Shown here piece by piece: positions 1 to 64,000 of a DNA stretch of 64,000 bases. Source of the stretch: Thermovibrio sp. (lineage in GTDB: Bacteria > Aquificota > Aquificia > Desulfurobacteriales > Desulfurobacteriaceae). The notes below the pieces were generated by a model. It saw only the letters and a list, made by a program, of their open reading frames with translations. It was not told where the DNA came from and ran no database searches. Numbering within the stretch: the first letter of the stretch is position 1; each line of letters begins with the position of its first letter. The stretch is from positions 30,755 through 94,754 of the forward strand of contig WFYG01000044.1 in NCBI GenBank assembly GCA_015490195.1, given 5' to 3'. The position numbers and the translations under genes are program-made.

Positions 1-1563
1 GACGCCAGCGGTAGAGAGATTAAAGGGGTAGAAATAGGCGACAACTACTTTGAGTTTGATAGAGAAGCTGTGGAGGGATTTACCGGGAAATTTCTAAGAG
101 CTGCAGCTGAGAAGCACTATCAGTTTTACATAAAACCTTACTTTGAAAGCATTTCAACTTCAGTTTCTTCAGATCTTGATAAAGCAAAAGAACTCAGGAA
201 AAGATTACAGAATTTCGTTAAAAAACTGGAGTTTAAAGTTGAAATACCTGAAATTACAAAGAAAAACTTTGATGAAGATGTTGAGAGGCTAAAGTCATTT
301 ATTAAAAAGTTAAAAGAATATTTAGGAGAACTTCCATCAGAGGAAGTTCTGACTTTTTCAACAAGTTGGATTAGTAAAGATTTAATGAATTTGTCCAATA
401 AACTTAGAACAAAAGAATATAAAGAACTAACTCCTGGAGAGAAGATACAGAAACTTATAGATACGCAGGTTAAAAGGTTGATTTTAAAACCCTCTAAAAA
501 ACTAATTATACCATGTATTATTTGTGAAGGTAGGAGTGCTATTAAAGATTTAACTTTTTCCACATCTCTTTCTGCTTTTGCAGGATTTAATGAAGATAAC
601 ATAAACTTTATTTATCTTTACACCAGAAATAGACAACTTCCCATATGTGAAATCTGCAACGCTATTCTCTTTTCTGCTTCTTTAGGATTTGTTCCTATTG
701 GTAATTATTACGATAACAGATTTCTCTTTGTTAACAACAGTGCGTCTGTAGAGGAACTGTTTAAGGATAACTTAAGGCTTGAATCCATTCTCAGGAAAGA
801 GAGAGAAAACCCACTGATTGAATTTTTTACTGAAAAAGTGATACTTGCTCATGAAAGAACTTCTCCATTAACCCTCAGCGGTATATCCGTTATTGAACTT
901 GAGGCACAGAAACCCAGAGTTAAAAACTTTAACGTTTCCTACGAAAAAGCAAGACTGTTTACGCAGGAAAAACTCACAGAAAATTTAAGGAAACTGGGCA
1001 AAGCTTCATTTAAACTGAAGGAAGGAAAGGCAAGTAAAACTGTAAGCCTTCTTGAGGAAATCGTTAACCAGCTTCTTACAGATTCTATATCCTTTACGTT
1101 TATCTACAAACTATTTAGGTACTACCTGAAAGATAGAAACAACAAAAATAAACCGAGCAGCGACGTTGAAGTTTATTTCAACCCTTTCCAGATTTTTCAG
1201 ATTTTGAACACTTACTTTCAATACCTTAAACTCTTTGGCGGAGGGAGTATGAAAACTCTTGAGGAAAGGGAGCTCCGACAGGCGTGGAGAAAAGGGAAAG
1301 AGCTCCGCAGTTTCTTTGAAGATGCTCGTCAGGAAAACAAGATTGATTCAATAGCGTTTAAACTCTTAAACGCCTTAAGAACTTCTAACTATCCCCGTTT
1401 TATGGACATTCTCCTCAGAGTTTATGCCGGTTTTTCAAAAGAGGTTCCGTATTTTCTGGTTAAAGGAGCCCAAAACCCGGAAATTTTTCAGCTCCTTGGC
1501 TACAGCTTTGTGGCTGGCTTTTTAGGAGAGGAGAAAAACAGTTCTGAAAGGGAGGAGGAATGA
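1..1563 (+). CDS. cas8: CRISPR-associated Cas8 (type I-B, Cst1/Cas8b-like), 5' end truncated by window edge
   Basis: Frame stays open upstream of the tracked start at 70 (DASGREIKGVEIGDNYFEFDREA...), so the gene begins outside the window. CIICEG...CEIC zinc-type cysteines; directly upstream of cas7-cas5-cas3. Confidence 0.7.
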   Translation, partial: DASGREIKGVEIGDNYFEFDREAVEGFTGKFLRAAAEKHYQFYIKPYFESISTSVSSDLDKAKELRKRLQNFVKKLEFKVEIPEITKKNFDEDVERLKSFIKKLKEYLGELPSEEVLTFSTSWISKDLMNLSNKLRTKEYKELTPGEKIQKLIDTQVKRLILKPSKKLIIPCIICEGRSAIKDLTFSTSLSAFAGFNEDNINFIYLYTRNRQLPICEICNAILFSASLGFVPIGNYYDNRFLFVNNSASVEELFKDNLRLESILRKERENPLIEFFTEKVILAHERTSPLTLSGISVIELEAQKPRVKNFNVSYEKARLFTQEKLTENLRKLGKASFKLKEGKASKTVSLLEEIVNQLLTDSISFTFIYKLFRYYLKDRNNKNKPSSDVEVYFNPFQIFQILNTYFQYLKLFGGGSMKTLEERELRQAWRKGKELRSFFEDARQENKIDSIAFKLLNALRTSNYPRFMDILLRVYAGFSKEVPYFLVKGAQNPEIFQLLGYSFVAGFLGEEKNSSEREEE

Positions 1564-2864
1564 AACCGAGAGCCATTACCCTAACAGTTGTTTTTGACGC
1601 TATGAGCGGAAACTACGGTGAGACAGTTGGAAATGTCTCTGAACTTAAGAAGATATCTAAAAAGGGAAACCTCTATTCATTTATTTCCCGTCAGGCGATA
1701 AGGTATGAGCTCTGGAAATTTCTAAAGAATCAGTTTGGAATAGATACTTCAGACTACTGGAATGCTATTTCTGAGGAACTATATAAACAGATTGTTGATA
1801 GTAGTTTTTACTTTACAATTCGCTCGGGAATGATAGCGCTAAGAATAGCGCTGTCTAATACTTCGGATAAAAAATTTAAAAAACTCAAGTCGTCTCTTAA
1901 TAAAATTGAACTGTGGGAGAAGAAAACACCTGAAGAGCTTAGATTTTCTAATAGATCAGAACTACTGTCTGACTTTAAGAGAGATTTTCCTGATTTCTTA
2001 AATCTACTTGATAGAACTTCTCAAGAAGAAGAAAAGAATAAAAAACAAAAAGATAATGTAATAATCACTTCATTAAAGGAGATTTGGAGGTTGTTAACTG
2101 TTGAGAGTGAGAGAGAGGTGGTTCCTCCGCCAGAGATACTCCACGCCGAGCAGGAAGTTGTTCAGTTCCACCCGTCTGTTAACGCACTGAGCTGTGTTGA
2201 GGCAGATCTTTTCGGCTACATGAAAACTCAACAGGGAGAGAACGCAGCAACCCGTTCTGCAGTTGTAAGGCTCTCTCCGGCTATCTCCCTTGAGCCGATG
2301 CTCTTAGACACAGAGTTCGGAACCAACAAGAACTTTGCAGATAGAACAGGTGCAAATCCCAATCCGTACCAGTTTGAGCACCACTCTTCCCTCTACACCT
2401 ATACTGTAACCGTTGGCCTTGACAGGCTTGGCTGTGAGTTTGACAGGAGCGGAAGGAAAGTGGCGGAGCTCCCAAAAGAGGAGAAGCTCAGGAGGGTAGA
2501 GATGGTTTTAGATGCGATTCCATTTTTAGTTAGAGAGGTAAAGGGAAGAACTGAAAACCTCTCTCCCCTCTTTGTCATAGGAGGAGTTTACCCGGTTAAA
2601 AACCCATTCTTTGTGGGAAGGGTCAACGTAAGTTACAACCGCAACACTGATAAATACTCGGTAAACACTGCTGTTTTAAACAGCATCTTCGGTTTAGCCT
2701 TTAAAGGAGAGCCTGTTGGCAGGTATACCCACTGCGGCTTTGTAGATGGATTTTGGGAGAATGACTTTGAGAGAGAGCTCCAGCTACCAGAGGGTAACTT
2801 CGTTGGAGATATTTCCGGATTTTTCAACAGGGTTAAAGAAGAAGTCAAGAAGGGGCTGGAGTAG
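1560..2864 (+). CDS. cas7: Cas7 (Cst2/DevR family, type I-B)
   Basis: DevR/Cst2-like N-terminus with SRQAIRYELW; 4-nt overlap with cas8; operon position. Confidence 0.85.
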   Translation: MKPRAITLTVVFDAMSGNYGETVGNVSELKKISKKGNLYSFISRQAIRYELWKFLKNQFGIDTSDYWNAISEELYKQIVDSSFYFTIRSGMIALRIALSNTSDKKFKKLKSSLNKIELWEKKTPEELRFSNRSELLSDFKRDFPDFLNLLDRTSQEEEKNKKQKDNVIITSLKEIWRLLTVESEREVVPPPEILHAEQEVVQFHPSVNALSCVEADLFGYMKTQQGENAATRSAVVRLSPAISLEPMLLDTEFGTNKNFADRTGANPNPYQFEHHSSLYTYTVTVGLDRLGCEFDRSGRKVAELPKEEKLRRVEMVLDAIPFLVREVKGRTENLSPLFVIGGVYPVKNPFFVGRVNVSYNRNTDKYSVNTAVLNSIFGLAFKGEPVGRYTHCGFVDGFWENDFERELQLPEGNFVGDISGFFNRVKEEVKKGLE

Positions 2865-2867
2865 ACA

Positions 2868-3614
2868 ATGGAAGTTTTGAAAATTAAACTCTACCAGCCT
2901 GTTGCCTGTTACAGAAAGCCTCTCTCTTTTGGGGTAGTTGAAACCTTTCTCCTTCCTCCTTTCTCAACAATCAAAGGTTGGATTCACTATACGGCAGACG
3001 TAGAGAGAGAGCATTCTATGAAAGTTAGCATTCACGGTAGCTTTGGAACCGTAGGTTACCAGCTTCAGAAGTTTAAGAAGTTTGACAGAAAAAGGGAAGG
3101 ACAGCCGGAAGTTCCCGGTTTTGGTAAGACCCTAATAAGCTCTCCTATTTATGTTCAGGAGCTCTTTGATGTTAACCTCACGATTTACGTATCAGCAGAT
3201 AAGAAACTCCTTCAAAAGTTCCGTGAAAACCTTTTGATAAAGGATTTTATCTCCCTTGGAAGGAGAGAAGACCTTGCTCTCCTTGTTGAGGAGCCTAAAC
3301 CTGTAGAGCTTGTACCCTTTAAAGCTCCTCGGTTTCTTCGCATTAGAGAGCTCACCTATTTAACAAGAGAAACTGCTAAAAAATTAAGACTCAGCGGAAC
3401 CTACTACAGACTCGGAATCTGCTACGATGAAAAACTTAAAAAGCTTGTAGGATGGCGTTATTTCCTGAAAAAGGAAGATTTCCTCTTAACTGCTCCTGCA
3501 TCAAGACGGATAGGAAAAGACCTTGACTTTATATACGTTGATCCTGAAGATGGTAGAGCAGTTGAAATGGTAAATCTGGAGGCCTGTAGTGAAACTTCTG
3601 GCGAAGGTAATTAA
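2868..3614 (+). CDS. cas5: Cas5 (type I-B, Cas5t-like)
   Basis: N-terminal RAMP-type pattern (YRKPLSFGVVETFLLPPFSTIKGWIH) and operon position. Confidence 0.85.
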   Translation: MEVLKIKLYQPVACYRKPLSFGVVETFLLPPFSTIKGWIHYTADVEREHSMKVSIHGSFGTVGYQLQKFKKFDRKREGQPEVPGFGKTLISSPIYVQELFDVNLTIYVSADKKLLQKFRENLLIKDFISLGRREDLALLVEEPKPVELVPFKAPRFLRIRELTYLTRETAKKLRLSGTYYRLGICYDEKLKKLVGWRYFLKKEDFLLTAPASRRIGKDLDFIYVDPEDGRAVEMVNLEACSETSGEGN

Positions 3615-5877
3615 GAAAAAAGGAGAGAAAACTTACCAGACTATTGAGGAACACACAGAGGAGCTCCTCAAAAACCTTAAAGTTCTTAAAAGTCTTTATG
3701 GAAACGAGATTGAGGAAAATCTGGGAAAAGAAACTGGAAATTTCTGGGAGCTCCTCAAAAAAGCGGCTCTCTACCACGATTTAGGAAAAGCTTCCTCTCA
3801 TTTTCAATATAAAATTAAAAAGAGTTTAGGTTGGAAAGAAAAACTTAAAAAGCCGGAAGGAAGAGAGATTCCTCACAACTATCTCTCTGCCATCTTTCTC
3901 CTTGGAGATAATGCTTTTAATTTTGACCTGTGGGATGTTCTTCTCTTTGCCGTTGCTTTCCACCACGACAGAGAGCTTGACTTTTCGCTGGAGCGATTTT
4001 TAGAAGGCTATAAAGATTTAAAGGGAAATTTCCCATATTTGACGAATTTCCTGAATAAACACGGAGAAAAATTCGGGAAGATAGACGAGCTGGCACTTGA
4101 AGATGTCTACAGAATTCTTTTAGAGCTCTACGACATCTACAACTCGGGAGCTCCCTACAGCCGTTTAAAAAATTACTGGAACAGTATAGCCTCTGAGAGG
4201 ACAATCATTTTTACAAAAGGCCTCCTCCATAAACTTGATCATTCTGCCTCAGCCGGGGTTTCCGTAGAGATAGAGCCGATAAAAGGAAAAGATGAGATTG
4301 TTTTAAAGAAACTTTCAGAAAATCTGGGAAAAAAGATAGCGTTTAAGCCGTTTCAGATTAAAGGAAAAGAGAAAGCTGGAGAAAACCTGATAGTTGCTGC
4401 TCCAACAGGAAGCGGAAAAACGGAGTTCGCTCTTAACTGGGCTAAAGATAGAAAAACTTTTTATACCCTTCCGGTTAGAACCTCTGTTAATGCCATGTTT
4501 AGGCGTTTAAATAATTACTTCCCAAATAGAGTGGCTCTTCTCCATGGAGATGCTGCCGCTGAATACCTTCTAAGCTCTGAAGATGAAGGCCTTGAGGCTA
4601 ACTTTATCCAGTATAACCTATCGCTTCAGCTCTCCATGCCGGTTACAGTCTCAACTGCCGACCAGCTTTTTACATCAGTTTTTAAGTATCCAGGGTTTGA
4701 GAAGCTCTACTCAACAATGAGCTACTCATCAGTTGTAGTTGACGAACCGCAGGGCTATTCACCAGATACCCTTGCCTGCATAGTTCAAGGTATAAAAGAG
4801 GTTTCCGAGCTTGGCGGAAAGTTCTGTGTAATGAGCGCAACCCTTTTTCCATTCCTTCAAGATGAATTGAAAAACTTTGACGTTTTGGAGAATAGGGAGC
4901 TCTACGAAGAATACCCGAGAAAACACCAGATTGAGGTCGTAGAAGACTCCATTCTCAGTTCCGCCGGTCTCATCTCCTCTCTGGTAGGTTCTGGGAAAAG
5001 GATTCTCGTTATTGTAAACACTGTTCCTCGGGCAAAAGAGATTTACAGGCTCTTAAAAGGTAGCGTGGGAGCTCCCGTTAAACTCCTCCACTCTCGTTTT
5101 ATCCAGAGAGACCGTTCCCGCCTTGAAGATGAAATCTACAGAGACCAAAAGAAAAACGCTCCAGTAGTTTGGATAACCACTCAGCTTGCAGAGGCCTCTT
5201 TAGACATAGACTACGACGTTCTAATCACAGAAGCGGCCTCTTTTGATTCGCTTGTCCAAAGAATGGGTAGAGTTTACAGAAAAAGAACTTACGAAGAAGA
5301 GACTCCCAACGTTTACATCTACACGGAAGCCTCAGGAGTTGGTTCAAACTCCGTTTACCATAAAGAACTCGTTGATGCAGCAGTTGAAGCTCTAAAACCT
5401 TTTTCCGGAAAGACTCTCAGAGAGATTGAAAAGTTTGAGATTATGAGAGAGCTCTACTCTTCTTCTCAAATTCAGAATACAGACTTTTACAGGGAATTTA
5501 AAGACAACATTGACCTTCTAAAATATGGATTCAGGTCAAAAAACAGGCAGGAGGCTCAAAGATTCTTCAGAAGAATTGCAAATATTTCTGCCATTCCAGA
5601 AGATATTTATAGAAGAATGAGAGAAACCATAGAAAGCTGCATAAATACTGTTCAAGACTACGCGCTAGACCGGAAAGAACGCTTAAAAGCTCTTTACAGA
5701 CTGAAAGAGTTAACAGTAAACGTTCCCGTTTTTCTCCTGCAGAGAAACAGAGATGCTTCTGTAGTAAAACTTCCCGGATTCAAAAAACACGGAATTTTCC
5801 TGATAAATCTTCCTTACTCTGTAAACCTTGGCCTTGAAGATAACCATGAAGAAGGAAATGATGTTGAGTTTATCTGA
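3589..5877 (+). CDS. cas3: Cas3 HD nuclease-helicase
   Basis: HD motif YHDLGKASSHF, Walker A AAPTGSGKT, DExx-type motif VVVDEPQ, QRMGRVYR motif VI. Confidence 0.93.
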   Translation: MKLLAKVIKKKGEKTYQTIEEHTEELLKNLKVLKSLYGNEIEENLGKETGNFWELLKKAALYHDLGKASSHFQYKIKKSLGWKEKLKKPEGREIPHNYLSAIFLLGDNAFNFDLWDVLLFAVAFHHDRELDFSLERFLEGYKDLKGNFPYLTNFLNKHGEKFGKIDELALEDVYRILLELYDIYNSGAPYSRLKNYWNSIASERTIIFTKGLLHKLDHSASAGVSVEIEPIKGKDEIVLKKLSENLGKKIAFKPFQIKGKEKAGENLIVAAPTGSGKTEFALNWAKDRKTFYTLPVRTSVNAMFRRLNNYFPNRVALLHGDAAAEYLLSSEDEGLEANFIQYNLSLQLSMPVTVSTADQLFTSVFKYPGFEKLYSTMSYSSVVVDEPQGYSPDTLACIVQGIKEVSELGGKFCVMSATLFPFLQDELKNFDVLENRELYEEYPRKHQIEVVEDSILSSAGLISSLVGSGKRILVIVNTVPRAKEIYRLLKGSVGAPVKLLHSRFIQRDRSRLEDEIYRDQKKNAPVVWITTQLAEASLDIDYDVLITEAASFDSLVQRMGRVYRKRTYEEETPNVYIYTEASGVGSNSVYHKELVDAAVEALKPFSGKTLREIEKFEIMRELYSSSQIQNTDFYREFKDNIDLLKYGFRSKNRQEAQRFFRRIANISAIPEDIYRRMRETIESCINTVQDYALDRKERLKALYRLKELTVNVPVFLLQRNRDASVVKLPGFKKHGIFLINLPYSVNLGLEDNHEEGNDVEFI

Positions 5878-6379
5878 TTTTGAAGAGGCAAGGATAACGG
5901 GAATAAAAGTTAACTACTATTTTGTCTGTAAAAGGAAGCTGTGGCTCTTTTCAAGGGGATTGGCCTTTGAGAGTTCCTCTGAAAAGGTAGCGCTGGGAAA
6001 GTTGCTCCACGAAATTGTCTATCCAACAAGTAAAAGGAAAGAGGTTCTTATAAATAACCTGATTCGGATAGATGTCGTTTCGCGGAAAGCAGTTAGAGAA
6101 ACGAAATTCTCCTCAAAGATGGAAGAGGCAGACAGATGGCAGGTTTACTACTATCTGTTTTACTTAGAACAGCTTGGGATTAAGCGGGAAGGGGAAATTG
6201 CCTACCCGAAGGAGAAGAGAGTTGAGAGGATAAAGCTTACAGATGAGATAAGGAAGAAGTTGATTGAGATTCTGGAGGATATTGAGAGGATAGTTTCCCT
6301 CCCGAAACCTCCAGAGGCGGAAAAACAATCTTATTGTAGAGCCTGTGCTTACTACGATTTCTGCTTCTCGGAAGATTAG
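5828..6379 (+). CDS. cas4: Cas4 exonuclease
   Basis: YYFVCKRKLWLFSRGL N-terminus and C-terminal CRACAYYDFC cysteines; true start probably an internal ATG near 5846. Confidence 0.85.
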   Translation: MALKITMKKEMMLSLSDFEEARITGIKVNYYFVCKRKLWLFSRGLAFESSSEKVALGKLLHEIVYPTSKRKEVLINNLIRIDVVSRKAVRETKFSSKMEEADRWQVYYYLFYLEQLGIKREGEIAYPKEKRVERIKLTDEIRKKLIEILEDIERIVSLPKPPEAEKQSYCRACAYYDFCFSED

Positions 6380-7357
6380 ATGGAAAGGATTTACATATTT
6401 TCGCCTGGAAGATTAAGAAGAAAAGAGAATACCCTCTCTTTTGAGGGGGAAAAGGGAAGGAAGTTTATTCCCGTTGAAGGGTTAAAGGAGATTTACCTCT
6501 TCTCTGAGATTGATTTGAACAGTAAAGTTTTGAACTTCCTGTCTCAGAACGGAGTTATCCTCCACGTTTTCAACTATTACGGCTACTATTCCGGAAGTTT
6601 TATTCCAAGAAAATCTGCTGTTTCAGGATTTTTAACTGTTAAACAGGTTGAGCACTACTTAGGCAGCGAAAAGAGGACATTCCTGGCTGCATCTTTTGTT
6701 GAAGGGGCAATTTACCACTCAATCAGAAACCTGAAAAAGAGAGGAGTTGATGAAAGTGAGGTTGAAGAGTTGAGGGAGCTCCCTCATAAACTCTACAGAG
6801 CTTCTTCTGTTCCTGAAATTATGGCTGTAGAGGGAATGGCAAAGGAGATTTACTACTCCCTTTTTGATTCCCTGATTGAAGACAATTTCTTTAAACTAAA
6901 AAAGAGAGAGAAGAGACCTCCCTCTAACCCTGCGAACGCTTTGATTTCCTTTGTAAACTCAATGATTTATACGGCAACTCTTTCGGAAATTTACAAAACC
7001 CAGCTTGACCCGACCATAAGCTACCTTCACGAACCCTCAACCGGCAGGTTTTCTCTCTCTTTAGATATTTCAGAGATTTTCAAGCCTCTGGTTGGAGATT
7101 CTGTGATTCTTTCACTTATAAAGGGAAAGAAGCTGAACAAGAAAGATTTTGATAGCTCTTTAAACTATGCATATCTAACAGAATCAGGCAGGAAAAAAGT
7201 GGTTTCGGCAGTGAAGGAAAAGTTAGATACAACTGTTAAACACAGGAAACTAAAAAGAAAGGTCTCACACAGATACTTGATTCGGCTTGAGTGCTATAAG
7301 CTCATCAAACATTTAATAGGAGAATCTGTTTATAAACCTTTAAAAGCGTGGTGGTGA
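6380..7357 (+). CDS. cas1: Cas1 integrase (type I-B)
   Basis: Cas1 family pattern (YIFSPGRLRRKENTL, AVEGMAKEIYYSLFD, LHEPSTGRFSLSLDISEIFKP). Confidence 0.95.
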   Translation: MERIYIFSPGRLRRKENTLSFEGEKGRKFIPVEGLKEIYLFSEIDLNSKVLNFLSQNGVILHVFNYYGYYSGSFIPRKSAVSGFLTVKQVEHYLGSEKRTFLAASFVEGAIYHSIRNLKKRGVDESEVEELRELPHKLYRASSVPEIMAVEGMAKEIYYSLFDSLIEDNFFKLKKREKRPPSNPANALISFVNSMIYTATLSEIYKTQLDPTISYLHEPSTGRFSLSLDISEIFKPLVGDSVILSLIKGKKLNKKDFDSSLNYAYLTESGRKKVVSAVKEKLDTTVKHRKLKRKVSHRYLIRLECYKLIKHLIGESVYKPLKAWW

Positions 7358-7611
7358 TGTTTGTTGTTGTAACCTACGATGTTGACGTTAAGAGAATTGA
7401 TAGAGTAAGAAAAACGTTGAGGAAGTATCTCTGTTGGGTTCAGAACTCGGTTTTTGAGGGAGAGATTACAGTCTCAAACCTTGCAAGGTGTAAGGCGGAG
7501 CTCTCCCGGATAATAGAGGAAGAGGATTCAGTTTACTTTTACGTTATGAGGAGAGCTCCCAACAAAGAAGTTTTAGGAGTCCTTAAAAACCCAATAGATG
7601 ATATTATTTAA
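7348..7611 (+). CDS. cas2: Cas2
   Basis: MFVVVTYDVDVKRIDRVRKTLRKYLCWVQNSVFEGEIT is a typical Cas2; overlaps the cas1 stop. Confidence 0.95.
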   Translation: MVVMFVVVTYDVDVKRIDRVRKTLRKYLCWVQNSVFEGEITVSNLARCKAELSRIIEEEDSVYFYVMRRAPNKEVLGVLKNPIDDII

Positions 7612-7744
7612 ATCCCGGAGTTAGTATATCCAAACTCTGCAGCGAAACCGTTTTTTCTTCAATCTTGCTCAATTGCCTATCCATCAAAGGTTTAAGCCAT
7701 CTTTATTAGATGTTCATAAAAAACTTATACTTCCGTCGCTGCAC

Positions 7745-7773
7745 TTGACTGTCTCTTCACTATCCTATATACT
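7745..7773 (+). promoter_or_regulatory. CRISPR leader promoter (sigma-70 type)
   Basis: TTGACT (7745-7750), 17 nt, TATACT (7768-7773), about 50 nt before repeat 1. Confidence 0.65.
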
Positions 7774-7823
7774 TGAAGTTAGATACTGTAGCTCTTTGAC
7801 TATTAGAATAAGCTAAATCTGGT

Positions 7824-9397
7824 GTTTTATCTGAACTAGTGGGATTTAAACCGATTTATGGAGCCTTTTATCTCATCAAGGCTCCAATAGTTTTATCTGA
7901 ACTAGTGGGATTTAAACATGAACTTTCTGCCGCAGACAGGACAGGTTTTCTCTGGTTTTATCTGAACTAGTGGGATTTAAACTTTATTTCGCTCCTGCTT
8001 TTATCGGTTGCTACTTTATGTTTTATCTGAACTAGTGGGATTTAAACTTTACTTGCAAAGAGAAGGAATGTCCGATATGTAAGTTTTATCTGAACTAGTG
8101 GGATTTAAACCCTTATAGTGGTTTATTATCTTCACTACTGAAATATAGTTTTATCTGAACTAGTGGGATTTAAACATCTATGTTAGAAATGCTACATTAA
8201 TTCATAGAATTGTTTTATCTGAACTAGTGGGATTTAAACGGAAGACAAAAGACGGCAAGCTAATGAACAACTGGGTTTTATCTGAACTAGTGGGATTTAA
8301 ACTTGTTACACGTGAGCCTTAAAGGCTCAGGTTCACCGGTTTTATCTGAACTAGTGGGATTTAAACTTAAAATATGAGGGAGGCATTTAACCTCCCTCAT
8401 TGGTTTTATCTGAACTAGTGGGATTTAAACCAACTCTGTGCATGAAGTAGGCTCCGGCGGCTCCTCGTTTTATCTGAACTAGTGGGATTTAAACTAAAAA
8501 CACAACTAAAAACGACTTTGTTGACGCCAAAGTTTTATCTGAACTAGTGGGATTTAAACCAAAAGAGGCTGAAGAATACACGGGGCTGTGTTTCAGTTTT
8601 ATCTGAACTAGTGGGATTTAAACTTCTAAGGCTCTCTGAAACGCCTTCTTCTTAATGCCCAGTTTTATCTGAACTAGTGGGATTTAAACCTTCTATTGCT
8701 TTTTCGTAAATACTCTTTTTGAAAGTTTTATCTGAACTAGTGGGATTTAAACCACTAAACGCGCAAGGGAATGGAAAAGACTCGTGAGAGTTTTATCTGA
8801 ACTAGTGGGATTTAAACGGAGCCTGGAGGACATCGCAAACATCAAAAGAAGTGTAAGTTTTATCTGAACTAGTGGGATTTAAACTAAACAAAAGGGGCTT
8901 ATCGGAACCCTCAAAGAGAGTTTTATCTGAACTAGTGGGATTTAAACAGGTCAAAGGTTTCGTCTCCGTTGTCTCCAAAGTCGTTTTATCTGAACTAGTG
9001 GGATTTAAACCAAGGAGTACGGTTCAGGAGTATAAGTTGGGCTTAGGAGTTTTATCTGAACTAGTGGGATTTAAACCAATCTGTTCATACTTTGAGAGTA
9101 GCTCGGCAAGGGTTTTATCTGAACTAGTGGGATTTAAACCTTCCTGGGCTGCCGTGAACGCCTGCATCCCAGAGAGGTTTTATCTGAACTAGTGGGATTT
9201 AAACTATTGACCCTGTAGAGGAGCTCCCGGACGAAGTAGCAGGTTTTATCTGAACTAGTGGGATTTAAACTCTTTTTTCTACTCTCCCCCGGACTATGAG
9301 GAAATTGGTTTTATCTGAACTAGTGGGATTTAAACTGTTCACGAGTTAAACAGGTTGTCTGAGGAGGGAATAGGTTTTATCTGAACTAGTGGGATTT
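7824..9397 (+). CRISPR. CRISPR array: 25 repeats (24 identical 28-mers plus a truncated terminal repeat) and 24 spacers of 35-39 nt
   Basis: Repeat GTTTTATCTGAACTAGTGGGATTTAAAC; degenerate repeat at 9374-9397 marks the distal end, so the leader is at 7612-7823 next to cas2. Confidence 0.99.
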
Positions 9398-9559
9398 GGG
9401 ATTTTTGTTTGTTTTCTTGTCGTACCAGCAGGCCAGGATGTAGAGTATTGCTAATGCGGGAGAGAGAGCAATAACAATAAGAGCAACTATAAGCGCTATT
9501 ACTACGCTGAAGATGCACAGAGCCCAGAACCAGCCTAGTATTGTTTCAACTGTTGCCAT
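9386..9559 (-). CDS. 57-aa hydrophobic small membrane protein (below the ORF-track cutoff)
   Basis: MATVETILGWFWALCIFSVVIALIVALIVIALSPALAILYILACWYDKKTNKNPKSH*; AGGAAGTG just upstream of ATG; stop TAG lies within the terminal CRISPR repeat. Confidence 0.65.
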   Translation of the reverse strand: MATVETILGWFWALCIFSVVIALIVALIVIALSPALAILYILACWYDKKTNKNPKSH

Positions 9560-9610
9560 TTCACTTCCTAAATCTAATCCTGAATTTTTTAAGGGCTTTC
9601 TACCTGAGAC

Positions 9611-9637
9611 TCAAATTGTTGGAGGAGTTTGCGATAA
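9611..9637 (+). promoter_or_regulatory. sigma-28 (FliA)-type promoter for flgK
   Basis: TCAAATTG-N11-TGCGATAA against consensus TAAAGTTT-N11-GCCGATAA; 30 nt before flgK ATG. Confidence 0.6.
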
Positions 9638-9667
9638 TAGAATCAGATACCCTGTTCTGGAGGGAGT

Positions 9668-11017
9668 ATGTCTCTTTTTGGAGCTCTCACGGCTGCAAGT
9701 CAGGCTCTTCTCTCTCAAAAGATTGGTATAACAACAACAAATAGAAATCTGAGTAATGTCTATACAGACGGCTACTCCCGGGAAGCTCCGGTATTTGCTG
9801 ACGTTCCGGGAATGGGAGTTCAGGTTGAGACGGTAAAGAGGATTTTCAGCAGAGCCTACTTTAAACGTCTTGTAGATGAAAACGGGGAGTATTCCCAGTT
9901 TTCTGCCTATAAGAACGTTCTCTCTCAGGTAGAGAGCCTTTTTAACGAGCCTATGGGAAGCGGTCTTTCCGATGCTATTAACCAGTTTTTCAACTCGCTT
10001 AACGACATAGCCGTTAAACCAGATGACTTAGCTGCCAGAGAGAACTTTCTGGCTGTTGCTAAAACCCTCGTTGGAAGGATCAGGGATACTTACTCTTCCC
10101 TTGAAGAGATTGAAACCACTTCTGTTTCTCACCTAAAAGACGTTGTTTCAGAAGTTAACAGGCTTACAGAGAAGCTTGCAGAAATAAATAAGAACATGCT
10201 CCTGTATAAAGACTCCTCCGAGCGTTATAACCAGTACCTTGATGAGAGGGATAGGACGCTAAAAGAGCTCAGTTCACTGGTTGACGTTAAGGTGGTTTAC
10301 CTTCCGGATGAACGGGTCAGGGTTTTTACTGCTAAAGGTTTCCCCCTGGTTTCTGAAGAGAGGAGTTTTGACCTCTCTGTTGAGGAGTCGGCAGCCGGCG
10401 TTACAGTTCTTGCAGACGGTGTAGACGTAACGGGTGATTTTGCTAAAGGGGAGGTGGGGGGAACCATTGCGGGCATAAAGGCCATTGAGGAATTTAAGCA
10501 GAAGTTGAATAACCTGGTTTCAACCTTTGCAGAGAAGGTTAACCAGCAGCACGAGGCAGGTTACGACCTTTACGGTGATACGGGGGTTGCTCTCTTCTCT
10601 TCCGACAACGGCCAGCCGATAGACGCTTCAAATATAACTCTTGCTTTTGATGATCCTAAGAAGGTTGCAGCAGCCTCTGATCCCAACTATCTGGCTTCTG
10701 ACAACACAAACGTTAAAAACCTTATCGGTCTTGGAGATGAGAAGTTCAACGAGCTTTCAGACCTGAGTTTTGCGGAGTATTATGGAACTAAAATAGCCTC
10801 CTCTATCGGTTCTGAGGTTAAATCGGTAGATGACCTTTTAAAGGCCTCTCAGTTCAGGCTTGATGCTATTGAGGAAAAGGTTAAGGAGCTCTCAGGTGTT
10901 AACGTGGACGAGGAGCTTGTAAACTTAACGAGGTATCAGAGAGCTTATAAGGCTGCAGCAAGGGTCGTTACCGTAACTGACGAGCTTCTTCAAACCGTTT
11001 TAGGTATGGTGGGGTAG
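9668..11017 (+). CDS. flgK: Flagellar hook-associated protein FlgK
   Basis: FlgK N-terminus (LFGALTAASQALLSQKIGITTTNRNLSNVYTDGYSREAP) and C-terminus (VNVDEELVNLTRYQRAYKAAARVVTVTDELLQTVLGM). Confidence 0.95.
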   Translation: MSLFGALTAASQALLSQKIGITTTNRNLSNVYTDGYSREAPVFADVPGMGVQVETVKRIFSRAYFKRLVDENGEYSQFSAYKNVLSQVESLFNEPMGSGLSDAINQFFNSLNDIAVKPDDLAARENFLAVAKTLVGRIRDTYSSLEEIETTSVSHLKDVVSEVNRLTEKLAEINKNMLLYKDSSERYNQYLDERDRTLKELSSLVDVKVVYLPDERVRVFTAKGFPLVSEERSFDLSVEESAAGVTVLADGVDVTGDFAKGEVGGTIAGIKAIEEFKQKLNNLVSTFAEKVNQQHEAGYDLYGDTGVALFSSDNGQPIDASNITLAFDDPKKVAAASDPNYLASDNTNVKNLIGLGDEKFNELSDLSFAEYYGTKIASSIGSEVKSVDDLLKASQFRLDAIEEKVKELSGVNVDEELVNLTRYQRAYKAAARVVTVTDELLQTVLGMVG

Positions 11018-11020
11018 GTT

Positions 11021-11965
11021 ATGAGTATGAGGGTAACAGACGGAATGATATACGACATACTCCTCAGGTACGACAGGCTTAGAGAGGAGCAGCTGAAGAG
11101 GAGTACGGAGGAGCTCTCCTCAGGAAAGGCTATTCTCAAACCCTCAGACAACCCTGTTGACTTTGCAAGAGCTCTAAGGCTTCAGCGTTTTGTTGACCAT
11201 ATTGAGAGATTCAACAGAAACATTGACCTTACGGACAACACACTAAAAACTGCCGAAACGGCCATGACTTCTGCTATTAACATCCTTCAGGAGGCGAGGG
11301 TTAAGATAGTTCAGGTTCTGAACACGGGAGCTCTCAACGGAGAGGACGCAAAAGTTCTGGCTGACTACTTTAGAAATGTTGCCGCCTACGTTGTTAACAT
11401 GGCAAACACGAAGATAGGAGATTCTTACCTGTTTGGAGGGGTTAAGACCCAAAGTGCTCCCTTTTCTTCAGACGGAACTTACAACGGGGAGACTCAGGAA
11501 ACGACTGTTCCAGTTGCCGGCGGAGTAGAGATTAACACCACCTTTAACGGCTCAGACTACTTTGGAGTCAACGGAGTAACCAACAGAATAACGGTTGTTG
11601 AGGTTCTCAACAGGATTGCAGACCTTATTGAGACTGGAGACTTAAACGCTCTGAATACTGAAACCGTTCAGGTTGACCTGGGAGATGGCGTTGAGAATCT
11701 GAAACTTCTTGATGCCTTTGACAAAGGTCTATCACAGATAGAAACCTACCGTTCAGTGCTGGGAACCCAGCAGAGGGTTGTTGAGGATATAAAAAACCAG
11801 AATGATGCTGTTGCTGTTCACTTTAAAGAGTTAAAATCAAAGATAGAGGATGCAGATTACACGGGGGTAATTGCCGATTATGAGAAGGCAAAAACGGCCT
11901 ATCAGGCATTACTGGCTGCAATTACTCAGACTCAGAACCTTTCTCTCCTTAACTACTTTAAGTAG
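11021..11965 (+). CDS. flgL: Flagellar hook-associated protein FlgL
   Basis: MRVTDGMIYDILLRYDRLREEQLKRSTEELSSGKAILKPSDNPVDFARALRL; follows flgK. Confidence 0.92.
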   Translation: MSMRVTDGMIYDILLRYDRLREEQLKRSTEELSSGKAILKPSDNPVDFARALRLQRFVDHIERFNRNIDLTDNTLKTAETAMTSAINILQEARVKIVQVLNTGALNGEDAKVLADYFRNVAAYVVNMANTKIGDSYLFGGVKTQSAPFSSDGTYNGETQETTVPVAGGVEINTTFNGSDYFGVNGVTNRITVVEVLNRIADLIETGDLNALNTETVQVDLGDGVENLKLLDAFDKGLSQIETYRSVLGTQQRVVEDIKNQNDAVAVHFKELKSKIEDADYTGVIADYEKAKTAYQALLAAITQTQNLSLLNYFK

Positions 11966-11972
11966 GAGTTAA

Positions 11973-12758
11973 ATGCACCTTTTCAGCTGTTACGTTGATG
12001 TTGAGCGGTTTTTAGGAGAGCCTGTTAAAGAGCTGGTTCACTTCCTTATCTGTCTTCGTAGAAAAGAGCGGTTTCCCGTTATTACCCATATAGCGCGTTT
12101 TTTTCAGTACGTTGACCATGTTAATCAGTTTCACCGGTTTAAAAAAGAGAAGAAAGAGGAGTTTTTGGGCGCTCTTCCCATATCCGTTGCCGAAAAGAGA
12201 ATCCTCTGGAATCTGATAGAGAACTTTTTCCTTAAACACGCCGAGAACTCCTCAGGTAGACCTATACCGCAGGACGACGTTGTCTCTCTGAGGAAGGGAA
12301 GGCTTTTTGAAGAGCTGGTTTTTCACCTGGGGCCTGTTGAGAAAGGAAGGGTGGAGCTCCTCTCAATGCACTGTCAACCTATGGTAAACAGGGAAAGGTT
12401 GAGGATTTTCTGCGGGAAGAGGGAGCTCTCCGGGAAGAATGTTGACGTTGCCTTCTGGGGGAAACACTACGTTGAGGCCTACGAGTGTAAGGGAAACGTT
12501 GAGTTCTTTATGAGGCTGGCATTCCACGGCGGCGAAAAGGCGAGGAAAGTGAGGGAGAAGATACTCTACCTGAACCAGCTGGCCTACCAGCTTAGGAGAT
12601 ACTTTGAAACGAAAATTTACCTTGCAAGCTTTGCCCCCAACATAGACCTTGACTGGTGCAGGAAGACTGCCCTTGAGTGGGTGAGGGAGTGCGGAGCTCC
12701 CAAACTTGACTTTGAAATCATAACCGTTAACGAGTTTTTAAAAGAGATAACAGCGTAA
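11973..12758 (+). CDS. Hypothetical protein with PD-(D/E)XK nuclease-like motif arrangement
   Basis: RKGRLFEELVFHL ... KNVDVAFWGKHYVEAYECKGN resembles E...D...ExK active-site spacing. Confidence 0.5.
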   Translation: MHLFSCYVDVERFLGEPVKELVHFLICLRRKERFPVITHIARFFQYVDHVNQFHRFKKEKKEEFLGALPISVAEKRILWNLIENFFLKHAENSSGRPIPQDDVVSLRKGRLFEELVFHLGPVEKGRVELLSMHCQPMVNRERLRIFCGKRELSGKNVDVAFWGKHYVEAYECKGNVEFFMRLAFHGGEKARKVREKILYLNQLAYQLRRYFETKIYLASFAPNIDLDWCRKTALEWVRECGAPKLDFEIITVNEFLKEITA

Positions 12759-12791
12759 GTTTTAAACTCCTTAAAGAAAAAAAACTCCTCA

Positions 12792-13436
12792 ATGTTAAAA
12801 TTACCAGAAAATTACAGGGAAGGAAGAGTGAAAAGGCTTTTATTTTCCGCTTTAACTGTTTCTCTTCTCTTTTCCGGGTTCCCTTCAGTTTTACCTGTTA
12901 GAGCTTATGCTCAACATCTGAAAGTTCCTATTCCTAAACCTTTTGGCCTTGAGGTTGGAAAGACTACAGAGGAAGAGTTTAAAAAGTTTATTGCCAGGAA
13001 AGGCTGGGATGTGGTTGCTTCTGGCTATAGAATCATCAGGGACAATATAACCAATCCCAACATTACCGGTTACAAAGTTAAGGGATTACCCTTAGAGAAG
13101 CTTGATAGCGCCTATTTCTGGTTTTACAAAGGAAAGTTAATGAAAATAGACTATAGACTTTCAGAGGATATGGCAAAGAGCACCTTTAAAACTTACTACG
13201 ACCTGTTGGTTAAGAAGTATGGTTCTCCAGTCAGGTATCGGCCACCAAACCTTCAGGACGGAGAGGCTGTCTGGAACATTAGAGGAGTAAAAATCCTTCT
13301 CTACGTTCCCTGGGTCAGCTCTACAACCTACCTTCAGTACATAGATCCTGAGCTTAACAGAAAGGCAGACATTTCAGACAGGGAGGTTTACAGGAAAATA
13401 ACAGCCCGGAAAGCAAAGAACAATCAGGGAATTTAA
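12792..13436 (+). CDS. Secreted hypothetical protein
   Basis: Intact ORF with signal-peptide-like N-terminus (KRLLFSALTVSLLFSGFPSVLPVRAYAQ). Confidence 0.7.
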   Translation: MLKLPENYREGRVKRLLFSALTVSLLFSGFPSVLPVRAYAQHLKVPIPKPFGLEVGKTTEEEFKKFIARKGWDVVASGYRIIRDNITNPNITGYKVKGLPLEKLDSAYFWFYKGKLMKIDYRLSEDMAKSTFKTYYDLLVKKYGSPVRYRPPNLQDGEAVWNIRGVKILLYVPWVSSTTYLQYIDPELNRKADISDREVYRKITARKAKNNQGI

Positions 13437-14089
13437 GGGTCTATCAGCTTTTCAACTTCAGAGAGGACCTCCTCAAGGGATTTGCCAGTTGTGTCAATTA
13501 TAGTGGCTCCATCTGGAACTCTGAGGGGGGCGAAGGGTCTGTTCTCGTCCTGTCTGTCCCTCTCTATAACCTCTTTTAGAACTTGTTCGTAGCTTACGTT
13601 AAAACCTTTCTTTTTCAGCTCCTCGTACCGTCTCCTTGCTCTCTCTTCAGGGCTTGCTGTCAGGTAGATTTTCAGCTCTGCGTTGGGGAAGATGTAGGTT
13701 CCTGCGTCTCTGCCGTCTATTACTATCTTTTTCCCTTCCGCCATATGTCTTAGGAGTTTTACAACTATCTCCCTTACTTCTGGAAACTGGGCAACCTGAG
13801 AGGCTAAAAGGCCGCCTTCTGGAGTTCTTATCTTTTCGGTTACGTCTTTCCCGTTTAACAGGACTCTGCCGTCTGGCAGGAGCTCAATTTTCAGGCTTTC
13901 CGCAACTTTTAAAACGGCCTCTCTATCCTTCAGGTCAACTCCTGATAGCTTACAGCCGTAGCCGATTGCTCTGTAGAGAGCTCCCGAGTCTAAGTGGACG
14001 TATCCAAACCGTTTTGCTATCTCCTTTGCCAGGGTGCTCTTTCCAGCTCCTGCAGGTCCGTCTATCGTGATTATTCTGGGGTTTATCAA
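13433..14089 (-). CDS. cmk: Cytidylate kinase
   Basis: ITIDGPAGAGKSTLAKEIAKRFGYVHLDSGALYRAIGY and IDGRDAGT. Confidence 0.95.
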   Translation of the reverse strand: MINPRIITIDGPAGAGKSTLAKEIAKRFGYVHLDSGALYRAIGYGCKLSGVDLKDREAVLKVAESLKIELLPDGRVLLNGKDVTEKIRTPEGGLLASQVAQFPEVREIVVKLLRHMAEGKKIVIDGRDAGTYIFPNAELKIYLTASPEERARRRYEELKKKGFNVSYEQVLKEVIERDRQDENRPFAPLRVPDGATIIDTTGKSLEEVLSEVEKLIDP

Positions 14090-15398
14090 CGCTCCCTCTC
14101 TATCTCTGAAAGTGTTTTCCGGTAGAGTTCTTTCAGTTTCTCGCTGATTTTGACGGGATATTCTATCTTCCTATCTATTCTTTTTATTTCATCCGGCAGC
14201 TTTGAGAACCTGTCAAGGAAATACTCTCTTGCCTCTTTCAGCGTTGGAAGTTCTTTTATCGTTTTGCCGTTTTCCATTACTTTCTCAAGAAGCGGTTCTC
14301 CGGGGAGCTCCTCTCCAAAAACTCCAACAACGTCGCAGTCTTCGTTTCTGAAAACCTGCTTCTTTCCCGGGTACATCTTCTTCCCTGAGCTTGTCTTCAT
14401 TACAGGTTTCCCGTTGAACTCAACAAGTTTGTAAACAAAGTCTATGTAGGGAGAATCTGCAGATGTTCCAAGCTTTGTTCCAACTCCAAAGGCGTCAACG
14501 GGAGCTCCTCTTTCTAAAATCTCCTTTATTCTGTACTCGTCCAAACCGCCGCTGACTATGATTTTCGTCTCTTTGAATTCTGCTTCGTCTAACAGTTTTC
14601 TGGCGATTTTAGAGAGCTCCACAACGTCTCCGCTGTCAAGCCTTATCCCTTTAAGGGGAACTCCCATCTCTTTTGCAACTCTTATCGCCCTTTTAATTCC
14701 TTCAATGGTATCGTAGGTGTCAACAAGCAGAATACCGTTGTTGGGGAACGCCTCAAGGTAGGCTCTGAAGGCCTCTTCTTCACTCTCAAATGCCATTATG
14801 AAGGAATGGGCAACTGTTCCGACTACCGGAATTCCGTAAACCTTCCCTGCCAGAACGTTTGACGTTGCGTCAAAGCCGGCCAGATAGGAACTCCTTGCAA
14901 CCTTCATTCCGGCATCAAACCCGTGGGTTCTTCTGAGTGAAAAGTCTGCGAGCTTTTTCCCTTCGGCAACGGAGAAGACCCTTGCTGCTTTTGTGGCTAT
15001 GAGGGACGAGATGAGAACCTGGTTCATAATGGCCGTCTCAAAGAGCTGGGCTTCGTAAATGGGAGCTTCAACCCTTAAAACAGGCTCGTTCTGGAAGAAT
15101 ATCTCCCCCTCTCTTACTGCATAAAGATTTCCTGTAAACCTGAAACTTTTGAGAAAGTCTAAAAAGTCATCTGAAAAGAGCTTTAAAGAGTGGAGGTAGT
15201 CAATGTCGCTTTCAGAGAGCCTGTAGTCCTGGAGGAGCTCCACAACGTCGTTTAAACCAGCAAACACTAAGTAATTCCTGTTTTTAGGAAGCTCTCTCAC
15301 AAAGAGCTCAAATGAAGCCCACTCCGTCTTCCCGGCCTTCAGGTAGGCGTTCATCATCGTTAACTCGTAAAGATCCGTAAAGAGTGGTGAGGTCCTCA

Positions 15399-15402
<4 letters not shown>
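14086..15402 (-). CDS. pncB: Nicotinate phosphoribosyltransferase
   Basis: [53 protein letters not shown]. Confidence 0.95.
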
Positions 15403-17600
<2,198 letters not shown>

Positions 17601-17639
17601 TATAGAATTAAAACTAAGAACCCTCTTTTTGAGGTTGTT

Positions 17640-18299
17640 ATGGATGAAAAAGAGCTTTTATCAAAGATAGACTATTCTGTCCTTAAGGCTACAACTACAG
17701 AGGAGGACGTTTTTAGGGCGGCTGAGAGGACAAAAGAGTTAGGTTTTGCTACGGTTTGTGTCTTTCCAAAACACGTTAAGATTGCAAGAGTCGTCCTTCC
17801 CGGAGAAAGGGTCTGTTCTGTTGTGGCCTTCCCTCTCTCTTCTGTTCCATCTCAGCTGAAACTGGCTGAAGCTCTCTTTGCCGCCGAGGAGGGAGCAGGG
17901 GAGCTTGACGTTGTTGTTGACATTGGAGCCGTTAAAGAGGGAAACTGGAAGAGGGTTGAAGAGGAACTTGTGGAGCTAAGAAACAACCTTTCAGACAGAA
18001 TTTTGAAGCTGATAATGGAGTGTTGTTACCTTACTGAGGAGGAAAAGGTAACTCTGTGCCGCTTGGCAGTTGAAACCGGCTGGGACTACGTTAAAACCTC
18101 TACAGGTTACGGGACTTACGGCGCCACCGTTGGAGATGTTGAGCTTCTCCTGAGGTGTTCTGAAGGTAGAGTGAAGGTTAAGGCTGCAGGAGGAATAAAG
18201 AGTTTAGACCTTGCCAGACAGTTCCTTGAAGCGGGAGCAGACAGGATTGGAACGAGCTCGGCGGTTGAGATTGCAAAAGAGCTGCTGCACCGTTGGTAA
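17640..18299 (+). CDS. deoC: Deoxyribose-phosphate aldolase
   Basis: IDYSVLKATTTEEDV; CVFPKHV; DYVKTSTGYGTYGAT; VKAAGGIKS. Confidence 0.95.
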   Translation: MDEKELLSKIDYSVLKATTTEEDVFRAAERTKELGFATVCVFPKHVKIARVVLPGERVCSVVAFPLSSVPSQLKLAEALFAAEEGAGELDVVVDIGAVKEGNWKRVEEELVELRNNLSDRILKLIMECCYLTEEEKVTLCRLAVETGWDYVKTSTGYGTYGATVGDVELLLRCSEGRVKVKAAGGIKSLDLARQFLEAGADRIGTSSAVEIAKELLHRW

Positions 18300-19122
18300 G
18301 TTTGAGGCCTTCCACAGAGGTCACAGGAAGCTGATTGAGAAGGCTAAAGAGCTGTGTGGTACCGTTAGGGTAATATCAATAAGGGGAAAGGGAGAGGAGC
18401 TCTTCACAGACGAAGAGAGAAAGGAGATTGCAGAAAAGCTAGGGGTAGAGCTCCTTAATATTCCCTTTTCTGAAGTAAAGAACCTCTCTTCCCGTGAGTT
18501 CTTTGAGAGGTTGAAAAATTGGGGGTGTGGCGTTCTGGTTGTTGGAGAGGATTGGCGATTTGGAAGGGGCAGAGAGGGAAATATAGAAACTGCCAAAACT
18601 TTGGGAGAGGAGTTTGGAATAGAGGTTGTTACGGTTCCCCCTGAAACTGAAAACGGAGAAAAGATAGGGACAAGTAGAGTGAGGGAGCTCCTCTCCCAGG
18701 GAAAAGTAGCGGAGGCTAACAGGCTTTTAGGTTTTCCCTACTTTGCGACGGGAGTGGTTGTAAGAGGTAGCTCAAAGGGTAGAGAAATCGGCTTCCCTAC
18801 GGTAAACGTAAAACCTTTTAAGGAGTTCCCTCTACCTTTTGGAGTTTACGCTGTAAATCTGGTAGTTGATGTGGAAAACTACAGGGGAGTTGCCAACTAC
18901 GGGAGAGCTCCCACTCTAAAAAACACAGAGCCGCTGATTGAAGTCTACGTTCCAGGAAAGGAACTCCCGCCTCTCTACGGAAAAACCGTTAAAGTAGAAT
19001 TCCTCAGTTTTCTAAGGCCTGAAAAGCGTTTTAAATCGGTTGAAGAGTTAGTAAACCAGATTAAATTAGATTTAGAAAATCTAAAAGAATTTTGGAGGTT
19101 AAACTGTGGAGCAGGAAAGTAA
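18271..19122 (+). CDS. ribF: Bifunctional riboflavin kinase/FAD synthetase
   Basis: TVGKFEAFHRGHRKLI, GEDWRFGRGREGN, YFATGVVVRGSSKGREIGFPTVNV. Start inferred as TTG 18271 rather than the tracked 18211; still overlaps deoC. Confidence 0.85.
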   Translation: MQKSCCTVGKFEAFHRGHRKLIEKAKELCGTVRVISIRGKGEELFTDEERKEIAEKLGVELLNIPFSEVKNLSSREFFERLKNWGCGVLVVGEDWRFGRGREGNIETAKTLGEEFGIEVVTVPPETENGEKIGTSRVRELLSQGKVAEANRLLGFPYFATGVVVRGSSKGREIGFPTVNVKPFKEFPLPFGVYAVNLVVDVENYRGVANYGRAPTLKNTEPLIEVYVPGKELPPLYGKTVKVEFLSFLRPEKRFKSVEELVNQIKLDLENLKEFWRLNCGAGK

Positions 19123-20026
19123 GGGATTTAAGTCCGGTTATGTTGCAATTCTTGGAAGGCCAAACGTCGGTAAGTCAACGCTTTTAAACAGCCTTCTAGG
19201 AACAAAGGTTGCAATAGTTACAGACAAACCCCAAACGACTCGCCATAGAATCGTTGGTGTTAAACACATGGAGGGAGCTCAGATAGTTTTCCTTGACACT
19301 CCGGGAATTCACAAGGAGAAGTTTGAGCTGAACAGGTACATGAACGAGATAGCCTTTAGCGTTATTCCCGACGCAGACATAATCCTCTTCCTCATAGATG
19401 CAAGGGCAGGCCTTACAGAGGCCGATAGGAAGATACTCCAGAAAATAGGAGAGGAGAAGAGGAAAGACACGAAGGTTATTGTCGTAATAAACAAGATAGA
19501 CGGAGTTCAGAAAGAGGAGCTCCTCCCCCTTATAGAGGAGATAAGCAAAGAGTTCCCATTTGTTGACGAGATCGTTCCCATTTCTGCTACGAGGGGAACA
19601 AACCTTGACAGGCTCTTGGAACTCCTCGTTAAGTACCTTCCAGAAGGTCCCAAGTACTATGAAGACCACATGGTTACAGACCAGCCTCTAGACCAGTTCA
19701 TAGCCGAGATAATAAGAGAGAAGATAATGCTCTTAACCAGAGACGAAGTTCCACACGCTACAACCGTTCAGGTTGTCAACATACAGCCTGGAGACAAAAA
19801 CCCTGACATGCTGGTAATAGATGCCGACATAATCGTTGAGAAAGAGTCTCAAAAACCGATAATCATCGGTAAAGGCGGGCAAAAACTGAAAAAAATAGGC
19901 CAGCTTGCAAGGGAAGAGCTTGAGCAGCTCCTTGGAAAAAGGGTTTACCTGAGACTGTGGGTTAAGGTAAAGGAGGACTGGAGGAGCAGACCTGAACAGC
20001 TTAGAGGCCTCGGCTATTCTTACTAA
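19106..20026 (+). CDS. era: GTPase Era
   Basis: ILGRPNVGKSTLLNSLLG, DTPGIH, NKID, KH domain PIIIGKGGQKLKKIG. Confidence 0.97.
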   Translation: MEQESKGFKSGYVAILGRPNVGKSTLLNSLLGTKVAIVTDKPQTTRHRIVGVKHMEGAQIVFLDTPGIHKEKFELNRYMNEIAFSVIPDADIILFLIDARAGLTEADRKILQKIGEEKRKDTKVIVVINKIDGVQKEELLPLIEEISKEFPFVDEIVPISATRGTNLDRLLELLVKYLPEGPKYYEDHMVTDQPLDQFIAEIIREKIMLLTRDEVPHATTVQVVNIQPGDKNPDMLVIDADIIVEKESQKPIIIGKGGQKLKKIGQLAREELEQLLGKRVYLRLWVKVKEDWRSRPEQLRGLGYSY

Positions 20027-20040
20027 TAGGGAGGAGGGAA

Positions 20041-20439
20041 TTGAACAGGAGGCTTAAAGCGTTTCTGATATACGCCTACGTATTTATCTTTCTCTACATG
20101 TTGAACAGCCTTATAACCTGGTTTTTTATGCTGAAACACCTCTCTCCGTGGCTTGGAACAGCTATAGAAGCTTTGATAATGGTTTTCGGTCTGTTCCTTG
20201 CCTTCAAGAAACTGATGGAGCGTTACTACGGCGTTGAAGATGGTAAACAGATTACTTTAGCCTGGCTCTTTCACTTTGTCCCCTTTATCGTTCTCTCCTT
20301 TGTCCTATTTCTCCTCCTTATAAAGGCAATACCTAACCCTTCACTTGCCGTTTTTATTTACCTTAACGCCGACATTGTTGTTCTCTACTTTACTTTTAAC
20401 TTTGCAGTTAAAAAGTTTATAGAGGAAAAAGTTGGCTAA
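20041..20439 (+). CDS. Hypothetical multi-TM protein (paralog of the next gene)
   Basis: Hydrophobic ORF between era and rsuA-like gene; TTG start. Confidence 0.7.
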   Translation: MNRRLKAFLIYAYVFIFLYMLNSLITWFFMLKHLSPWLGTAIEALIMVFGLFLAFKKLMERYYGVEDGKQITLAWLFHFVPFIVLSFVLFLLLIKAIPNPSLAVFIYLNADIVVLYFTFNFAVKKFIEEKVG

Positions 20440-20842
20440 GTACATTCAGGGTGCCGCTTTCTATCTCTTTGTCTATCTGCTCCTTGGCCTTATAAATTCG
20501 GTAATTCTTTACATTTTTACGAAGATTTTCCACGTCTATCCGGCAATAACCTTTGCCTTCCTTCTTTTCCTTTCGGTTTTTGTTCTTTTCTTCAGTTTTG
20601 AGAAATCTGTAGAGCTCTTTTCGGGCTTTAAGCCTTCAAGGAAAAGGTTAACTGCTGCCTGGGCTCTCCAGTTCTTTCTTTTCATCTTTTTAGCAACAGT
20701 TGTAGAGAAGTGGCTGGCAGGTAACCTTTCAAACCCCAGGCTCTTTAAGATACTCACCGTTTTTGTCAACTTTATCCTTTTCTTCTTAACCTACTGGCTC
20801 TCTACAAAACTCATCATCTTTAGAGGTGAGAATGAGGCTTGA
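20432..20842 (+). CDS. Hypothetical multi-TM protein (paralog of the previous gene)
   Basis: Overlaps the previous gene; similar TM layout and motifs. Confidence 0.7.
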   Translation: MAKYIQGAAFYLFVYLLLGLINSVILYIFTKIFHVYPAITFAFLLFLSVFVLFFSFEKSVELFSGFKPSRKRLTAAWALQFFLFIFLATVVEKWLAGNLSNPRLFKILTVFVNFILFFLTYWLSTKLIIFRGENEA

Positions 20843-21551
20843 TAAGCTCCTCTCTAACGCAGGTTTTGGAGCAAGGTCTCAGGTGAAGAGGCTTATAAGG
20901 AAAGGCCACGTAACTGTAAACGGAGAGGTTGTTAAGGATCCCGGCTTTCACGTTGATCCGGAAAAGGATGAAGTTCTCGTTGACGGGGAGCCTGTACTTT
21001 ACGAAGAGAACTACTACATCGTTCTAAACAAACCTGCCGGTTACGTAACCTCAACTAAAGACAGGGAACTTACAGTTATGGAGCTCCTCTCAGACATCCC
21101 CCGTTTTGAGAAGCTCTTTCCGGTGGGAAGGCTTGACAAAGACGCCGAGGGTCTGCTTCTTCTGACGACAGACGGAGAGCTTGCACACAGACTCACTCAT
21201 CCCAGGTGGAAAGTTCCTAAAAAGTACTACGTTGTTGTTGAGGGAAAACTTACGGAGGAAGCAGTTGAGCCGCTGCGAAAGGGAATAGAGCTGAAGAATT
21301 TTAAAGCCAGGCCGGCAAAAGTAAAAATACTGAAGGCCGGCGACGAGGAGTCGGAGGCGGAAATAGAGATAACGGAAGGCAAGTACCATCAGGTAAAGAG
21401 GATGTTCGCTGCCGTAGGACACCCGGTTAAGTACTTAAAGAGGGTAGAGTTTGGCGGTTTGAAGTTGGGGGAACTCCCCACCGGCCAGTACAGACACCTG
21501 ACCGAAGGGGAGCTAAGAGCCCTTAAAGCTTTGTTAGGCCTTAAGGAGTAG
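20826..21551 (+). CDS. RsuA-family pseudouridine synthase (second in window)
   Basis: MRLDKLLSNAGFGARSQVKRLIRKGHVTVNGEVV; PVGRLDKDAEGLLLLTTDGELAHRLTHPRW. Confidence 0.93.
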   Translation: MRMRLDKLLSNAGFGARSQVKRLIRKGHVTVNGEVVKDPGFHVDPEKDEVLVDGEPVLYEENYYIVLNKPAGYVTSTKDRELTVMELLSDIPRFEKLFPVGRLDKDAEGLLLLTTDGELAHRLTHPRWKVPKKYYVVVEGKLTEEAVEPLRKGIELKNFKARPAKVKILKAGDEESEAEIEITEGKYHQVKRMFAAVGHPVKYLKRVEFGGLKLGELPTGQYRHLTEGELRALKALLGLKE

Positions 21552-21553
21552 GT

Positions 21554-22168
21554 TTAAGGACTCTTTACAAATTCGTTTTTGTAATACTTATAGATCTCCT
21601 CAAGTTTCATTCTCATCATGTTGTCAACAAGTCCCGGGCTGAAGCCGGCGATGTCTATTAAGGCTTCCCTGATGATGAATATGTAGCCTTCAACAGTTAG
21701 AGCTATCAGGAAGTCAACGAGTTTTGAGAATGAGTGGAAGACTTTTACCGCTTCCTCCGGAGGGAAGAACTCTGAAGATTTTTTAAGGAAGTTCATCTTT
21801 AGCCTGTTAGCCATAAAAATCATTATATCGTTATCTATTTTCCAGTAAACGTGGATAAGACCTACAAAAAACTGAAACTCGTAGAACTTCTCGTCAATAT
21901 TTCCAGAAACCAACTGCTCGTACCACTTTTTGTTCTTAGATTTAATCTGTTCTACCGGGATTTTTTCAAAAACTTTAGCAGTTTTTGGGTAGGATAAGAG
22001 TATATTGTAGAAATCGTCCATAAGATCGTCTGCCCAGCTCAGGAGAGTCTCTTTCCGTTCTTTCAGAATATCTATATCTTCTTGCTTTACGCCTATTAAA
22101 TGTTTTGCATCCTCTAATATTTCATGTAGTCTTTTTTTAGCATGTTCAAGGATTTCCATCCTTTTCAC
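21554..22168 (-). CDS. Stand-alone protoglobin/globin-sensor-like domain protein
   Basis: Pattern DILKERKETLLSWADDLMDDFYNILLSYPKTAKVF ... KWYEQLVSGNIDEKFYEFQFFVGLIHVYWKIDNDIMI matches globin-sensor layout, with candidate proximal His in GLIHVYWKI. Confidence 0.6.
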   Translation of the reverse strand: MKRMEILEHAKKRLHEILEDAKHLIGVKQEDIDILKERKETLLSWADDLMDDFYNILLSYPKTAKVFEKIPVEQIKSKNKKWYEQLVSGNIDEKFYEFQFFVGLIHVYWKIDNDIMIFMANRLKMNFLKKSSEFFPPEEAVKVFHSFSKLVDFLIALTVEGYIFIIREALIDIAGFSPGLVDNMMRMKLEEIYKYYKNEFVKSP

Positions 22169-22307
22169 CCTCCGTTAATTTTATTTTACTATCTTAGACT
22201 AAAGTATAACTTCCTGTTATCAGAAAGTGAATAGCGAATTAGTATCTAAGTGTAATTTTGCAAAAAAGGGAAGAGGAAGGGAGAAGAGATAGAGGAGGGA
22301 GAGGTGG

Positions 22308-22754
22308 TTACTCCTTCTTTAATTTAACGTCTGCGTGAACGTCCATCTGAGGATAAGGTATAGAAATGTCTTCTCTTACTCCTCCAGCCTCTACTACGTC
22401 TCCAACTTTGAAGAGTCTGAAGAAGAGAATAAAGATTGCCGAGCTGAAATTTGAGAGGCTGTTCTGGAAGGCAAGGCCTGCAGCAAGGCCGACGGCACCT
22501 ATTACGGCGGCAAATGATGTTGTGTTAACCCCTAAAGTGCCAAGGACGGCTATGATTACTAAAATCAGGATGCCAAAGTAGGTTAGGCTCTTTAAAAATC
22601 TGCTTAGGGTTTCGTCGGTCTCTGTTTTCTGAAGTGCTTTTTCAACGAGCCTTGCGATGATCTGGGCTGCCCACCTTCCGATAATAAATACAAGTAGGGC
22701 TCTACCGATTTTTACAGCCCAGTCGGTAACTAAGGGAATGAGTTCCTTAAACAC
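22308..22754 (-). CDS. MscS-like small protein lacking most of the cytoplasmic domain
   Basis: MscS pore/beta start (GAVGLAAGLAFQNSLSNFSSAIFILFFRLFKVGDVVEAGGV) joined directly to the MscS C-terminal signature SIPYPQMDVH. Confidence 0.8.
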   Translation of the reverse strand: MFKELIPLVTDWAVKIGRALLVFIIGRWAAQIIARLVEKALQKTETDETLSRFLKSLTYFGILILVIIAVLGTLGVNTTSFAAVIGAVGLAAGLAFQNSLSNFSSAIFILFFRLFKVGDVVEAGGVREDISIPYPQMDVHADVKLKKE

Positions 22755-22836
22755 TATTCTCCCCTCCTTTCTTTTATTTTTTTTATTATAGATTCTAAAG
22801 TTAGTAATTTTAATACTCTGTTTGTTTTATGAAGTT

Positions 22837-24738
22837 TTAAACTTCTCTGCAGCTGCCCCTGTAACACACTTTCAGTTTCTCCAGTTTCTCGTTTTTCTCT
22901 GTTAGCCTGTAAGGTCTAAAGGGGAGTTCTTTCAGTTTCTTCTCCCTTCCCTCAACTCTCTGGAATTCCCAGTAGATGACGAGGGCTTCAAGGCTTGACG
23001 CAGCGGCAGAAGGGTGTTTTTTAAGAAGATTTGAAAGACTATCCAGGCTCTTTTCAAGGGTTTTTCTGAACAGGTTTTCTCCCGTAAGGTGGTAGAGAAG
23101 TGATAGGTTCTGAAGCATTACTCCGTTGGCGCAAGGGTAAGCTCCGTCTAAAAGCTCTTTCTGTTTTATGGGGAGCTCTCCTCCGGTTGAGATGAAGAAG
23201 TTCCCTGAAGTTTCATCGTAGAAGAGTTTTATCGCTTTTTCTGTTAGCAGGGCGGCTTTCTTTAGGAGCTCCTCTTCCCTCGTTACCAAGTAGAGCTCTA
23301 AAACTCCCCTTACGGTAAACGCGTAGTCGTCTAATACTCCTTTCTCTTTCGGCTCGCCGTCGTAAACTGCGTGGTAGAGCTCTCCGTTTCTGTAGTGGGT
23401 TTCAAAAATCTGGCTGTAGAGTTTCTGAGCCGCTTTAAGGAGTTGGTCGTCTTTTGTGCTTCTGTAGGCTGAAACGATTCCCCACAGGAGATATCCGTTC
23501 CAGTCTGTCAGTATCTTCTCGTCCCTTAATGGTTTAACCCTTTTCTCCCTTTCAGAGAGGAGTTTTCCGTCAACTTCTCTCTTCTTTTTAAGGAGCTCCC
23601 TTAGCTCCATTCCCAATTCATCTGCTACCCTCTCAAGGTCTCTGCCGATAAAGGGCAGGTTGTAGCCGTTTTCGTAGTTCCCTTCAGGTGAGAGGTTGTA
23701 TAAGTGCTTTGAGAACTCAAGCTCCTCTGAACTTAAGACCTTTTTAAGCTCGTCCCACCTCCACAAGTAGTACCTTCCCTCTTCCCCTTCTGAGTCTGCA
23801 TCCTGTGCCGAGTAGAATGTTCCGTATGGGCTCTCCATTTCCCTTTTGAGGTACTGGAGTATTCCGTTTACAGTTTCCTTAAAGAGCCAGTAACCGCTGT
23901 AACTGTAAGCTGTTGAGTAGGCAACGAGAAGCCCTGCTTGGTCGTAGAGCATCTTCTCAAAGTGGGGAATGAACCACATACCGTCAACGGAGTATCTGTG
24001 GAACCCCCCTCCTATCTGGTCGTAGATTCCCCCCAACCTCATTGCTTTTAACGTGTAAGCTGCCATCTCAAAGGCTTTCTCCTTACCGTATAGGGCTGAA
24101 AGGTTTGTGAGGAGCCAGAGATTGTGGGGCTGGGGAAACTTTGGAGGAGGAGAAAAACCTCCGTTGACCTCGTCAAAACGGCTCTCTATCTCCAACAGGT
24201 AAGATTTCACTAACTCCTCAACTTCTGGAACTTTTCCCTGAGACTCTAAGGAGAAGTTCTTTAAGTGTTTGACAACCTCCTCTCCTGCAGAAAGGAGTTT
24301 TTCTCTCTCTTCTTTCCACATTCTTGCTATTTCAGAGAGAATTCTCAGAAGTCTTTCTTTCGGAATGTAGGTTCCTGCGAAGAAGGGCTTTCCGTCTGGA
24401 GTTGCAATTACCGTTAGCGGCCAGCCGCCGCTGCCCGTCATTGCCTGGCAGGCTTCCATGTAGAACCTGTCAATGTCGGGTCTTTCCTCTCTGTCAACCT
24501 TTACAGGGATGAAGTTCTCGTTCAGAATCCTTGCTACCTCTTCATCTTCAAAGCTTTCTCTCTCCATTACGTGGCACCAGTGGCACGATGAGTAACCTAT
24601 TGAGATAAAGAGGGGTTTCTCCTCTTCTTTTGCCCTTTTGAGGGCCTCTTCTCCCCAGGGGAACCAGTCAACAGGGTTGTAGGCGTGATGTCTCAGGTAC
24701 AGGCTCTTTTCTTTTATTAACCTGTTTACTTTTCTCAT
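22837..24738 (-). CDS. YyaL/SSP411-family thioredoxin-domain protein (DUF255)
   Basis: [22 protein letters not shown]...[42 protein letters not shown]. Confidence 0.93.
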
Positions 24739-24835
24739 GGCCTAACTCCTACTTATCAAGAATAATTCTCAGTTTAGCATTCCTCTATGGAAATGTCTAT
24801 AATTATTTCGTCAAAAACAGAAAAAGGAGGAAAAG

Positions 24836-25219
24836 ATGACTTTTGACGAGTACCTGAGGAGTTTTGACTACGAAGAGAGAAAGCGAATGAAGATTGGAAC
24901 GGAGGAACTCCTTGAGCTCTACGCCAGAGGTGAAGCAGAAATAGTTGACGTCAGGTTTCCTGAAGAGTACGAAGCCTGGCACTTCGGATTTGGAAAACAC
25001 ATACCTTTAAACGAGCTTCCCGACAGGTTCAATGAACTTGACAGGAACAAGGTGATAATCACCGTCTGTCCCCACAAAGACAGGGCCGAGATTGCACGGC
25101 TTTACCTTACGTTTAAAGGTTTTAAAGCAAGATACTATACAGAAGGCCTTTTAAAACTTGCAGACTATCTGAGGGGAGACAGGGCAAGGGAGTTTATAGA
25201 GAGGATAAAGAGAGGTTAA
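24836..25219 (+). CDS. Rhodanese-like domain protein
   Basis: EIVDVRFPEEYEAWHFG ... ITVCPHKDRAEIA active-site loop. Confidence 0.85.
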   Translation: MTFDEYLRSFDYEERKRMKIGTEELLELYARGEAEIVDVRFPEEYEAWHFGFGKHIPLNELPDRFNELDRNKVIITVCPHKDRAEIARLYLTFKGFKARYYTEGLLKLADYLRGDRAREFIERIKRG

Positions 25220-26310
25220 CGGTCTTCCATCTCAAACCATCTGCCGTTGAAGCTTTCAAATAGGTATTTTCCGTTTTCCACTCTGAACCTGTGGGGGAGG
25301 AGGGGGACTTTCCCGTAACCTCCGGGGCCGTCTACTGCATAGTAGGGTATTACCAGGGGAGAGAGCCTTTTAAAGAGCTCCCTCAGTATCTTCAGTCCCT
25401 CTGTTATCGGTGTTGAGAAGTGCATTACTCCCTTAACGGGGTCGCAGTGGAAAAGGTAGTAAGGGCGAACCTTTATCTTCTGAAGGTTTCTGAAGAGCTT
25501 TTCAAGGATTTCAACAGAGTTGTTTACCCCTTTTAAAAGAACCGTCTGGTTGTTTACGGGAGCCCCACTTTTTAAGAGTGCTCTTACGGCTTCCTTCGCT
25601 TCTGGTGTTATCTCGTCTGGATGGTTAAAGTGGGTATTCACCCAGACCTTCTCTGCCCTTTCAAGGAGTGAGAGGAGTTCCTTCCTTAAAACTGACTCCG
25701 GATCAACTACCGGAACTCTTGTTCCTATTCTCACAACTTCAACATGGGGAATTCTTTTCAGCTCAAATAGGAGCTTTTCAAGGATATCTAACGGCAGCGT
25801 CAGTGGATCTCCTCCAGAGATTAGAACGTCTCTGACTCTGCTGTTTGAGGAGATGTAGGAGACGGCCTCCTCTATCTCCCTCTCTGAAATCGTAAACGTT
25901 GGTTTCTTCCAGTTTCTCTTTCTCATACAGTAGCGGCAGAGGACGGGGCAGAAGTTTGTCGTAACGAGTAAAACCCTGTCGGGGTACCTGTGGGTGAGTT
26001 TTGGAGTTACAGCGTCTCTCTCCTCCATGAGGGGGTCGTCTTCCCCTTCTTTCTGAACTTCCGGGTCAATTTCGCTGAGGGAGGGAAGGAGCATCTTCCT
26101 TACTGCCGGTGAACTTTCGGCCAGCTTCAGGTAGTACTCTGTTGACGAAAAGGGGTAGATGAGGGTTACCTTATGGAAAGCCTCCCTCTCCTGTGAGGTG
26201 AGGGAGAGGAGTTCCTCAACCTCAGAGAGCTTTCTCAAAACTCTACTCAAACTTCCACCCGCAGGCTTCAAGCTCTCCGTAGATAGAGTCCCTCTGACCA
26301 AACCGGACAA
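25216..26310 (-). CDS. KamA-family radical SAM protein (lysine 2,3-aminomutase-like)
   Basis: NFCPVLCRYCMRKRNW radical SAM cysteines; ISGGDPLTLP; HFNHPDEI; real start may be internal, reducing the overlap with the upstream gene. Confidence 0.9.
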   Translation of the reverse strand: MSGLVRGTLSTESLKPAGGSLSRVLRKLSEVEELLSLTSQEREAFHKVTLIYPFSSTEYYLKLAESSPAVRKMLLPSLSEIDPEVQKEGEDDPLMEERDAVTPKLTHRYPDRVLLVTTNFCPVLCRYCMRKRNWKKPTFTISEREIEEAVSYISSNSRVRDVLISGGDPLTLPLDILEKLLFELKRIPHVEVVRIGTRVPVVDPESVLRKELLSLLERAEKVWVNTHFNHPDEITPEAKEAVRALLKSGAPVNNQTVLLKGVNNSVEILEKLFRNLQKIKVRPYYLFHCDPVKGVMHFSTPITEGLKILRELFKRLSPLVIPYYAVDGPGGYGKVPLLPHRFRVENGKYLFESFNGRWFEMEDR

Positions 26311-27022
26311 ACTTAATGGTGTCCCCTTCCATTTTCAGGTAGACCGCTCTGTACTCTCCGTAGGGAGAGGTTACCCTTATCCTGTAGATGTCGTGTTTTG
26401 AATCTCTCTTTAAAAGTTTGGAGGTTGTATCTATTCTGGTTAAGGCCGAGATGAAACTGTCAAAGAGAAACGGCCTTACAGATACTTCTTTAACCATGTC
26501 TTTTCTGAACCTTTTGGAGAAGAGCACCTTTAACCTATTCTGGCCTGCTGCAAGGCCGGAGACCGAGTTGAGGGCCACTTCAATAAAGAGCTCTACCTTT
26601 GATTTGGGCACTTCCTGAGCCTTTAAGTTCTCTATCTGTCTGTCCTTTTCAGCTATTTCGCCTTTCAGCTTTGCTATTTCTGTCTGAAGGTCTTCAATTT
26701 TTTCCTTATAACTGTCTATCTGTTTGAGTTCTTTCTCCTTTTTCTCTATCTCTTTCTGTTTCTTCCTGTACTTTGTAAGTTCACTCTGAAGCTGGCTGAT
26801 TTCCCTGTAAAGTTCCTTTATCTTTCTGTCTTTCCCTTTTAACTTGTCGTTTAGGTTCTTAATCTGGTTTATGAGCTGTTCCCTTCTTGGAGCTTGCTTC
26901 TGGGGTCTTTCCCTTTTCTCTTTTATCTCTCTAAGCCTTTTCTCCTCGGCCTCAAGGAAGAACTGTTCTATATCACTAAATCCCTTTTTCATTGCTCTTC
27001 TCCTTTGATGAGATAAATTCAC
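26243..27022 (-). CDS. Coiled-coil protein with RelE/ParE-like C-terminal pattern
   Basis: Long charged heptad region followed by DIYRIRVTSPYGEYRAVYLKMEGDTIKFVRFGQRDSIYGEL. Confidence 0.5.
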   Translation of the reverse strand: MNLSHQRRRAMKKGFSDIEQFFLEAEEKRLREIKEKRERPQKQAPRREQLINQIKNLNDKLKGKDRKIKELYREISQLQSELTKYRKKQKEIEKKEKELKQIDSYKEKIEDLQTEIAKLKGEIAEKDRQIENLKAQEVPKSKVELFIEVALNSVSGLAAGQNRLKVLFSKRFRKDMVKEVSVRPFLFDSFISALTRIDTTSKLLKRDSKHDIYRIRVTSPYGEYRAVYLKMEGDTIKFVRFGQRDSIYGELEACGWKFE

Positions 27023-27029
27023 AGACGTT

Positions 27030-27776
27030 ATGGGGCTACAGATAGAAAATTTAGGTCACTCCACCTTAAGGGTAAAGCTGGGAAGTTTGGATGTACTAAC
27101 AGACCCCTTCCTTACCAGATCTGCAGGAGGGGTTCCGCGGGTTGTCCCTCCCGCCTGCTCCCCGGAGGAGGTCTCTCCCCAGCTTGTTCTCGTCTCCCAC
27201 GCACACTACGACCACCTTGACCTTAAAACACTGAAAAGGATTCCCTCAGAGTTTGTGGTGGTTACCCCTGAAAACTGCGGGAAGGTTTTAAAGGAGTGGG
27301 AAGTCGTTGAGCTTAAACCTTTTACCTCCTTTACTTTTGGTGACGTGAAAGTTACGCTGGTTCCTGCAAGGCACAACAGGGGAAGGAACCTTCTCCACCC
27401 CGATACCGGCGTTGGGGGTTTTGTTCTTGAGTGGAGCGGCCTTACCGTTTACTTTGCCGGCGACACAGCCTTTTCGGAGCACCTCTACCTGTCAATCTCT
27501 GAAAGGTTCAAGGTTGACATTGCTCTCTTTCCTATAGGAGGGTTTATGCCTTTTTTCAGAAGGTTCCACCAAACGCCTGAAGAAGCTGTTAAGGGGTTTA
27601 AAATACTGAACGCCAGGTGGTTGATACCGATACACTACGGAAGTTGGCACGTTATTCCATTCCTTGTGAAGAGGGAGAGAGCACTTGAAAGGCTCCTGTC
27701 CTACAGTTATATTTCAAACGTTAGCGATAAGGTTGTTGTTCTCGGGACGGGAAGCTGCTGGAGTTTAGAGAAGTGA
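27030..27776 (+). CDS. UlaG-like metallo-beta-lactamase-fold hydrolase
   Basis: GHSTLRVKLGSLDVLTDP; SHAHYDHLDLKTL; FAGDTAF; PIHYGSW. Confidence 0.88.
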   Translation: MGLQIENLGHSTLRVKLGSLDVLTDPFLTRSAGGVPRVVPPACSPEEVSPQLVLVSHAHYDHLDLKTLKRIPSEFVVVTPENCGKVLKEWEVVELKPFTSFTFGDVKVTLVPARHNRGRNLLHPDTGVGGFVLEWSGLTVYFAGDTAFSEHLYLSISERFKVDIALFPIGGFMPFFRRFHQTPEEAVKGFKILNARWLIPIHYGSWHVIPFLVKRERALERLLSYSYISNVSDKVVVLGTGSCWSLEK

Positions 27777-28045
27777 TGAGGTTAAAGAAGCTTATTATTG
27801 GCGTTTTCCTGATAACTGCTGTTGTTTGCGGAGGAGTTGACCTTTCAGGCTTTTCAACCGGGTATAACTCCTCTCCGAAGGCAGCTTTCCTTATCTCTTC
27901 CCCCCAGAGTGAAGAACTGACCTCTCAGGAGGTTTCGCTTCCTACAGAGAGAGAGGTTAGTACGGAACTCCGCTACAACTTTACATTAAAAATATCTCAC
28001 CGTTTTAACTCTTTTCCTCCCAGAGCTTCACCTCCTTCTGCGTGA
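27773..28045 (+). CDS. Small exported ORF upstream of secA; candidate Sec-monitoring arrest peptide
   Basis: KK + hydrophobic core signal sequence (RLKKLIIGVFLITAVVCGG) and C-terminus FPPRASPPSA*; GTGATGA overlap with upstream gene; 50 nt before secA. Confidence 0.7.
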   Translation: MMRLKKLIIGVFLITAVVCGGVDLSGFSTGYNSSPKAAFLISSPQSEELTSQEVSLPTEREVSTELRYNFTLKISHRFNSFPPRASPPSA

Positions 28046-28095
28046 GATAACCTTTTTACTCTAACTGAATTCAAAAAAAATCAGGAGGTGAAGCT
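28024..28095 (+). promoter_or_regulatory. Stem-loop predicted to sequester the secA Shine-Dalgarno
   Basis: AGCTTCACCTCCT (28024-28036) is the exact reverse complement of AGGAGGTGAAGCT (28083-28095), which precedes the secA GTG at 28096. Confidence 0.75.
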
Positions 28096-30684
28096 GTGAT
28101 TAACGCTATTCTTACAAAAATTCTCGGAAGTAAAAACGAAAGAGAAATAAAGAAAATTAGGCCTTTAGTTGACAGAATAAACGCTCTTGAGAAGGAGTTT
28201 GAGAAAAAGAGCAAAGAGGAGCTCCAGTCTCTAACGGCAAAGTGGCGTTCCGAGCTTGAGAAGATAGGGGAGGCTGAGGAGCAGTTCCGCTACATGGACA
28301 AAATACTTCCAGAGGCCTTTGCTGCCGTTAGAGAGGCAGCAAAGAGAATAAAAGGAATGCGCCACTACGACGTTCAGTTAATTGGAGGGATCGTCCTCCA
28401 CCAGGGAAAAATAGCGGAGATGAAAACGGGAGAGGGTAAGACCCTCGTTGCTACCCTTCCTGCCTACCTGAACGCCCTTGCCGGAAGAGGAGTTCACATA
28501 GTTACAGTTAACGACTACCTGGCAAAACGTGACGCCGAGTGGATGGCACCGATATACAACTACCTGGGGTTGTCTGTAGGTTACCTCCAAAACCAGATGG
28601 AGAAAGACGAAAGAAAGGAGATGTACTCCAGAGACATTACCTACGGAACCAACTCTGAGTTTGGATTTGACTACCTAAGAGACAACATGGTCTTCTCAAA
28701 AGAGGATAAGGTTCAGAGGGAGCTCTTCTACGCCATCGTTGACGAGGCAGACTCGGTTCTCATAGACGAGGCCAGAACTCCCCTTATCATTTCCGGTCCT
28801 TCTGAAGAGAGCGTTGACGTTTACTACATCGCCGACGGTATAGTGAGACAGCTCCAGAAGGATAAGCACTTTAAAGTTGAAGAGAAGACGAAAACCGCAA
28901 CCCTTACAGATGAAGGTATAAGGAAGGTTGAAGAGATAGTTAAACAGATAACCGGAATGAAAGAGTTTAACCTCTACGACCCGAAGTTCTCAGACCTCCT
29001 CCACGCAATAATCCAGTCTCTTAGGGCTCACCACCTCTTCCACAGAGACATTGACTACGTTGTGAAAGATGGAAAGGTGATAATTGTTGACGAGTTTACA
29101 GGCCGTATTATGCCTGGAAGGCGCTGGAGCGACGGTCTCCATCAGGCCGTTGAGGCTAAAGAGGGAGTTAAGATAGAGGCTGAAAACCAGACCCTTGCAA
29201 CTATAACAATTCAAAACTACTTCAGGCTCTACAAGAAACTTGCAGGAATGACAGGAACTGCAGAGACTGAAGCTGCAGAGCTCAAGGAGATTTATGGCCT
29301 TGACGTTGTTGTAATTCCAACAAACAAGCCCGTTATAAGGAAAGACCATCCAGACCTGATATACAAGACGAAAAAGGCCAAGTTCAACGCCGTTATAAAG
29401 GAGATTGAGAAGAACTACAGAATTGGAAGGCCTGTTCTTGTCGGAACCAACTCCATTGAGGACTCTGAATACCTGTCAAGGCTCCTTAAGAGAAAGGGCA
29501 TTCCCCATCAGGTTCTAAATGCAAAGCACCACGAGAGGGAAGCTGAAATTGTTGCTCAGGCTGGAAGGCTTGGAGCTGTAACGATTGCTACCAACATGGC
29601 AGGTAGGGGAACCGATATTCTCCTTGGTGGAAATCCTGAATTCCTTGCTAAGAGGGAACTTAAAGAGAAGGGAATAACCCCTGAAAAAGTTGGAGAGGAG
29701 AAGTATCAGGAGATTTACCAGGAGACCCTGAAAAAGTATAAAGAGATAACAGAGAAGGAGAAAGAGAAGGTTAAGGAGCTTGGTGGCCTTTACATAATTG
29801 GAACTGAGAGGAACGAGTCAAGGAGGGTTGACAATCAGCTGAGGGGAAGGGCCGGAAGACAGGGTGACCCCGGTGAGTCAAGGTTCTTCCTCTCTTTAGA
29901 GGACAACCTCTTGAGGCTTTTCGGTTCAGACAGAATTAAGAAGATGATGGAGATGATGAACGTTCCGGAAGACGAGCCCATAACCCACAAGATGGTCAGC
30001 AAAGCTCTTGAGAACGCCCAGAGGAGGGTTGAGGAGCAGAACTTCCAGATAAGGAAGAGGCTCCTTGAGTACGACGAGGTTTACAACGTTCAGAGGAAAG
30101 TTGTTTACGAACAGAGGAACAAAATACTAGAAGGTGAAAGCCTTAAAGATGAGATCCTCGGTTTCTTTGAAGATGTAGCCTGGGAACTGGTTGACTCCTT
30201 TGCTCCTGAAACTGTCCTTCCCGATGAGTGGAGACTTGAAGAGTTAAAGAAGACCCTTGAAGCCCGTTTCGGTTTTGATTTCCCGATTCCTGTGAAGTAC
30301 GAGGAGCTGATGAACCTTGAGATGGAGGGAGCTCCCACCGACAGAGAGAAACTTGCAAAGCTCATCTACGACACCCTCATTGAGAAGTACCGGGAGCTTG
30401 AGAAGCTCGTAGGTGAGGGACAACTGAGGGAGATAGAGAGGATGATTCTCCTTGATAGGCTTGACCACTACTGGAGAGAGCACCTCAGAGCTCTTGACCA
30501 CATAAAGGAGAGTATAGGCTGGAGAGGATACGGACAGAGAGACCCGGTAGTTGAGTTTAAGAAGGAGGCCTACCAGCTCTTTGAGGATTTCCTCTCAAAC
30601 GTTGAAAACGGAGCTGTTGATTCACTGATGAACTACTACAGGTACGTGAAAGAGCAGATTGAAGCGGAAGGTGCTCTGGCGTAG
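28096..30684 (+). CDS. secA: Preprotein translocase ATPase SecA
   Basis: MKTGEGKTLVATLPAYLNAL, VDEADSVLIDEARTPLIISG, NMAGRGTDI, GRAGRQGDPG. Confidence 0.98.
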   Translation: MINAILTKILGSKNEREIKKIRPLVDRINALEKEFEKKSKEELQSLTAKWRSELEKIGEAEEQFRYMDKILPEAFAAVREAAKRIKGMRHYDVQLIGGIVLHQGKIAEMKTGEGKTLVATLPAYLNALAGRGVHIVTVNDYLAKRDAEWMAPIYNYLGLSVGYLQNQMEKDERKEMYSRDITYGTNSEFGFDYLRDNMVFSKEDKVQRELFYAIVDEADSVLIDEARTPLIISGPSEESVDVYYIADGIVRQLQKDKHFKVEEKTKTATLTDEGIRKVEEIVKQITGMKEFNLYDPKFSDLLHAIIQSLRAHHLFHRDIDYVVKDGKVIIVDEFTGRIMPGRRWSDGLHQAVEAKEGVKIEAENQTLATITIQNYFRLYKKLAGMTGTAETEAAELKEIYGLDVVVIPTNKPVIRKDHPDLIYKTKKAKFNAVIKEIEKNYRIGRPVLVGTNSIEDSEYLSRLLKRKGIPHQVLNAKHHEREAEIVAQAGRLGAVTIATNMAGRGTDILLGGNPEFLAKRELKEKGITPEKVGEEKYQEIYQETLKKYKEITEKEKEKVKELGGLYIIGTERNESRRVDNQLRGRAGRQGDPGESRFFLSLEDNLLRLFGSDRIKKMMEMMNVPEDEPITHKMVSKALENAQRRVEEQNFQIRKRLLEYDEVYNVQRKVVYEQRNKILEGESLKDEILGFFEDVAWELVDSFAPETVLPDEWRLEELKKTLEARFGFDFPIPVKYEELMNLEMEGAPTDREKLAKLIYDTLIEKYRELEKLVGEGQLREIERMILLDRLDHYWREHLRALDHIKESIGWRGYGQRDPVVEFKKEAYQLFEDFLSNVENGAVDSLMNYYRYVKEQIEAEGALA

Positions 30685-30726
30685 CTGTGTTAAAATCTTA
30701 GTTCACCGAATGAGGGAGAGGTAGGA

Positions 30727-31587
30727 GTGAGAAAGCTGGTAATCTGTGCTGTCTTTCTTATCGTTTCTTCAGTTCCTGCTTTCTCTCAGGTTTACGTTGT
30801 AAAGAGGGGAGACACCCTTATAAAAATAGCCAGGAAATTCCATACTTCTGTTTCAAAGATAAGAAGGATTAATCACCTAAAAGGTTACAGAATAAGGGTA
30901 GGACAGAGGCTCTACATACCTTCCCGTTTTCACTCCGTAAGGTGGTATCGGAAATTCAGACCGAAGAAAAGCCTTGAGACTATAGAGTTTCTGGAAGAGA
31001 AGTCAGAAAAAGCAAAGTCAAAAATCGTTTCTGAAGAAATATACCCGATAACGGATGTGGTATATAAAGAATCAGAAAAACTTTCAGATGTTTTATCAAT
31101 TCCTCTAAATGTTAAGTACGATAACTGGAGCCTTTCTATACTAAATGATCCTGAATATAAAGGAACCTTTTTTCGGATACTTGTTAACATCTTTAAAAGT
31201 TTGAAGAACACACCCTATGTTTTTGGGGGAAACAATCCAAAATTTGGGCTGGACTGTTCCTCTTTTACCATGTACGTTTATAGAAAGCTTGGAATTAAAC
31301 TACCGAGAACGGCAAGAGCACAGTTTAATGTGGGATTACCTGTTGATAGGAGACACCTTAAAGTTGGAGATTTGGTCTTCTTCAGAACCTACGCCAGCTA
31401 TCCTTCCCATGTGGGTATATACATAGGAAACGGTAGGTTTATTCACTTCTCTTCTATGTATCATGGCTTAGCAATTTCTTCTCTTAACGACAGATACTTC
31501 AGGCGCAGATTTATTGGGGCAAAGAGGGTGTTAAGTGAGAAAAAGGTGAAGGAAATAGTTGATAAACTTTATGCTAAGAGAGATTAA
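30727..31587 (+). CDS. LysM + NlpC/P60 peptidoglycan hydrolase
   Basis: LysM YVVKRGDTLIKIARKFHTSVSKIRRIN; NlpC/P60 FGLDCSSFTMYVYRKLGIKLPRTARAQ and PSHVGIYIGNGRFIH. Confidence 0.92.
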   Translation: MRKLVICAVFLIVSSVPAFSQVYVVKRGDTLIKIARKFHTSVSKIRRINHLKGYRIRVGQRLYIPSRFHSVRWYRKFRPKKSLETIEFLEEKSEKAKSKIVSEEIYPITDVVYKESEKLSDVLSIPLNVKYDNWSLSILNDPEYKGTFFRILVNIFKSLKNTPYVFGGNNPKFGLDCSSFTMYVYRKLGIKLPRTARAQFNVGLPVDRRHLKVGDLVFFRTYASYPSHVGIYIGNGRFIHFSSMYHGLAISSLNDRYFRRRFIGAKRVLSEKKVKEIVDKLYAKRD

Positions 31588-31613
31588 AGAACAGAAATAA
31601 AGGAGGTAGTGCG

Positions 31614-33053
31614 ATGAACACAAGACAGCTTCTAAAGGGTGCTCTGGCCGTAGCTACCCTTGTAACGCTCGCCTCTGCACCGGTTTCAGCTTCTGTAACG
31701 GCGACTCAGAAGGATTTTTCTGTTGCAGAGTCGCTTCAGAAGGTTTTTGAGTCTGTTGCAGAGAAGGTTAAACCTGCAGTTGTTAACATTAGCACTGTTT
31801 CAGAGATAAAAATAAACCACCCTCCTATTCCTCCTGAGTTCAGGGATTTCTTCCATCAATTCGGCTTTCCGTTTCCTGAAATTCCTGAGCAATTTCAGAT
31901 GAGAGCTCTCGGTTCAGGGTTTATCGTTAAAGAGAAGGACGGCTGGGCTTACATTCTTACTAATAACCACGTGATATCTCATGCAAAAGTTATAAAGGTT
32001 AAGCTGAGTGATGGCTCTGTTTATAGGGCTAAGGTCGTAGGTAGAGATCCAAAAACAGATGTTGCTCTTATCAAGATAAAGGTAGGTAGTAAGAAGGTTC
32101 CTACAGTTCAGCTTGGTAATTCCGACGACATAAAAGTTGGTGAGTTCGTTATTGCAGTGGGTAACCCTTACGGCCTGAACTGGACTGTAACTCACGGAAT
32201 CATCTCTGCTAAAGGAAGGCACGGTTTAGGTCTTAACCCAATTGAAGACTTTATCCAGACCGATGCAGCTATTAACCCGGGCAACAGCGGTGGTCCTCTG
32301 TGTGACATTCACGGTAGGGTTATAGGGATAAACACAGCCATCGTTAGAAATGCTCAGGGGCTTGGTTTTGCTGTTCCCATAAATATTGCAAAGAAGGTAA
32401 TGAACGACCTTCTTAAGTACGGAAAGGTTATAAGGGGCTGGCTTGGAGTTTACATTGAGGATGTTTCTCCTGAACTTGCCCAGAAGTTTGGAGTTAAACA
32501 CGGGGTTCTTGTAACAAAGGTTATGCCCGGTTCTCCTGCAGAGAAGGGTGGCCTTAAGAGCGGCGATATTATCGTTAAGTTTAACGGAGAGCCTGTTAAG
32601 AACGTTACGGATCTGCAGCTTAAAGTTATAAACACTCCTCCAGGGAAGAAGGTGAAGATTACCGTTATTAGAAACGGGGCAGAAAAGGTTCTTACCGTGA
32701 AAATAGGTCAGATGCCGGGAAGCGTTAATGTTGCTACTACCGACCTTATGAGTAAGTATGGCATTTCTGTCCAGAAACTTACTCCTGAGCTCCGCAAGAA
32801 ACTGGGAGTTCCAGATTGGATTAAACACGGTCTGCTCGTTACTTCTGTTAAGCCGGGTTCACCTGCAGATGATGCTGGACTTCGTGAAGGAGATATTATT
32901 GTTGAAGCTGGAGTTACTCCCAGAACCATGAAGCCGGTTAAGAGCGTTGACGACCTTGTAAACATTCTGAATCAGGCCGGTAACTCTGGTGTTCTTCTGA
33001 AAGTTATAAGAGGAGAAGGTGTAATCTACGTTGTTCTCAACCCGGAGGAATAG
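31614..33053 (+). CDS. degP: DegP/HtrA serine protease with two PDZ domains
   Basis: ILTNNHVISHA, TDVALIKI, TDAAINPGNSGGPLCD, two GLxxGDIIV PDZ motifs. Confidence 0.95.
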   Translation: MNTRQLLKGALAVATLVTLASAPVSASVTATQKDFSVAESLQKVFESVAEKVKPAVVNISTVSEIKINHPPIPPEFRDFFHQFGFPFPEIPEQFQMRALGSGFIVKEKDGWAYILTNNHVISHAKVIKVKLSDGSVYRAKVVGRDPKTDVALIKIKVGSKKVPTVQLGNSDDIKVGEFVIAVGNPYGLNWTVTHGIISAKGRHGLGLNPIEDFIQTDAAINPGNSGGPLCDIHGRVIGINTAIVRNAQGLGFAVPINIAKKVMNDLLKYGKVIRGWLGVYIEDVSPELAQKFGVKHGVLVTKVMPGSPAEKGGLKSGDIIVKFNGEPVKNVTDLQLKVINTPPGKKVKITVIRNGAEKVLTVKIGQMPGSVNVATTDLMSKYGISVQKLTPELRKKLGVPDWIKHGLLVTSVKPGSPADDAGLREGDIIVEAGVTPRTMKPVKSVDDLVNILNQAGNSGVLLKVIRGEGVIYVVLNPEE

Positions 33054-33054
33054 A

Positions 33055-34017
33055 ATGGAAGAGAAGGAGTTCTTCTTAGAAGACGAGGAGAATCAGATTT
33101 TTGACGATAGTGTGGGAGCTCCCTCTGGAGAGGGGGAGTTTTCCCTCTTTGACCAGGAGATAGACCCGTCTCTCATAGAGTCTTTTGTACCCGATAAAGA
33201 CTCTTTAGATGCTTTTCTGAAGGCTATATCAAAGATTCCTCTTCTTTCAAGAGAGGAGGAGATAGAGCTGGCAAAGAGGGCAAAAGCCGGCGACAAAGAG
33301 GCTCTGAAGAAGCTTGTAGAGTCAAACTTGAGATTTGTTGTCAGCGTTGCTAAAAAATACCTTGGATGCGGACTGCCCCTTCACGACCTGATAGCCGAAG
33401 GGATTCTTGGATTGATAGAGGCTGCAAGGCGATTTGACCCTGATAAGGGGGTTAAGTTCATCTCATACGCCGTATGGTGGATCAGGCAGTCCATTATGCA
33501 GGCTCTTGCCCAGCAAACGGGAGCTGTAAAAATACCGGTTAAACAGGCAGTTCTTGTAAACAAGATTACCAGATCTTATGGAGAGCTCCTTAAAAAACTC
33601 GGCCGTGAGCCGACAACCGAGGAGCTTGCAGAGTACGTTGGGATGGAGCCGAAAGAGATAGAAAGGCTTCTCTCAATCTGCCAGGTGCCTCTTTCCCTGG
33701 ATACGCCCATCGGAGATGAAGAGGATACAACCTTTAAAGACTTCCTTAAGGGAGAGGGTACTGCTGAGGTAGAAGAGAAAGTTGTTCAGGAAGAGCTCAA
33801 ACAGAGCATTCAGGAGATGCTTGAACAGCTGACTCCTCAAGAGAAGAAGATAATCATAATGCGTTTCGGACTTGATGGAAACGAGCCCAAGACCCTTAGA
33901 GAGATAGGGGAGAAGTTGGGAATAAGCCGTGAAAGGGTTCGTCAGCTTGAGACAAGGGCTAAGAAGAAAATGAAAGAGTACGCTTTAAGAAAGAAACTTA
34001 ACGTTTTTTTGAACTAA
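33055..34017 (+). CDS. RNA polymerase sigma-70 family factor
   Basis: DLIAEGILGLIEAARRFDPDKGVKFISYAVWWIRQSIMQAL; LREIGEKLGISRERVRQLETRAKKKMKEY. Confidence 0.95.
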   Translation: MEEKEFFLEDEENQIFDDSVGAPSGEGEFSLFDQEIDPSLIESFVPDKDSLDAFLKAISKIPLLSREEEIELAKRAKAGDKEALKKLVESNLRFVVSVAKKYLGCGLPLHDLIAEGILGLIEAARRFDPDKGVKFISYAVWWIRQSIMQALAQQTGAVKIPVKQAVLVNKITRSYGELLKKLGREPTTEELAEYVGMEPKEIERLLSICQVPLSLDTPIGDEEDTTFKDFLKGEGTAEVEEKVVQEELKQSIQEMLEQLTPQEKKIIIMRFGLDGNEPKTLREIGEKLGISRERVRQLETRAKKKMKEYALRKKLNVFLN

Positions 34018-34753
34018 TGCTGCTGCCCTTTTCGGGCAGTTTCTCCTTCCTCTTCACTTCAATTTTTCTTTTGTTTTCCTCTTTCGGAACTGCAACTTTT
34101 ATGTAAATTTCAACCCTTCGGTTTCTTGCCTGCAGGATGGGATTATTCCAGGTATAAAGAGGTCTTGTTGTGTCGTACCCCACGGCTTCCAGTCGGGAGG
34201 GGTTTACACCTTCTGAAACTAGATACCTTACAACGGTAGTTGCCCTTCTTATAGAGAGATCCCAGCTATCCTGGATGTAAGGCATCGGAACGGAAGGTTC
34301 ACCTTTACTTGTATGTCCTTCAACTACAACTTCGTAGTTACCCTTCAGGTGTTTTATAATGTTTGCTATTCTGTCAAGGGCTCTCTTTGCCTGGGGGGTT
34401 AGTTTCAGAGAGTTCTCTTTAAAAAGAACTCTGTTGAAGAGTCTTATCATAACGTAGTTCTTTGCTACCACTATCTGGTATCCTGAAACTGGAAGCATCT
34501 GCCTCAGAATTTTCTCTATTTTCTTTGCAAGGTCGGTTGTGTATATCTGGATAGGTTTTACCACCGAGAGCTGTTCAAAAGTCTGAGCCTTTTCACCCTG
34601 AAAGTAGGAGAGAAATTTTCGGGCTTTCGTTATGTCAAGGGTTGACATTGAGTAGAGAAGAATAAAGAAGGTAAGAAGAAGGGACATAAGGTCGCTGAAG
34701 CTGGTAAGCCACGCCGGAACAGATTTACATTCCTCTTTCTTCTTCCTTGCCAT
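33998..34753 (-). CDS. motB: MotB-like stator protein (OmpA C-terminal), copy 2
   Basis: PAWLTSFSDLMSLLLTFFILLYSMS plug/TM; OmpA-like VEGHTSKGEPSVPM...NRRVEI. Confidence 0.9.
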   Translation of the reverse strand: MARKKKEECKSVPAWLTSFSDLMSLLLTFFILLYSMSTLDITKARKFLSYFQGEKAQTFEQLSVVKPIQIYTTDLAKKIEKILRQMLPVSGYQIVVAKNYVMIRLFNRVLFKENSLKLTPQAKRALDRIANIIKHLKGNYEVVVEGHTSKGEPSVPMPYIQDSWDLSIRRATTVVRYLVSEGVNPSRLEAVGYDTTRPLYTWNNPILQARNRRVEIYIKVAVPKEENKRKIEVKRKEKLPEKGSSISSKKR

Positions 34754-34760
34754 CTTCCTC

Positions 34761-35462
34761 TCACATAGGTAGATGGATGACGATTTCTATCCTTCGGTTT
34801 TTTGCTCTTCCTTCCTTCGTGTTATTAGGAGCTATTGGTCTGTAGGAGCCGCAGCCTGCAGCCGACAGCTTCTTGGGGTTGTAGCCGCACTGGATAAAGA
34901 GTCTTAATATACTCGTAGCTCTGGCGGCAGAGAGCTCCCAGTTGGAAGGAAATCTTTTACTTCTTATAGGGGTGTTGTCTGTGTAACCTTCTATCGTTAT
35001 CGGCAGATCAAGTTCTTTCAGTTTCTTACACAACTCCATGATTACCGGAATCGCCTGAGGATAAGGTCTGTCGCTTCCAGGGGGAAAAAGCTTGTCTGTA
35101 TTTATCCTGAGCCGTATATTCGTTCCAAATTTTGCTATTTCAGAGTTTATACCCATTCTCTTGAGCATTTCTCTTATCTCGTGTAACTTTTCCTCTATTG
35201 CTTTTCTACTCCTCATTTTTGGGTACATGTTGGGCATTTGAACTGGTATGTTCTTTCCCTGAATAACCTTCTCTTCGTATATAACGTAGTGGCCGCCAAA
35301 CGCTTCTATGATTCCCTTTATTGCCTGATAAAACTTTTCAAGGGATATAGTTGACATTGAATAGAGGAGAATAAAGAAGGTGAGAAGAAGAGACATCAGG
35401 TCACCGAAACTGGTAAGCCAGGCTGGAGGAGCCTTACACTCCTCCTTCTTCTTTCTTGCCAT
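34761..35462 (-). CDS. motB: MotB-like stator protein (OmpA C-terminal), copy 1
   Basis: MARKKKEECKAPPAWLTSFGDLMSLLLTFFILLYSMS; IEGYTDNTPI...AKNRRIEI. Confidence 0.92.
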   Translation of the reverse strand: MARKKKEECKAPPAWLTSFGDLMSLLLTFFILLYSMSTISLEKFYQAIKGIIEAFGGHYVIYEEKVIQGKNIPVQMPNMYPKMRSRKAIEEKLHEIREMLKRMGINSEIAKFGTNIRLRINTDKLFPPGSDRPYPQAIPVIMELCKKLKELDLPITIEGYTDNTPIRSKRFPSNWELSAARATSILRLFIQCGYNPKKLSAAGCGSYRPIAPNNTKEGRAKNRRIEIVIHLPM

Positions 35463-35466
35463 TTAA

Positions 35467-36228
35467 TTATCCCTCTTTAACTTCAACTCCAAATAGTCCT
35501 GCCAGTTTCTGGCGAAGAATGTTAGGGTTAATCCCCTTCTCTATAGCTTCTGCGGTAAGTATGTAGGCTTCAAGGAAGAGCATTTTCAGGTCTTTGTAGT
35601 ACTTGAGTTTCTTGGCCACCGGAATACAGAGAGTGTTTGCAAGGATAGCTCCGTACAGGGTTGTGATCATAGCTACGGCCATACCGGGACCAAGAGCTGA
35701 AGGGTCTGAAAGGTTCTGGAGCATCTGAATAAGACCTATCAGCGTTCCTATCATACCGAAGGCGGGAAAGAGGTCGGCGAGAGACTCCCACACCGATGCT
35801 TCTGTGGAGAGCTTCTGCTCTATCTGTGCCATAGAGCTCTCAGCGGTACTCTTTATCTCTTCCGCTTCAAGGCCGTCTATTAGCATCCTCATTATGTTTC
35901 CAAGGAATGGGTCTTTTGCGTAGAACTGGTCTATGTCTGATTCTAAAGCAAGTATGCCTTCCTTACGGGCTTTTTTTGCAATTTCTGTCAGGAACTCAAC
36001 GGTTTCTAGGGGGTCTCCAACTTCTGGTTTTATAACTTTAAGTATAGCTTTAAGACCTCCTATAAACTCACCGAGAGGATAGCCTGCAAGTCCTGCAGCC
36101 AGTCCGCCTCCAACGGTGATGAGGAGTGAAGGGACGTTGATGAATGCACCGGGACTCCCTCCGATGACTATTGAACCAATAATCAGTAAATAGGCTGCGG
36201 CGATACCTATTAGCGTTGCTATGTCCAT
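35467..36228 (-). CDS. motA: MotA stator protein
   Basis: DIATLIGIAAAYLLIIGSIVIGGSPGAFINVPSLLITVGGGLAA; LADLFPAFGMIGTLIGLIQML; GPGMAVAMITTLYGA. Confidence 0.95.
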   Translation of the reverse strand: MDIATLIGIAAAYLLIIGSIVIGGSPGAFINVPSLLITVGGGLAAGLAGYPLGEFIGGLKAILKVIKPEVGDPLETVEFLTEIAKKARKEGILALESDIDQFYAKDPFLGNIMRMLIDGLEAEEIKSTAESSMAQIEQKLSTEASVWESLADLFPAFGMIGTLIGLIQMLQNLSDPSALGPGMAVAMITTLYGAILANTLCIPVAKKLKYYKDLKMLFLEAYILTAEAIEKGINPNILRQKLAGLFGVEVKEG

Positions 36229-36277
36229 GTTTCACCGCCTTCTTTTTCTGGTTTGGCCAGCAGAAGGCCTTTATCCA

Positions 36278-36304
36278 TTTTCGGCGTTATTTTAGTTGTT
36301 TTTA
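36278..36304 (-). promoter_or_regulatory. sigma-28-type promoter for motA
   Basis: On the minus strand TAAAAACA-N11-GCCGAAAA; matches TAAA-N15-GCCGATAA except one base; about 43-nt 5' UTR to motA. Confidence 0.65.
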
Positions 36305-36487
36305 GGCAGTAAGGAGTTTACTGCCGTCTGAGTCGTTGTTCCGACTGGCTGATAAATATAAATTAACGAATATGGTGTAGGGGAATAGTAGGTGAGTTCT
36401 GCCATGAGGGGGGAATCGGTTACCTGTCTGTTTCCTGTGGAAGCTTAAGACAGAGATAAGGTTGGCATTTTGTTTAAGTTAATTAAG

Positions 36488-36514
36488 ACAAATTGTGTCT
36501 CAAAAAGACGATAA
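36488..36514 (+). promoter_or_regulatory. sigma-28-type promoter with no flagellar CDS directly downstream
   Basis: ACAAATTG-N11-GACGATAA; shares CAAATTG-N13-CGATAA with the flgK promoter. Confidence 0.5.
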
Positions 36515-36520
36515 TATTCC

Positions 36521-36612
36521 TGTGTAGGGAATCTTTCCCTGATGCCCCACATTAGCCGTCCCATCGGCTGCCACAGGCAGCCTGAAAGCCCCTCACCTGG
36601 AGGGGCCTCTTT
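36521..36612 (+). ncRNA. Candidate structured small RNA (about 90 nt)
   Basis: Hairpins AGGGAA/TTCCCT (36526-36540), AGCCG/CGGCT (36554-36569), GGCTGCC/GGCAGCC (36566-36582), then terminator. Confidence 0.45.
36588..36612 (+). terminator. Intrinsic terminator of the candidate ncRNA
   Basis: GCCCCTC-acctg-GAGGGGC followed by CTCTTT. Confidence 0.65.
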
Positions 36613-36630
36613 AAACTGTATAATTGCACT

Positions 36631-38250
36631 ATGGTTTTTGCTGTTTTTCTTTTGATTCTTTTACTGTTCCCTTTACAGGTTTTTTCGCTCTCTCTTAACA
36701 GTGCAGAGATTTTTGTTTCTTCTCTACACTCAGGAAAGTTCTGTTCGGCAGATTTCAGAAGGCTTTTTTCTACAGATATAGGAGAATCTGCTATTCTCCT
36801 TTACCTTGATAAGTGTTCCAGTTTAAAGGGAGTAAAGGAACCAGACAACCCTTACGGTAAGCTGAAACTTGCTGCTCTTTTAATGAGGGAAGGTAAAAGA
36901 GAAGAGGCAAAGAGAATCTACCTTAAGCTCTTCTCTCACAGTAACAATTTTGATGAAGAGATTCTCTTCTTAAATCTTGGTGATGCTAACTATCTTTTTA
37001 AACCTGAAGTTTTAAGGCGTAAGGTGTGGATTGCTGCGAGACGGGGGAATACCGATACGGCTCTCTTTTACCTTTCGTACTTAAGAAATGACCCGTACTA
37101 CACCTATTTACTTGCTTATGTGTTTTTAAAGGAAGGAAAGAGAAAAGAAGCCAGATTTTTGTTTTCTTCTTCTGTTCCTGAAGAGCGTTACTTTTTCTTG
37201 ATGTACTTGACTAAGGGACTCTATGGTAAGTTTGAGTTTTACCGTAAGCTTATGGAGAGTTCAGCCTCTAAATCTTTTAAAAGAGTTGCCACTGTCTATA
37301 TACTTGACAGACTGTTTCAGGAAGATGTAGGACTTTTCAGGAGAGCTCTTTCTTACGCCAGAGCTTTTCCGGGAATATACAGGTACTACCTTGCCCGTTA
37401 CTATGCCTTGGTGGGTAAGTGCTCCGGTTTAAAGGCACTTTCTGCAAGATCTGAGACTGCAGCTGCTCTTTATGCTGTTTGTTCGGGGAAGAGGTGGAAA
37501 GGGTACAGGCTTGACTTCTATAAGCTTTTGCTCTCTCCACCTGATAGTTTTCCCTATAGCAGGAAGGGGATGTTTTCCGATCTGAAGCTTAAAGATAGTG
37601 GTCTTTCCTACCTCTACAGGAAGGGATTCTGTAGCGTGATTTCTTTCATAAAGAGGCCTTCTCCTCAGAACGCCCTTGCCCAGTACCTCTGCGGGAACTA
37701 CAGAGAAGGGATAAAGCTTGCTGCTCCTTTTAAAGAGAAACTTCAGAAATATCCTTACCTGCTTCCCGTTCTATACCCGAAGCCTCCTGTTTTCGGTGAT
37801 GATGTTGTTTCACTTGCCATTGCAAGGCAGGAGAGCCTGTTTGACGAGAGAGCTCTTTCAAGGAGCGGAGCTATAGGACTAATGCAGATAATGCCTTTTA
37901 CGGGAAAGGCCATTGCCAGAAGGCTCAAAGTTAAAGGCTTTAAGGTTCGTCACCTCTACAACCCTGAAGTGAACTACAGGTTCGGTTCCTACTACATCCA
38001 CACCCTCCTGAAAAGGTTTAAACTCTTTCCCCTTGCTGCAGCTGCTTATAACTGCGGTCCCGGCAGAGTAAAGAGGGCTCTAAAGAAGTTCGGAGCAGTC
38101 AGAACGCCTCAGGATTTGATACTCTTTACAGAGGTTTATATCCCGTTTCAGGAGACTAGGGATTATGTAAAGAGGACTTACGTTAACCTCTATTACTACT
38201 CAAACCTTTACGGAAAGGGGACGGAGTGGAAGATTTTCTCAAAGCACTAA
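36631..38250 (+). CDS. Soluble lytic murein transglycosylase (Slt-like)
   Basis: ARQESLFDERALSRSGAIGLMQIMPFTGKAIA; NPEVNYRFGSYYIHTLL; AAAYNCGPGRV. Confidence 0.92.
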   Translation: MVFAVFLLILLLFPLQVFSLSLNSAEIFVSSLHSGKFCSADFRRLFSTDIGESAILLYLDKCSSLKGVKEPDNPYGKLKLAALLMREGKREEAKRIYLKLFSHSNNFDEEILFLNLGDANYLFKPEVLRRKVWIAARRGNTDTALFYLSYLRNDPYYTYLLAYVFLKEGKRKEARFLFSSSVPEERYFFLMYLTKGLYGKFEFYRKLMESSASKSFKRVATVYILDRLFQEDVGLFRRALSYARAFPGIYRYYLARYYALVGKCSGLKALSARSETAAALYAVCSGKRWKGYRLDFYKLLLSPPDSFPYSRKGMFSDLKLKDSGLSYLYRKGFCSVISFIKRPSPQNALAQYLCGNYREGIKLAAPFKEKLQKYPYLLPVLYPKPPVFGDDVVSLAIARQESLFDERALSRSGAIGLMQIMPFTGKAIARRLKVKGFKVRHLYNPEVNYRFGSYYIHTLLKRFKLFPLAAAAYNCGPGRVKRALKKFGAVRTPQDLILFTEVYIPFQETRDYVKRTYVNLYYYSNLYGKGTEWKIFSKH

Positions 38251-39020
38251 TAGAGGACGGCTACAAGAAAAACACGATAGATACCTACAGGCGGGTTCTC
38301 AGATACTTTCACTCTTTTTTAGACCTTTACGGCTACGACCTTACAGACTTTGACGAGGATAAACTGTACGGTTACTTTTCCTCCCGTTACAGAACCGAGA
38401 AGAGCTTTAGAACTGCCATGTCTGCCATTCAGCACTACCTGAAGTTTAAGGGTATAAAGAGACGCTTAAGGTTCGTTCCTCCTGAATCTTCCGAGTTCCA
38501 GGAGTTTAGACCCGTAAATGACGAGGAGTTTAAGTCTCTCAACTCCCAGCTCTCAAAACTCAAGTCGGAAGACCTGAAAACAGCTCTCCTTATGATTTTC
38601 AGGCTCGGCCTCTCTCCAGCAGAAATAGGGAAGCTGAAGGTGAGTTCCTACGGTCACTTTATGGGGATTCCCGTTCTTACAGAGAAGAAGATAAAACGGT
38701 TCGTTATAGACGAGGAAATTAAGGAGCGGCTTGAGGAGAAAAAGTTTGAGAAGCTTCCGATAGCTCCTCTTCTTGACGTAAGGCCTTCAACTATTAAGGT
38801 TACTTTTCATAGGATAATGAAACAGTTAGGTTTAAACCTGACGGTTGCCGACTTTAAGGACAACTACGTGGCGGAGCTCCTCAAAATCGGCCTTCCCATT
38901 GACATAGTCGTGGAGTACTCCGGGAGGAGCCTGGAGAGGGTTTCTTACATCAACAGAGTTCTAAACCTTCAGAGTAAAGCGGAAGTTATTGAGAAAAAGC
39001 TGAAAAAGAGGAGTCAGTAG
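38226..39020 (+). CDS. Tyrosine recombinase-like protein with degenerate catalytic residues
   Basis: SAM-like N-terminus (KNTIDTYRRVLRYFHSFL) and C-terminal layout LLKIGLPIDIVVEYSGRSLERVSYINR. Confidence 0.7.
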   Translation: MEDFLKALIEDGYKKNTIDTYRRVLRYFHSFLDLYGYDLTDFDEDKLYGYFSSRYRTEKSFRTAMSAIQHYLKFKGIKRRLRFVPPESSEFQEFRPVNDEEFKSLNSQLSKLKSEDLKTALLMIFRLGLSPAEIGKLKVSSYGHFMGIPVLTEKKIKRFVIDEEIKERLEEKKFEKLPIAPLLDVRPSTIKVTFHRIMKQLGLNLTVADFKDNYVAELLKIGLPIDIVVEYSGRSLERVSYINRVLNLQSKAEVIEKKLKKRSQ

Positions 39021-39744
39021 GTGTTATCGTTAGCTTAACGCTTCTGTTAAGTGGGGAGACCCTTGAGATGAATATCTCCTCTCCGTCTGTGAAGGTTGCC
39101 ACCTCTCCCAGTTTTGTGAGCTCCAGAACTGCAAGGAAGTAGGTTATTGCCTCCAGTTTACAGGAGCTTTTTTTAAGGAGCTCTGAGAAGGGAATGAGAT
39201 AGTTCTCCCTCATCAATCCTCTTATTTCTTCCATTTTGTCTGAAACTTTAAAGCTTTCAGACGAGATCTTAATTCCAACCTTCAGTTTCTTCGGCCTTTT
39301 TCTCTCAAACAGGTTTAAGAGCGCGTTTTTCAGGTCTTCCGGCGTGTTTGCTATCTTTACCTTTTCCTGAAATTGGAAGATAAGGTCTGAAGGGTCGTGT
39401 TTCAGGTACTTTGCTGCTTCTTCTTCTAACTTCTCAAGCTCCTGTGCGGCTTTTTTTGATTTTAAATATTCCTCAATTATCTGAACTAACTCTTTCCGCG
39501 GGTCTTCCTCTTCTTCTTTTGGAATCAGGTATTCAGACTTTATCCGTGCAAGGGTTGCCGCCATAAGGAGGAACTCTGAAGCTAAGGGAATGTTTAGCTC
39601 TTGCATTCTGTAGATGTATTTGAGGAACTCCTCTGTAATTTCTGCTATCGGGATGTCGTATATGCTTACTTCCCTCTTTTTTATCAGGTAGATGAGCAGG
39701 TCTAAAGGTCCTTCAAAAACCGGCGTCTCTATTTTTATTGCCAT
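38986..39744 (-). CDS. scpA: Segregation and condensation protein A
   Basis: FEGPLDLLIYLIKKREVSIYDIPIAEITEEFLKYI; EFLLMAATLARIKSEYLIP. Confidence 0.95.
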   Translation of the reverse strand: MAIKIETPVFEGPLDLLIYLIKKREVSIYDIPIAEITEEFLKYIYRMQELNIPLASEFLLMAATLARIKSEYLIPKEEEEDPRKELVQIIEEYLKSKKAAQELEKLEEEAAKYLKHDPSDLIFQFQEKVKIANTPEDLKNALLNLFERKRPKKLKVGIKISSESFKVSDKMEEIRGLMRENYLIPFSELLKKSSCKLEAITYFLAVLELTKLGEVATFTDGEEIFISRVSPLNRSVKLTITPTDSSFSAFSQ

Positions 39745-39751
39745 TTAAAGA

Positions 39752-40183
39752 CTATCCCCTTATGGCAGCTATCAGGTTCGCAAATTCGGTTGTGAGGAGC
39801 TCCATCACATCGTCTATTGAGATGAGGCCTACTAGCTTTCCCTCCTTATTTACAACTATTAGACGGCGAACGGCAGCTTCTCTAAAGGTTTTTGTTAGCT
39901 CAAAAAAGGAGGCGTCTTCCCTTATGGTTATAGGGTCTTTCGTCATCACTTCCCTTACTGGTGTATCAGGAATCTTTTCCTTTCCCACAACTCTCAGGGC
40001 TATGTCCCTGTCGGTTATAATTCCTACAGGCCTGTCTCCATCAATTACAACGAGGCTTCCTACCATTTTGTCTTCCATACGCTTTGCAGCAAGTTTGACC
40101 GGATCATCAGGTTCAATTACTACGACTTTTCGTTTTATCAGCTCTTTAACCGGCATCTCTCCCTCCTGAAAGGCTGTTTTCAA
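39752..40183 (-). CDS. CBS-domain pair protein
   Basis: VIDGDRPVGIITDRDIALRVV; KEGKLVGLISIDDVMELL. Confidence 0.93.
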   Translation of the reverse strand: MKTAFQEGEMPVKELIKRKVVVIEPDDPVKLAAKRMEDKMVGSLVVIDGDRPVGIITDRDIALRVVGKEKIPDTPVREVMTKDPITIREDASFFELTKTFREAAVRRLIVVNKEGKLVGLISIDDVMELLTTEFANLIAAIRG

Positions 40184-40234
40184 CTTTAATATTAGTTCGG
40201 AGGGAGATGGGGTGTAAAGGAGGGAGGGGACTCC

Positions 40235-40897
40235 TTACCCCTCCTTGGATATACCTTTCAGAATTAAAACGTACCTTGGGTGGTTAATGTTATACATAGC
40301 GGGGAACTTCTGGTATATAGGGCCGGCGTATATAGTCTTTCCGTTTTCCTTAACCTCTACCAGAATTGCCGGGTTCTGGGGCTCGTTGGAGGCTGAAGTA
40401 TAGCCATTGTCAAGAACAAGGTGAGGAACGATGTAGAGGACTTTAATCTCCAGCCCTCCGTACTTAACGGTCTCTCCGTTGTGGACTTTAAACTCCTTTA
40501 CAACTTTTCCTGACGTTTTGTCTACTATGTCCAGCGTAGCGCTTTTCCAGGTTTTTGTAACTTCCTTGGGAATTCTTATAGGTCTGTCAAACTTTGTCAT
40601 GTTTTTCCCTGAGTGCATGGCCATTATGTTCTTGTCTACCTGAGGATGACCAGGAGGCATTCCCATGTTCATGTTTCCGTTTATTGGAGGGTGTCCTGGT
40701 GGAAGTTTAGGATGGCCGGGAGGTAGGTTGCTGTTTTCGCTTTTCTGGTTGTTTAAGGCTGTTAGAGGTTCCGGCATGGGGGCTTTTTCTGTTTCAGCCT
40801 GAGAGGTTTTCTCCATGCTCTCTTTTTTACCGCAGGAAGAGACGGCGGCGGTTGATAACCCTACTAAAAGGGCAAGTAGTGCTGCTCTCAGTTTCAT
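40235..40897 (-). CDS. DUF2155-like exported protein (possible lipoprotein) with PPGHP repeats
   Basis: Signal MKLRAALLALLVGLSTAAVSSCG; NLPPGHPKLPPGHPP...MPPGHPQ; C-terminal DUF2155-like pattern. Confidence 0.7.
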   Translation of the reverse strand: MKLRAALLALLVGLSTAAVSSCGKKESMEKTSQAETEKAPMPEPLTALNNQKSENSNLPPGHPKLPPGHPPINGNMNMGMPPGHPQVDKNIMAMHSGKNMTKFDRPIRIPKEVTKTWKSATLDIVDKTSGKVVKEFKVHNGETVKYGGLEIKVLYIVPHLVLDNGYTSASNEPQNPAILVEVKENGKTIYAGPIYQKFPAMYNINHPRYVLILKGISKEG

Positions 40898-41022
40898 CGC
40901 ACTCTCCTTTAAGCTTTGATTTAGAGAACAATTCTATCAAACGCGGAATTTATACTTATAGTTATTTTCTATTCCAGCTATTGATTAGTAAAATTCGCTA
41001 ATAAAGTGTTTTCGGAGGCGGT

Positions 41023-44000
41023 ATGGAGAGGAGAGAGTTCTTGAAGATTGCCGGATTGACTGTTCTGGTTGGTGCTGGCCTGAAGATTAAAGACTCTTCC
41101 GGCAGAGAGGAGATGTTCAAGCCCGTTCTCATATTTGACCAGGGAAAGTGTATGAGCTGTAAGGCCTGTATGGCCGCCTGTCAGCTTGAGCACGGCCTCA
41201 ACGAAACACCTGAGGTAAACCTTTTCTGGATAAAAGAGAAAGAGATCGGAGAGTATCCAAAGGCAAAGCTGGTCTTCAGCCAGGAGAAGATCTGCGTCCA
41301 GTGTTTTGACCACCCCTGTGTCTCTGCCTGTCCCTTTGGAGCCATCTCTGTTAAAGATGGTGGAGTTGTTGTTATAGACGAGGAGAAGTGTACAGGGTGT
41401 GAGAAGTGCGTTCCTGCCTGCCCCTTTGACGGCATAGTTATGGATAAGGGGAACAAAGCGAGAAAGTGCGACCTCTGTTTTGAGAGAGCTGTTAAAGGAG
41501 GAGACATCCCAAGGTGCGTTTCTGTGTGCCCCAGCGGAGCTCTCGTCTTTGGGAACCTCTACAAACCTACAGGGCCTCTGGCACAGCTCCTTAAAGCAAG
41601 GCCGGAAGTGAGGAGAGCTCTCCTAAAAAGCCACCACGCAGAGATAGTTCCAGAGGTTGAAAAAGTTAACCCTTACGCCTACCCCGAAACCAAAAAGCCC
41701 AAAGGAGACAGGATTGTTAATACCGTTTGCCTTGCCTGTAACGCTCGTTGCGGATTGAGGGTAGCCGTTAAAGATGGAAGGCTCGTTCAGGTTGATGGAA
41801 ACCCCTACCACCCGTACAACCGTTCAGGAAAGGAGATTCCGTACGACACCCCTGTGGAAAAGAGCTTTAAGGCAGTTGCAACAACCTGCGCAAAGCCCCA
41901 GATGGATAACGACTACCTCTACAACCCTTACAGGATTACACAGCCCTTAAAGAGGATTGGAAAGAGAGGAGAGGGCAGGTTCAAGCCCATAAGCTGGGAG
42001 CAGCTCATAAGGGAGGTTTCTGAAGGAGGATACCTTTTTAAAGAGATTGGAGATAACCGTTACTACCCGGGGATAAAGGACGTTCTTTCAGATGAGCCTG
42101 TTGACCCGGGAGCTCCCGAGCTTGGCCCTAAAAGAAACCAGCTTGTCTGGTTTACAGGCCGCTCTCAGGCTGGAAGGAGCCACTTCATAAAAAGGTGGGT
42201 CTTCAACGCCATAGGTTCAAAGAACTACATAGCCCATACAGACATCTGCGGAATCGGCTTCAGGATGGGCAACTACGCCCTTTCAGATGGAAAGCAGGTT
42301 GAGTTTAAGGCCGACTACTGGAACAGCAAGTATATGCTGGTCTTTGGTTCAAACATCTACTCTGCACAGCAGCCCGGAGTAAACACCTCTGGAGCAATAA
42401 TTGCAAGGAGGATTGCGGCAGGAGAACTGAAACTTGTTCTCATAGACCCGAGAGCTCCCAAGGCGGTAGCCCACGCCCACAGGTGGCTCCCCGTTAAGCC
42501 CACAAAAGACGGAGCCCTTGCAATGGGCTTCATAAGGGTGATGCTTGAAAACGGCTGGTACGATAAAGACTTCCTCTCTATTCCTTCTATGAAAGCTGCC
42601 AAAAAGGCCGGGAGGAACGTCTACACAAACGCTACCCACCTTGTAATCGTTGATGAGAACCACCCCGAAGCTGGAAGGGTTCTAAGAGTTAAAGACGTTA
42701 AAGGACTCAAAGGAAAGCCGGGCGAGGAGGTTGTTATAGACCCTGAAACCAAAAGACCCGTTCCTGCAGGAAGTGTTGAGAGAGCTCTCCTTGAGTGGGA
42801 GGGAGAGGTAAACGGCATTAAGGTGAAGACTGCCTTTTCACTTATGAAAGAGAGCGTTATGAAGCACCCCCTCTCCTTCTACGCTGAGGAGTCTGGAATT
42901 GACGAAAAGACAATTAAAGAAGTTGCAAAGGAGTTCTGGGAGCACGCCCCTTACGCTGTAGCCTTTGCCTACCACGGGGGTGGAAACTACGTTGGAGGAA
43001 CCTATGCAAGCTACGCCCTTGCAATGATGAACGCCCTCGTTGGAAACGTAAACCGGAAAGGTGGGTACCTGTGCAGGGGTAAAGGTGCGGCCAGCTGGCA
43101 GACAGGGCTCTACGACCTTAAACACTTCCCGGGAATGAAAAAGCCTAAAGGTGTAAAAATCTCAAGGGAGAAAGCCCGGTACGAGGACTCAACGGAGTTC
43201 AAGAAGAAAGGCTACCCGTCAAAACTTCCCTGGTTCTCCTTTACGAAAGGAGGCCTTTCTGTCTCTGCAATCTCCGGAATTGACCAGAAGTATCCCTACC
43301 CTGTTAAGGTCATTATCACCTACTTCTCAGACCTCATCTACAGCATGCCCGGTGGAAGGCGCTTTATAGAGACACTGAGCGACCCAGACAAAGTTCCCCT
43401 CTACATCTCTGTGGATATATCCATTAACGAGACAAACATCTACGCCGACTACATAGTTCCAGACGTTACATACTTAGAAGGGCACTACGGCTTTCTTACT
43501 CCCCACGCTCCGGGCTGTTGGTTTACTGCTGTGAGAACTCCCGTAGTTGAGCCCTTAACGGGAAGAACCGAGGACGGAAGGCCATTCTGTATGGAGACTT
43601 TCCTCATAGACGTTGCCCGCTACCTGAAACTTCCCGGCTACGGTGAGAGGGCAATTCCCGGAAAGGACGGAAAACTCTACCCCCTCATCACTCCTGAGGA
43701 CTACTACCTGAGGGGAATTGCAAATCTTGCCGAGAACGCAAAAGTTAGGAGAGTTCCCCAGGACGAAATCAGATACGTTGAAGAGAACTACTACGTTGCA
43801 AGATTTAAGGAAATCCTTCCCAAAAAGCAGTGGGAGAGAGTCTGTACAGTTCTTGTAAGAGGTGGAGTCTTCAGGCCTTACGAGGAGACCTTTGACGGGA
43901 ACGGAAACTTCAAGTTTGGAATTCCAAAGGTCTGCATCTGGAACGAGAAGTTGGGAACCAGCAGGAACTCTTTAACTGGAGAGAGACTTTGGGGAACACT

Positions 44001-44550
44001 CCGCTACTACCCCGCAACAACCTACTTTGGGAAGCCTATAGAAGAGGTGGACAGAGATTACCCCTTCAACGTTATAACCTACAAGTCTGCACTTCACACA
44101 CAGTCAAGGACTATCGTCTACAGGCAGGCGCTCGTCTACGATCCAGACTTTGACTTGAAAGTCAACCCTAAAGATGCCGAGAAGTTAGGTCTTAAAGAGG
44201 GTGATAGGGTCAGAGTTTACTCAAGGAGCAACCCAGAAGGAGTTATTACAAAGGTTAAGGTTACAAACCTTGTTCGTCCAGGAACTGTTGCCTACTCCCA
44301 CCACTTCGGCCACTGGCAGCATGGAGCTTCTCCGGTTTACATAGAGAATGCAGAAAAGGTTCTGGTTGGCGGTAAAAAGGTTGCAAACGGAAACTGGACA
44401 AAGGTTGACCCAAGGCGTGGCGTCGGCGTTACAATGAACAGGCTCACAAGGAGGGACGAGGAACTCTACGACCTGCCCCTCGTTGAACCCATTGCCGGAA
44501 TTCCAGATTTCAGCAGCACAAGGGTAAAAATTGAAAAGGTGGAGGGATAA
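41023..44550 (+). CDS. Fused 4Fe-4S ferredoxin / molybdopterin oxidoreductase (tetrathionate/thiosulfate-reductase-like)
   Basis: MERREFLKIAG N-terminus, multiple CxxCxxCxxxC Fe-S motifs, then NTVCLACNARCGLRVAV...PYNRSG molybdopterin domain in one ORF. Confidence 0.85.
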   Translation: MERREFLKIAGLTVLVGAGLKIKDSSGREEMFKPVLIFDQGKCMSCKACMAACQLEHGLNETPEVNLFWIKEKEIGEYPKAKLVFSQEKICVQCFDHPCVSACPFGAISVKDGGVVVIDEEKCTGCEKCVPACPFDGIVMDKGNKARKCDLCFERAVKGGDIPRCVSVCPSGALVFGNLYKPTGPLAQLLKARPEVRRALLKSHHAEIVPEVEKVNPYAYPETKKPKGDRIVNTVCLACNARCGLRVAVKDGRLVQVDGNPYHPYNRSGKEIPYDTPVEKSFKAVATTCAKPQMDNDYLYNPYRITQPLKRIGKRGEGRFKPISWEQLIREVSEGGYLFKEIGDNRYYPGIKDVLSDEPVDPGAPELGPKRNQLVWFTGRSQAGRSHFIKRWVFNAIGSKNYIAHTDICGIGFRMGNYALSDGKQVEFKADYWNSKYMLVFGSNIYSAQQPGVNTSGAIIARRIAAGELKLVLIDPRAPKAVAHAHRWLPVKPTKDGALAMGFIRVMLENGWYDKDFLSIPSMKAAKKAGRNVYTNATHLVIVDENHPEAGRVLRVKDVKGLKGKPGEEVVIDPETKRPVPAGSVERALLEWEGEVNGIKVKTAFSLMKESVMKHPLSFYAEESGIDEKTIKEVAKEFWEHAPYAVAFAYHGGGNYVGGTYASYALAMMNALVGNVNRKGGYLCRGKGAASWQTGLYDLKHFPGMKKPKGVKISREKARYEDSTEFKKKGYPSKLPWFSFTKGGLSVSAISGIDQKYPYPVKVIITYFSDLIYSMPGGRRFIETLSDPDKVPLYISVDISINETNIYADYIVPDVTYLEGHYGFLTPHAPGCWFTAVRTPVVEPLTGRTEDGRPFCMETFLIDVARYLKLPGYGERAIPGKDGKLYPLITPEDYYLRGIANLAENAKVRRVPQDEIRYVEENYYVARFKEILPKKQWERVCTVLVRGGVFRPYEETFDGNGNFKFGIPKVCIWNEKLGTSRNSLTGERLWGTLRYYPATTYFGKPIEEVDRDYPFNVITYKSALHTQSRTIVYRQALVYDPDFDLKVNPKDAEKLGLKEGDRVRVYSRSNPEGVITKVKVTNLVRPGTVAYSHHFGHWQHGASPVYIENAEKVLVGGKKVANGNWTKVDPRRGVGVTMNRLTRRDEELYDLPLVEPIAGIPDFSSTRVKIEKVEG

Positions 44551-44551
44551 A

Positions 44552-45463
44552 ATGAGAAAACTTCTAACAGTTGTAGCCGCTGTTCTGGTTTCAACTTCAG
44601 CTTTTGGAGCAACCTATCAGCTTACAGAAACTGTTGACGTTAAACCCCAGCCAAACGTAAAACTTGTTGAGATTTGGATACCCGTTCCTTACGAAAACAG
44701 GTGGCAGAAGATAGAAAAGATTGAGGTTAGCTCCCCTTACTCCTTCACCCTTCAGAAAGAGGAAGAGTATGGAGACCGGTTCATCTACATAAGAAAAGAG
44801 GGAGGAATAAAAGAGCCTTTCAGAGTAAAAGTGAAAGTGGTTGTTGATAGGAAAGAAGTTTCACCAACCAAGAGAAGCTGCCCCGTTCCCCTTCGCTACT
44901 ACCTTTCAGATAGGTTAGTTCCCGTTGAGAAGTTTAAAAAGCTTGCTGAAACGATAACTGCAGGGAAGAAGACAGACCTTGAGAAGTTAAGGGCGATTTA
45001 CGACTATGTTGTCTCCCACATGAAGTATCAGAAGACCGGAAAAGGTTGGGGAAGGGGAGACGCCATCTGGGCCTGTTCTGCAAAGCAAGGAAACTGTACA
45101 GACTTCCACTCCCTCTTCATAGCTCTCTGCAGGGCTGCCGGAATTCCTGCTCTCTTTGAGATAGGAATTCCCATTAATGGAGACGGGGTTGTTAAGGGAT
45201 ACCACTGTTGGGTTCTGGCCTTTCCGAAAGGCTACACCTACGGTATAGACGCCTCTGAAGCTGCCAAACACCCTGAAAAAAGGAAATACTACTTCGGACA
45301 CCTCTGCGACCACAGAATTGGAATAACAAGGGGTAGAGACCTTCTCCTCTCACCTGCACAGCACGGAGACAGGATAAACTTCCTCTACAAGGCCTACGAG
45401 GAGGTTGACCTTCAGCCCGTAAACGGCGTTTCAACCACCTATACAGTTAAGAGGCTTAAGTAG
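44552..45463 (+). CDS. Exported transglutaminase-like protein
   Basis: Signal MRKLLTVVAAVLVSTSAFG; LRAIYDYVVSHMKY...GNCTDFHSLFIALCRAAGIPA; GYHCWV; RBS GGAGGG before ATG 44552. Confidence 0.88.
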   Translation: MRKLLTVVAAVLVSTSAFGATYQLTETVDVKPQPNVKLVEIWIPVPYENRWQKIEKIEVSSPYSFTLQKEEEYGDRFIYIRKEGGIKEPFRVKVKVVVDRKEVSPTKRSCPVPLRYYLSDRLVPVEKFKKLAETITAGKKTDLEKLRAIYDYVVSHMKYQKTGKGWGRGDAIWACSAKQGNCTDFHSLFIALCRAAGIPALFEIGIPINGDGVVKGYHCWVLAFPKGYTYGIDASEAAKHPEKRKYYFGHLCDHRIGITRGRDLLLSPAQHGDRINFLYKAYEEVDLQPVNGVSTTYTVKRLK

Positions 45464-45468
45464 TTTTC

Positions 45469-45489
45469 GGGGGAGCTCCCGTCTCCCCC
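45469..45489 (+). terminator. Terminator-like hairpin
   Basis: GGGGGAG-ctcccgt-CTCCCCC after the transglutaminase gene. Confidence 0.55.
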
Positions 45490-45560
45490 TTCAACTTTGG
45501 GCTTCCTTTTAACGCTTCAGGAATTGGCAGGATAACTCTTCCTCAAATTTTTTCTACCCC

Positions 45561-45588
45561 TTGACAACCTTCTACCTTTCCATATCTT
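45561..45588 (+). promoter_or_regulatory. groESL sigma-70-type promoter
   Basis: TTGACA (45561-45566), 16 nt, TATCTT (45583-45588). Confidence 0.65.
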
Positions 45589-45600
45589 TATTACCAGCAA

Positions 45601-45627
45601 TTAGCACTCTCCTTAGGTGAGTGCTAA
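45601..45627 (+). promoter_or_regulatory. CIRCE element (HrcA operator)
   Basis: Exact TTAGCACTC-N9-GAGTGCTAA upstream of groES. Confidence 0.98.
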
Positions 45628-45653
45628 CAAAACTAAGGGAAGAGGAGGGCGAG

Positions 45654-45944
45654 ATGAAGCTGAAGCCGCTCTACGACAGGGTTGTTGTTAAGAAGATAGA
45701 GATGGAGCAGAAGACTGCAGGAGGAATCATCCTTCCAGACACAGCTAAGGAGGAGTCTCAGATCGGGGAGGTTATCGCCGTAGGAGAGGGAAGACTCCTT
45801 GAGAACGGCGAAATCAGACCTCTTAAGGTTAAGGAAGGGGACAAGGTCCTCTTCAGCAAGTACGCCGGAAACGAAGTGAAGATTGACGGCGAGGAGCTCC
45901 TTGTTATCAGAGAAGAGGACATCCTCGCAATCGTTGAAGAGTAA
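45654..45944 (+). CDS. groES: Co-chaperonin GroES
   Basis: [34 protein letters not shown]. Confidence 0.98.
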
Positions 45945-45964
45945 AACCAAAGAGAGGGAGGTGA

Positions 45965-47614
<1,650 letters not shown>

Positions 47615-47643
47615 AATCTAAAGCTTAAATTGAAAAGGTTTCG

Positions 47644-47666
47644 GGGCGCCTTCGGGTGCCCTTTTT
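47644..47666 (+). terminator. Intrinsic terminator after groEL
   Basis: GGGCGCC-ttcg-GGTGCCC-TTTTT with UUCG loop. Confidence 0.85.
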
Positions 47667-47673
47667 ATTAAAG

Positions 47674-48717
47674 TTAATCGGATATTACTCTATTTTTACC
47701 TTCCCTTTTAGCCTTGTAAAGCCTTTCATCTGCAAGCTCAATCACTTTTTTAGAACATTTAGAGCAATCTGCCTCTCTGCAGTCGGCAACACCAAAACTT
47801 ACTGTTATTCTTCTTCCTGGATAGTTGAAATAGCTGTTTTCAATTAATTTTCTCAGTTTCTCAGCTACAAATTTGGCTTTTTCTTTATCTGTATCTGGAA
47901 GAACTATAAGAAACTCCTCTCCTCCGTACCTTCCAACAAATTCTGTTTTTCTGAGGTTTTCTTTAAAAATTTTTCCCAGCTCTTTTAGAACTCTATCTCC
48001 TGCCTGGTGGCCGAAGGTGTCGTTTATCTGTTTGAAGTTGTCAATGTCTGCCATTATTACAGAATAGGGTGAACGTTTGCAGTCTACAGACTTAAGTCGT
48101 GAAAAGAGAGCTCTCCTTGTTAAAACTCCCGTTAAGTAATCTCTGTCTAAGAGAAGGCGGAGCTCCTCTCTAAACCTGTCCAAAATAAACCTGTAAACGG
48201 CAGCTACCGTTGAGAATACTAAATATGCTGTAAAAGCGCTGAACCCTAGTTTATAGGTTTCTTTGCTGAAAAGGATGTAACTACTGTCAAAAAGCTGGAA
48301 TGACAAAATTAATGAAACTAAAAAGATAGGTGAGTATGTGAAAGAGAGAAAAATTTTGAAGTCAAATAACATACTGGCAAGGAGGGGAATGAGAGGAAAC
48401 CAGTAGAGACTGTATATTTCTCCCTTTATTAAGTGAAAACAGAGAGCTAAGGTAAGAGCAACTATAGAAGTTAAAGAGGATAAAAACGGTTTTTGGAAAA
48501 ATTTAAGGAGGATAAACGCAACAAAGTATAAAAAAATAGTGAGGATATTTCCCCAGTAGAAAATTCTGTTTCCGATAAAGGATTCTAAACTGATGAAAAC
48601 AAGTTCAACTACAAGACCTGTTATTATCGTAAGGAAACTCAGAAACGTTTTGCAGCTTTTAGAGAGCTCCGTAGAGGTAACGGTTCTTGAAAAACAGTTT
48701 AGAGTGTTTCTAATCAC
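47674..48717 (-). CDS. Membrane GGDEF diguanylate cyclase
   Basis: Multi-TM N-terminus; DRDYLTGVLTRRALF; VGRYGGEEFLIVLP. Confidence 0.93.
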   Translation of the reverse strand: MIRNTLNCFSRTVTSTELSKSCKTFLSFLTIITGLVVELVFISLESFIGNRIFYWGNILTIFLYFVAFILLKFFQKPFLSSLTSIVALTLALCFHLIKGEIYSLYWFPLIPLLASMLFDFKIFLSFTYSPIFLVSLILSFQLFDSSYILFSKETYKLGFSAFTAYLVFSTVAAVYRFILDRFREELRLLLDRDYLTGVLTRRALFSRLKSVDCKRSPYSVIMADIDNFKQINDTFGHQAGDRVLKELGKIFKENLRKTEFVGRYGGEEFLIVLPDTDKEKAKFVAEKLRKLIENSYFNYPGRRITVSFGVADCREADCSKCSKKVIELADERLYKAKREGKNRVISD

Positions 48718-48734
48718 CAGAGACTCCAGTTAAG

Positions 48735-48752
48735 GAGGGGGAGCTCCCCCTC
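48735..48752. repeat. Perfect 18-bp palindrome GAGGGGGAGCTCCCCCTC
   Basis: Exact inverted repeat between glyA and the GGDEF gene. Confidence 0.9.
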
Positions 48753-48771
48753 TAGTAACATGAACCAAATT

Positions 48772-50028
48772 TTAGGAGTAGAGCTCTTTTAGCTCCGGAT
48801 AGAGCGGATGCTTTCCACAGATCTCAAGAACTTCAGATTTTACCCTCTCTATAACAGTTTCGTCGTTTATGTTCTTCAGAACCTCAGCTATCAACTGGGC
48901 GATTCTCCTTGCCTCGTCTTCCTTAACTCCCCTTGTAGTTATTGCAGGAGTTCCAATTCTGATTCCGCTCGTTACAAAGGGGCTCCTGGTGTCAAAGGGA
49001 ATCGTGTTCTTATTTACAGTGATGTTTGCCCTTCCGAGGGCAGCTTCGGCCTCTTTTCCTGTGATTCCCTTGTCTGTTAAATCAACTAACATCAGGTGGT
49101 TGTCGGTTCCTCCGGAAACGAGTCTGAAGCCCTGGCACTGGAGCTCCTCAGCCATAGCTTTGGCGTTTTTAACAACCTGCTCCTGATATTTCCTGAAATC
49201 TTCAGTTTGAGCCTCTTTGAAGGCAACGGCCTTGGCTGCAATTACGTGCATCAGAGGGCCACCCTGAAGTCCCGGGAAGACGGCCTTGTCTATGTCCTTT
49301 GCAAACTCCTCTTTGCACATAACAACGCCGCCCCTTGGACCCCTAAGGGTTTTGTGGGTTGTTGTTGTGACGAAGTGGCACACCTCAATAGGTGATGGGT
49401 GCAGTCCTGCAACGACCAGCCCTGCGATGTGGGCGATGTCTGCAAGGAGGAGAGCTCCCACCTCATCTGCAATTTCCCTGAACTTGTTAAAGTCTATAAC
49501 TCTTGGGTAAGCGGAGGCTCCGCAGATTATGAGTTTAGGCTTGTGCTCCTTTGCTAATTTGTAAACCTGGTCAAAGTCAATCGTTTCTGTGTCTTTCCTC
49601 ACTCCGTACTGAACAACGTTGAAGTACTTACCCGTCATGTTTACAGGAGAGCCGTGGGAGAGGTGGCCTCCGTGTGAGAGGTTCATTGAAAGGATTGTGT
49701 CTCCCGGCTTTAGAACTGCCAGGTAAACGGCCTGGTTTGCCTGTGAGCCTGAGTGGGGTTGAACATTAACGTGGTCTGCCCCAAAGAGCTCCTTACACCT
49801 CTTTATTGCAAGCTCCTCTGCAATATCAACACACTCACAGCCTCCGTAGTAGCGTTTCCCCGGATAACCCTCTGCATATTTGTTTGTAAGAACAGACCCT
49901 TGAGCTTCCATAACGGCCGGAGAGGTAAAGTTCTCAGAGGCTATGAGCTCAAGGTGTTCGTTCTGCCTCTTATACTCGCATTTGAGCGCTTCAAAGATTT
50001 CAGGGTCAACGGCTTTAAGGTTCTTCAT
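48772..50028 (-). CDS. glyA: Serine hydroxymethyltransferase
   Basis: [57 protein letters not shown]. Confidence 0.98.
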
Positions 50029-50485
50029 CGTCTATTCCTCCACATTCGTTTTCTTCAATCTTGTGAATCTTGTTGATTCTCCTTTCGTGTCTTCCACCGT
50101 CAAAAGGAGCTTCAAGCCACGCTTTTACTATCCTCTTTGCAAGCTCCTCTCCTAAAACCCTTCCACCTAAACAGAGGACGTTTGCGTTGTTGTGGCGTCT
50201 GCTCATCTCTGCTGCGTAAATGTTGTAGCAGAGGGCTGCCCTTATTCCCTTTACCTTGTTGGCAGCAATGGAGATGCCTATTCCCGTTCCGCAGATGAAG
50301 ATTCCCCTGTCTGCTTCTCCGTTTACAATTCCTTTAGCGGCCTTGTAGGCAAAGTCCGGGTAGTCAACAGACTCTTCTGAGTAGGTTCCGTAGTCAACAT
50401 ACTCAATACCCAGTTCCTCAAGGTAAGATTTGATAACCTCTTTTAACCTGAATCCTCCGTGGTCGCAGGCGAGGGCTATTCTCAT
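50015..50485 (-). CDS. rpiB: Ribose-5-phosphate isomerase B
   Basis: [46 protein letters not shown]. Confidence 0.95.
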
Positions 50486-50535
50486 AACTTTCCTCCTTGA
50501 GAGTTGACCGAATTATATTACTTTGAGGAGTTTAA

Positions 50536-52779
50536 ATGAGACTGAAACTCTACGTTACAGGCGTTGTTCAGGGAGTTGGCTTTAGGCCTTTCGTATACCG
50601 GCTTGCAACAGAGCTTGGTCTTAAAGGCTACGTCTTAAACAGTGAAACGGGAGTTGTAATAGAGGTTGAGGGGGAAAAAGAGCGTTTAGAGGAGTTTCTA
50701 AAGAGGCTCCAGAGTGAGAAACCCCCTGCTTCTCAGATTTTCAGCATAGATAAGAAGTTTTTAGAAGAAGTTGGCTACAGCGGTTTTGAGATAAGGAAAA
50801 GCGAGAAGAAGGGAGAGGTAAAAGTTGCCGTTCTTCCAGACCTATCAACCTGCAAGGAGTGTCTCTCTGAACTCTTTGACCCTGAAAACAGGCGATACAG
50901 GTATCCCTTTATAAACTGTACAAACTGTGGCCCGCGGTTCACAATCATTCTCTCTCTTCCCTACGACAGGCCCAACACAACTATGAAAGACTTTGAGATG
51001 TGTGAAAAGTGCAGGGAGGAGTATGAGAACCCTTTAGACAGGAGGTTCCACGCCCAGCCAAACGCCTGCCCTGTATGTGGCCCCCACGTCTGGCTTGTGA
51101 ACGGGGAAGGGGAAACCGTTGCAGAGAGGGATAAGGCGTTAAAGGTTCTTGTTGAGTGGCTGAAAGAGGGGAAAATTCTGGCAGTTAAGGGGCTCGGAGG
51201 GTTTCACCTTATCTGCGATGCAACGAACGAGGAGGCTGTGGCGGAGCTCCGCCGCCGAAAAAGACGCCAGGAGAAGCCCTTTGCCGTTATGTTTAAAGAC
51301 CTTGAGCAGGTTAGGGAGTTTGCAGAAGTTTCCCCTTTAGAGGAGATAGCCTTAACCTCTGTTGAATCTCCCATCGTTATCCTGAAACAGAAAGAGGGAA
51401 ACAACCTTGCTCCCTCCGTCTCCCCCGATACGAAAACTGTTGGAGCTTTTCTGCCTTATATGCCCCTCCATCACATAATCCTCAGGGGTTTTGGAAAGCC
51501 CATAGTTGCAACGAGCTGCAACGTTACAGATGAGCCGATAATGTTTAAAAACTCTGAAGTTAAGAATGTTCTGGGAAATTTGGTTGACGGAGCTCTCCTC
51601 CACAACCGTGAAATTGCAAGGCGGTGCGACGACTCTGTTGTAAAGGTTATGGGAGGGAGAGTCGTTCCTTTCCGTCGCTCCCGTGGTTACGCTCCACTTC
51701 CCGTTCTTCTTCCGTTTAAACTGAAACGCCCAGTTCTGGCCTTAGGCCCCCACATGAAAGTTACTGTAGCCCTTGGTAAGGGAAACAGAGTTTACATCTC
51801 CCAGCACATAGGAGACATAGATAACCTTAAGGCAGAGGAGTTCTTCAAAGAGACCGTTAAAGACCTTTTGAACCTGTTTGAAATTGAGCCTGAAGTTGTC
51901 GTTTCAGACTACCACCTGGGCTACTTCACAACGAAGTTTGGCAGAGAGGTTTTCGGGGAGAGGCTGATTCAGGTTTACCACCACCACGCCCACACAATCT
52001 CGGTTATGGCAGAGAACGAGGTTCCTTTAGATAAAAAGGTTATAGCCTTCTCCTTTGACGGCACGGGCTACGGAACCGACGGTAAAATCTGGGGAAGTGA
52101 GGTTCTTATTGCCGGCTACACCGAGTTTGAGAGAGCTCTCCACCTCAAATATTTTCCCCTTCCCGGCGGAGACAGGGCGGTTAAAGAACCCTACAGAGTT
52201 GCAGTTTCACTTCTAAAGGCTGTTGGGGAAAAACCTGAAGACTACTTAAAAGTTGAACCTGAGAAACTCTCGTTTGTCTCACAGATGGTTGATAAGGGGA
52301 TAAACTCTCCCTTAACTTCAAGTATGGGAAGGCTCTTTGACGGAGTTTCTGCGCTCCTCGGTATCCGCTACACCGTTAACTACCACGCTCAGGGAGCAAT
52401 TCTCCTTGAGGAAATCTCCTCAACTTCTAAAGAGACCGGAAGTTATCCTTTTAAAATGGAAAGCGGTGAGATTGACTGGAGAGAGACTCTCCTTGCCGTT
52501 CTCTCTGACATTAAGAAAGGAGCTCCCCTTTCAGATGTTGGAATGAAGTTCCACAACACGGTGGTAAAAATGGTTCTGGAGTCTGCCCGAATTCTCAGGG
52601 AGAAAACGGGAATTGATACGGTAGCCCTTTCTGGAGGAGTTTTCCAGAATAAAATTCTTACTGAGAAGTGTTTGAGGGAGCTCCCTTCAAAAGGCTTTAA
52701 AGTTCTGGTTCACCAGGTTGTTCCACCAAACGACGGTGGTCTCTCTTTAGGACAGGCCGTTTACGGAGGTCTGATTTGA
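50536..52779 (+). CDS. hypF: Carbamoyltransferase HypF
   Basis: Acylphosphatase domain VTGVVQGVGFRPFVYRLA; CxxC zinc fingers; YrdC-like domain; VYHHHAHTISVM. Confidence 0.97.
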   Translation: MRLKLYVTGVVQGVGFRPFVYRLATELGLKGYVLNSETGVVIEVEGEKERLEEFLKRLQSEKPPASQIFSIDKKFLEEVGYSGFEIRKSEKKGEVKVAVLPDLSTCKECLSELFDPENRRYRYPFINCTNCGPRFTIILSLPYDRPNTTMKDFEMCEKCREEYENPLDRRFHAQPNACPVCGPHVWLVNGEGETVAERDKALKVLVEWLKEGKILAVKGLGGFHLICDATNEEAVAELRRRKRRQEKPFAVMFKDLEQVREFAEVSPLEEIALTSVESPIVILKQKEGNNLAPSVSPDTKTVGAFLPYMPLHHIILRGFGKPIVATSCNVTDEPIMFKNSEVKNVLGNLVDGALLHNREIARRCDDSVVKVMGGRVVPFRRSRGYAPLPVLLPFKLKRPVLALGPHMKVTVALGKGNRVYISQHIGDIDNLKAEEFFKETVKDLLNLFEIEPEVVVSDYHLGYFTTKFGREVFGERLIQVYHHHAHTISVMAENEVPLDKKVIAFSFDGTGYGTDGKIWGSEVLIAGYTEFERALHLKYFPLPGGDRAVKEPYRVAVSLLKAVGEKPEDYLKVEPEKLSFVSQMVDKGINSPLTSSMGRLFDGVSALLGIRYTVNYHAQGAILLEEISSTSKETGSYPFKMESGEIDWRETLLAVLSDIKKGAPLSDVGMKFHNTVVKMVLESARILREKTGIDTVALSGGVFQNKILTEKCLRELPSKGFKVLVHQVVPPNDGGLSLGQAVYGGLI

Positions 52780-53948
52780 AGAAGATAATTAAGCTTGAGG
52801 GGATACCACTTACAGAAGGGCATTCCGGTCTTTTCCTTGAAGTAGAGGAAGGGATTATAAAAAGAGGATTTTACTACGCCCTTGTTCCTGTAAGGGGTTT
52901 TGAGACCCTCCTTCTGGGGAAAGATTCAAGAGTGGCTCCAACGATAACCACAAGGATATGCGGCCTTTGTCAGGTAACCCACGCCATAGCCTCGGCAAGG
53001 GCAATAGAGAGTGCTGCCGGGATTGAAGTTCCACCAGAGGCCGAGAAACTGAGAGAGGTTTTAGGTCTTGCCGTTCGTATCTACAACAACCTTCTCCACC
53101 AGATAATAGTTTCTGAAGACCTCTTCCCAGAAAAGAGGGAGCAGCTTGCTTTTATAAGGGAAGTTCAGGGGGTCAGGAAGTTTGCAGGGACGGTTCTAGA
53201 GACTGTAGGAGGTGAGATTATTCACTCTCCAAACGTGAAAGTGGGCGGTATATCAGAACCCTTGGAGGAGCCTGTTAAGGAGAAACTTCTCTTAGAGATA
53301 GACAGGGTACTTGAAAAGCTCAAAAACAGTTTTTCCGTTTTCAGGGAGAGTCTGGAAGCCCTCTGGAAAAGAGAGGGGCTCAGTGAGGACTTCGGCAGTC
53401 ATAGTCTTGGTTACTTTGCCACAGACCTCTACTACGGAAAGCCTGTTTCCTTTGATAAGTTTACCTTTCTTCTTCCTCAGGAACTCCTTGAGGGAGAATT
53501 AAAGAGAAGAGTTACGAACCTGTTTCCCCTTTTTGACGGAAAGCCCGTTGAAACGGGACCGAGAGCCAGGGCTGTTCTCTTTAAAGGCTACACTCCCAGA
53601 GGTGGAGTTAAGGAGCTCCACCTTTTAAGGGGAGAGGAGAACATAGAAGCACTGTTGAGAATAAGGGAGATTCTGGAGAATGGTAAGTTTGATGGAGAAC
53701 TCTGGAACCGAAAGACACCTTCATCAGACGGAGAAACCCTTGGAGTTGGTGTCCATGAAGCACCCAGAGGAACAAACGTTCACGCCGTTAAAGTGGATAA
53801 AACAGGAAAGATAGTATACTATAAAATTGTAGTTCCAACGGAGCTAAACTTTTTTGCCGTTGGAGAGGCTTTAAGGGGGATTTCTGCAACAAAAGCGGAA
53901 TACGTTGTGCGAGCTTACGACCCCTGTATTGTCTGTGCTGCCCACTAA
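52776..53948 (+). CDS. NiFe hydrogenase large subunit, FrhA/group 3-like
   Basis: TRICGLCQVTHAIASARAIE (L1) and DPCIVCAAH* (L2); in operon with FrhG- and FrhB-like genes. Confidence 0.88.
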   Translation: MKKIIKLEGIPLTEGHSGLFLEVEEGIIKRGFYYALVPVRGFETLLLGKDSRVAPTITTRICGLCQVTHAIASARAIESAAGIEVPPEAEKLREVLGLAVRIYNNLLHQIIVSEDLFPEKREQLAFIREVQGVRKFAGTVLETVGGEIIHSPNVKVGGISEPLEEPVKEKLLLEIDRVLEKLKNSFSVFRESLEALWKREGLSEDFGSHSLGYFATDLYYGKPVSFDKFTFLLPQELLEGELKRRVTNLFPLFDGKPVETGPRARAVLFKGYTPRGGVKELHLLRGEENIEALLRIREILENGKFDGELWNRKTPSSDGETLGVGVHEAPRGTNVHAVKVDKTGKIVYYKIVVPTELNFFAVGEALRGISATKAEYVVRAYDPCIVCAAH

Positions 53949-53962
53949 ATTGGAGAAAAGGA

Positions 53963-54703
53963 ATGTTTTACAGGGATAAGCTCTCCTTTGAAGATGAAGA
54001 GTTCAAGTTAAAGGTAGGATTTCTCCACTTCTCAAGTTGTTCCGGCTGTCAGGTGGCTTTCTTTGATATGTTTGAGGAAGCCGTTGAGATTCTTGATACG
54101 GTAGAGCTCGTCTATTCTAACATGCTTACTAAGAGGAGAGACCTTCCCCGTATGGACGTCGCTTTTGTAGAGGGAGCTCTCTGTATTGAGGATCCTCACC
54201 ACCTTCACCTGGTAAAAGAGCTCCAGAAGAAGGCAAAACTCATCGTTGCCGTTGGAGGTTGTGCCTCCTTTGGGGGAGTCAGGCGTCTCTCCTGCGGGAA
54301 TCAGCTGCCACAACCTCAGCATCAGAGCTTTGTTCCGATAACGGAAGTTGACCTGGTGAAGCCGAAAGTTAAGTATGCCATTCCAGGGTGTCCTCCAAAT
54401 CCGTCGCTTCTCTACAGCTTTCTTTTGGCCCTCCTTGAGATAAACGAAGACTTCCTCCTTCCTTTTGAACTGATGACCTTCTCAACCAGAGCTTCAGGTA
54501 TGGATATCTTTGTAGAAGTTGTAAATAAGGGTTTTTGTGTCGGTTGCGGTACCTGTTCAACTGCCTGTCCTACACGGGCTATAACCTACAACTACGAGTG
54601 TAGTAGGCCGGCTTTTAATCCGGGCCTCTGCGTCTACTGCGGTTCCTGTCTTGCTGCCTGTCCACAGAGTTTTAAGCCCTACCCTCAACCGACGTACACG
54701 TGA
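53963..54703 (+). CDS. NiFe hydrogenase small subunit, FrhG-like with ferredoxin domain
   Basis: FSSCSGCQ, VGGCASFGG, IPGCPPNP, then two CxxCxxCxxxCP clusters. Confidence 0.88.
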   Translation: MFYRDKLSFEDEEFKLKVGFLHFSSCSGCQVAFFDMFEEAVEILDTVELVYSNMLTKRRDLPRMDVAFVEGALCIEDPHHLHLVKELQKKAKLIVAVGGCASFGGVRRLSCGNQLPQPQHQSFVPITEVDLVKPKVKYAIPGCPPNPSLLYSFLLALLEINEDFLLPFELMTFSTRASGMDIFVEVVNKGFCVGCGTCSTACPTRAITYNYECSRPAFNPGLCVYCGSCLAACPQSFKPYPQPTYT

Positions 54704-54713
54704 GAGGTTAAGA

Positions 54714-55607
54714 ATGGTTGCTCTTAACAGCCGTTTTCTTCTGGGAAAGTACAGAGAGGCATTTGTAGTTGACGGTAAGGGTGAGAATCCGATAAAGGCC
54801 ATTTTTACCCTTATGTTAAAGTTTGGCCTTATAGATGGCCTGCTTACCGTCAGTAAAGATGGAAACTCACCGCGGCTCATTTTCAAGGCCGAGGACGTTG
54901 AAATTCCTGTTAGAAATTCCTGTTTTGGAGTTAACGCACTCCTTAAAAAGGCAGTTCAGAAGTACAGGCTTTCCAGACTTGCAGTTTTTGGTCCCGCCTG
55001 CACCTTTGACGGTTTAAACAAAACCCAGTACTTTGGGATTGGGTGTAACTGGACAAAGACAGCAGTAGCCCTCAAGATTAGCTTTCTCTGTCCAGGAGTT
55101 CTAACAGATACGGCCTTTTTGTCAGAGGTGGTGGATATAACGGGTAAAAGGGCGGGAGTTTCAAGGTTTTACTTCCAGAAAGGGAAGCTCCACTATCAGC
55201 TTAAAACCGGTGAAGAGATAACAGTTCCTCCTTCGTTTCACCACAGGTACGTAAACAGTGCCTGCCGTTACTGTCTTAACCTGTCTGGTAAAGGAACAGA
55301 CCTGACTGCTGTCTACCTGAAAGAGAGAGATAAAGTACTTCTTATTGTCAGAAGCGAAAGGGGACTCAGCACTCTTGCTCAGGTTCAGAGGAGCTCCCCG
55401 TCAACTCTTTACTTCAGGAAGGCCGATAGAAAAGAAGTTGAGTCTCTAATTTCGTTTCTTAAAGAAAAAGTTATCCTAAATATAACTGATATCATAGAGA
55501 GAGTAGAACTTGGGTTTCCTGTTCCAAAGTGGAACGACAACAAACTGAGAAAATTTTACAGACTGTGGAACTCTATTGACGTGAACTCAGAAGAGGAGGT
55601 GTTCTGA
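54714..55607 (+). CDS. FrhB/FdhB-like subunit
   Basis: FrhB-like pattern (LTVSKDGNSPRLIFKAEDVE; LAVFGPACTFDGLNKTQ; CRYCLNL); start inferred as ATG 54714. Confidence 0.65.
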   Translation: MVALNSRFLLGKYREAFVVDGKGENPIKAIFTLMLKFGLIDGLLTVSKDGNSPRLIFKAEDVEIPVRNSCFGVNALLKKAVQKYRLSRLAVFGPACTFDGLNKTQYFGIGCNWTKTAVALKISFLCPGVLTDTAFLSEVVDITGKRAGVSRFYFQKGKLHYQLKTGEEITVPPSFHHRYVNSACRYCLNLSGKGTDLTAVYLKERDKVLLIVRSERGLSTLAQVQRSSPSTLYFRKADRKEVESLISFLKEKVILNITDIIERVELGFPVPKWNDNKLRKFYRLWNSIDVNSEEEVF

Positions 55608-55891
55608 TGGCTACCCAGCTAGAAATTTCAGAAGAAAAGTTACTTGAAAGGGCGGAGCTCCTCAAAGTTCTTGGTCATCCTGAAAGACTGGAAATAGTCC
55701 TTCTTACCCTTGATAGAGAAATGTGCGTTAAAGAGCTGGTTAAAGTTCTTAAGATCTCCCAGCCGAAAGTCTCCCAGCATGTAGGTTTAATGAAAGAACT
55801 CGGGATACTCTCCTTCAGAAAAGAGGGAACGAAAGTTCTTTACAGAACTTCAAGTGAAATTGTTAGAGAGCTTGTAAGTGTTCTTTTTTAG
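55607..55891 (+). CDS. ArsR/SmtB-family transcriptional regulator
   Basis: LLKVLGHPERLEIVLLTLDREMCVKELVKVLKISQPKVSQHVGLMKELGILSFRKEGTKVLYR winged helix. Confidence 0.9.
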   Translation: MATQLEISEEKLLERAELLKVLGHPERLEIVLLTLDREMCVKELVKVLKISQPKVSQHVGLMKELGILSFRKEGTKVLYRTSSEIVRELVSVLF

Positions 55892-55992
55892 CTAAGATCT
55901 GGGTTAAGGTCTCCTCCCGGGTCAGAGTGGGGATACTTTGCTTTTTTAAGCTTGGCGGCTGTTCTCCAGTAGCCAGAAAAGAGATGTATTAA

Positions 55993-56008
55993 ATAAAGAA
56001 TTCTTTAT
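55993..56008. promoter_or_regulatory. Candidate operator, 16-bp perfect palindrome
   Basis: ATAAAGAATTCTTTAT upstream of hyaA. Confidence 0.5.
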
Positions 56009-56065
56009 ATTATCTAATACAATTGCTTCTAAATTAATTTCTAAAAATAGAAAATTAGCATACCG

Positions 56066-56094
56066 TTGACATCTTAATAAGCTTATTCTAAAAT
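56066..56094 (+). promoter_or_regulatory. hyaA promoter with palindromic spacer
   Basis: TTGACA-N17-TAAAAT; spacer contains AATAAGCTTATT (56076-56087). Confidence 0.65.
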
Positions 56095-56132
56095 GGAGTC
56101 AAGGCGGCAAATAAACCTATCAGGAGGGCGCT

Positions 56133-57215
56133 ATGAAAAGAAGCCTTTATATGGGGGGACTACCGGGAGCAATGTCCCGTAGGGGTTTCCTCAGGGCCTG
56201 TGCTATAGCTACAGCTGCAATGGGGCTTCCTATGGAAATGATTCCAAAAGTTGCAGAAGCAGCTTCTGATCCGAAAAGGCCCAGTGTAGTGTGGTTACAG
56301 TTTCAGGAGTGTACCGGGTGTTCAGAGAGTTTGCTTAGAGCTTCACACCCAGACGTAGCTACACTGATACTTGACCTTATTTCACTTGACTATCATGAAA
56401 CCCTTATGGCAGCAGCGGGAAAGCAAGCGGAAGAAGACCTTGATAAGGCAATAGAGAAAGGAAACTACATCCTTGTTGTAGAGGGAGGAATTCCACTTAA
56501 AGACGGAGGAGTTTACTGTAAAATTGCAGGAAAAACGGCCGTAGAGATTCTGAAGCGTGCGGCTGAAAAAGCCTTAGCAATAATATCTATTGGAACCTGT
56601 GCTTCTTACGGTGGTATTCAAGCTGCAAGACCCAACCCGACTGGTGCTGTAGGAGTTTCCGACATTATCAAGGATAAACCTATCATCAACGTTCCAGGAT
56701 GTCCTCCAAACCCTGAAAACTTCCTGTCAACAGTTCTCTACTACTTAACTTTTAAAAAGCTTCCGCCAACGGATAAGTTTGGAAGACCTTTATTTGCTTA
56801 CGGAAGGAAGATTCACGACCACTGTGAGAGAAGGCCACACTTTGACGAAGGTCGCTACGTTGAGCAGTTCGGAGACGTTGGCCACAGGCTCGGTTTCTGT
56901 CTCTACAAAGTGGGATGTAAAGGGCCCGAAACTTACTCTAACTGTCCCGTAATCAGGTTCAATGATGTAGAGGTATGGCCGGTATCCGTTGGTAACGGAT
57001 GTTACGGATGTACAGAGCCAAACTTCTGGGATACCATGACTCCGTTCCACAAGAGGTTGCCTAACGTTAGAATACCTGGTGCTGGTAAAGGGATTCAGGC
57101 AAGTGCTACAGAGATTGGAAAAGCTGCTCTTGGAGTTACTGCTGCCGCACTTGCAATCCACGCCGGTGTTGGTATAGCTAAAAGACTTGCAACAGGTTCA
57201 AAATCTGAAGAGTAA
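56133..57215 (+). CDS. hyaA: Group 1 NiFe hydrogenase small subunit, Tat-exported
   Basis: Tat motif SRRGFLRA; QECTGCSESLLR; C-terminal Fe-S cysteines and TM anchor. Confidence 0.95.
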   Translation: MKRSLYMGGLPGAMSRRGFLRACAIATAAMGLPMEMIPKVAEAASDPKRPSVVWLQFQECTGCSESLLRASHPDVATLILDLISLDYHETLMAAAGKQAEEDLDKAIEKGNYILVVEGGIPLKDGGVYCKIAGKTAVEILKRAAEKALAIISIGTCASYGGIQAARPNPTGAVGVSDIIKDKPIINVPGCPPNPENFLSTVLYYLTFKKLPPTDKFGRPLFAYGRKIHDHCERRPHFDEGRYVEQFGDVGHRLGFCLYKVGCKGPETYSNCPVIRFNDVEVWPVSVGNGCYGCTEPNFWDTMTPFHKRLPNVRIPGAGKGIQASATEIGKAALGVTAAALAIHAGVGIAKRLATGSKSEE

Positions 57216-57240
57216 AAAACCCAAAATGGGGAGGTAAGAA

Positions 57241-58986
57241 ATGGCTAACAGAGTAGTAGTTGACCCGATTACGAGGATAGAGGGTCACCTTAGGATAGAG
57301 GTTGTTCCTGAAAACGGCTTTATAAAACAAGCTTATTCTTCATCTCAGATGTGGAGGGGAATTGAGGTTATCCTTCAAGGTAGAGACCCAGATGACGCAT
57401 GGATGTTCGCCCAGAGAATCTGCGGTGTATGTACAACGGTTCACGCAATAGCTTCTGTAAGGTCTATTGAAAACGCTCTTCAATTAGAAGTTCCTTATAA
57501 TGCTCAAATGGTGAGGAACCTTATAATTGCCGGACACTTGCTTCACGACCACATCGTCCACTTCTACCACCTTTCAGCTTTAGACTGGGTAGACGTTGTT
57601 TCTGCCCTTAAGGCAGACCCTCAGAAGGCTGCAAAGATCGCAGAGAGCTACCAGAACTGGAAACTGAACGGAGCTTCTATCTTTAAGGCTGTTCAGGATA
57701 AGCTTAAGAAGTTCGTTGAGAGCGGACAGTTAGGTCCGTTTGCCAACGGTTACTGGGGCCACCCTGCAATGAAACTTCCACCAGAGGTTAACTTAATTGC
57801 AGTAACCCACTACCTCCAGGCACTTGACTTCCAGAGGAAGGCCGACCAGGCAATTGCAATCCTTGGCGGAAAGAACCCACACATCCAGAACCTTGCAGTA
57901 GGTGGCGTTTCAACTGCCATCAACCCAGACAACGAAGCAACCCTCAACATGGAGCGTCTCTACTACATTAAACAGCTCCTTGAAGAGGTCAGAGACTTTG
58001 TTCACAACTGCTACGTTCCGGACGTTATCGCAATTGCTGCTTTCTACAAAGACTGGCTCCAGTACGGTAGGGGAGTTGATAACTACCTCGCAGTTCCAGA
58101 TCTTCCTCAGGATACAAAAGGTGAAGTCTTTGACCTTCCTGGGGGAACTATCTTCGGTGGAGACCTTTCAACAGTTAGGCCTATTAAGAGCTTCAACGAT
58201 GAGTACTTCATTAAGAACGTAAGGGAGAACATTACCCACGCCTGGTATAAGGGAGACTGGACAAGGCATCCGTGGGATGAGGATACAGTTCCAGACTACA
58301 CTGGAATGCCGGGTGGCTACGTTGATCCCAACGGTAAGTACTCCTGGACGAAAGCTCCAAGGTTTATGAAGGGGAACGACTACGTCCCAATGCAGGTTGG
58401 GCCTCTTGCTCAGATTCTTGTCGGATACGCTCAGGGACATAAGCTCATTAAGAAGTACGTTGACCAGGCACTCTCTGACCTTAAGAGCGTTCTTTCCCTT
58501 CTTGGAGAAAGCTCTGACGGTATTGACATCAATGTTCTCCAGTCCACTCCAGGAAGGCACCTTGCAAGGGCCCTCAGGGCTAAGGTTGCTTCCGATCTTG
58601 CACTGAAACAGTGGGAGCAGCTTGTTGACAACATTGGCCGTGGCGACCTTGAGATCTACAATCCGCCAAGCTACCCTGCCGGCGAAATTAAGGGTTGTGG
58701 TTTCCACGAGGCTCCAAGGGGAACTCTCTCCCACTGGACTGTAATTGAAAACGGTAAGATTAAGAACTACCAGGCAGTTGTTCCTTCAACCTGGAACTCC
58801 TCTCCGATGGACGATAAGGGACAGCACGGTCCATACGAGGCATCCCTCATCGGTAACCCACTCGCAGATCCTGAGAAGCCCCTTGAGGTTCTCAGAACTG
58901 TTCACTCCTTTGACCCCTGTATCGCCTGTGCCGTTCACCTTGTCGATCCGGAAGGAAACGAGATTACGAAGATTAAAGTCCTTTAA
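57241..58986 (+). CDS. hyaB: Group 1 NiFe hydrogenase large subunit
   Basis: DPITRIEGHLRIEV; RICGVCTTVHAIASVR; FDPCIACAVH + LVDPEGNEITKIKVL extension. Confidence 0.97.
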   Translation: MANRVVVDPITRIEGHLRIEVVPENGFIKQAYSSSQMWRGIEVILQGRDPDDAWMFAQRICGVCTTVHAIASVRSIENALQLEVPYNAQMVRNLIIAGHLLHDHIVHFYHLSALDWVDVVSALKADPQKAAKIAESYQNWKLNGASIFKAVQDKLKKFVESGQLGPFANGYWGHPAMKLPPEVNLIAVTHYLQALDFQRKADQAIAILGGKNPHIQNLAVGGVSTAINPDNEATLNMERLYYIKQLLEEVRDFVHNCYVPDVIAIAAFYKDWLQYGRGVDNYLAVPDLPQDTKGEVFDLPGGTIFGGDLSTVRPIKSFNDEYFIKNVRENITHAWYKGDWTRHPWDEDTVPDYTGMPGGYVDPNGKYSWTKAPRFMKGNDYVPMQVGPLAQILVGYAQGHKLIKKYVDQALSDLKSVLSLLGESSDGIDINVLQSTPGRHLARALRAKVASDLALKQWEQLVDNIGRGDLEIYNPPSYPAGEIKGCGFHEAPRGTLSHWTVIENGKIKNYQAVVPSTWNSSPMDDKGQHGPYEASLIGNPLADPEKPLEVLRTVHSFDPCIACAVHLVDPEGNEITKIKVL

Positions 58987-58990
58987 TTTC

Positions 58991-59011
58991 AGGGAGGGAG
59001 CTCCCCTCCCT
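58991..59011 (+). repeat. Intercistronic hairpin AGGGAGGG-agctc-CCCTCCCT
   Basis: Perfect 8-bp stem between hyaB and hyaC. Confidence 0.6.
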
Positions 59012-59021
59012 CCTAAAGCCA

Positions 59022-59684
59022 ATGAGGAGGGAAAAAATGGCTGTTTACGAGAAGAAATACGTCTGGAGCATACTCCTGAGGCTCTTTCACTGGACGTTTG
59101 CTCCTTCAATATTCACCCTCATAGTTACAGGTCTTTACATCCACTGGCCCTGGACAAACACCTGGCTTGAAGGAAGCCACCAGTTTACAATGGCTACAAT
59201 GCGCTGGATCCACTTCATAGCTGGAATGCTCTTCACCTGCGCAGTCCTTGCAAGGCTCTACCTGTGGTTCTTCGGTAACAAATACGAGAGGGTCTGGGAC
59301 TTCCTTCCCATAACCGGCAGAAACATAAAAAACCTCTTTTCAACACTCATTTACTACGCTTACCTTACAGACCACCACGAGGAGAGGCTCGGCCACAACG
59401 CCCTTGCCGGAACTGCCTACTTCTTCACAATTCTTCTTGCCATTGTTCAGTTTTTAACAGGCCTCTACCTCCTCTACCCAGAAGGAAGCATCTTTACGTC
59501 AATCGGTGCTTCACTTTTCGGAACACAGCAGGAGGCAAGGTTTATCCACTACATCCTTAACTGGTACTTCGCATGGTTTGCAATGGTTCATATCTACATA
59601 GTTATCTGGAACGACATCAAACATCCTGAAGGCCTTATCTCATCTATCTTTGACGGTTTTAAATTCGCAAAGAAAGAGCAGTAA
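59022..59684 (+). CDS. hyaC: Hydrogenase b-type cytochrome subunit
   Basis: Four-TM cytochrome b561-like pattern (RLFHWTFAPSIFTLIVTGLYIHWP; MRWIHFIAGMLF; WYFAWFAMVHIYIVIWNDIKHPEG). Start possibly 59037. Confidence 0.93.
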   Translation: MRREKMAVYEKKYVWSILLRLFHWTFAPSIFTLIVTGLYIHWPWTNTWLEGSHQFTMATMRWIHFIAGMLFTCAVLARLYLWFFGNKYERVWDFLPITGRNIKNLFSTLIYYAYLTDHHEERLGHNALAGTAYFFTILLAIVQFLTGLYLLYPEGSIFTSIGASLFGTQQEARFIHYILNWYFAWFAMVHIYIVIWNDIKHPEGLISSIFDGFKFAKKEQ

Positions 59685-59706
59685 ATCAAATAGTTCTACA
59701 GAAGGG

Positions 59707-59733
59707 ATGGGGGAGTGGGGCTCCCCCATTTTT
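59707..59733 (+). terminator. Intrinsic terminator between hyaC and hyaD
   Basis: ATGGGGGAG-tgggg-CTCCCCCAT-TTTT. Confidence 0.8.
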
Positions 59734-59747
59734 AATTTGGAGGAAAA

Positions 59748-60278
59748 ATGAAAATTGGTCTTATGGGAGTTGGAAACATTCTTCTGAGAGATGAGGGCTT
59801 TGGAGTAAAGCTTCTCTATCTGTTAAAGGCAAAGTACGATTTTCCCGAAAATGTTGTTCTGATAGATGGTGGAACTGCAGGAATTTTCCTCTCTCCTGAA
59901 ATAGACTACCTTGACAAGCTCTTAATCATTGACGTTGTAAAAGCTAAAGGAGAGCCCGGGGAAATAAAAATATACGAAAAAGAGGATTTCTTCATAGATA
60001 AACTTCCCTTGAAGCTCTCTCCCCACCAGTTGGGACTTCAGGAAGTTCTCCTTCTTAATGAAATTAAGGGAACCTGTCCGGAAGATGTAAAACTGATAGG
60101 AATTATTCCAAAATCTGTTGAGACTGGAACAGGATTGACACCTGAGCTTGAGGCAAAACTTCCAGAAGTTGAAGGAAGAGTTTTAGAAATTCTTAAAGAG
60201 TGGGGAGTAGAGCCAAAGTTAAAGGAAAGGCCGGAAGACCCAAACATCTGGTGGGAAGAAAAGGTAAAGGAGGCTTAA
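59748..60278 (+). CDS. hyaD: Hydrogenase maturation protease (HyaD-like)
   Basis: KIGLMGVGNILLRDEGFGVKLL; DGGTAG; LSPHQLGLQEVL. Confidence 0.95.
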   Translation: MKIGLMGVGNILLRDEGFGVKLLYLLKAKYDFPENVVLIDGGTAGIFLSPEIDYLDKLLIIDVVKAKGEPGEIKIYEKEDFFIDKLPLKLSPHQLGLQEVLLLNEIKGTCPEDVKLIGIIPKSVETGTGLTPELEAKLPEVEGRVLEILKEWGVEPKLKERPEDPNIWWEEKVKEA

Positions 60279-60515
60279 ATGTGCGTGGGAGTTCCCATGA
60301 AGGTTGTTGAGATTAACTACCCCATGGCCGTTGCGGAGGCGAAAGGGGTTAGAAGAACTATCAGCCTTATGCTTCTTCCAGAAGATGAGGTTAAAGAGGG
60401 AGACTACGTGATGGTTCATGTAGGGAACGCTATAGAGAAGATAGACGAGAAGGCGGCAGAGGAGATATGGCAGGCGTTGGATGAGGTTCTTGAAGCCCTT
60501 GAAGGGGAAGGGTAA
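60279..60515 (+). CDS. hypC: Hydrogenase maturation factor HypC
   Basis: MCVGVPMKVVEINYPMAVAEAKGVRRTISLMLL; GDYVMVHVGNAIEKID. Confidence 0.95.
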   Translation: MCVGVPMKVVEINYPMAVAEAKGVRRTISLMLLPEDEVKEGDYVMVHVGNAIEKIDEKAAEEIWQALDEVLEALEGEG

Positions 60516-60865
60516 TGCACGAAACGTCTCTTGCAATGGGTCTTTTAGACTCCCTGAATCAGATGGCAGAGAAGGAAAAAGCAAAGAAGGTTTTAAAGGT
60601 TCGTGTAAAGATAGGGAAGCTTTCAGGAATTGTTGTTGACTCTTTCGTTTTTGCATTTAACGCCCTGAAAGAGCAGTTCCCAAAGTTAGCAGGAGCAGAG
60701 CTAATAGTTGAGGAGACGCCGATTCTCTACAGGTGTAACGAGTGTGGTAAGGAGTTTGAAGTTGAGACGGTTTTCTTTCCTGAGTGCCCCCAGTGTGGTT
60801 CTATAAATTTAAAACTCCTCTCAGGTGAAGAGCTTGAAGTTGTAGATGCTGAAATAGAGGTGTAG
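60515..60865 (+). CDS. hypA: Hydrogenase nickel chaperone HypA
   Basis: MHETSLAMGLLD; CNECGKEFE...CPQCGS zinc motif. Confidence 0.97.
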   Translation: MHETSLAMGLLDSLNQMAEKEKAKKVLKVRVKIGKLSGIVVDSFVFAFNALKEQFPKLAGAELIVEETPILYRCNECGKEFEVETVFFPECPQCGSINLKLLSGEELEVVDAEIEV

Positions 60866-61561
60866 ATGAGGGTTAAGGAGATATTCAACAGCGATTTTGC
60901 CGTTTACTATGAAAAGTTTATAAACAGGCTTTCAAGCCCTGTTCAGGTCAACAGATGGAGGAGAGCTCTAATAAGGGGAGCTCTCTCTGTAGTTCCAGAG
61001 CCTGAGGTTATAGTTGACTTCTGCTCCGGTGCCGGGAATATGGGGGAGCTCCTCCTTGAAGAAAAACCGGGAGTGAAAATTCTGAACTGTGATATAAGCA
61101 AACCGCTTCTTCATCTTGCCAGAGAGAGACTGGAAAATAGCGGCTATTATATATGTTCTGATAACAGATTTTTCCCTTTAAGAAATTCTGTAGTTGACGT
61201 TCTCTTTTCCTCTTTTTGCGTCAGGAATTCACCGGAACCGTATCTTACAGTTTCAGAGTCTTTGAGAGTTTTGAGAAAAGGTGGTGTTTGGGCTGTTCTT
61301 GATTTCTTCAAGCCCAATAAAGGAGACATGTTGTTTAAGTTGAACAACTACCTGTTTAAAAGCTTTATGAATTTGAGCCGCCTTATAACAAAGAGCAAAG
61401 AGGCCATTGATTACCTGTTTGAGTCTATAGAGAACTTCTTTACAATGTCTGAATTTGTTGCTCTCCTCAATAAAAGCGGCTTCAGGGTTCTGGCAGCTCA
61501 GGAATTCATGGGAGGGGTTGCAGGGGGAGTAATAGCGATAAAGGAGGTAGAAAATGTGTGA
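60866..61561 (+). CDS. SAM-dependent class I methyltransferase (UbiE-like)
   Basis: VIVDFCSGAGNMGELLL motif I; SFCVRNSPEPYLTVSESLRVLRKGGVWAVLDFFKP. Confidence 0.85.
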   Translation: MRVKEIFNSDFAVYYEKFINRLSSPVQVNRWRRALIRGALSVVPEPEVIVDFCSGAGNMGELLLEEKPGVKILNCDISKPLLHLARERLENSGYYICSDNRFFPLRNSVVDVLFSSFCVRNSPEPYLTVSESLRVLRKGGVWAVLDFFKPNKGDMLFKLNNYLFKSFMNLSRLITKSKEAIDYLFESIENFFTMSEFVALLNKSGFRVLAAQEFMGGVAGGVIAIKEVENV

Positions 61562-62318
61562 TGTATGCGGGTGCGGACAGCACGACCACAGCCACGAACA
61601 CGACCACTTTGTAGTTTCAGACGACACAACTAAGAGGAACGTTGAGATTAAGAAGAGTCTTTTGAGTGAGAACGAAAGGGTTGCACAGTCAAACAGGGAA
61701 CACTTTGACCGCCACGGGATTCTTGCCATAAACCTTATAAGCTCTCCGGGTTCTGGAAAGACGACTCTCCTTGAGAAGACCATTGAAGCCCTGAAAAATG
61801 AGCTGAAGATAGGAGTTCTTGAAGGAGACATTGAAACAGAAAGGGATGCTGAAAGGGTAAGGGCAAAAGGGGCTGCTGCTGTTCAGCTTACAACTGGAGG
61901 TGCCTGCCACCTTGAGGCTCCTTTAGTCCACAAAGGATTCCATGCCCTTGAGAAACAGATGGATGGCTACCCTGATGTCCTCTTTATTGAGAACGTTGGA
62001 AACCTTGTCTGCCCGTCTTCTTTCTACTTAGGAGAGCACATAAGGGTTGTTCTCATCTCCGTTCCTGAGGGTGAGGACAAGCCGGCCAAGTATCCGAAGG
62101 CCTTTAAAACGTCAGATGTTTTCATTATTACAAAGTCAGACCTCCTTCCCTACTTTGACTTTGACGTTGAGAAGGTAAAACAGGAAGCTCTCTCTCTCAA
62201 TCCGAACCTAAAGGTTTTTGTCGTTTCGGCAAAGACCGGTGAGGGTCTTGAAGATTGGTTCAACTTCCTGAGGGAGAAGGTTTCTGAGAAGAAGGGAGAG
62301 AAGGTTAGCGGGGGTTAG
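61554..62318 (+). CDS. hypB: Hydrogenase nickel-insertion GTPase HypB
   Basis: MCDVCGCGQHDHSHEHDH; NLISSPGSGKTTLLEKTI; IENVGNLVCPSSFYLGEH. Confidence 0.97.
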   Translation: MCDVCGCGQHDHSHEHDHFVVSDDTTKRNVEIKKSLLSENERVAQSNREHFDRHGILAINLISSPGSGKTTLLEKTIEALKNELKIGVLEGDIETERDAERVRAKGAAAVQLTTGGACHLEAPLVHKGFHALEKQMDGYPDVLFIENVGNLVCPSSFYLGEHIRVVLISVPEGEDKPAKYPKAFKTSDVFIITKSDLLPYFDFDVEKVKQEALSLNPNLKVFVVSAKTGEGLEDWFNFLREKVSEKKGEKVSGG

Positions 62319-62592
62319 AGCTCCCCGCCCTCTCCTTCTCCGGCCCCAAGTACTTTGACAGGTAGTCAACTATCTCCTTCTCCTCTTTCTCTGTTACCTC
62401 AAGGCCGTAGTCCTTCATCTCTTCAACTACGTCCTCCCACTCCTTCCTGCTTATTCCCTTTGACTCAATCAGGTTCTTAAGGCCGTGGCAGGCCTGACAC
62501 TTCCTCTCAACGAGGCATTTCCCCTTACCTTGGGGGAGCTCCCCTGCAGAGACGGCTGAAAAGAGGAAAAGGATAAGAACCGCTGCTCCCAC
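62305..62592 (-). CDS. Small c-type cytochrome, SorB-like
   Basis: Signal peptide and heme motif CQACH. Confidence 0.75.
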   Translation of the reverse strand: MGAAVLILFLFSAVSAGELPQGKGKCLVERKCQACHGLKNLIESKGISRKEWEDVVEEMKDYGLEVTEKEEKEIVDYLSKYLGPEKERAGSSNPR

Positions 62593-63803
62593 TAAACCAC
62601 CTCCAGCTCTACTCTATCAACGCCGTTCCACTCGTAACCTTTAGGGTTCCAGCGGGAAGTCCCGTCAAGGGGCTGTCCCCTTCCCCAGTCGTCAATGGCC
62701 CTTGAAAGGAGCTCCACTTTTCCCTTTCTAAGCCTCAAGTCGGCCTCCCAGAAGTACCAGCCGTATGGACCGTAGTCCTTGACTATCTTTGCCCTGAGCC
62801 AGCTATTCCCCCTATCCGCCGATACGTAAACCTCCCTGATCGGAACGGTTCCGTCGTTGAAGGCAACTCCCCTAACCTTTACGTTTCCGGACTTAACCCT
62901 GTCAAACTCCCTCGGGAAGAAAATTACAGACTTTGTTCTCATCCTCCAGTTTGGCCTGCTGTTTTTGGGGGTGAACTGCCTCGGGGAGAGCTCCCCCGGC
63001 TTAACGGGAAAGAGGGGAACCCTGTAGGCCTTCTGCTGGAACTTTGATGGGGTCTCAACGTGCGTCAGGCAGATTTCGGTGAGCCACTTTATGTTCATCG
63101 TTCCGTAGTAGCCGGGTATGACGAGCCTTACAGGTCCTCCGTGGACTGCCGGTATGGGCTCGCCGTTCATCTCAACGGCCAGAATTGCCCTCCTTACGGC
63201 GTCGTGGAAGGGAACGCTGTGGACGAAGTCAGGTCCTCTCCTAATGAGGGGCCTGTCCTTTCCGTCTGCGGTTATGAACCTTACAAACCTTGAAGGTTTC
63301 ACAGAGAGGTAGTCAAGGACGTCTGAAAGCCTCACCCCCTTCCACCTAACGTTTCCCATTCCTCCGTACTTCCACTGGGTTCCGGGGGTTTTGGCCTTTT
63401 TAGCGTAGAACGCTCTTCCGTTCCCTGAACACTGGAGGACGCAGGTAATCTCAACCATATCCATCTTCTTTAGCTCACCTACAGTTATCTTCCCCGGCCT
63501 CTCAACAAGCCCCGTAACCCTTACGCTCCAGCTGTCGTCAATGATGGGCGAGAGGGTGGCCATAAAGGAGTTGGGCCCAACTATCGGGAAGTGGTTCCTC
63601 GTAAAGAGTATCTCCTTCGGGGTAATCTCGTACTTCCTCAGAAGCTCAAGGGGAGTCTCCATAACGGCAAACCTTGGGCTGTGAACTATCATCCTCGGAT
63701 CCTTCCCGGGAATGGGAACGGCTTCTGCCCTTGCCGGCCCCCTTCCAAATGTAAAGAGTGCAGCGTAGAAAAGAGAAGCCTTAAGGAAATCTCTCCTGTC
63801 CAT
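62592..63803 (-). CDS. Sulfite oxidase-family molybdopterin enzyme, SorA/SoxC-like
   Basis: Tat motif RRDFLKAS; FTRNHFPIV; LQCSGNGR Mo-ligand cysteine; GGPVRLVIPGYYGTMNIKWLTEI. Confidence 0.88.
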   Translation of the reverse strand: MDRRDFLKASLFYAALFTFGRGPARAEAVPIPGKDPRMIVHSPRFAVMETPLELLRKYEITPKEILFTRNHFPIVGPNSFMATLSPIIDDSWSVRVTGLVERPGKITVGELKKMDMVEITCVLQCSGNGRAFYAKKAKTPGTQWKYGGMGNVRWKGVRLSDVLDYLSVKPSRFVRFITADGKDRPLIRRGPDFVHSVPFHDAVRRAILAVEMNGEPIPAVHGGPVRLVIPGYYGTMNIKWLTEICLTHVETPSKFQQKAYRVPLFPVKPGELSPRQFTPKNSRPNWRMRTKSVIFFPREFDRVKSGNVKVRGVAFNDGTVPIREVYVSADRGNSWLRAKIVKDYGPYGWYFWEADLRLRKGKVELLSRAIDDWGRGQPLDGTSRWNPKGYEWNGVDRVELEVV

Positions 63804-63871
63804 AACAGCTCCTTCCTCCTCCTTTCCGTTATTATATTATTTTCCCACACAGGAAAGCAGAGAGGTAACAG

Positions 63872-64000
63872 TTGAGGCTTCTAACCGCCGCACTTACCCT
63901 TCTTATTCCCGTTAACGCTTTTGCTTTAACACCTTCTCAGCTGAAAGTTCTAATACTGAAACGCTCTTTAAAGCTAAAAGTTAAGGAAGAGCAGGTTAAA
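63872..64000 (+). CDS. Signal-peptide-bearing hypothetical protein, 3' end truncated by window edge
   Basis: TTG start after GAGAGGT; LRLLTAALTLLIPVNAFALTPSQLKVLILKRSLKLKVKEEQVK open to window end. Confidence 0.45.
   Translation, partial: MRLLTAALTLLIPVNAFALTPSQLKVLILKRSLKLKVKEEQVK

Follow-up and report, generated by a model that had tools for sequence, protein, structure and literature searches.

Sigma-28-dependent small RNAs (sRNAs) are already known as a kind. In Campylobacter jejuni, CJnc170 (FlmR) is an unprocessed, FliA-dependent sRNA of 47 nt, and its overexpression results in shorter flagella and less motility (PMC11187230). In Escherichia coli, UhpU, MotR, FliX, and FlgO are sigma-28-dependent sRNAs derived from untranslated regions (UTRs) (PMC10578931). 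Within Aquificales, a study of noncoding RNAs reports novel candidates for Aquifex aeolicus, and passages of its main text make no mention of the RNA described here (PMC4227106).

The RNA considered below, a predicted transcript of ~92 nt, resembles CJnc170 as a small noncoding RNA that is predicted to depend on FliA, as CJnc170 does; it differs in length (~92 nt versus 47 nt) and in phylum. It shares with the E. coli sRNAs its sigma-28 expression, predicted here from the promoter, but those RNAs are derived from UTRs, whereas this one forms a gene-like unit of its own with no sense relation to motA. The link that defines MotR, a UTR-derived RNA in sense with motA, was not found, as motA is on the other strand and, in a second genus, is located elsewhere. 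With the candidates of the Aquificales study it has in common the same broad group and the character of a GC-rich structured RNA in an AT-richer thermophile genome; those candidates are from A. aeolicus, whereas homologs of the present RNA were found in two genera of Desulfurobacteriaceae only.

The window analyzed is a stretch of 64,000 nt from a thermophilic vent bacterium of the Desulfurobacteriaceae (Aquificota). It contains a gap of 402 bases between motA (35467-36228, minus strand) and an slt-like lytic transglycosylase gene (36631-38250, plus strand), and the RNA is predicted at 36521-36612 on the plus strand, with its start set by promoter spacing and its end by the last hairpin. All of the motifs quoted in the original prediction were present at their positions, including those that place the start near 36521. 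From the sequence, we favor, with some confidence, a sigma-28 (FliA)-dependent sRNA gene, probably trans-acting. What the analysis shows directly is the promoter motif, the conservation, two helices, the noncoding character of the transcript, and that Hfq and a FliA-like sigma factor are encoded.

The -35 element of the promoter (ACAAATTG, 36488-36495, plus strand) is followed, after an 11-nt spacer counted from the -35 octamer, by the -10 element (GACGATAA, 36507-36514, plus strand). The -35 element reads TCAAATTG in three congeners, which is also the -35 sequence of the flgK promoter, and T(T/C)AA in the second genus; the latter keeps the promoter boxes but not the spacer sequence. NNAA-N17-CGATAAT was found at the matching place in all seven RNA homologs; six of them also match TNAA-N17-CGATAAT exactly, and the window departs from it at a single base (A for the first T). 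The latter pattern occurs seven times in the window's genome, and four of these sites lie 6 to 34 nt before flgD-, fliC-, flgM-, and flgK-like genes (identified by recognizing their sequences). Related genomes have the pattern ahead of flgM, flgK, and genes for flagellins and chemoreceptor-like proteins. Whole-genome counts over nine genomes gave 78 matches versus 45 for a reversed-pattern control, an excess that is only modest, and the evidence for the promoter is therefore its position before flagellar genes, not the number of sites. A weight-matrix scan placed the RNA's site fourth among ~128,000 window positions, below flgK, a site in a CRISPR-like array (8925, minus strand), and motA's own site, with a matrix that was trained on sites picked with the same pattern and whose scores flatter the fixed positions. 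The claim of a sigma-28 promoter was thus upheld: flgM, fliC, and flgK of these genomes are preceded by the same motif, which is also conserved ahead of the RNA in seven genomes. At the level of the motif, a sigma-28 promoter lies directly upstream of the RNA, as expected of a sigma-28-dependent sRNA. A FliA-like gene (201 to 234 amino acids) was present in the genomes tested, with a score below the family's curated cutoff.

The CRISPR-like array (8872-9192), an open frame of repeated VLSELVGFK units, holds a false sigma-28 match. In several genomes, a sigma-28 site is followed after ~30 nt by the gene for a protein of ~80 to 95 amino acids with no assigned family (...SKAQEVTYQ...; loci L045, L125, L126, and L152), which makes this a candidate flagellar-class gene.

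Homologs of the RNA were sought by several routes. A DNA search of 41 genomes showed that positions 36489-36625 are 81 to 86% identical in three congeners, and the congener alignment shows a conserved block that extends from the -35 box to the slt start. Reading of the DNA before slt revealed a structural homolog in three genomes of the second genus (G020, G013, and G008). A covariance model, the check suggested in the original prediction, was built from seven sequences and then run on 136 genomes of the class; it confirmed conservation, with scores of 66 to 90 bits in seven genomes of two Desulfurobacteriaceae genera and ~23 bits for the next best match. A search of 22 family genomes with a laxer filter gave no further homologs. 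Weak model matches in G005, G004, and G011 proved on reading to be ordinary AAAGCCCC..GGGGCTTTT terminators, and a match of 19.8 bits on a Lachnospiraceae contig was taken as chance, as were the other pattern-scan matches outside the family. Rfam 15 returned no match at the gathering score for the window and none at E values up to 5 for positions 36280-36660, and membership in its families (riboswitches, 6S RNA, and signal recognition particle RNA) was not found. The RNA family appears to be unreported so far. Genomes G004 and G018 have flagellin genes with sigma-28 sites, and slt, and do not have the RNA, suggesting that the RNA is dispensable in carriers of flagellar genes; the presence of the RNA does not follow that of flagella.

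The predicted RNA begins with a 5' hairpin (AGGGA/TCCCT, 36526-36540, plus strand) that is present in its own genus and in G013 and is weak or absent in G020 and G008. The single-stranded GCCCCACA that follows (36544-36551, plus strand) is identical in all seven homologs and is a candidate pairing seed; it and AGCCGU are the most conserved unpaired parts of the RNA. Downstream on the same strand are an alternative hairpin, AGCCG/CGGCT (36554-36569, with arms 36554-36558 and 36565-36569), the main hairpin, GGCTGCC/GGCAGCC (36566-36582, with arms 36566-36572 and 36576-36582), and the last hairpin, GCCCCTC/GAGGGGC, with its tail CTCTTT (36588-36612, with arms 36588-36594 and 36600-36606 and tail 36607-36612), a possible intrinsic terminator. 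The 95-nt predicted transcript folds at z = -2.8 relative to dinucleotide shuffles. Two helices form in all seven sequences (84 of 84 pair cells are standard, compared with 42 to 64% in slid-partner controls), and each has one compensatory pair (U-A to C-G) and one G-C/G-U pair, as is seen in the main hairpin; the covariation consists of two changes that separate the two clades and probably arose once each.

The hairpins AGCCG/CGGCT and GGCTGCC/GGCAGCC had been described as mutually exclusive. They do overlap, but covariation backs only the larger one. In the second genus, the larger hairpin carries a compensatory change that disrupts the outer A-U pair of the alternative hairpin, of which an invariant 4-bp core is left; a conserved switch is therefore not supported. 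All seven sequences were predicted to form the larger hairpin at 70°C, G003 in a shifted version. The small hairpin was predicted in partial transcripts and, in this modeling, is a possible cotranscriptional intermediate.

Indels among the congeners have lengths that are not divisible by three, and the plus-strand frames hold stops, so that the transcript is noncoding, as is expected of an sRNA of the sigma-28-dependent class. Read from the minus strand, the G-U pairs of the plus strand (in two and four sequences) would become A-C mismatches, which favors a plus-strand RNA. A short minus-strand reading frame in G002 was set aside, as its register is not kept.

The RNA adjoins motA in its own genus only. 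Its 5' neighbor differs between genera, motA being located elsewhere in the second genus, and yet the unit is retained in full, promoter through hairpin; slt is the 3' neighbor in all seven carrier genomes. The conserved neighbor is therefore slt, and the position next to motA does not represent a meaningful link. Nor is the promoter an orphan in its own genus, where it diverges from motA's own sigma-28-type promoter (TAAAAACA-N11-GCCGAAAAT, 36277-36304, minus strand; read from 36304 to 36277), which is kept in the congeners. There the two promoters are back to back with ~11 bp between them (alignment read by eye). In the window they are separated by a stretch of ~180 nt (36306-36484), present as a single copy, absent from the three congeners, and found in the window genome alone among the genomes searched. 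This stretch contains several hairpins and one GGCTGATAAAT box. In G020 (locus L014), the RNA homolog lies near a CRISPR-like array, in a 5' context unlike that of the other carriers. Elsewhere in the window, a sigma-70 family gene (33031-34017, 328 amino acids) converges on the motAB-like cluster and is distinct from the shorter FliA-like gene. Thus, of the flagellar-class sRNA originally predicted, the sigma-28 promoter and the conserved, structured, noncoding RNA were retained, and the switch, the motA link, and the orphan status were not.

An intrinsic terminator had also been predicted before slt. The last hairpin is conserved and has one compensatory change, yet just three U residues follow it, in a tail of CUCUUU or similar among the homologs, and it was not listed in a terminator scan. 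By comparison, five or six consecutive U residues occur in the ordinary terminators (AAAGCCCC..GGGGCTTTTTT) noticed incidentally in the family. Termination at this hairpin is plausible, with the conserved hairpin in its favor and the weak U tract and the scan against it. Beyond the tail is a TATAAT (36619-36624, plus strand), and the slt ATG starts 7 nt after its last base, as in a leaderless gene. Genera that have no copy of the RNA carry a comparable box about as far from the slt ATG, suggesting that slt has a leaderless transcript of its own. The leaderless-looking start (36619-36633) is common to slt genes across the family.

The constancy of slt, whatever the upstream neighbor, and the weak U tract are also what would be seen if the RNA were a sigma-28-driven 5' leader that acts in cis on slt, raising or attenuating expression of the lytic transglycosylase in flagellar assembly. 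That enzymes of this type make way for flagella through the wall in other bacteria adds to the case. Such a leader is the main alternative, but we consider it unlikely: slt has its own TATAAT near the ATG whether or not the genus carries the RNA, the long transcript would have no clear Shine-Dalgarno sequence near the slt ATG in most genomes, and a plain leader would not need so strong an invariant core. A different relation to slt would be coupling at the level of promoters, in which sigma-28 transcription disturbs the slt promoter situated where it ends, making the RNA a by-product. The tail of the last hairpin stops 6 nt before the slt -10 box, as such interference would have it, but the invariant GCCCCACA, AGCCGU, and the compensatory changes are left unexplained, and we judge this reading improbable.

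A metabolite-sensing riboswitch built on mutually exclusive hairpins is suggested by the hairpin overlap and by the invariant 4-bp core of the smaller hairpin. That explanation is very improbable, given the lack of an Rfam match even at an E value of 5, the compensation of the larger hairpin in the second genus while the smaller one loses its outer pair, and the prediction of the larger hairpin at 70°C in 7/7 sequences. Least probable of all is a chance promoter look-alike beside DNA conserved for another function, such as a minus-strand element upstream of motA. Read from the minus strand, the entire spacer also folds with unusual stability (z = -4.2), and several minus frames are open, but motA is not adjacent in the second genus and has its own promoter closer to its start, and the G-U pairs indicate the plus strand.

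For the favored sigma-28-dependent sRNA, we infer transcription, termination, action in trans, and a seed as follows. FliA-RNA polymerase would start near 36521 when the flagellar late genes are on, and the resulting RNA of ~92 nt would end at the hairpin at 36588-36606, just ahead of the independent slt promoter. The stable downstream hairpin would keep the C-rich stretch UUCCC...GCCCCACA...AGCCGUCCC unpaired, and this stretch may pair with G-rich segments of target mRNAs, possibly aided by Hfq. Such pairing would tune translation late in flagellar assembly. Trans-acting pairing is suggested by the invariant C-rich stretch and by analogy with CJnc170 and the E. coli sigma-28 sRNAs. It is conceivable, though we put it at somewhat under an even chance, that this RNA family, specific to a lineage of Aquificota and controlled by sigma-28, links other genes to late flagellar assembly by pairing of its invariant C-rich stretch with mRNAs and so forms a posttranscriptional flagellar checkpoint; we know of no such checkpoint in Aquificota. 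A conserved sigma-28 sRNA in Aquificota, if true, would suggest that posttranscriptional flagellar control by sigma-28 RNAs is widespread or has arisen repeatedly. The analysis provides a defined candidate of ~92 nt, for which seven sequences and a covariance model are available.

Hfq was present in all eight genomes tested and CsrA was found in none, so a pairing RNA of the Hfq type is possible, and a CsrB/CsrC-type sponge is excluded as far as the CsrA model reaches. Complements of GCCCCACA near start codons (30 sites read) identified no gene in common, and duplex energies with flgM, fliC, flgK, and motA were at shuffle level for these four genes (z between -1.5 and +1.5). The proximity of Hfq to flgM was rejected as a functional hint, as it reflects the usual miaA-hfq pair downstream of gltX. 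Besides this miaA-adjacent Hfq, two neighboring Hfq-domain matches in open frames of ~166 to 190 amino acids were observed in every genome tested (G000:C8:8336-9009 and seven relatives).
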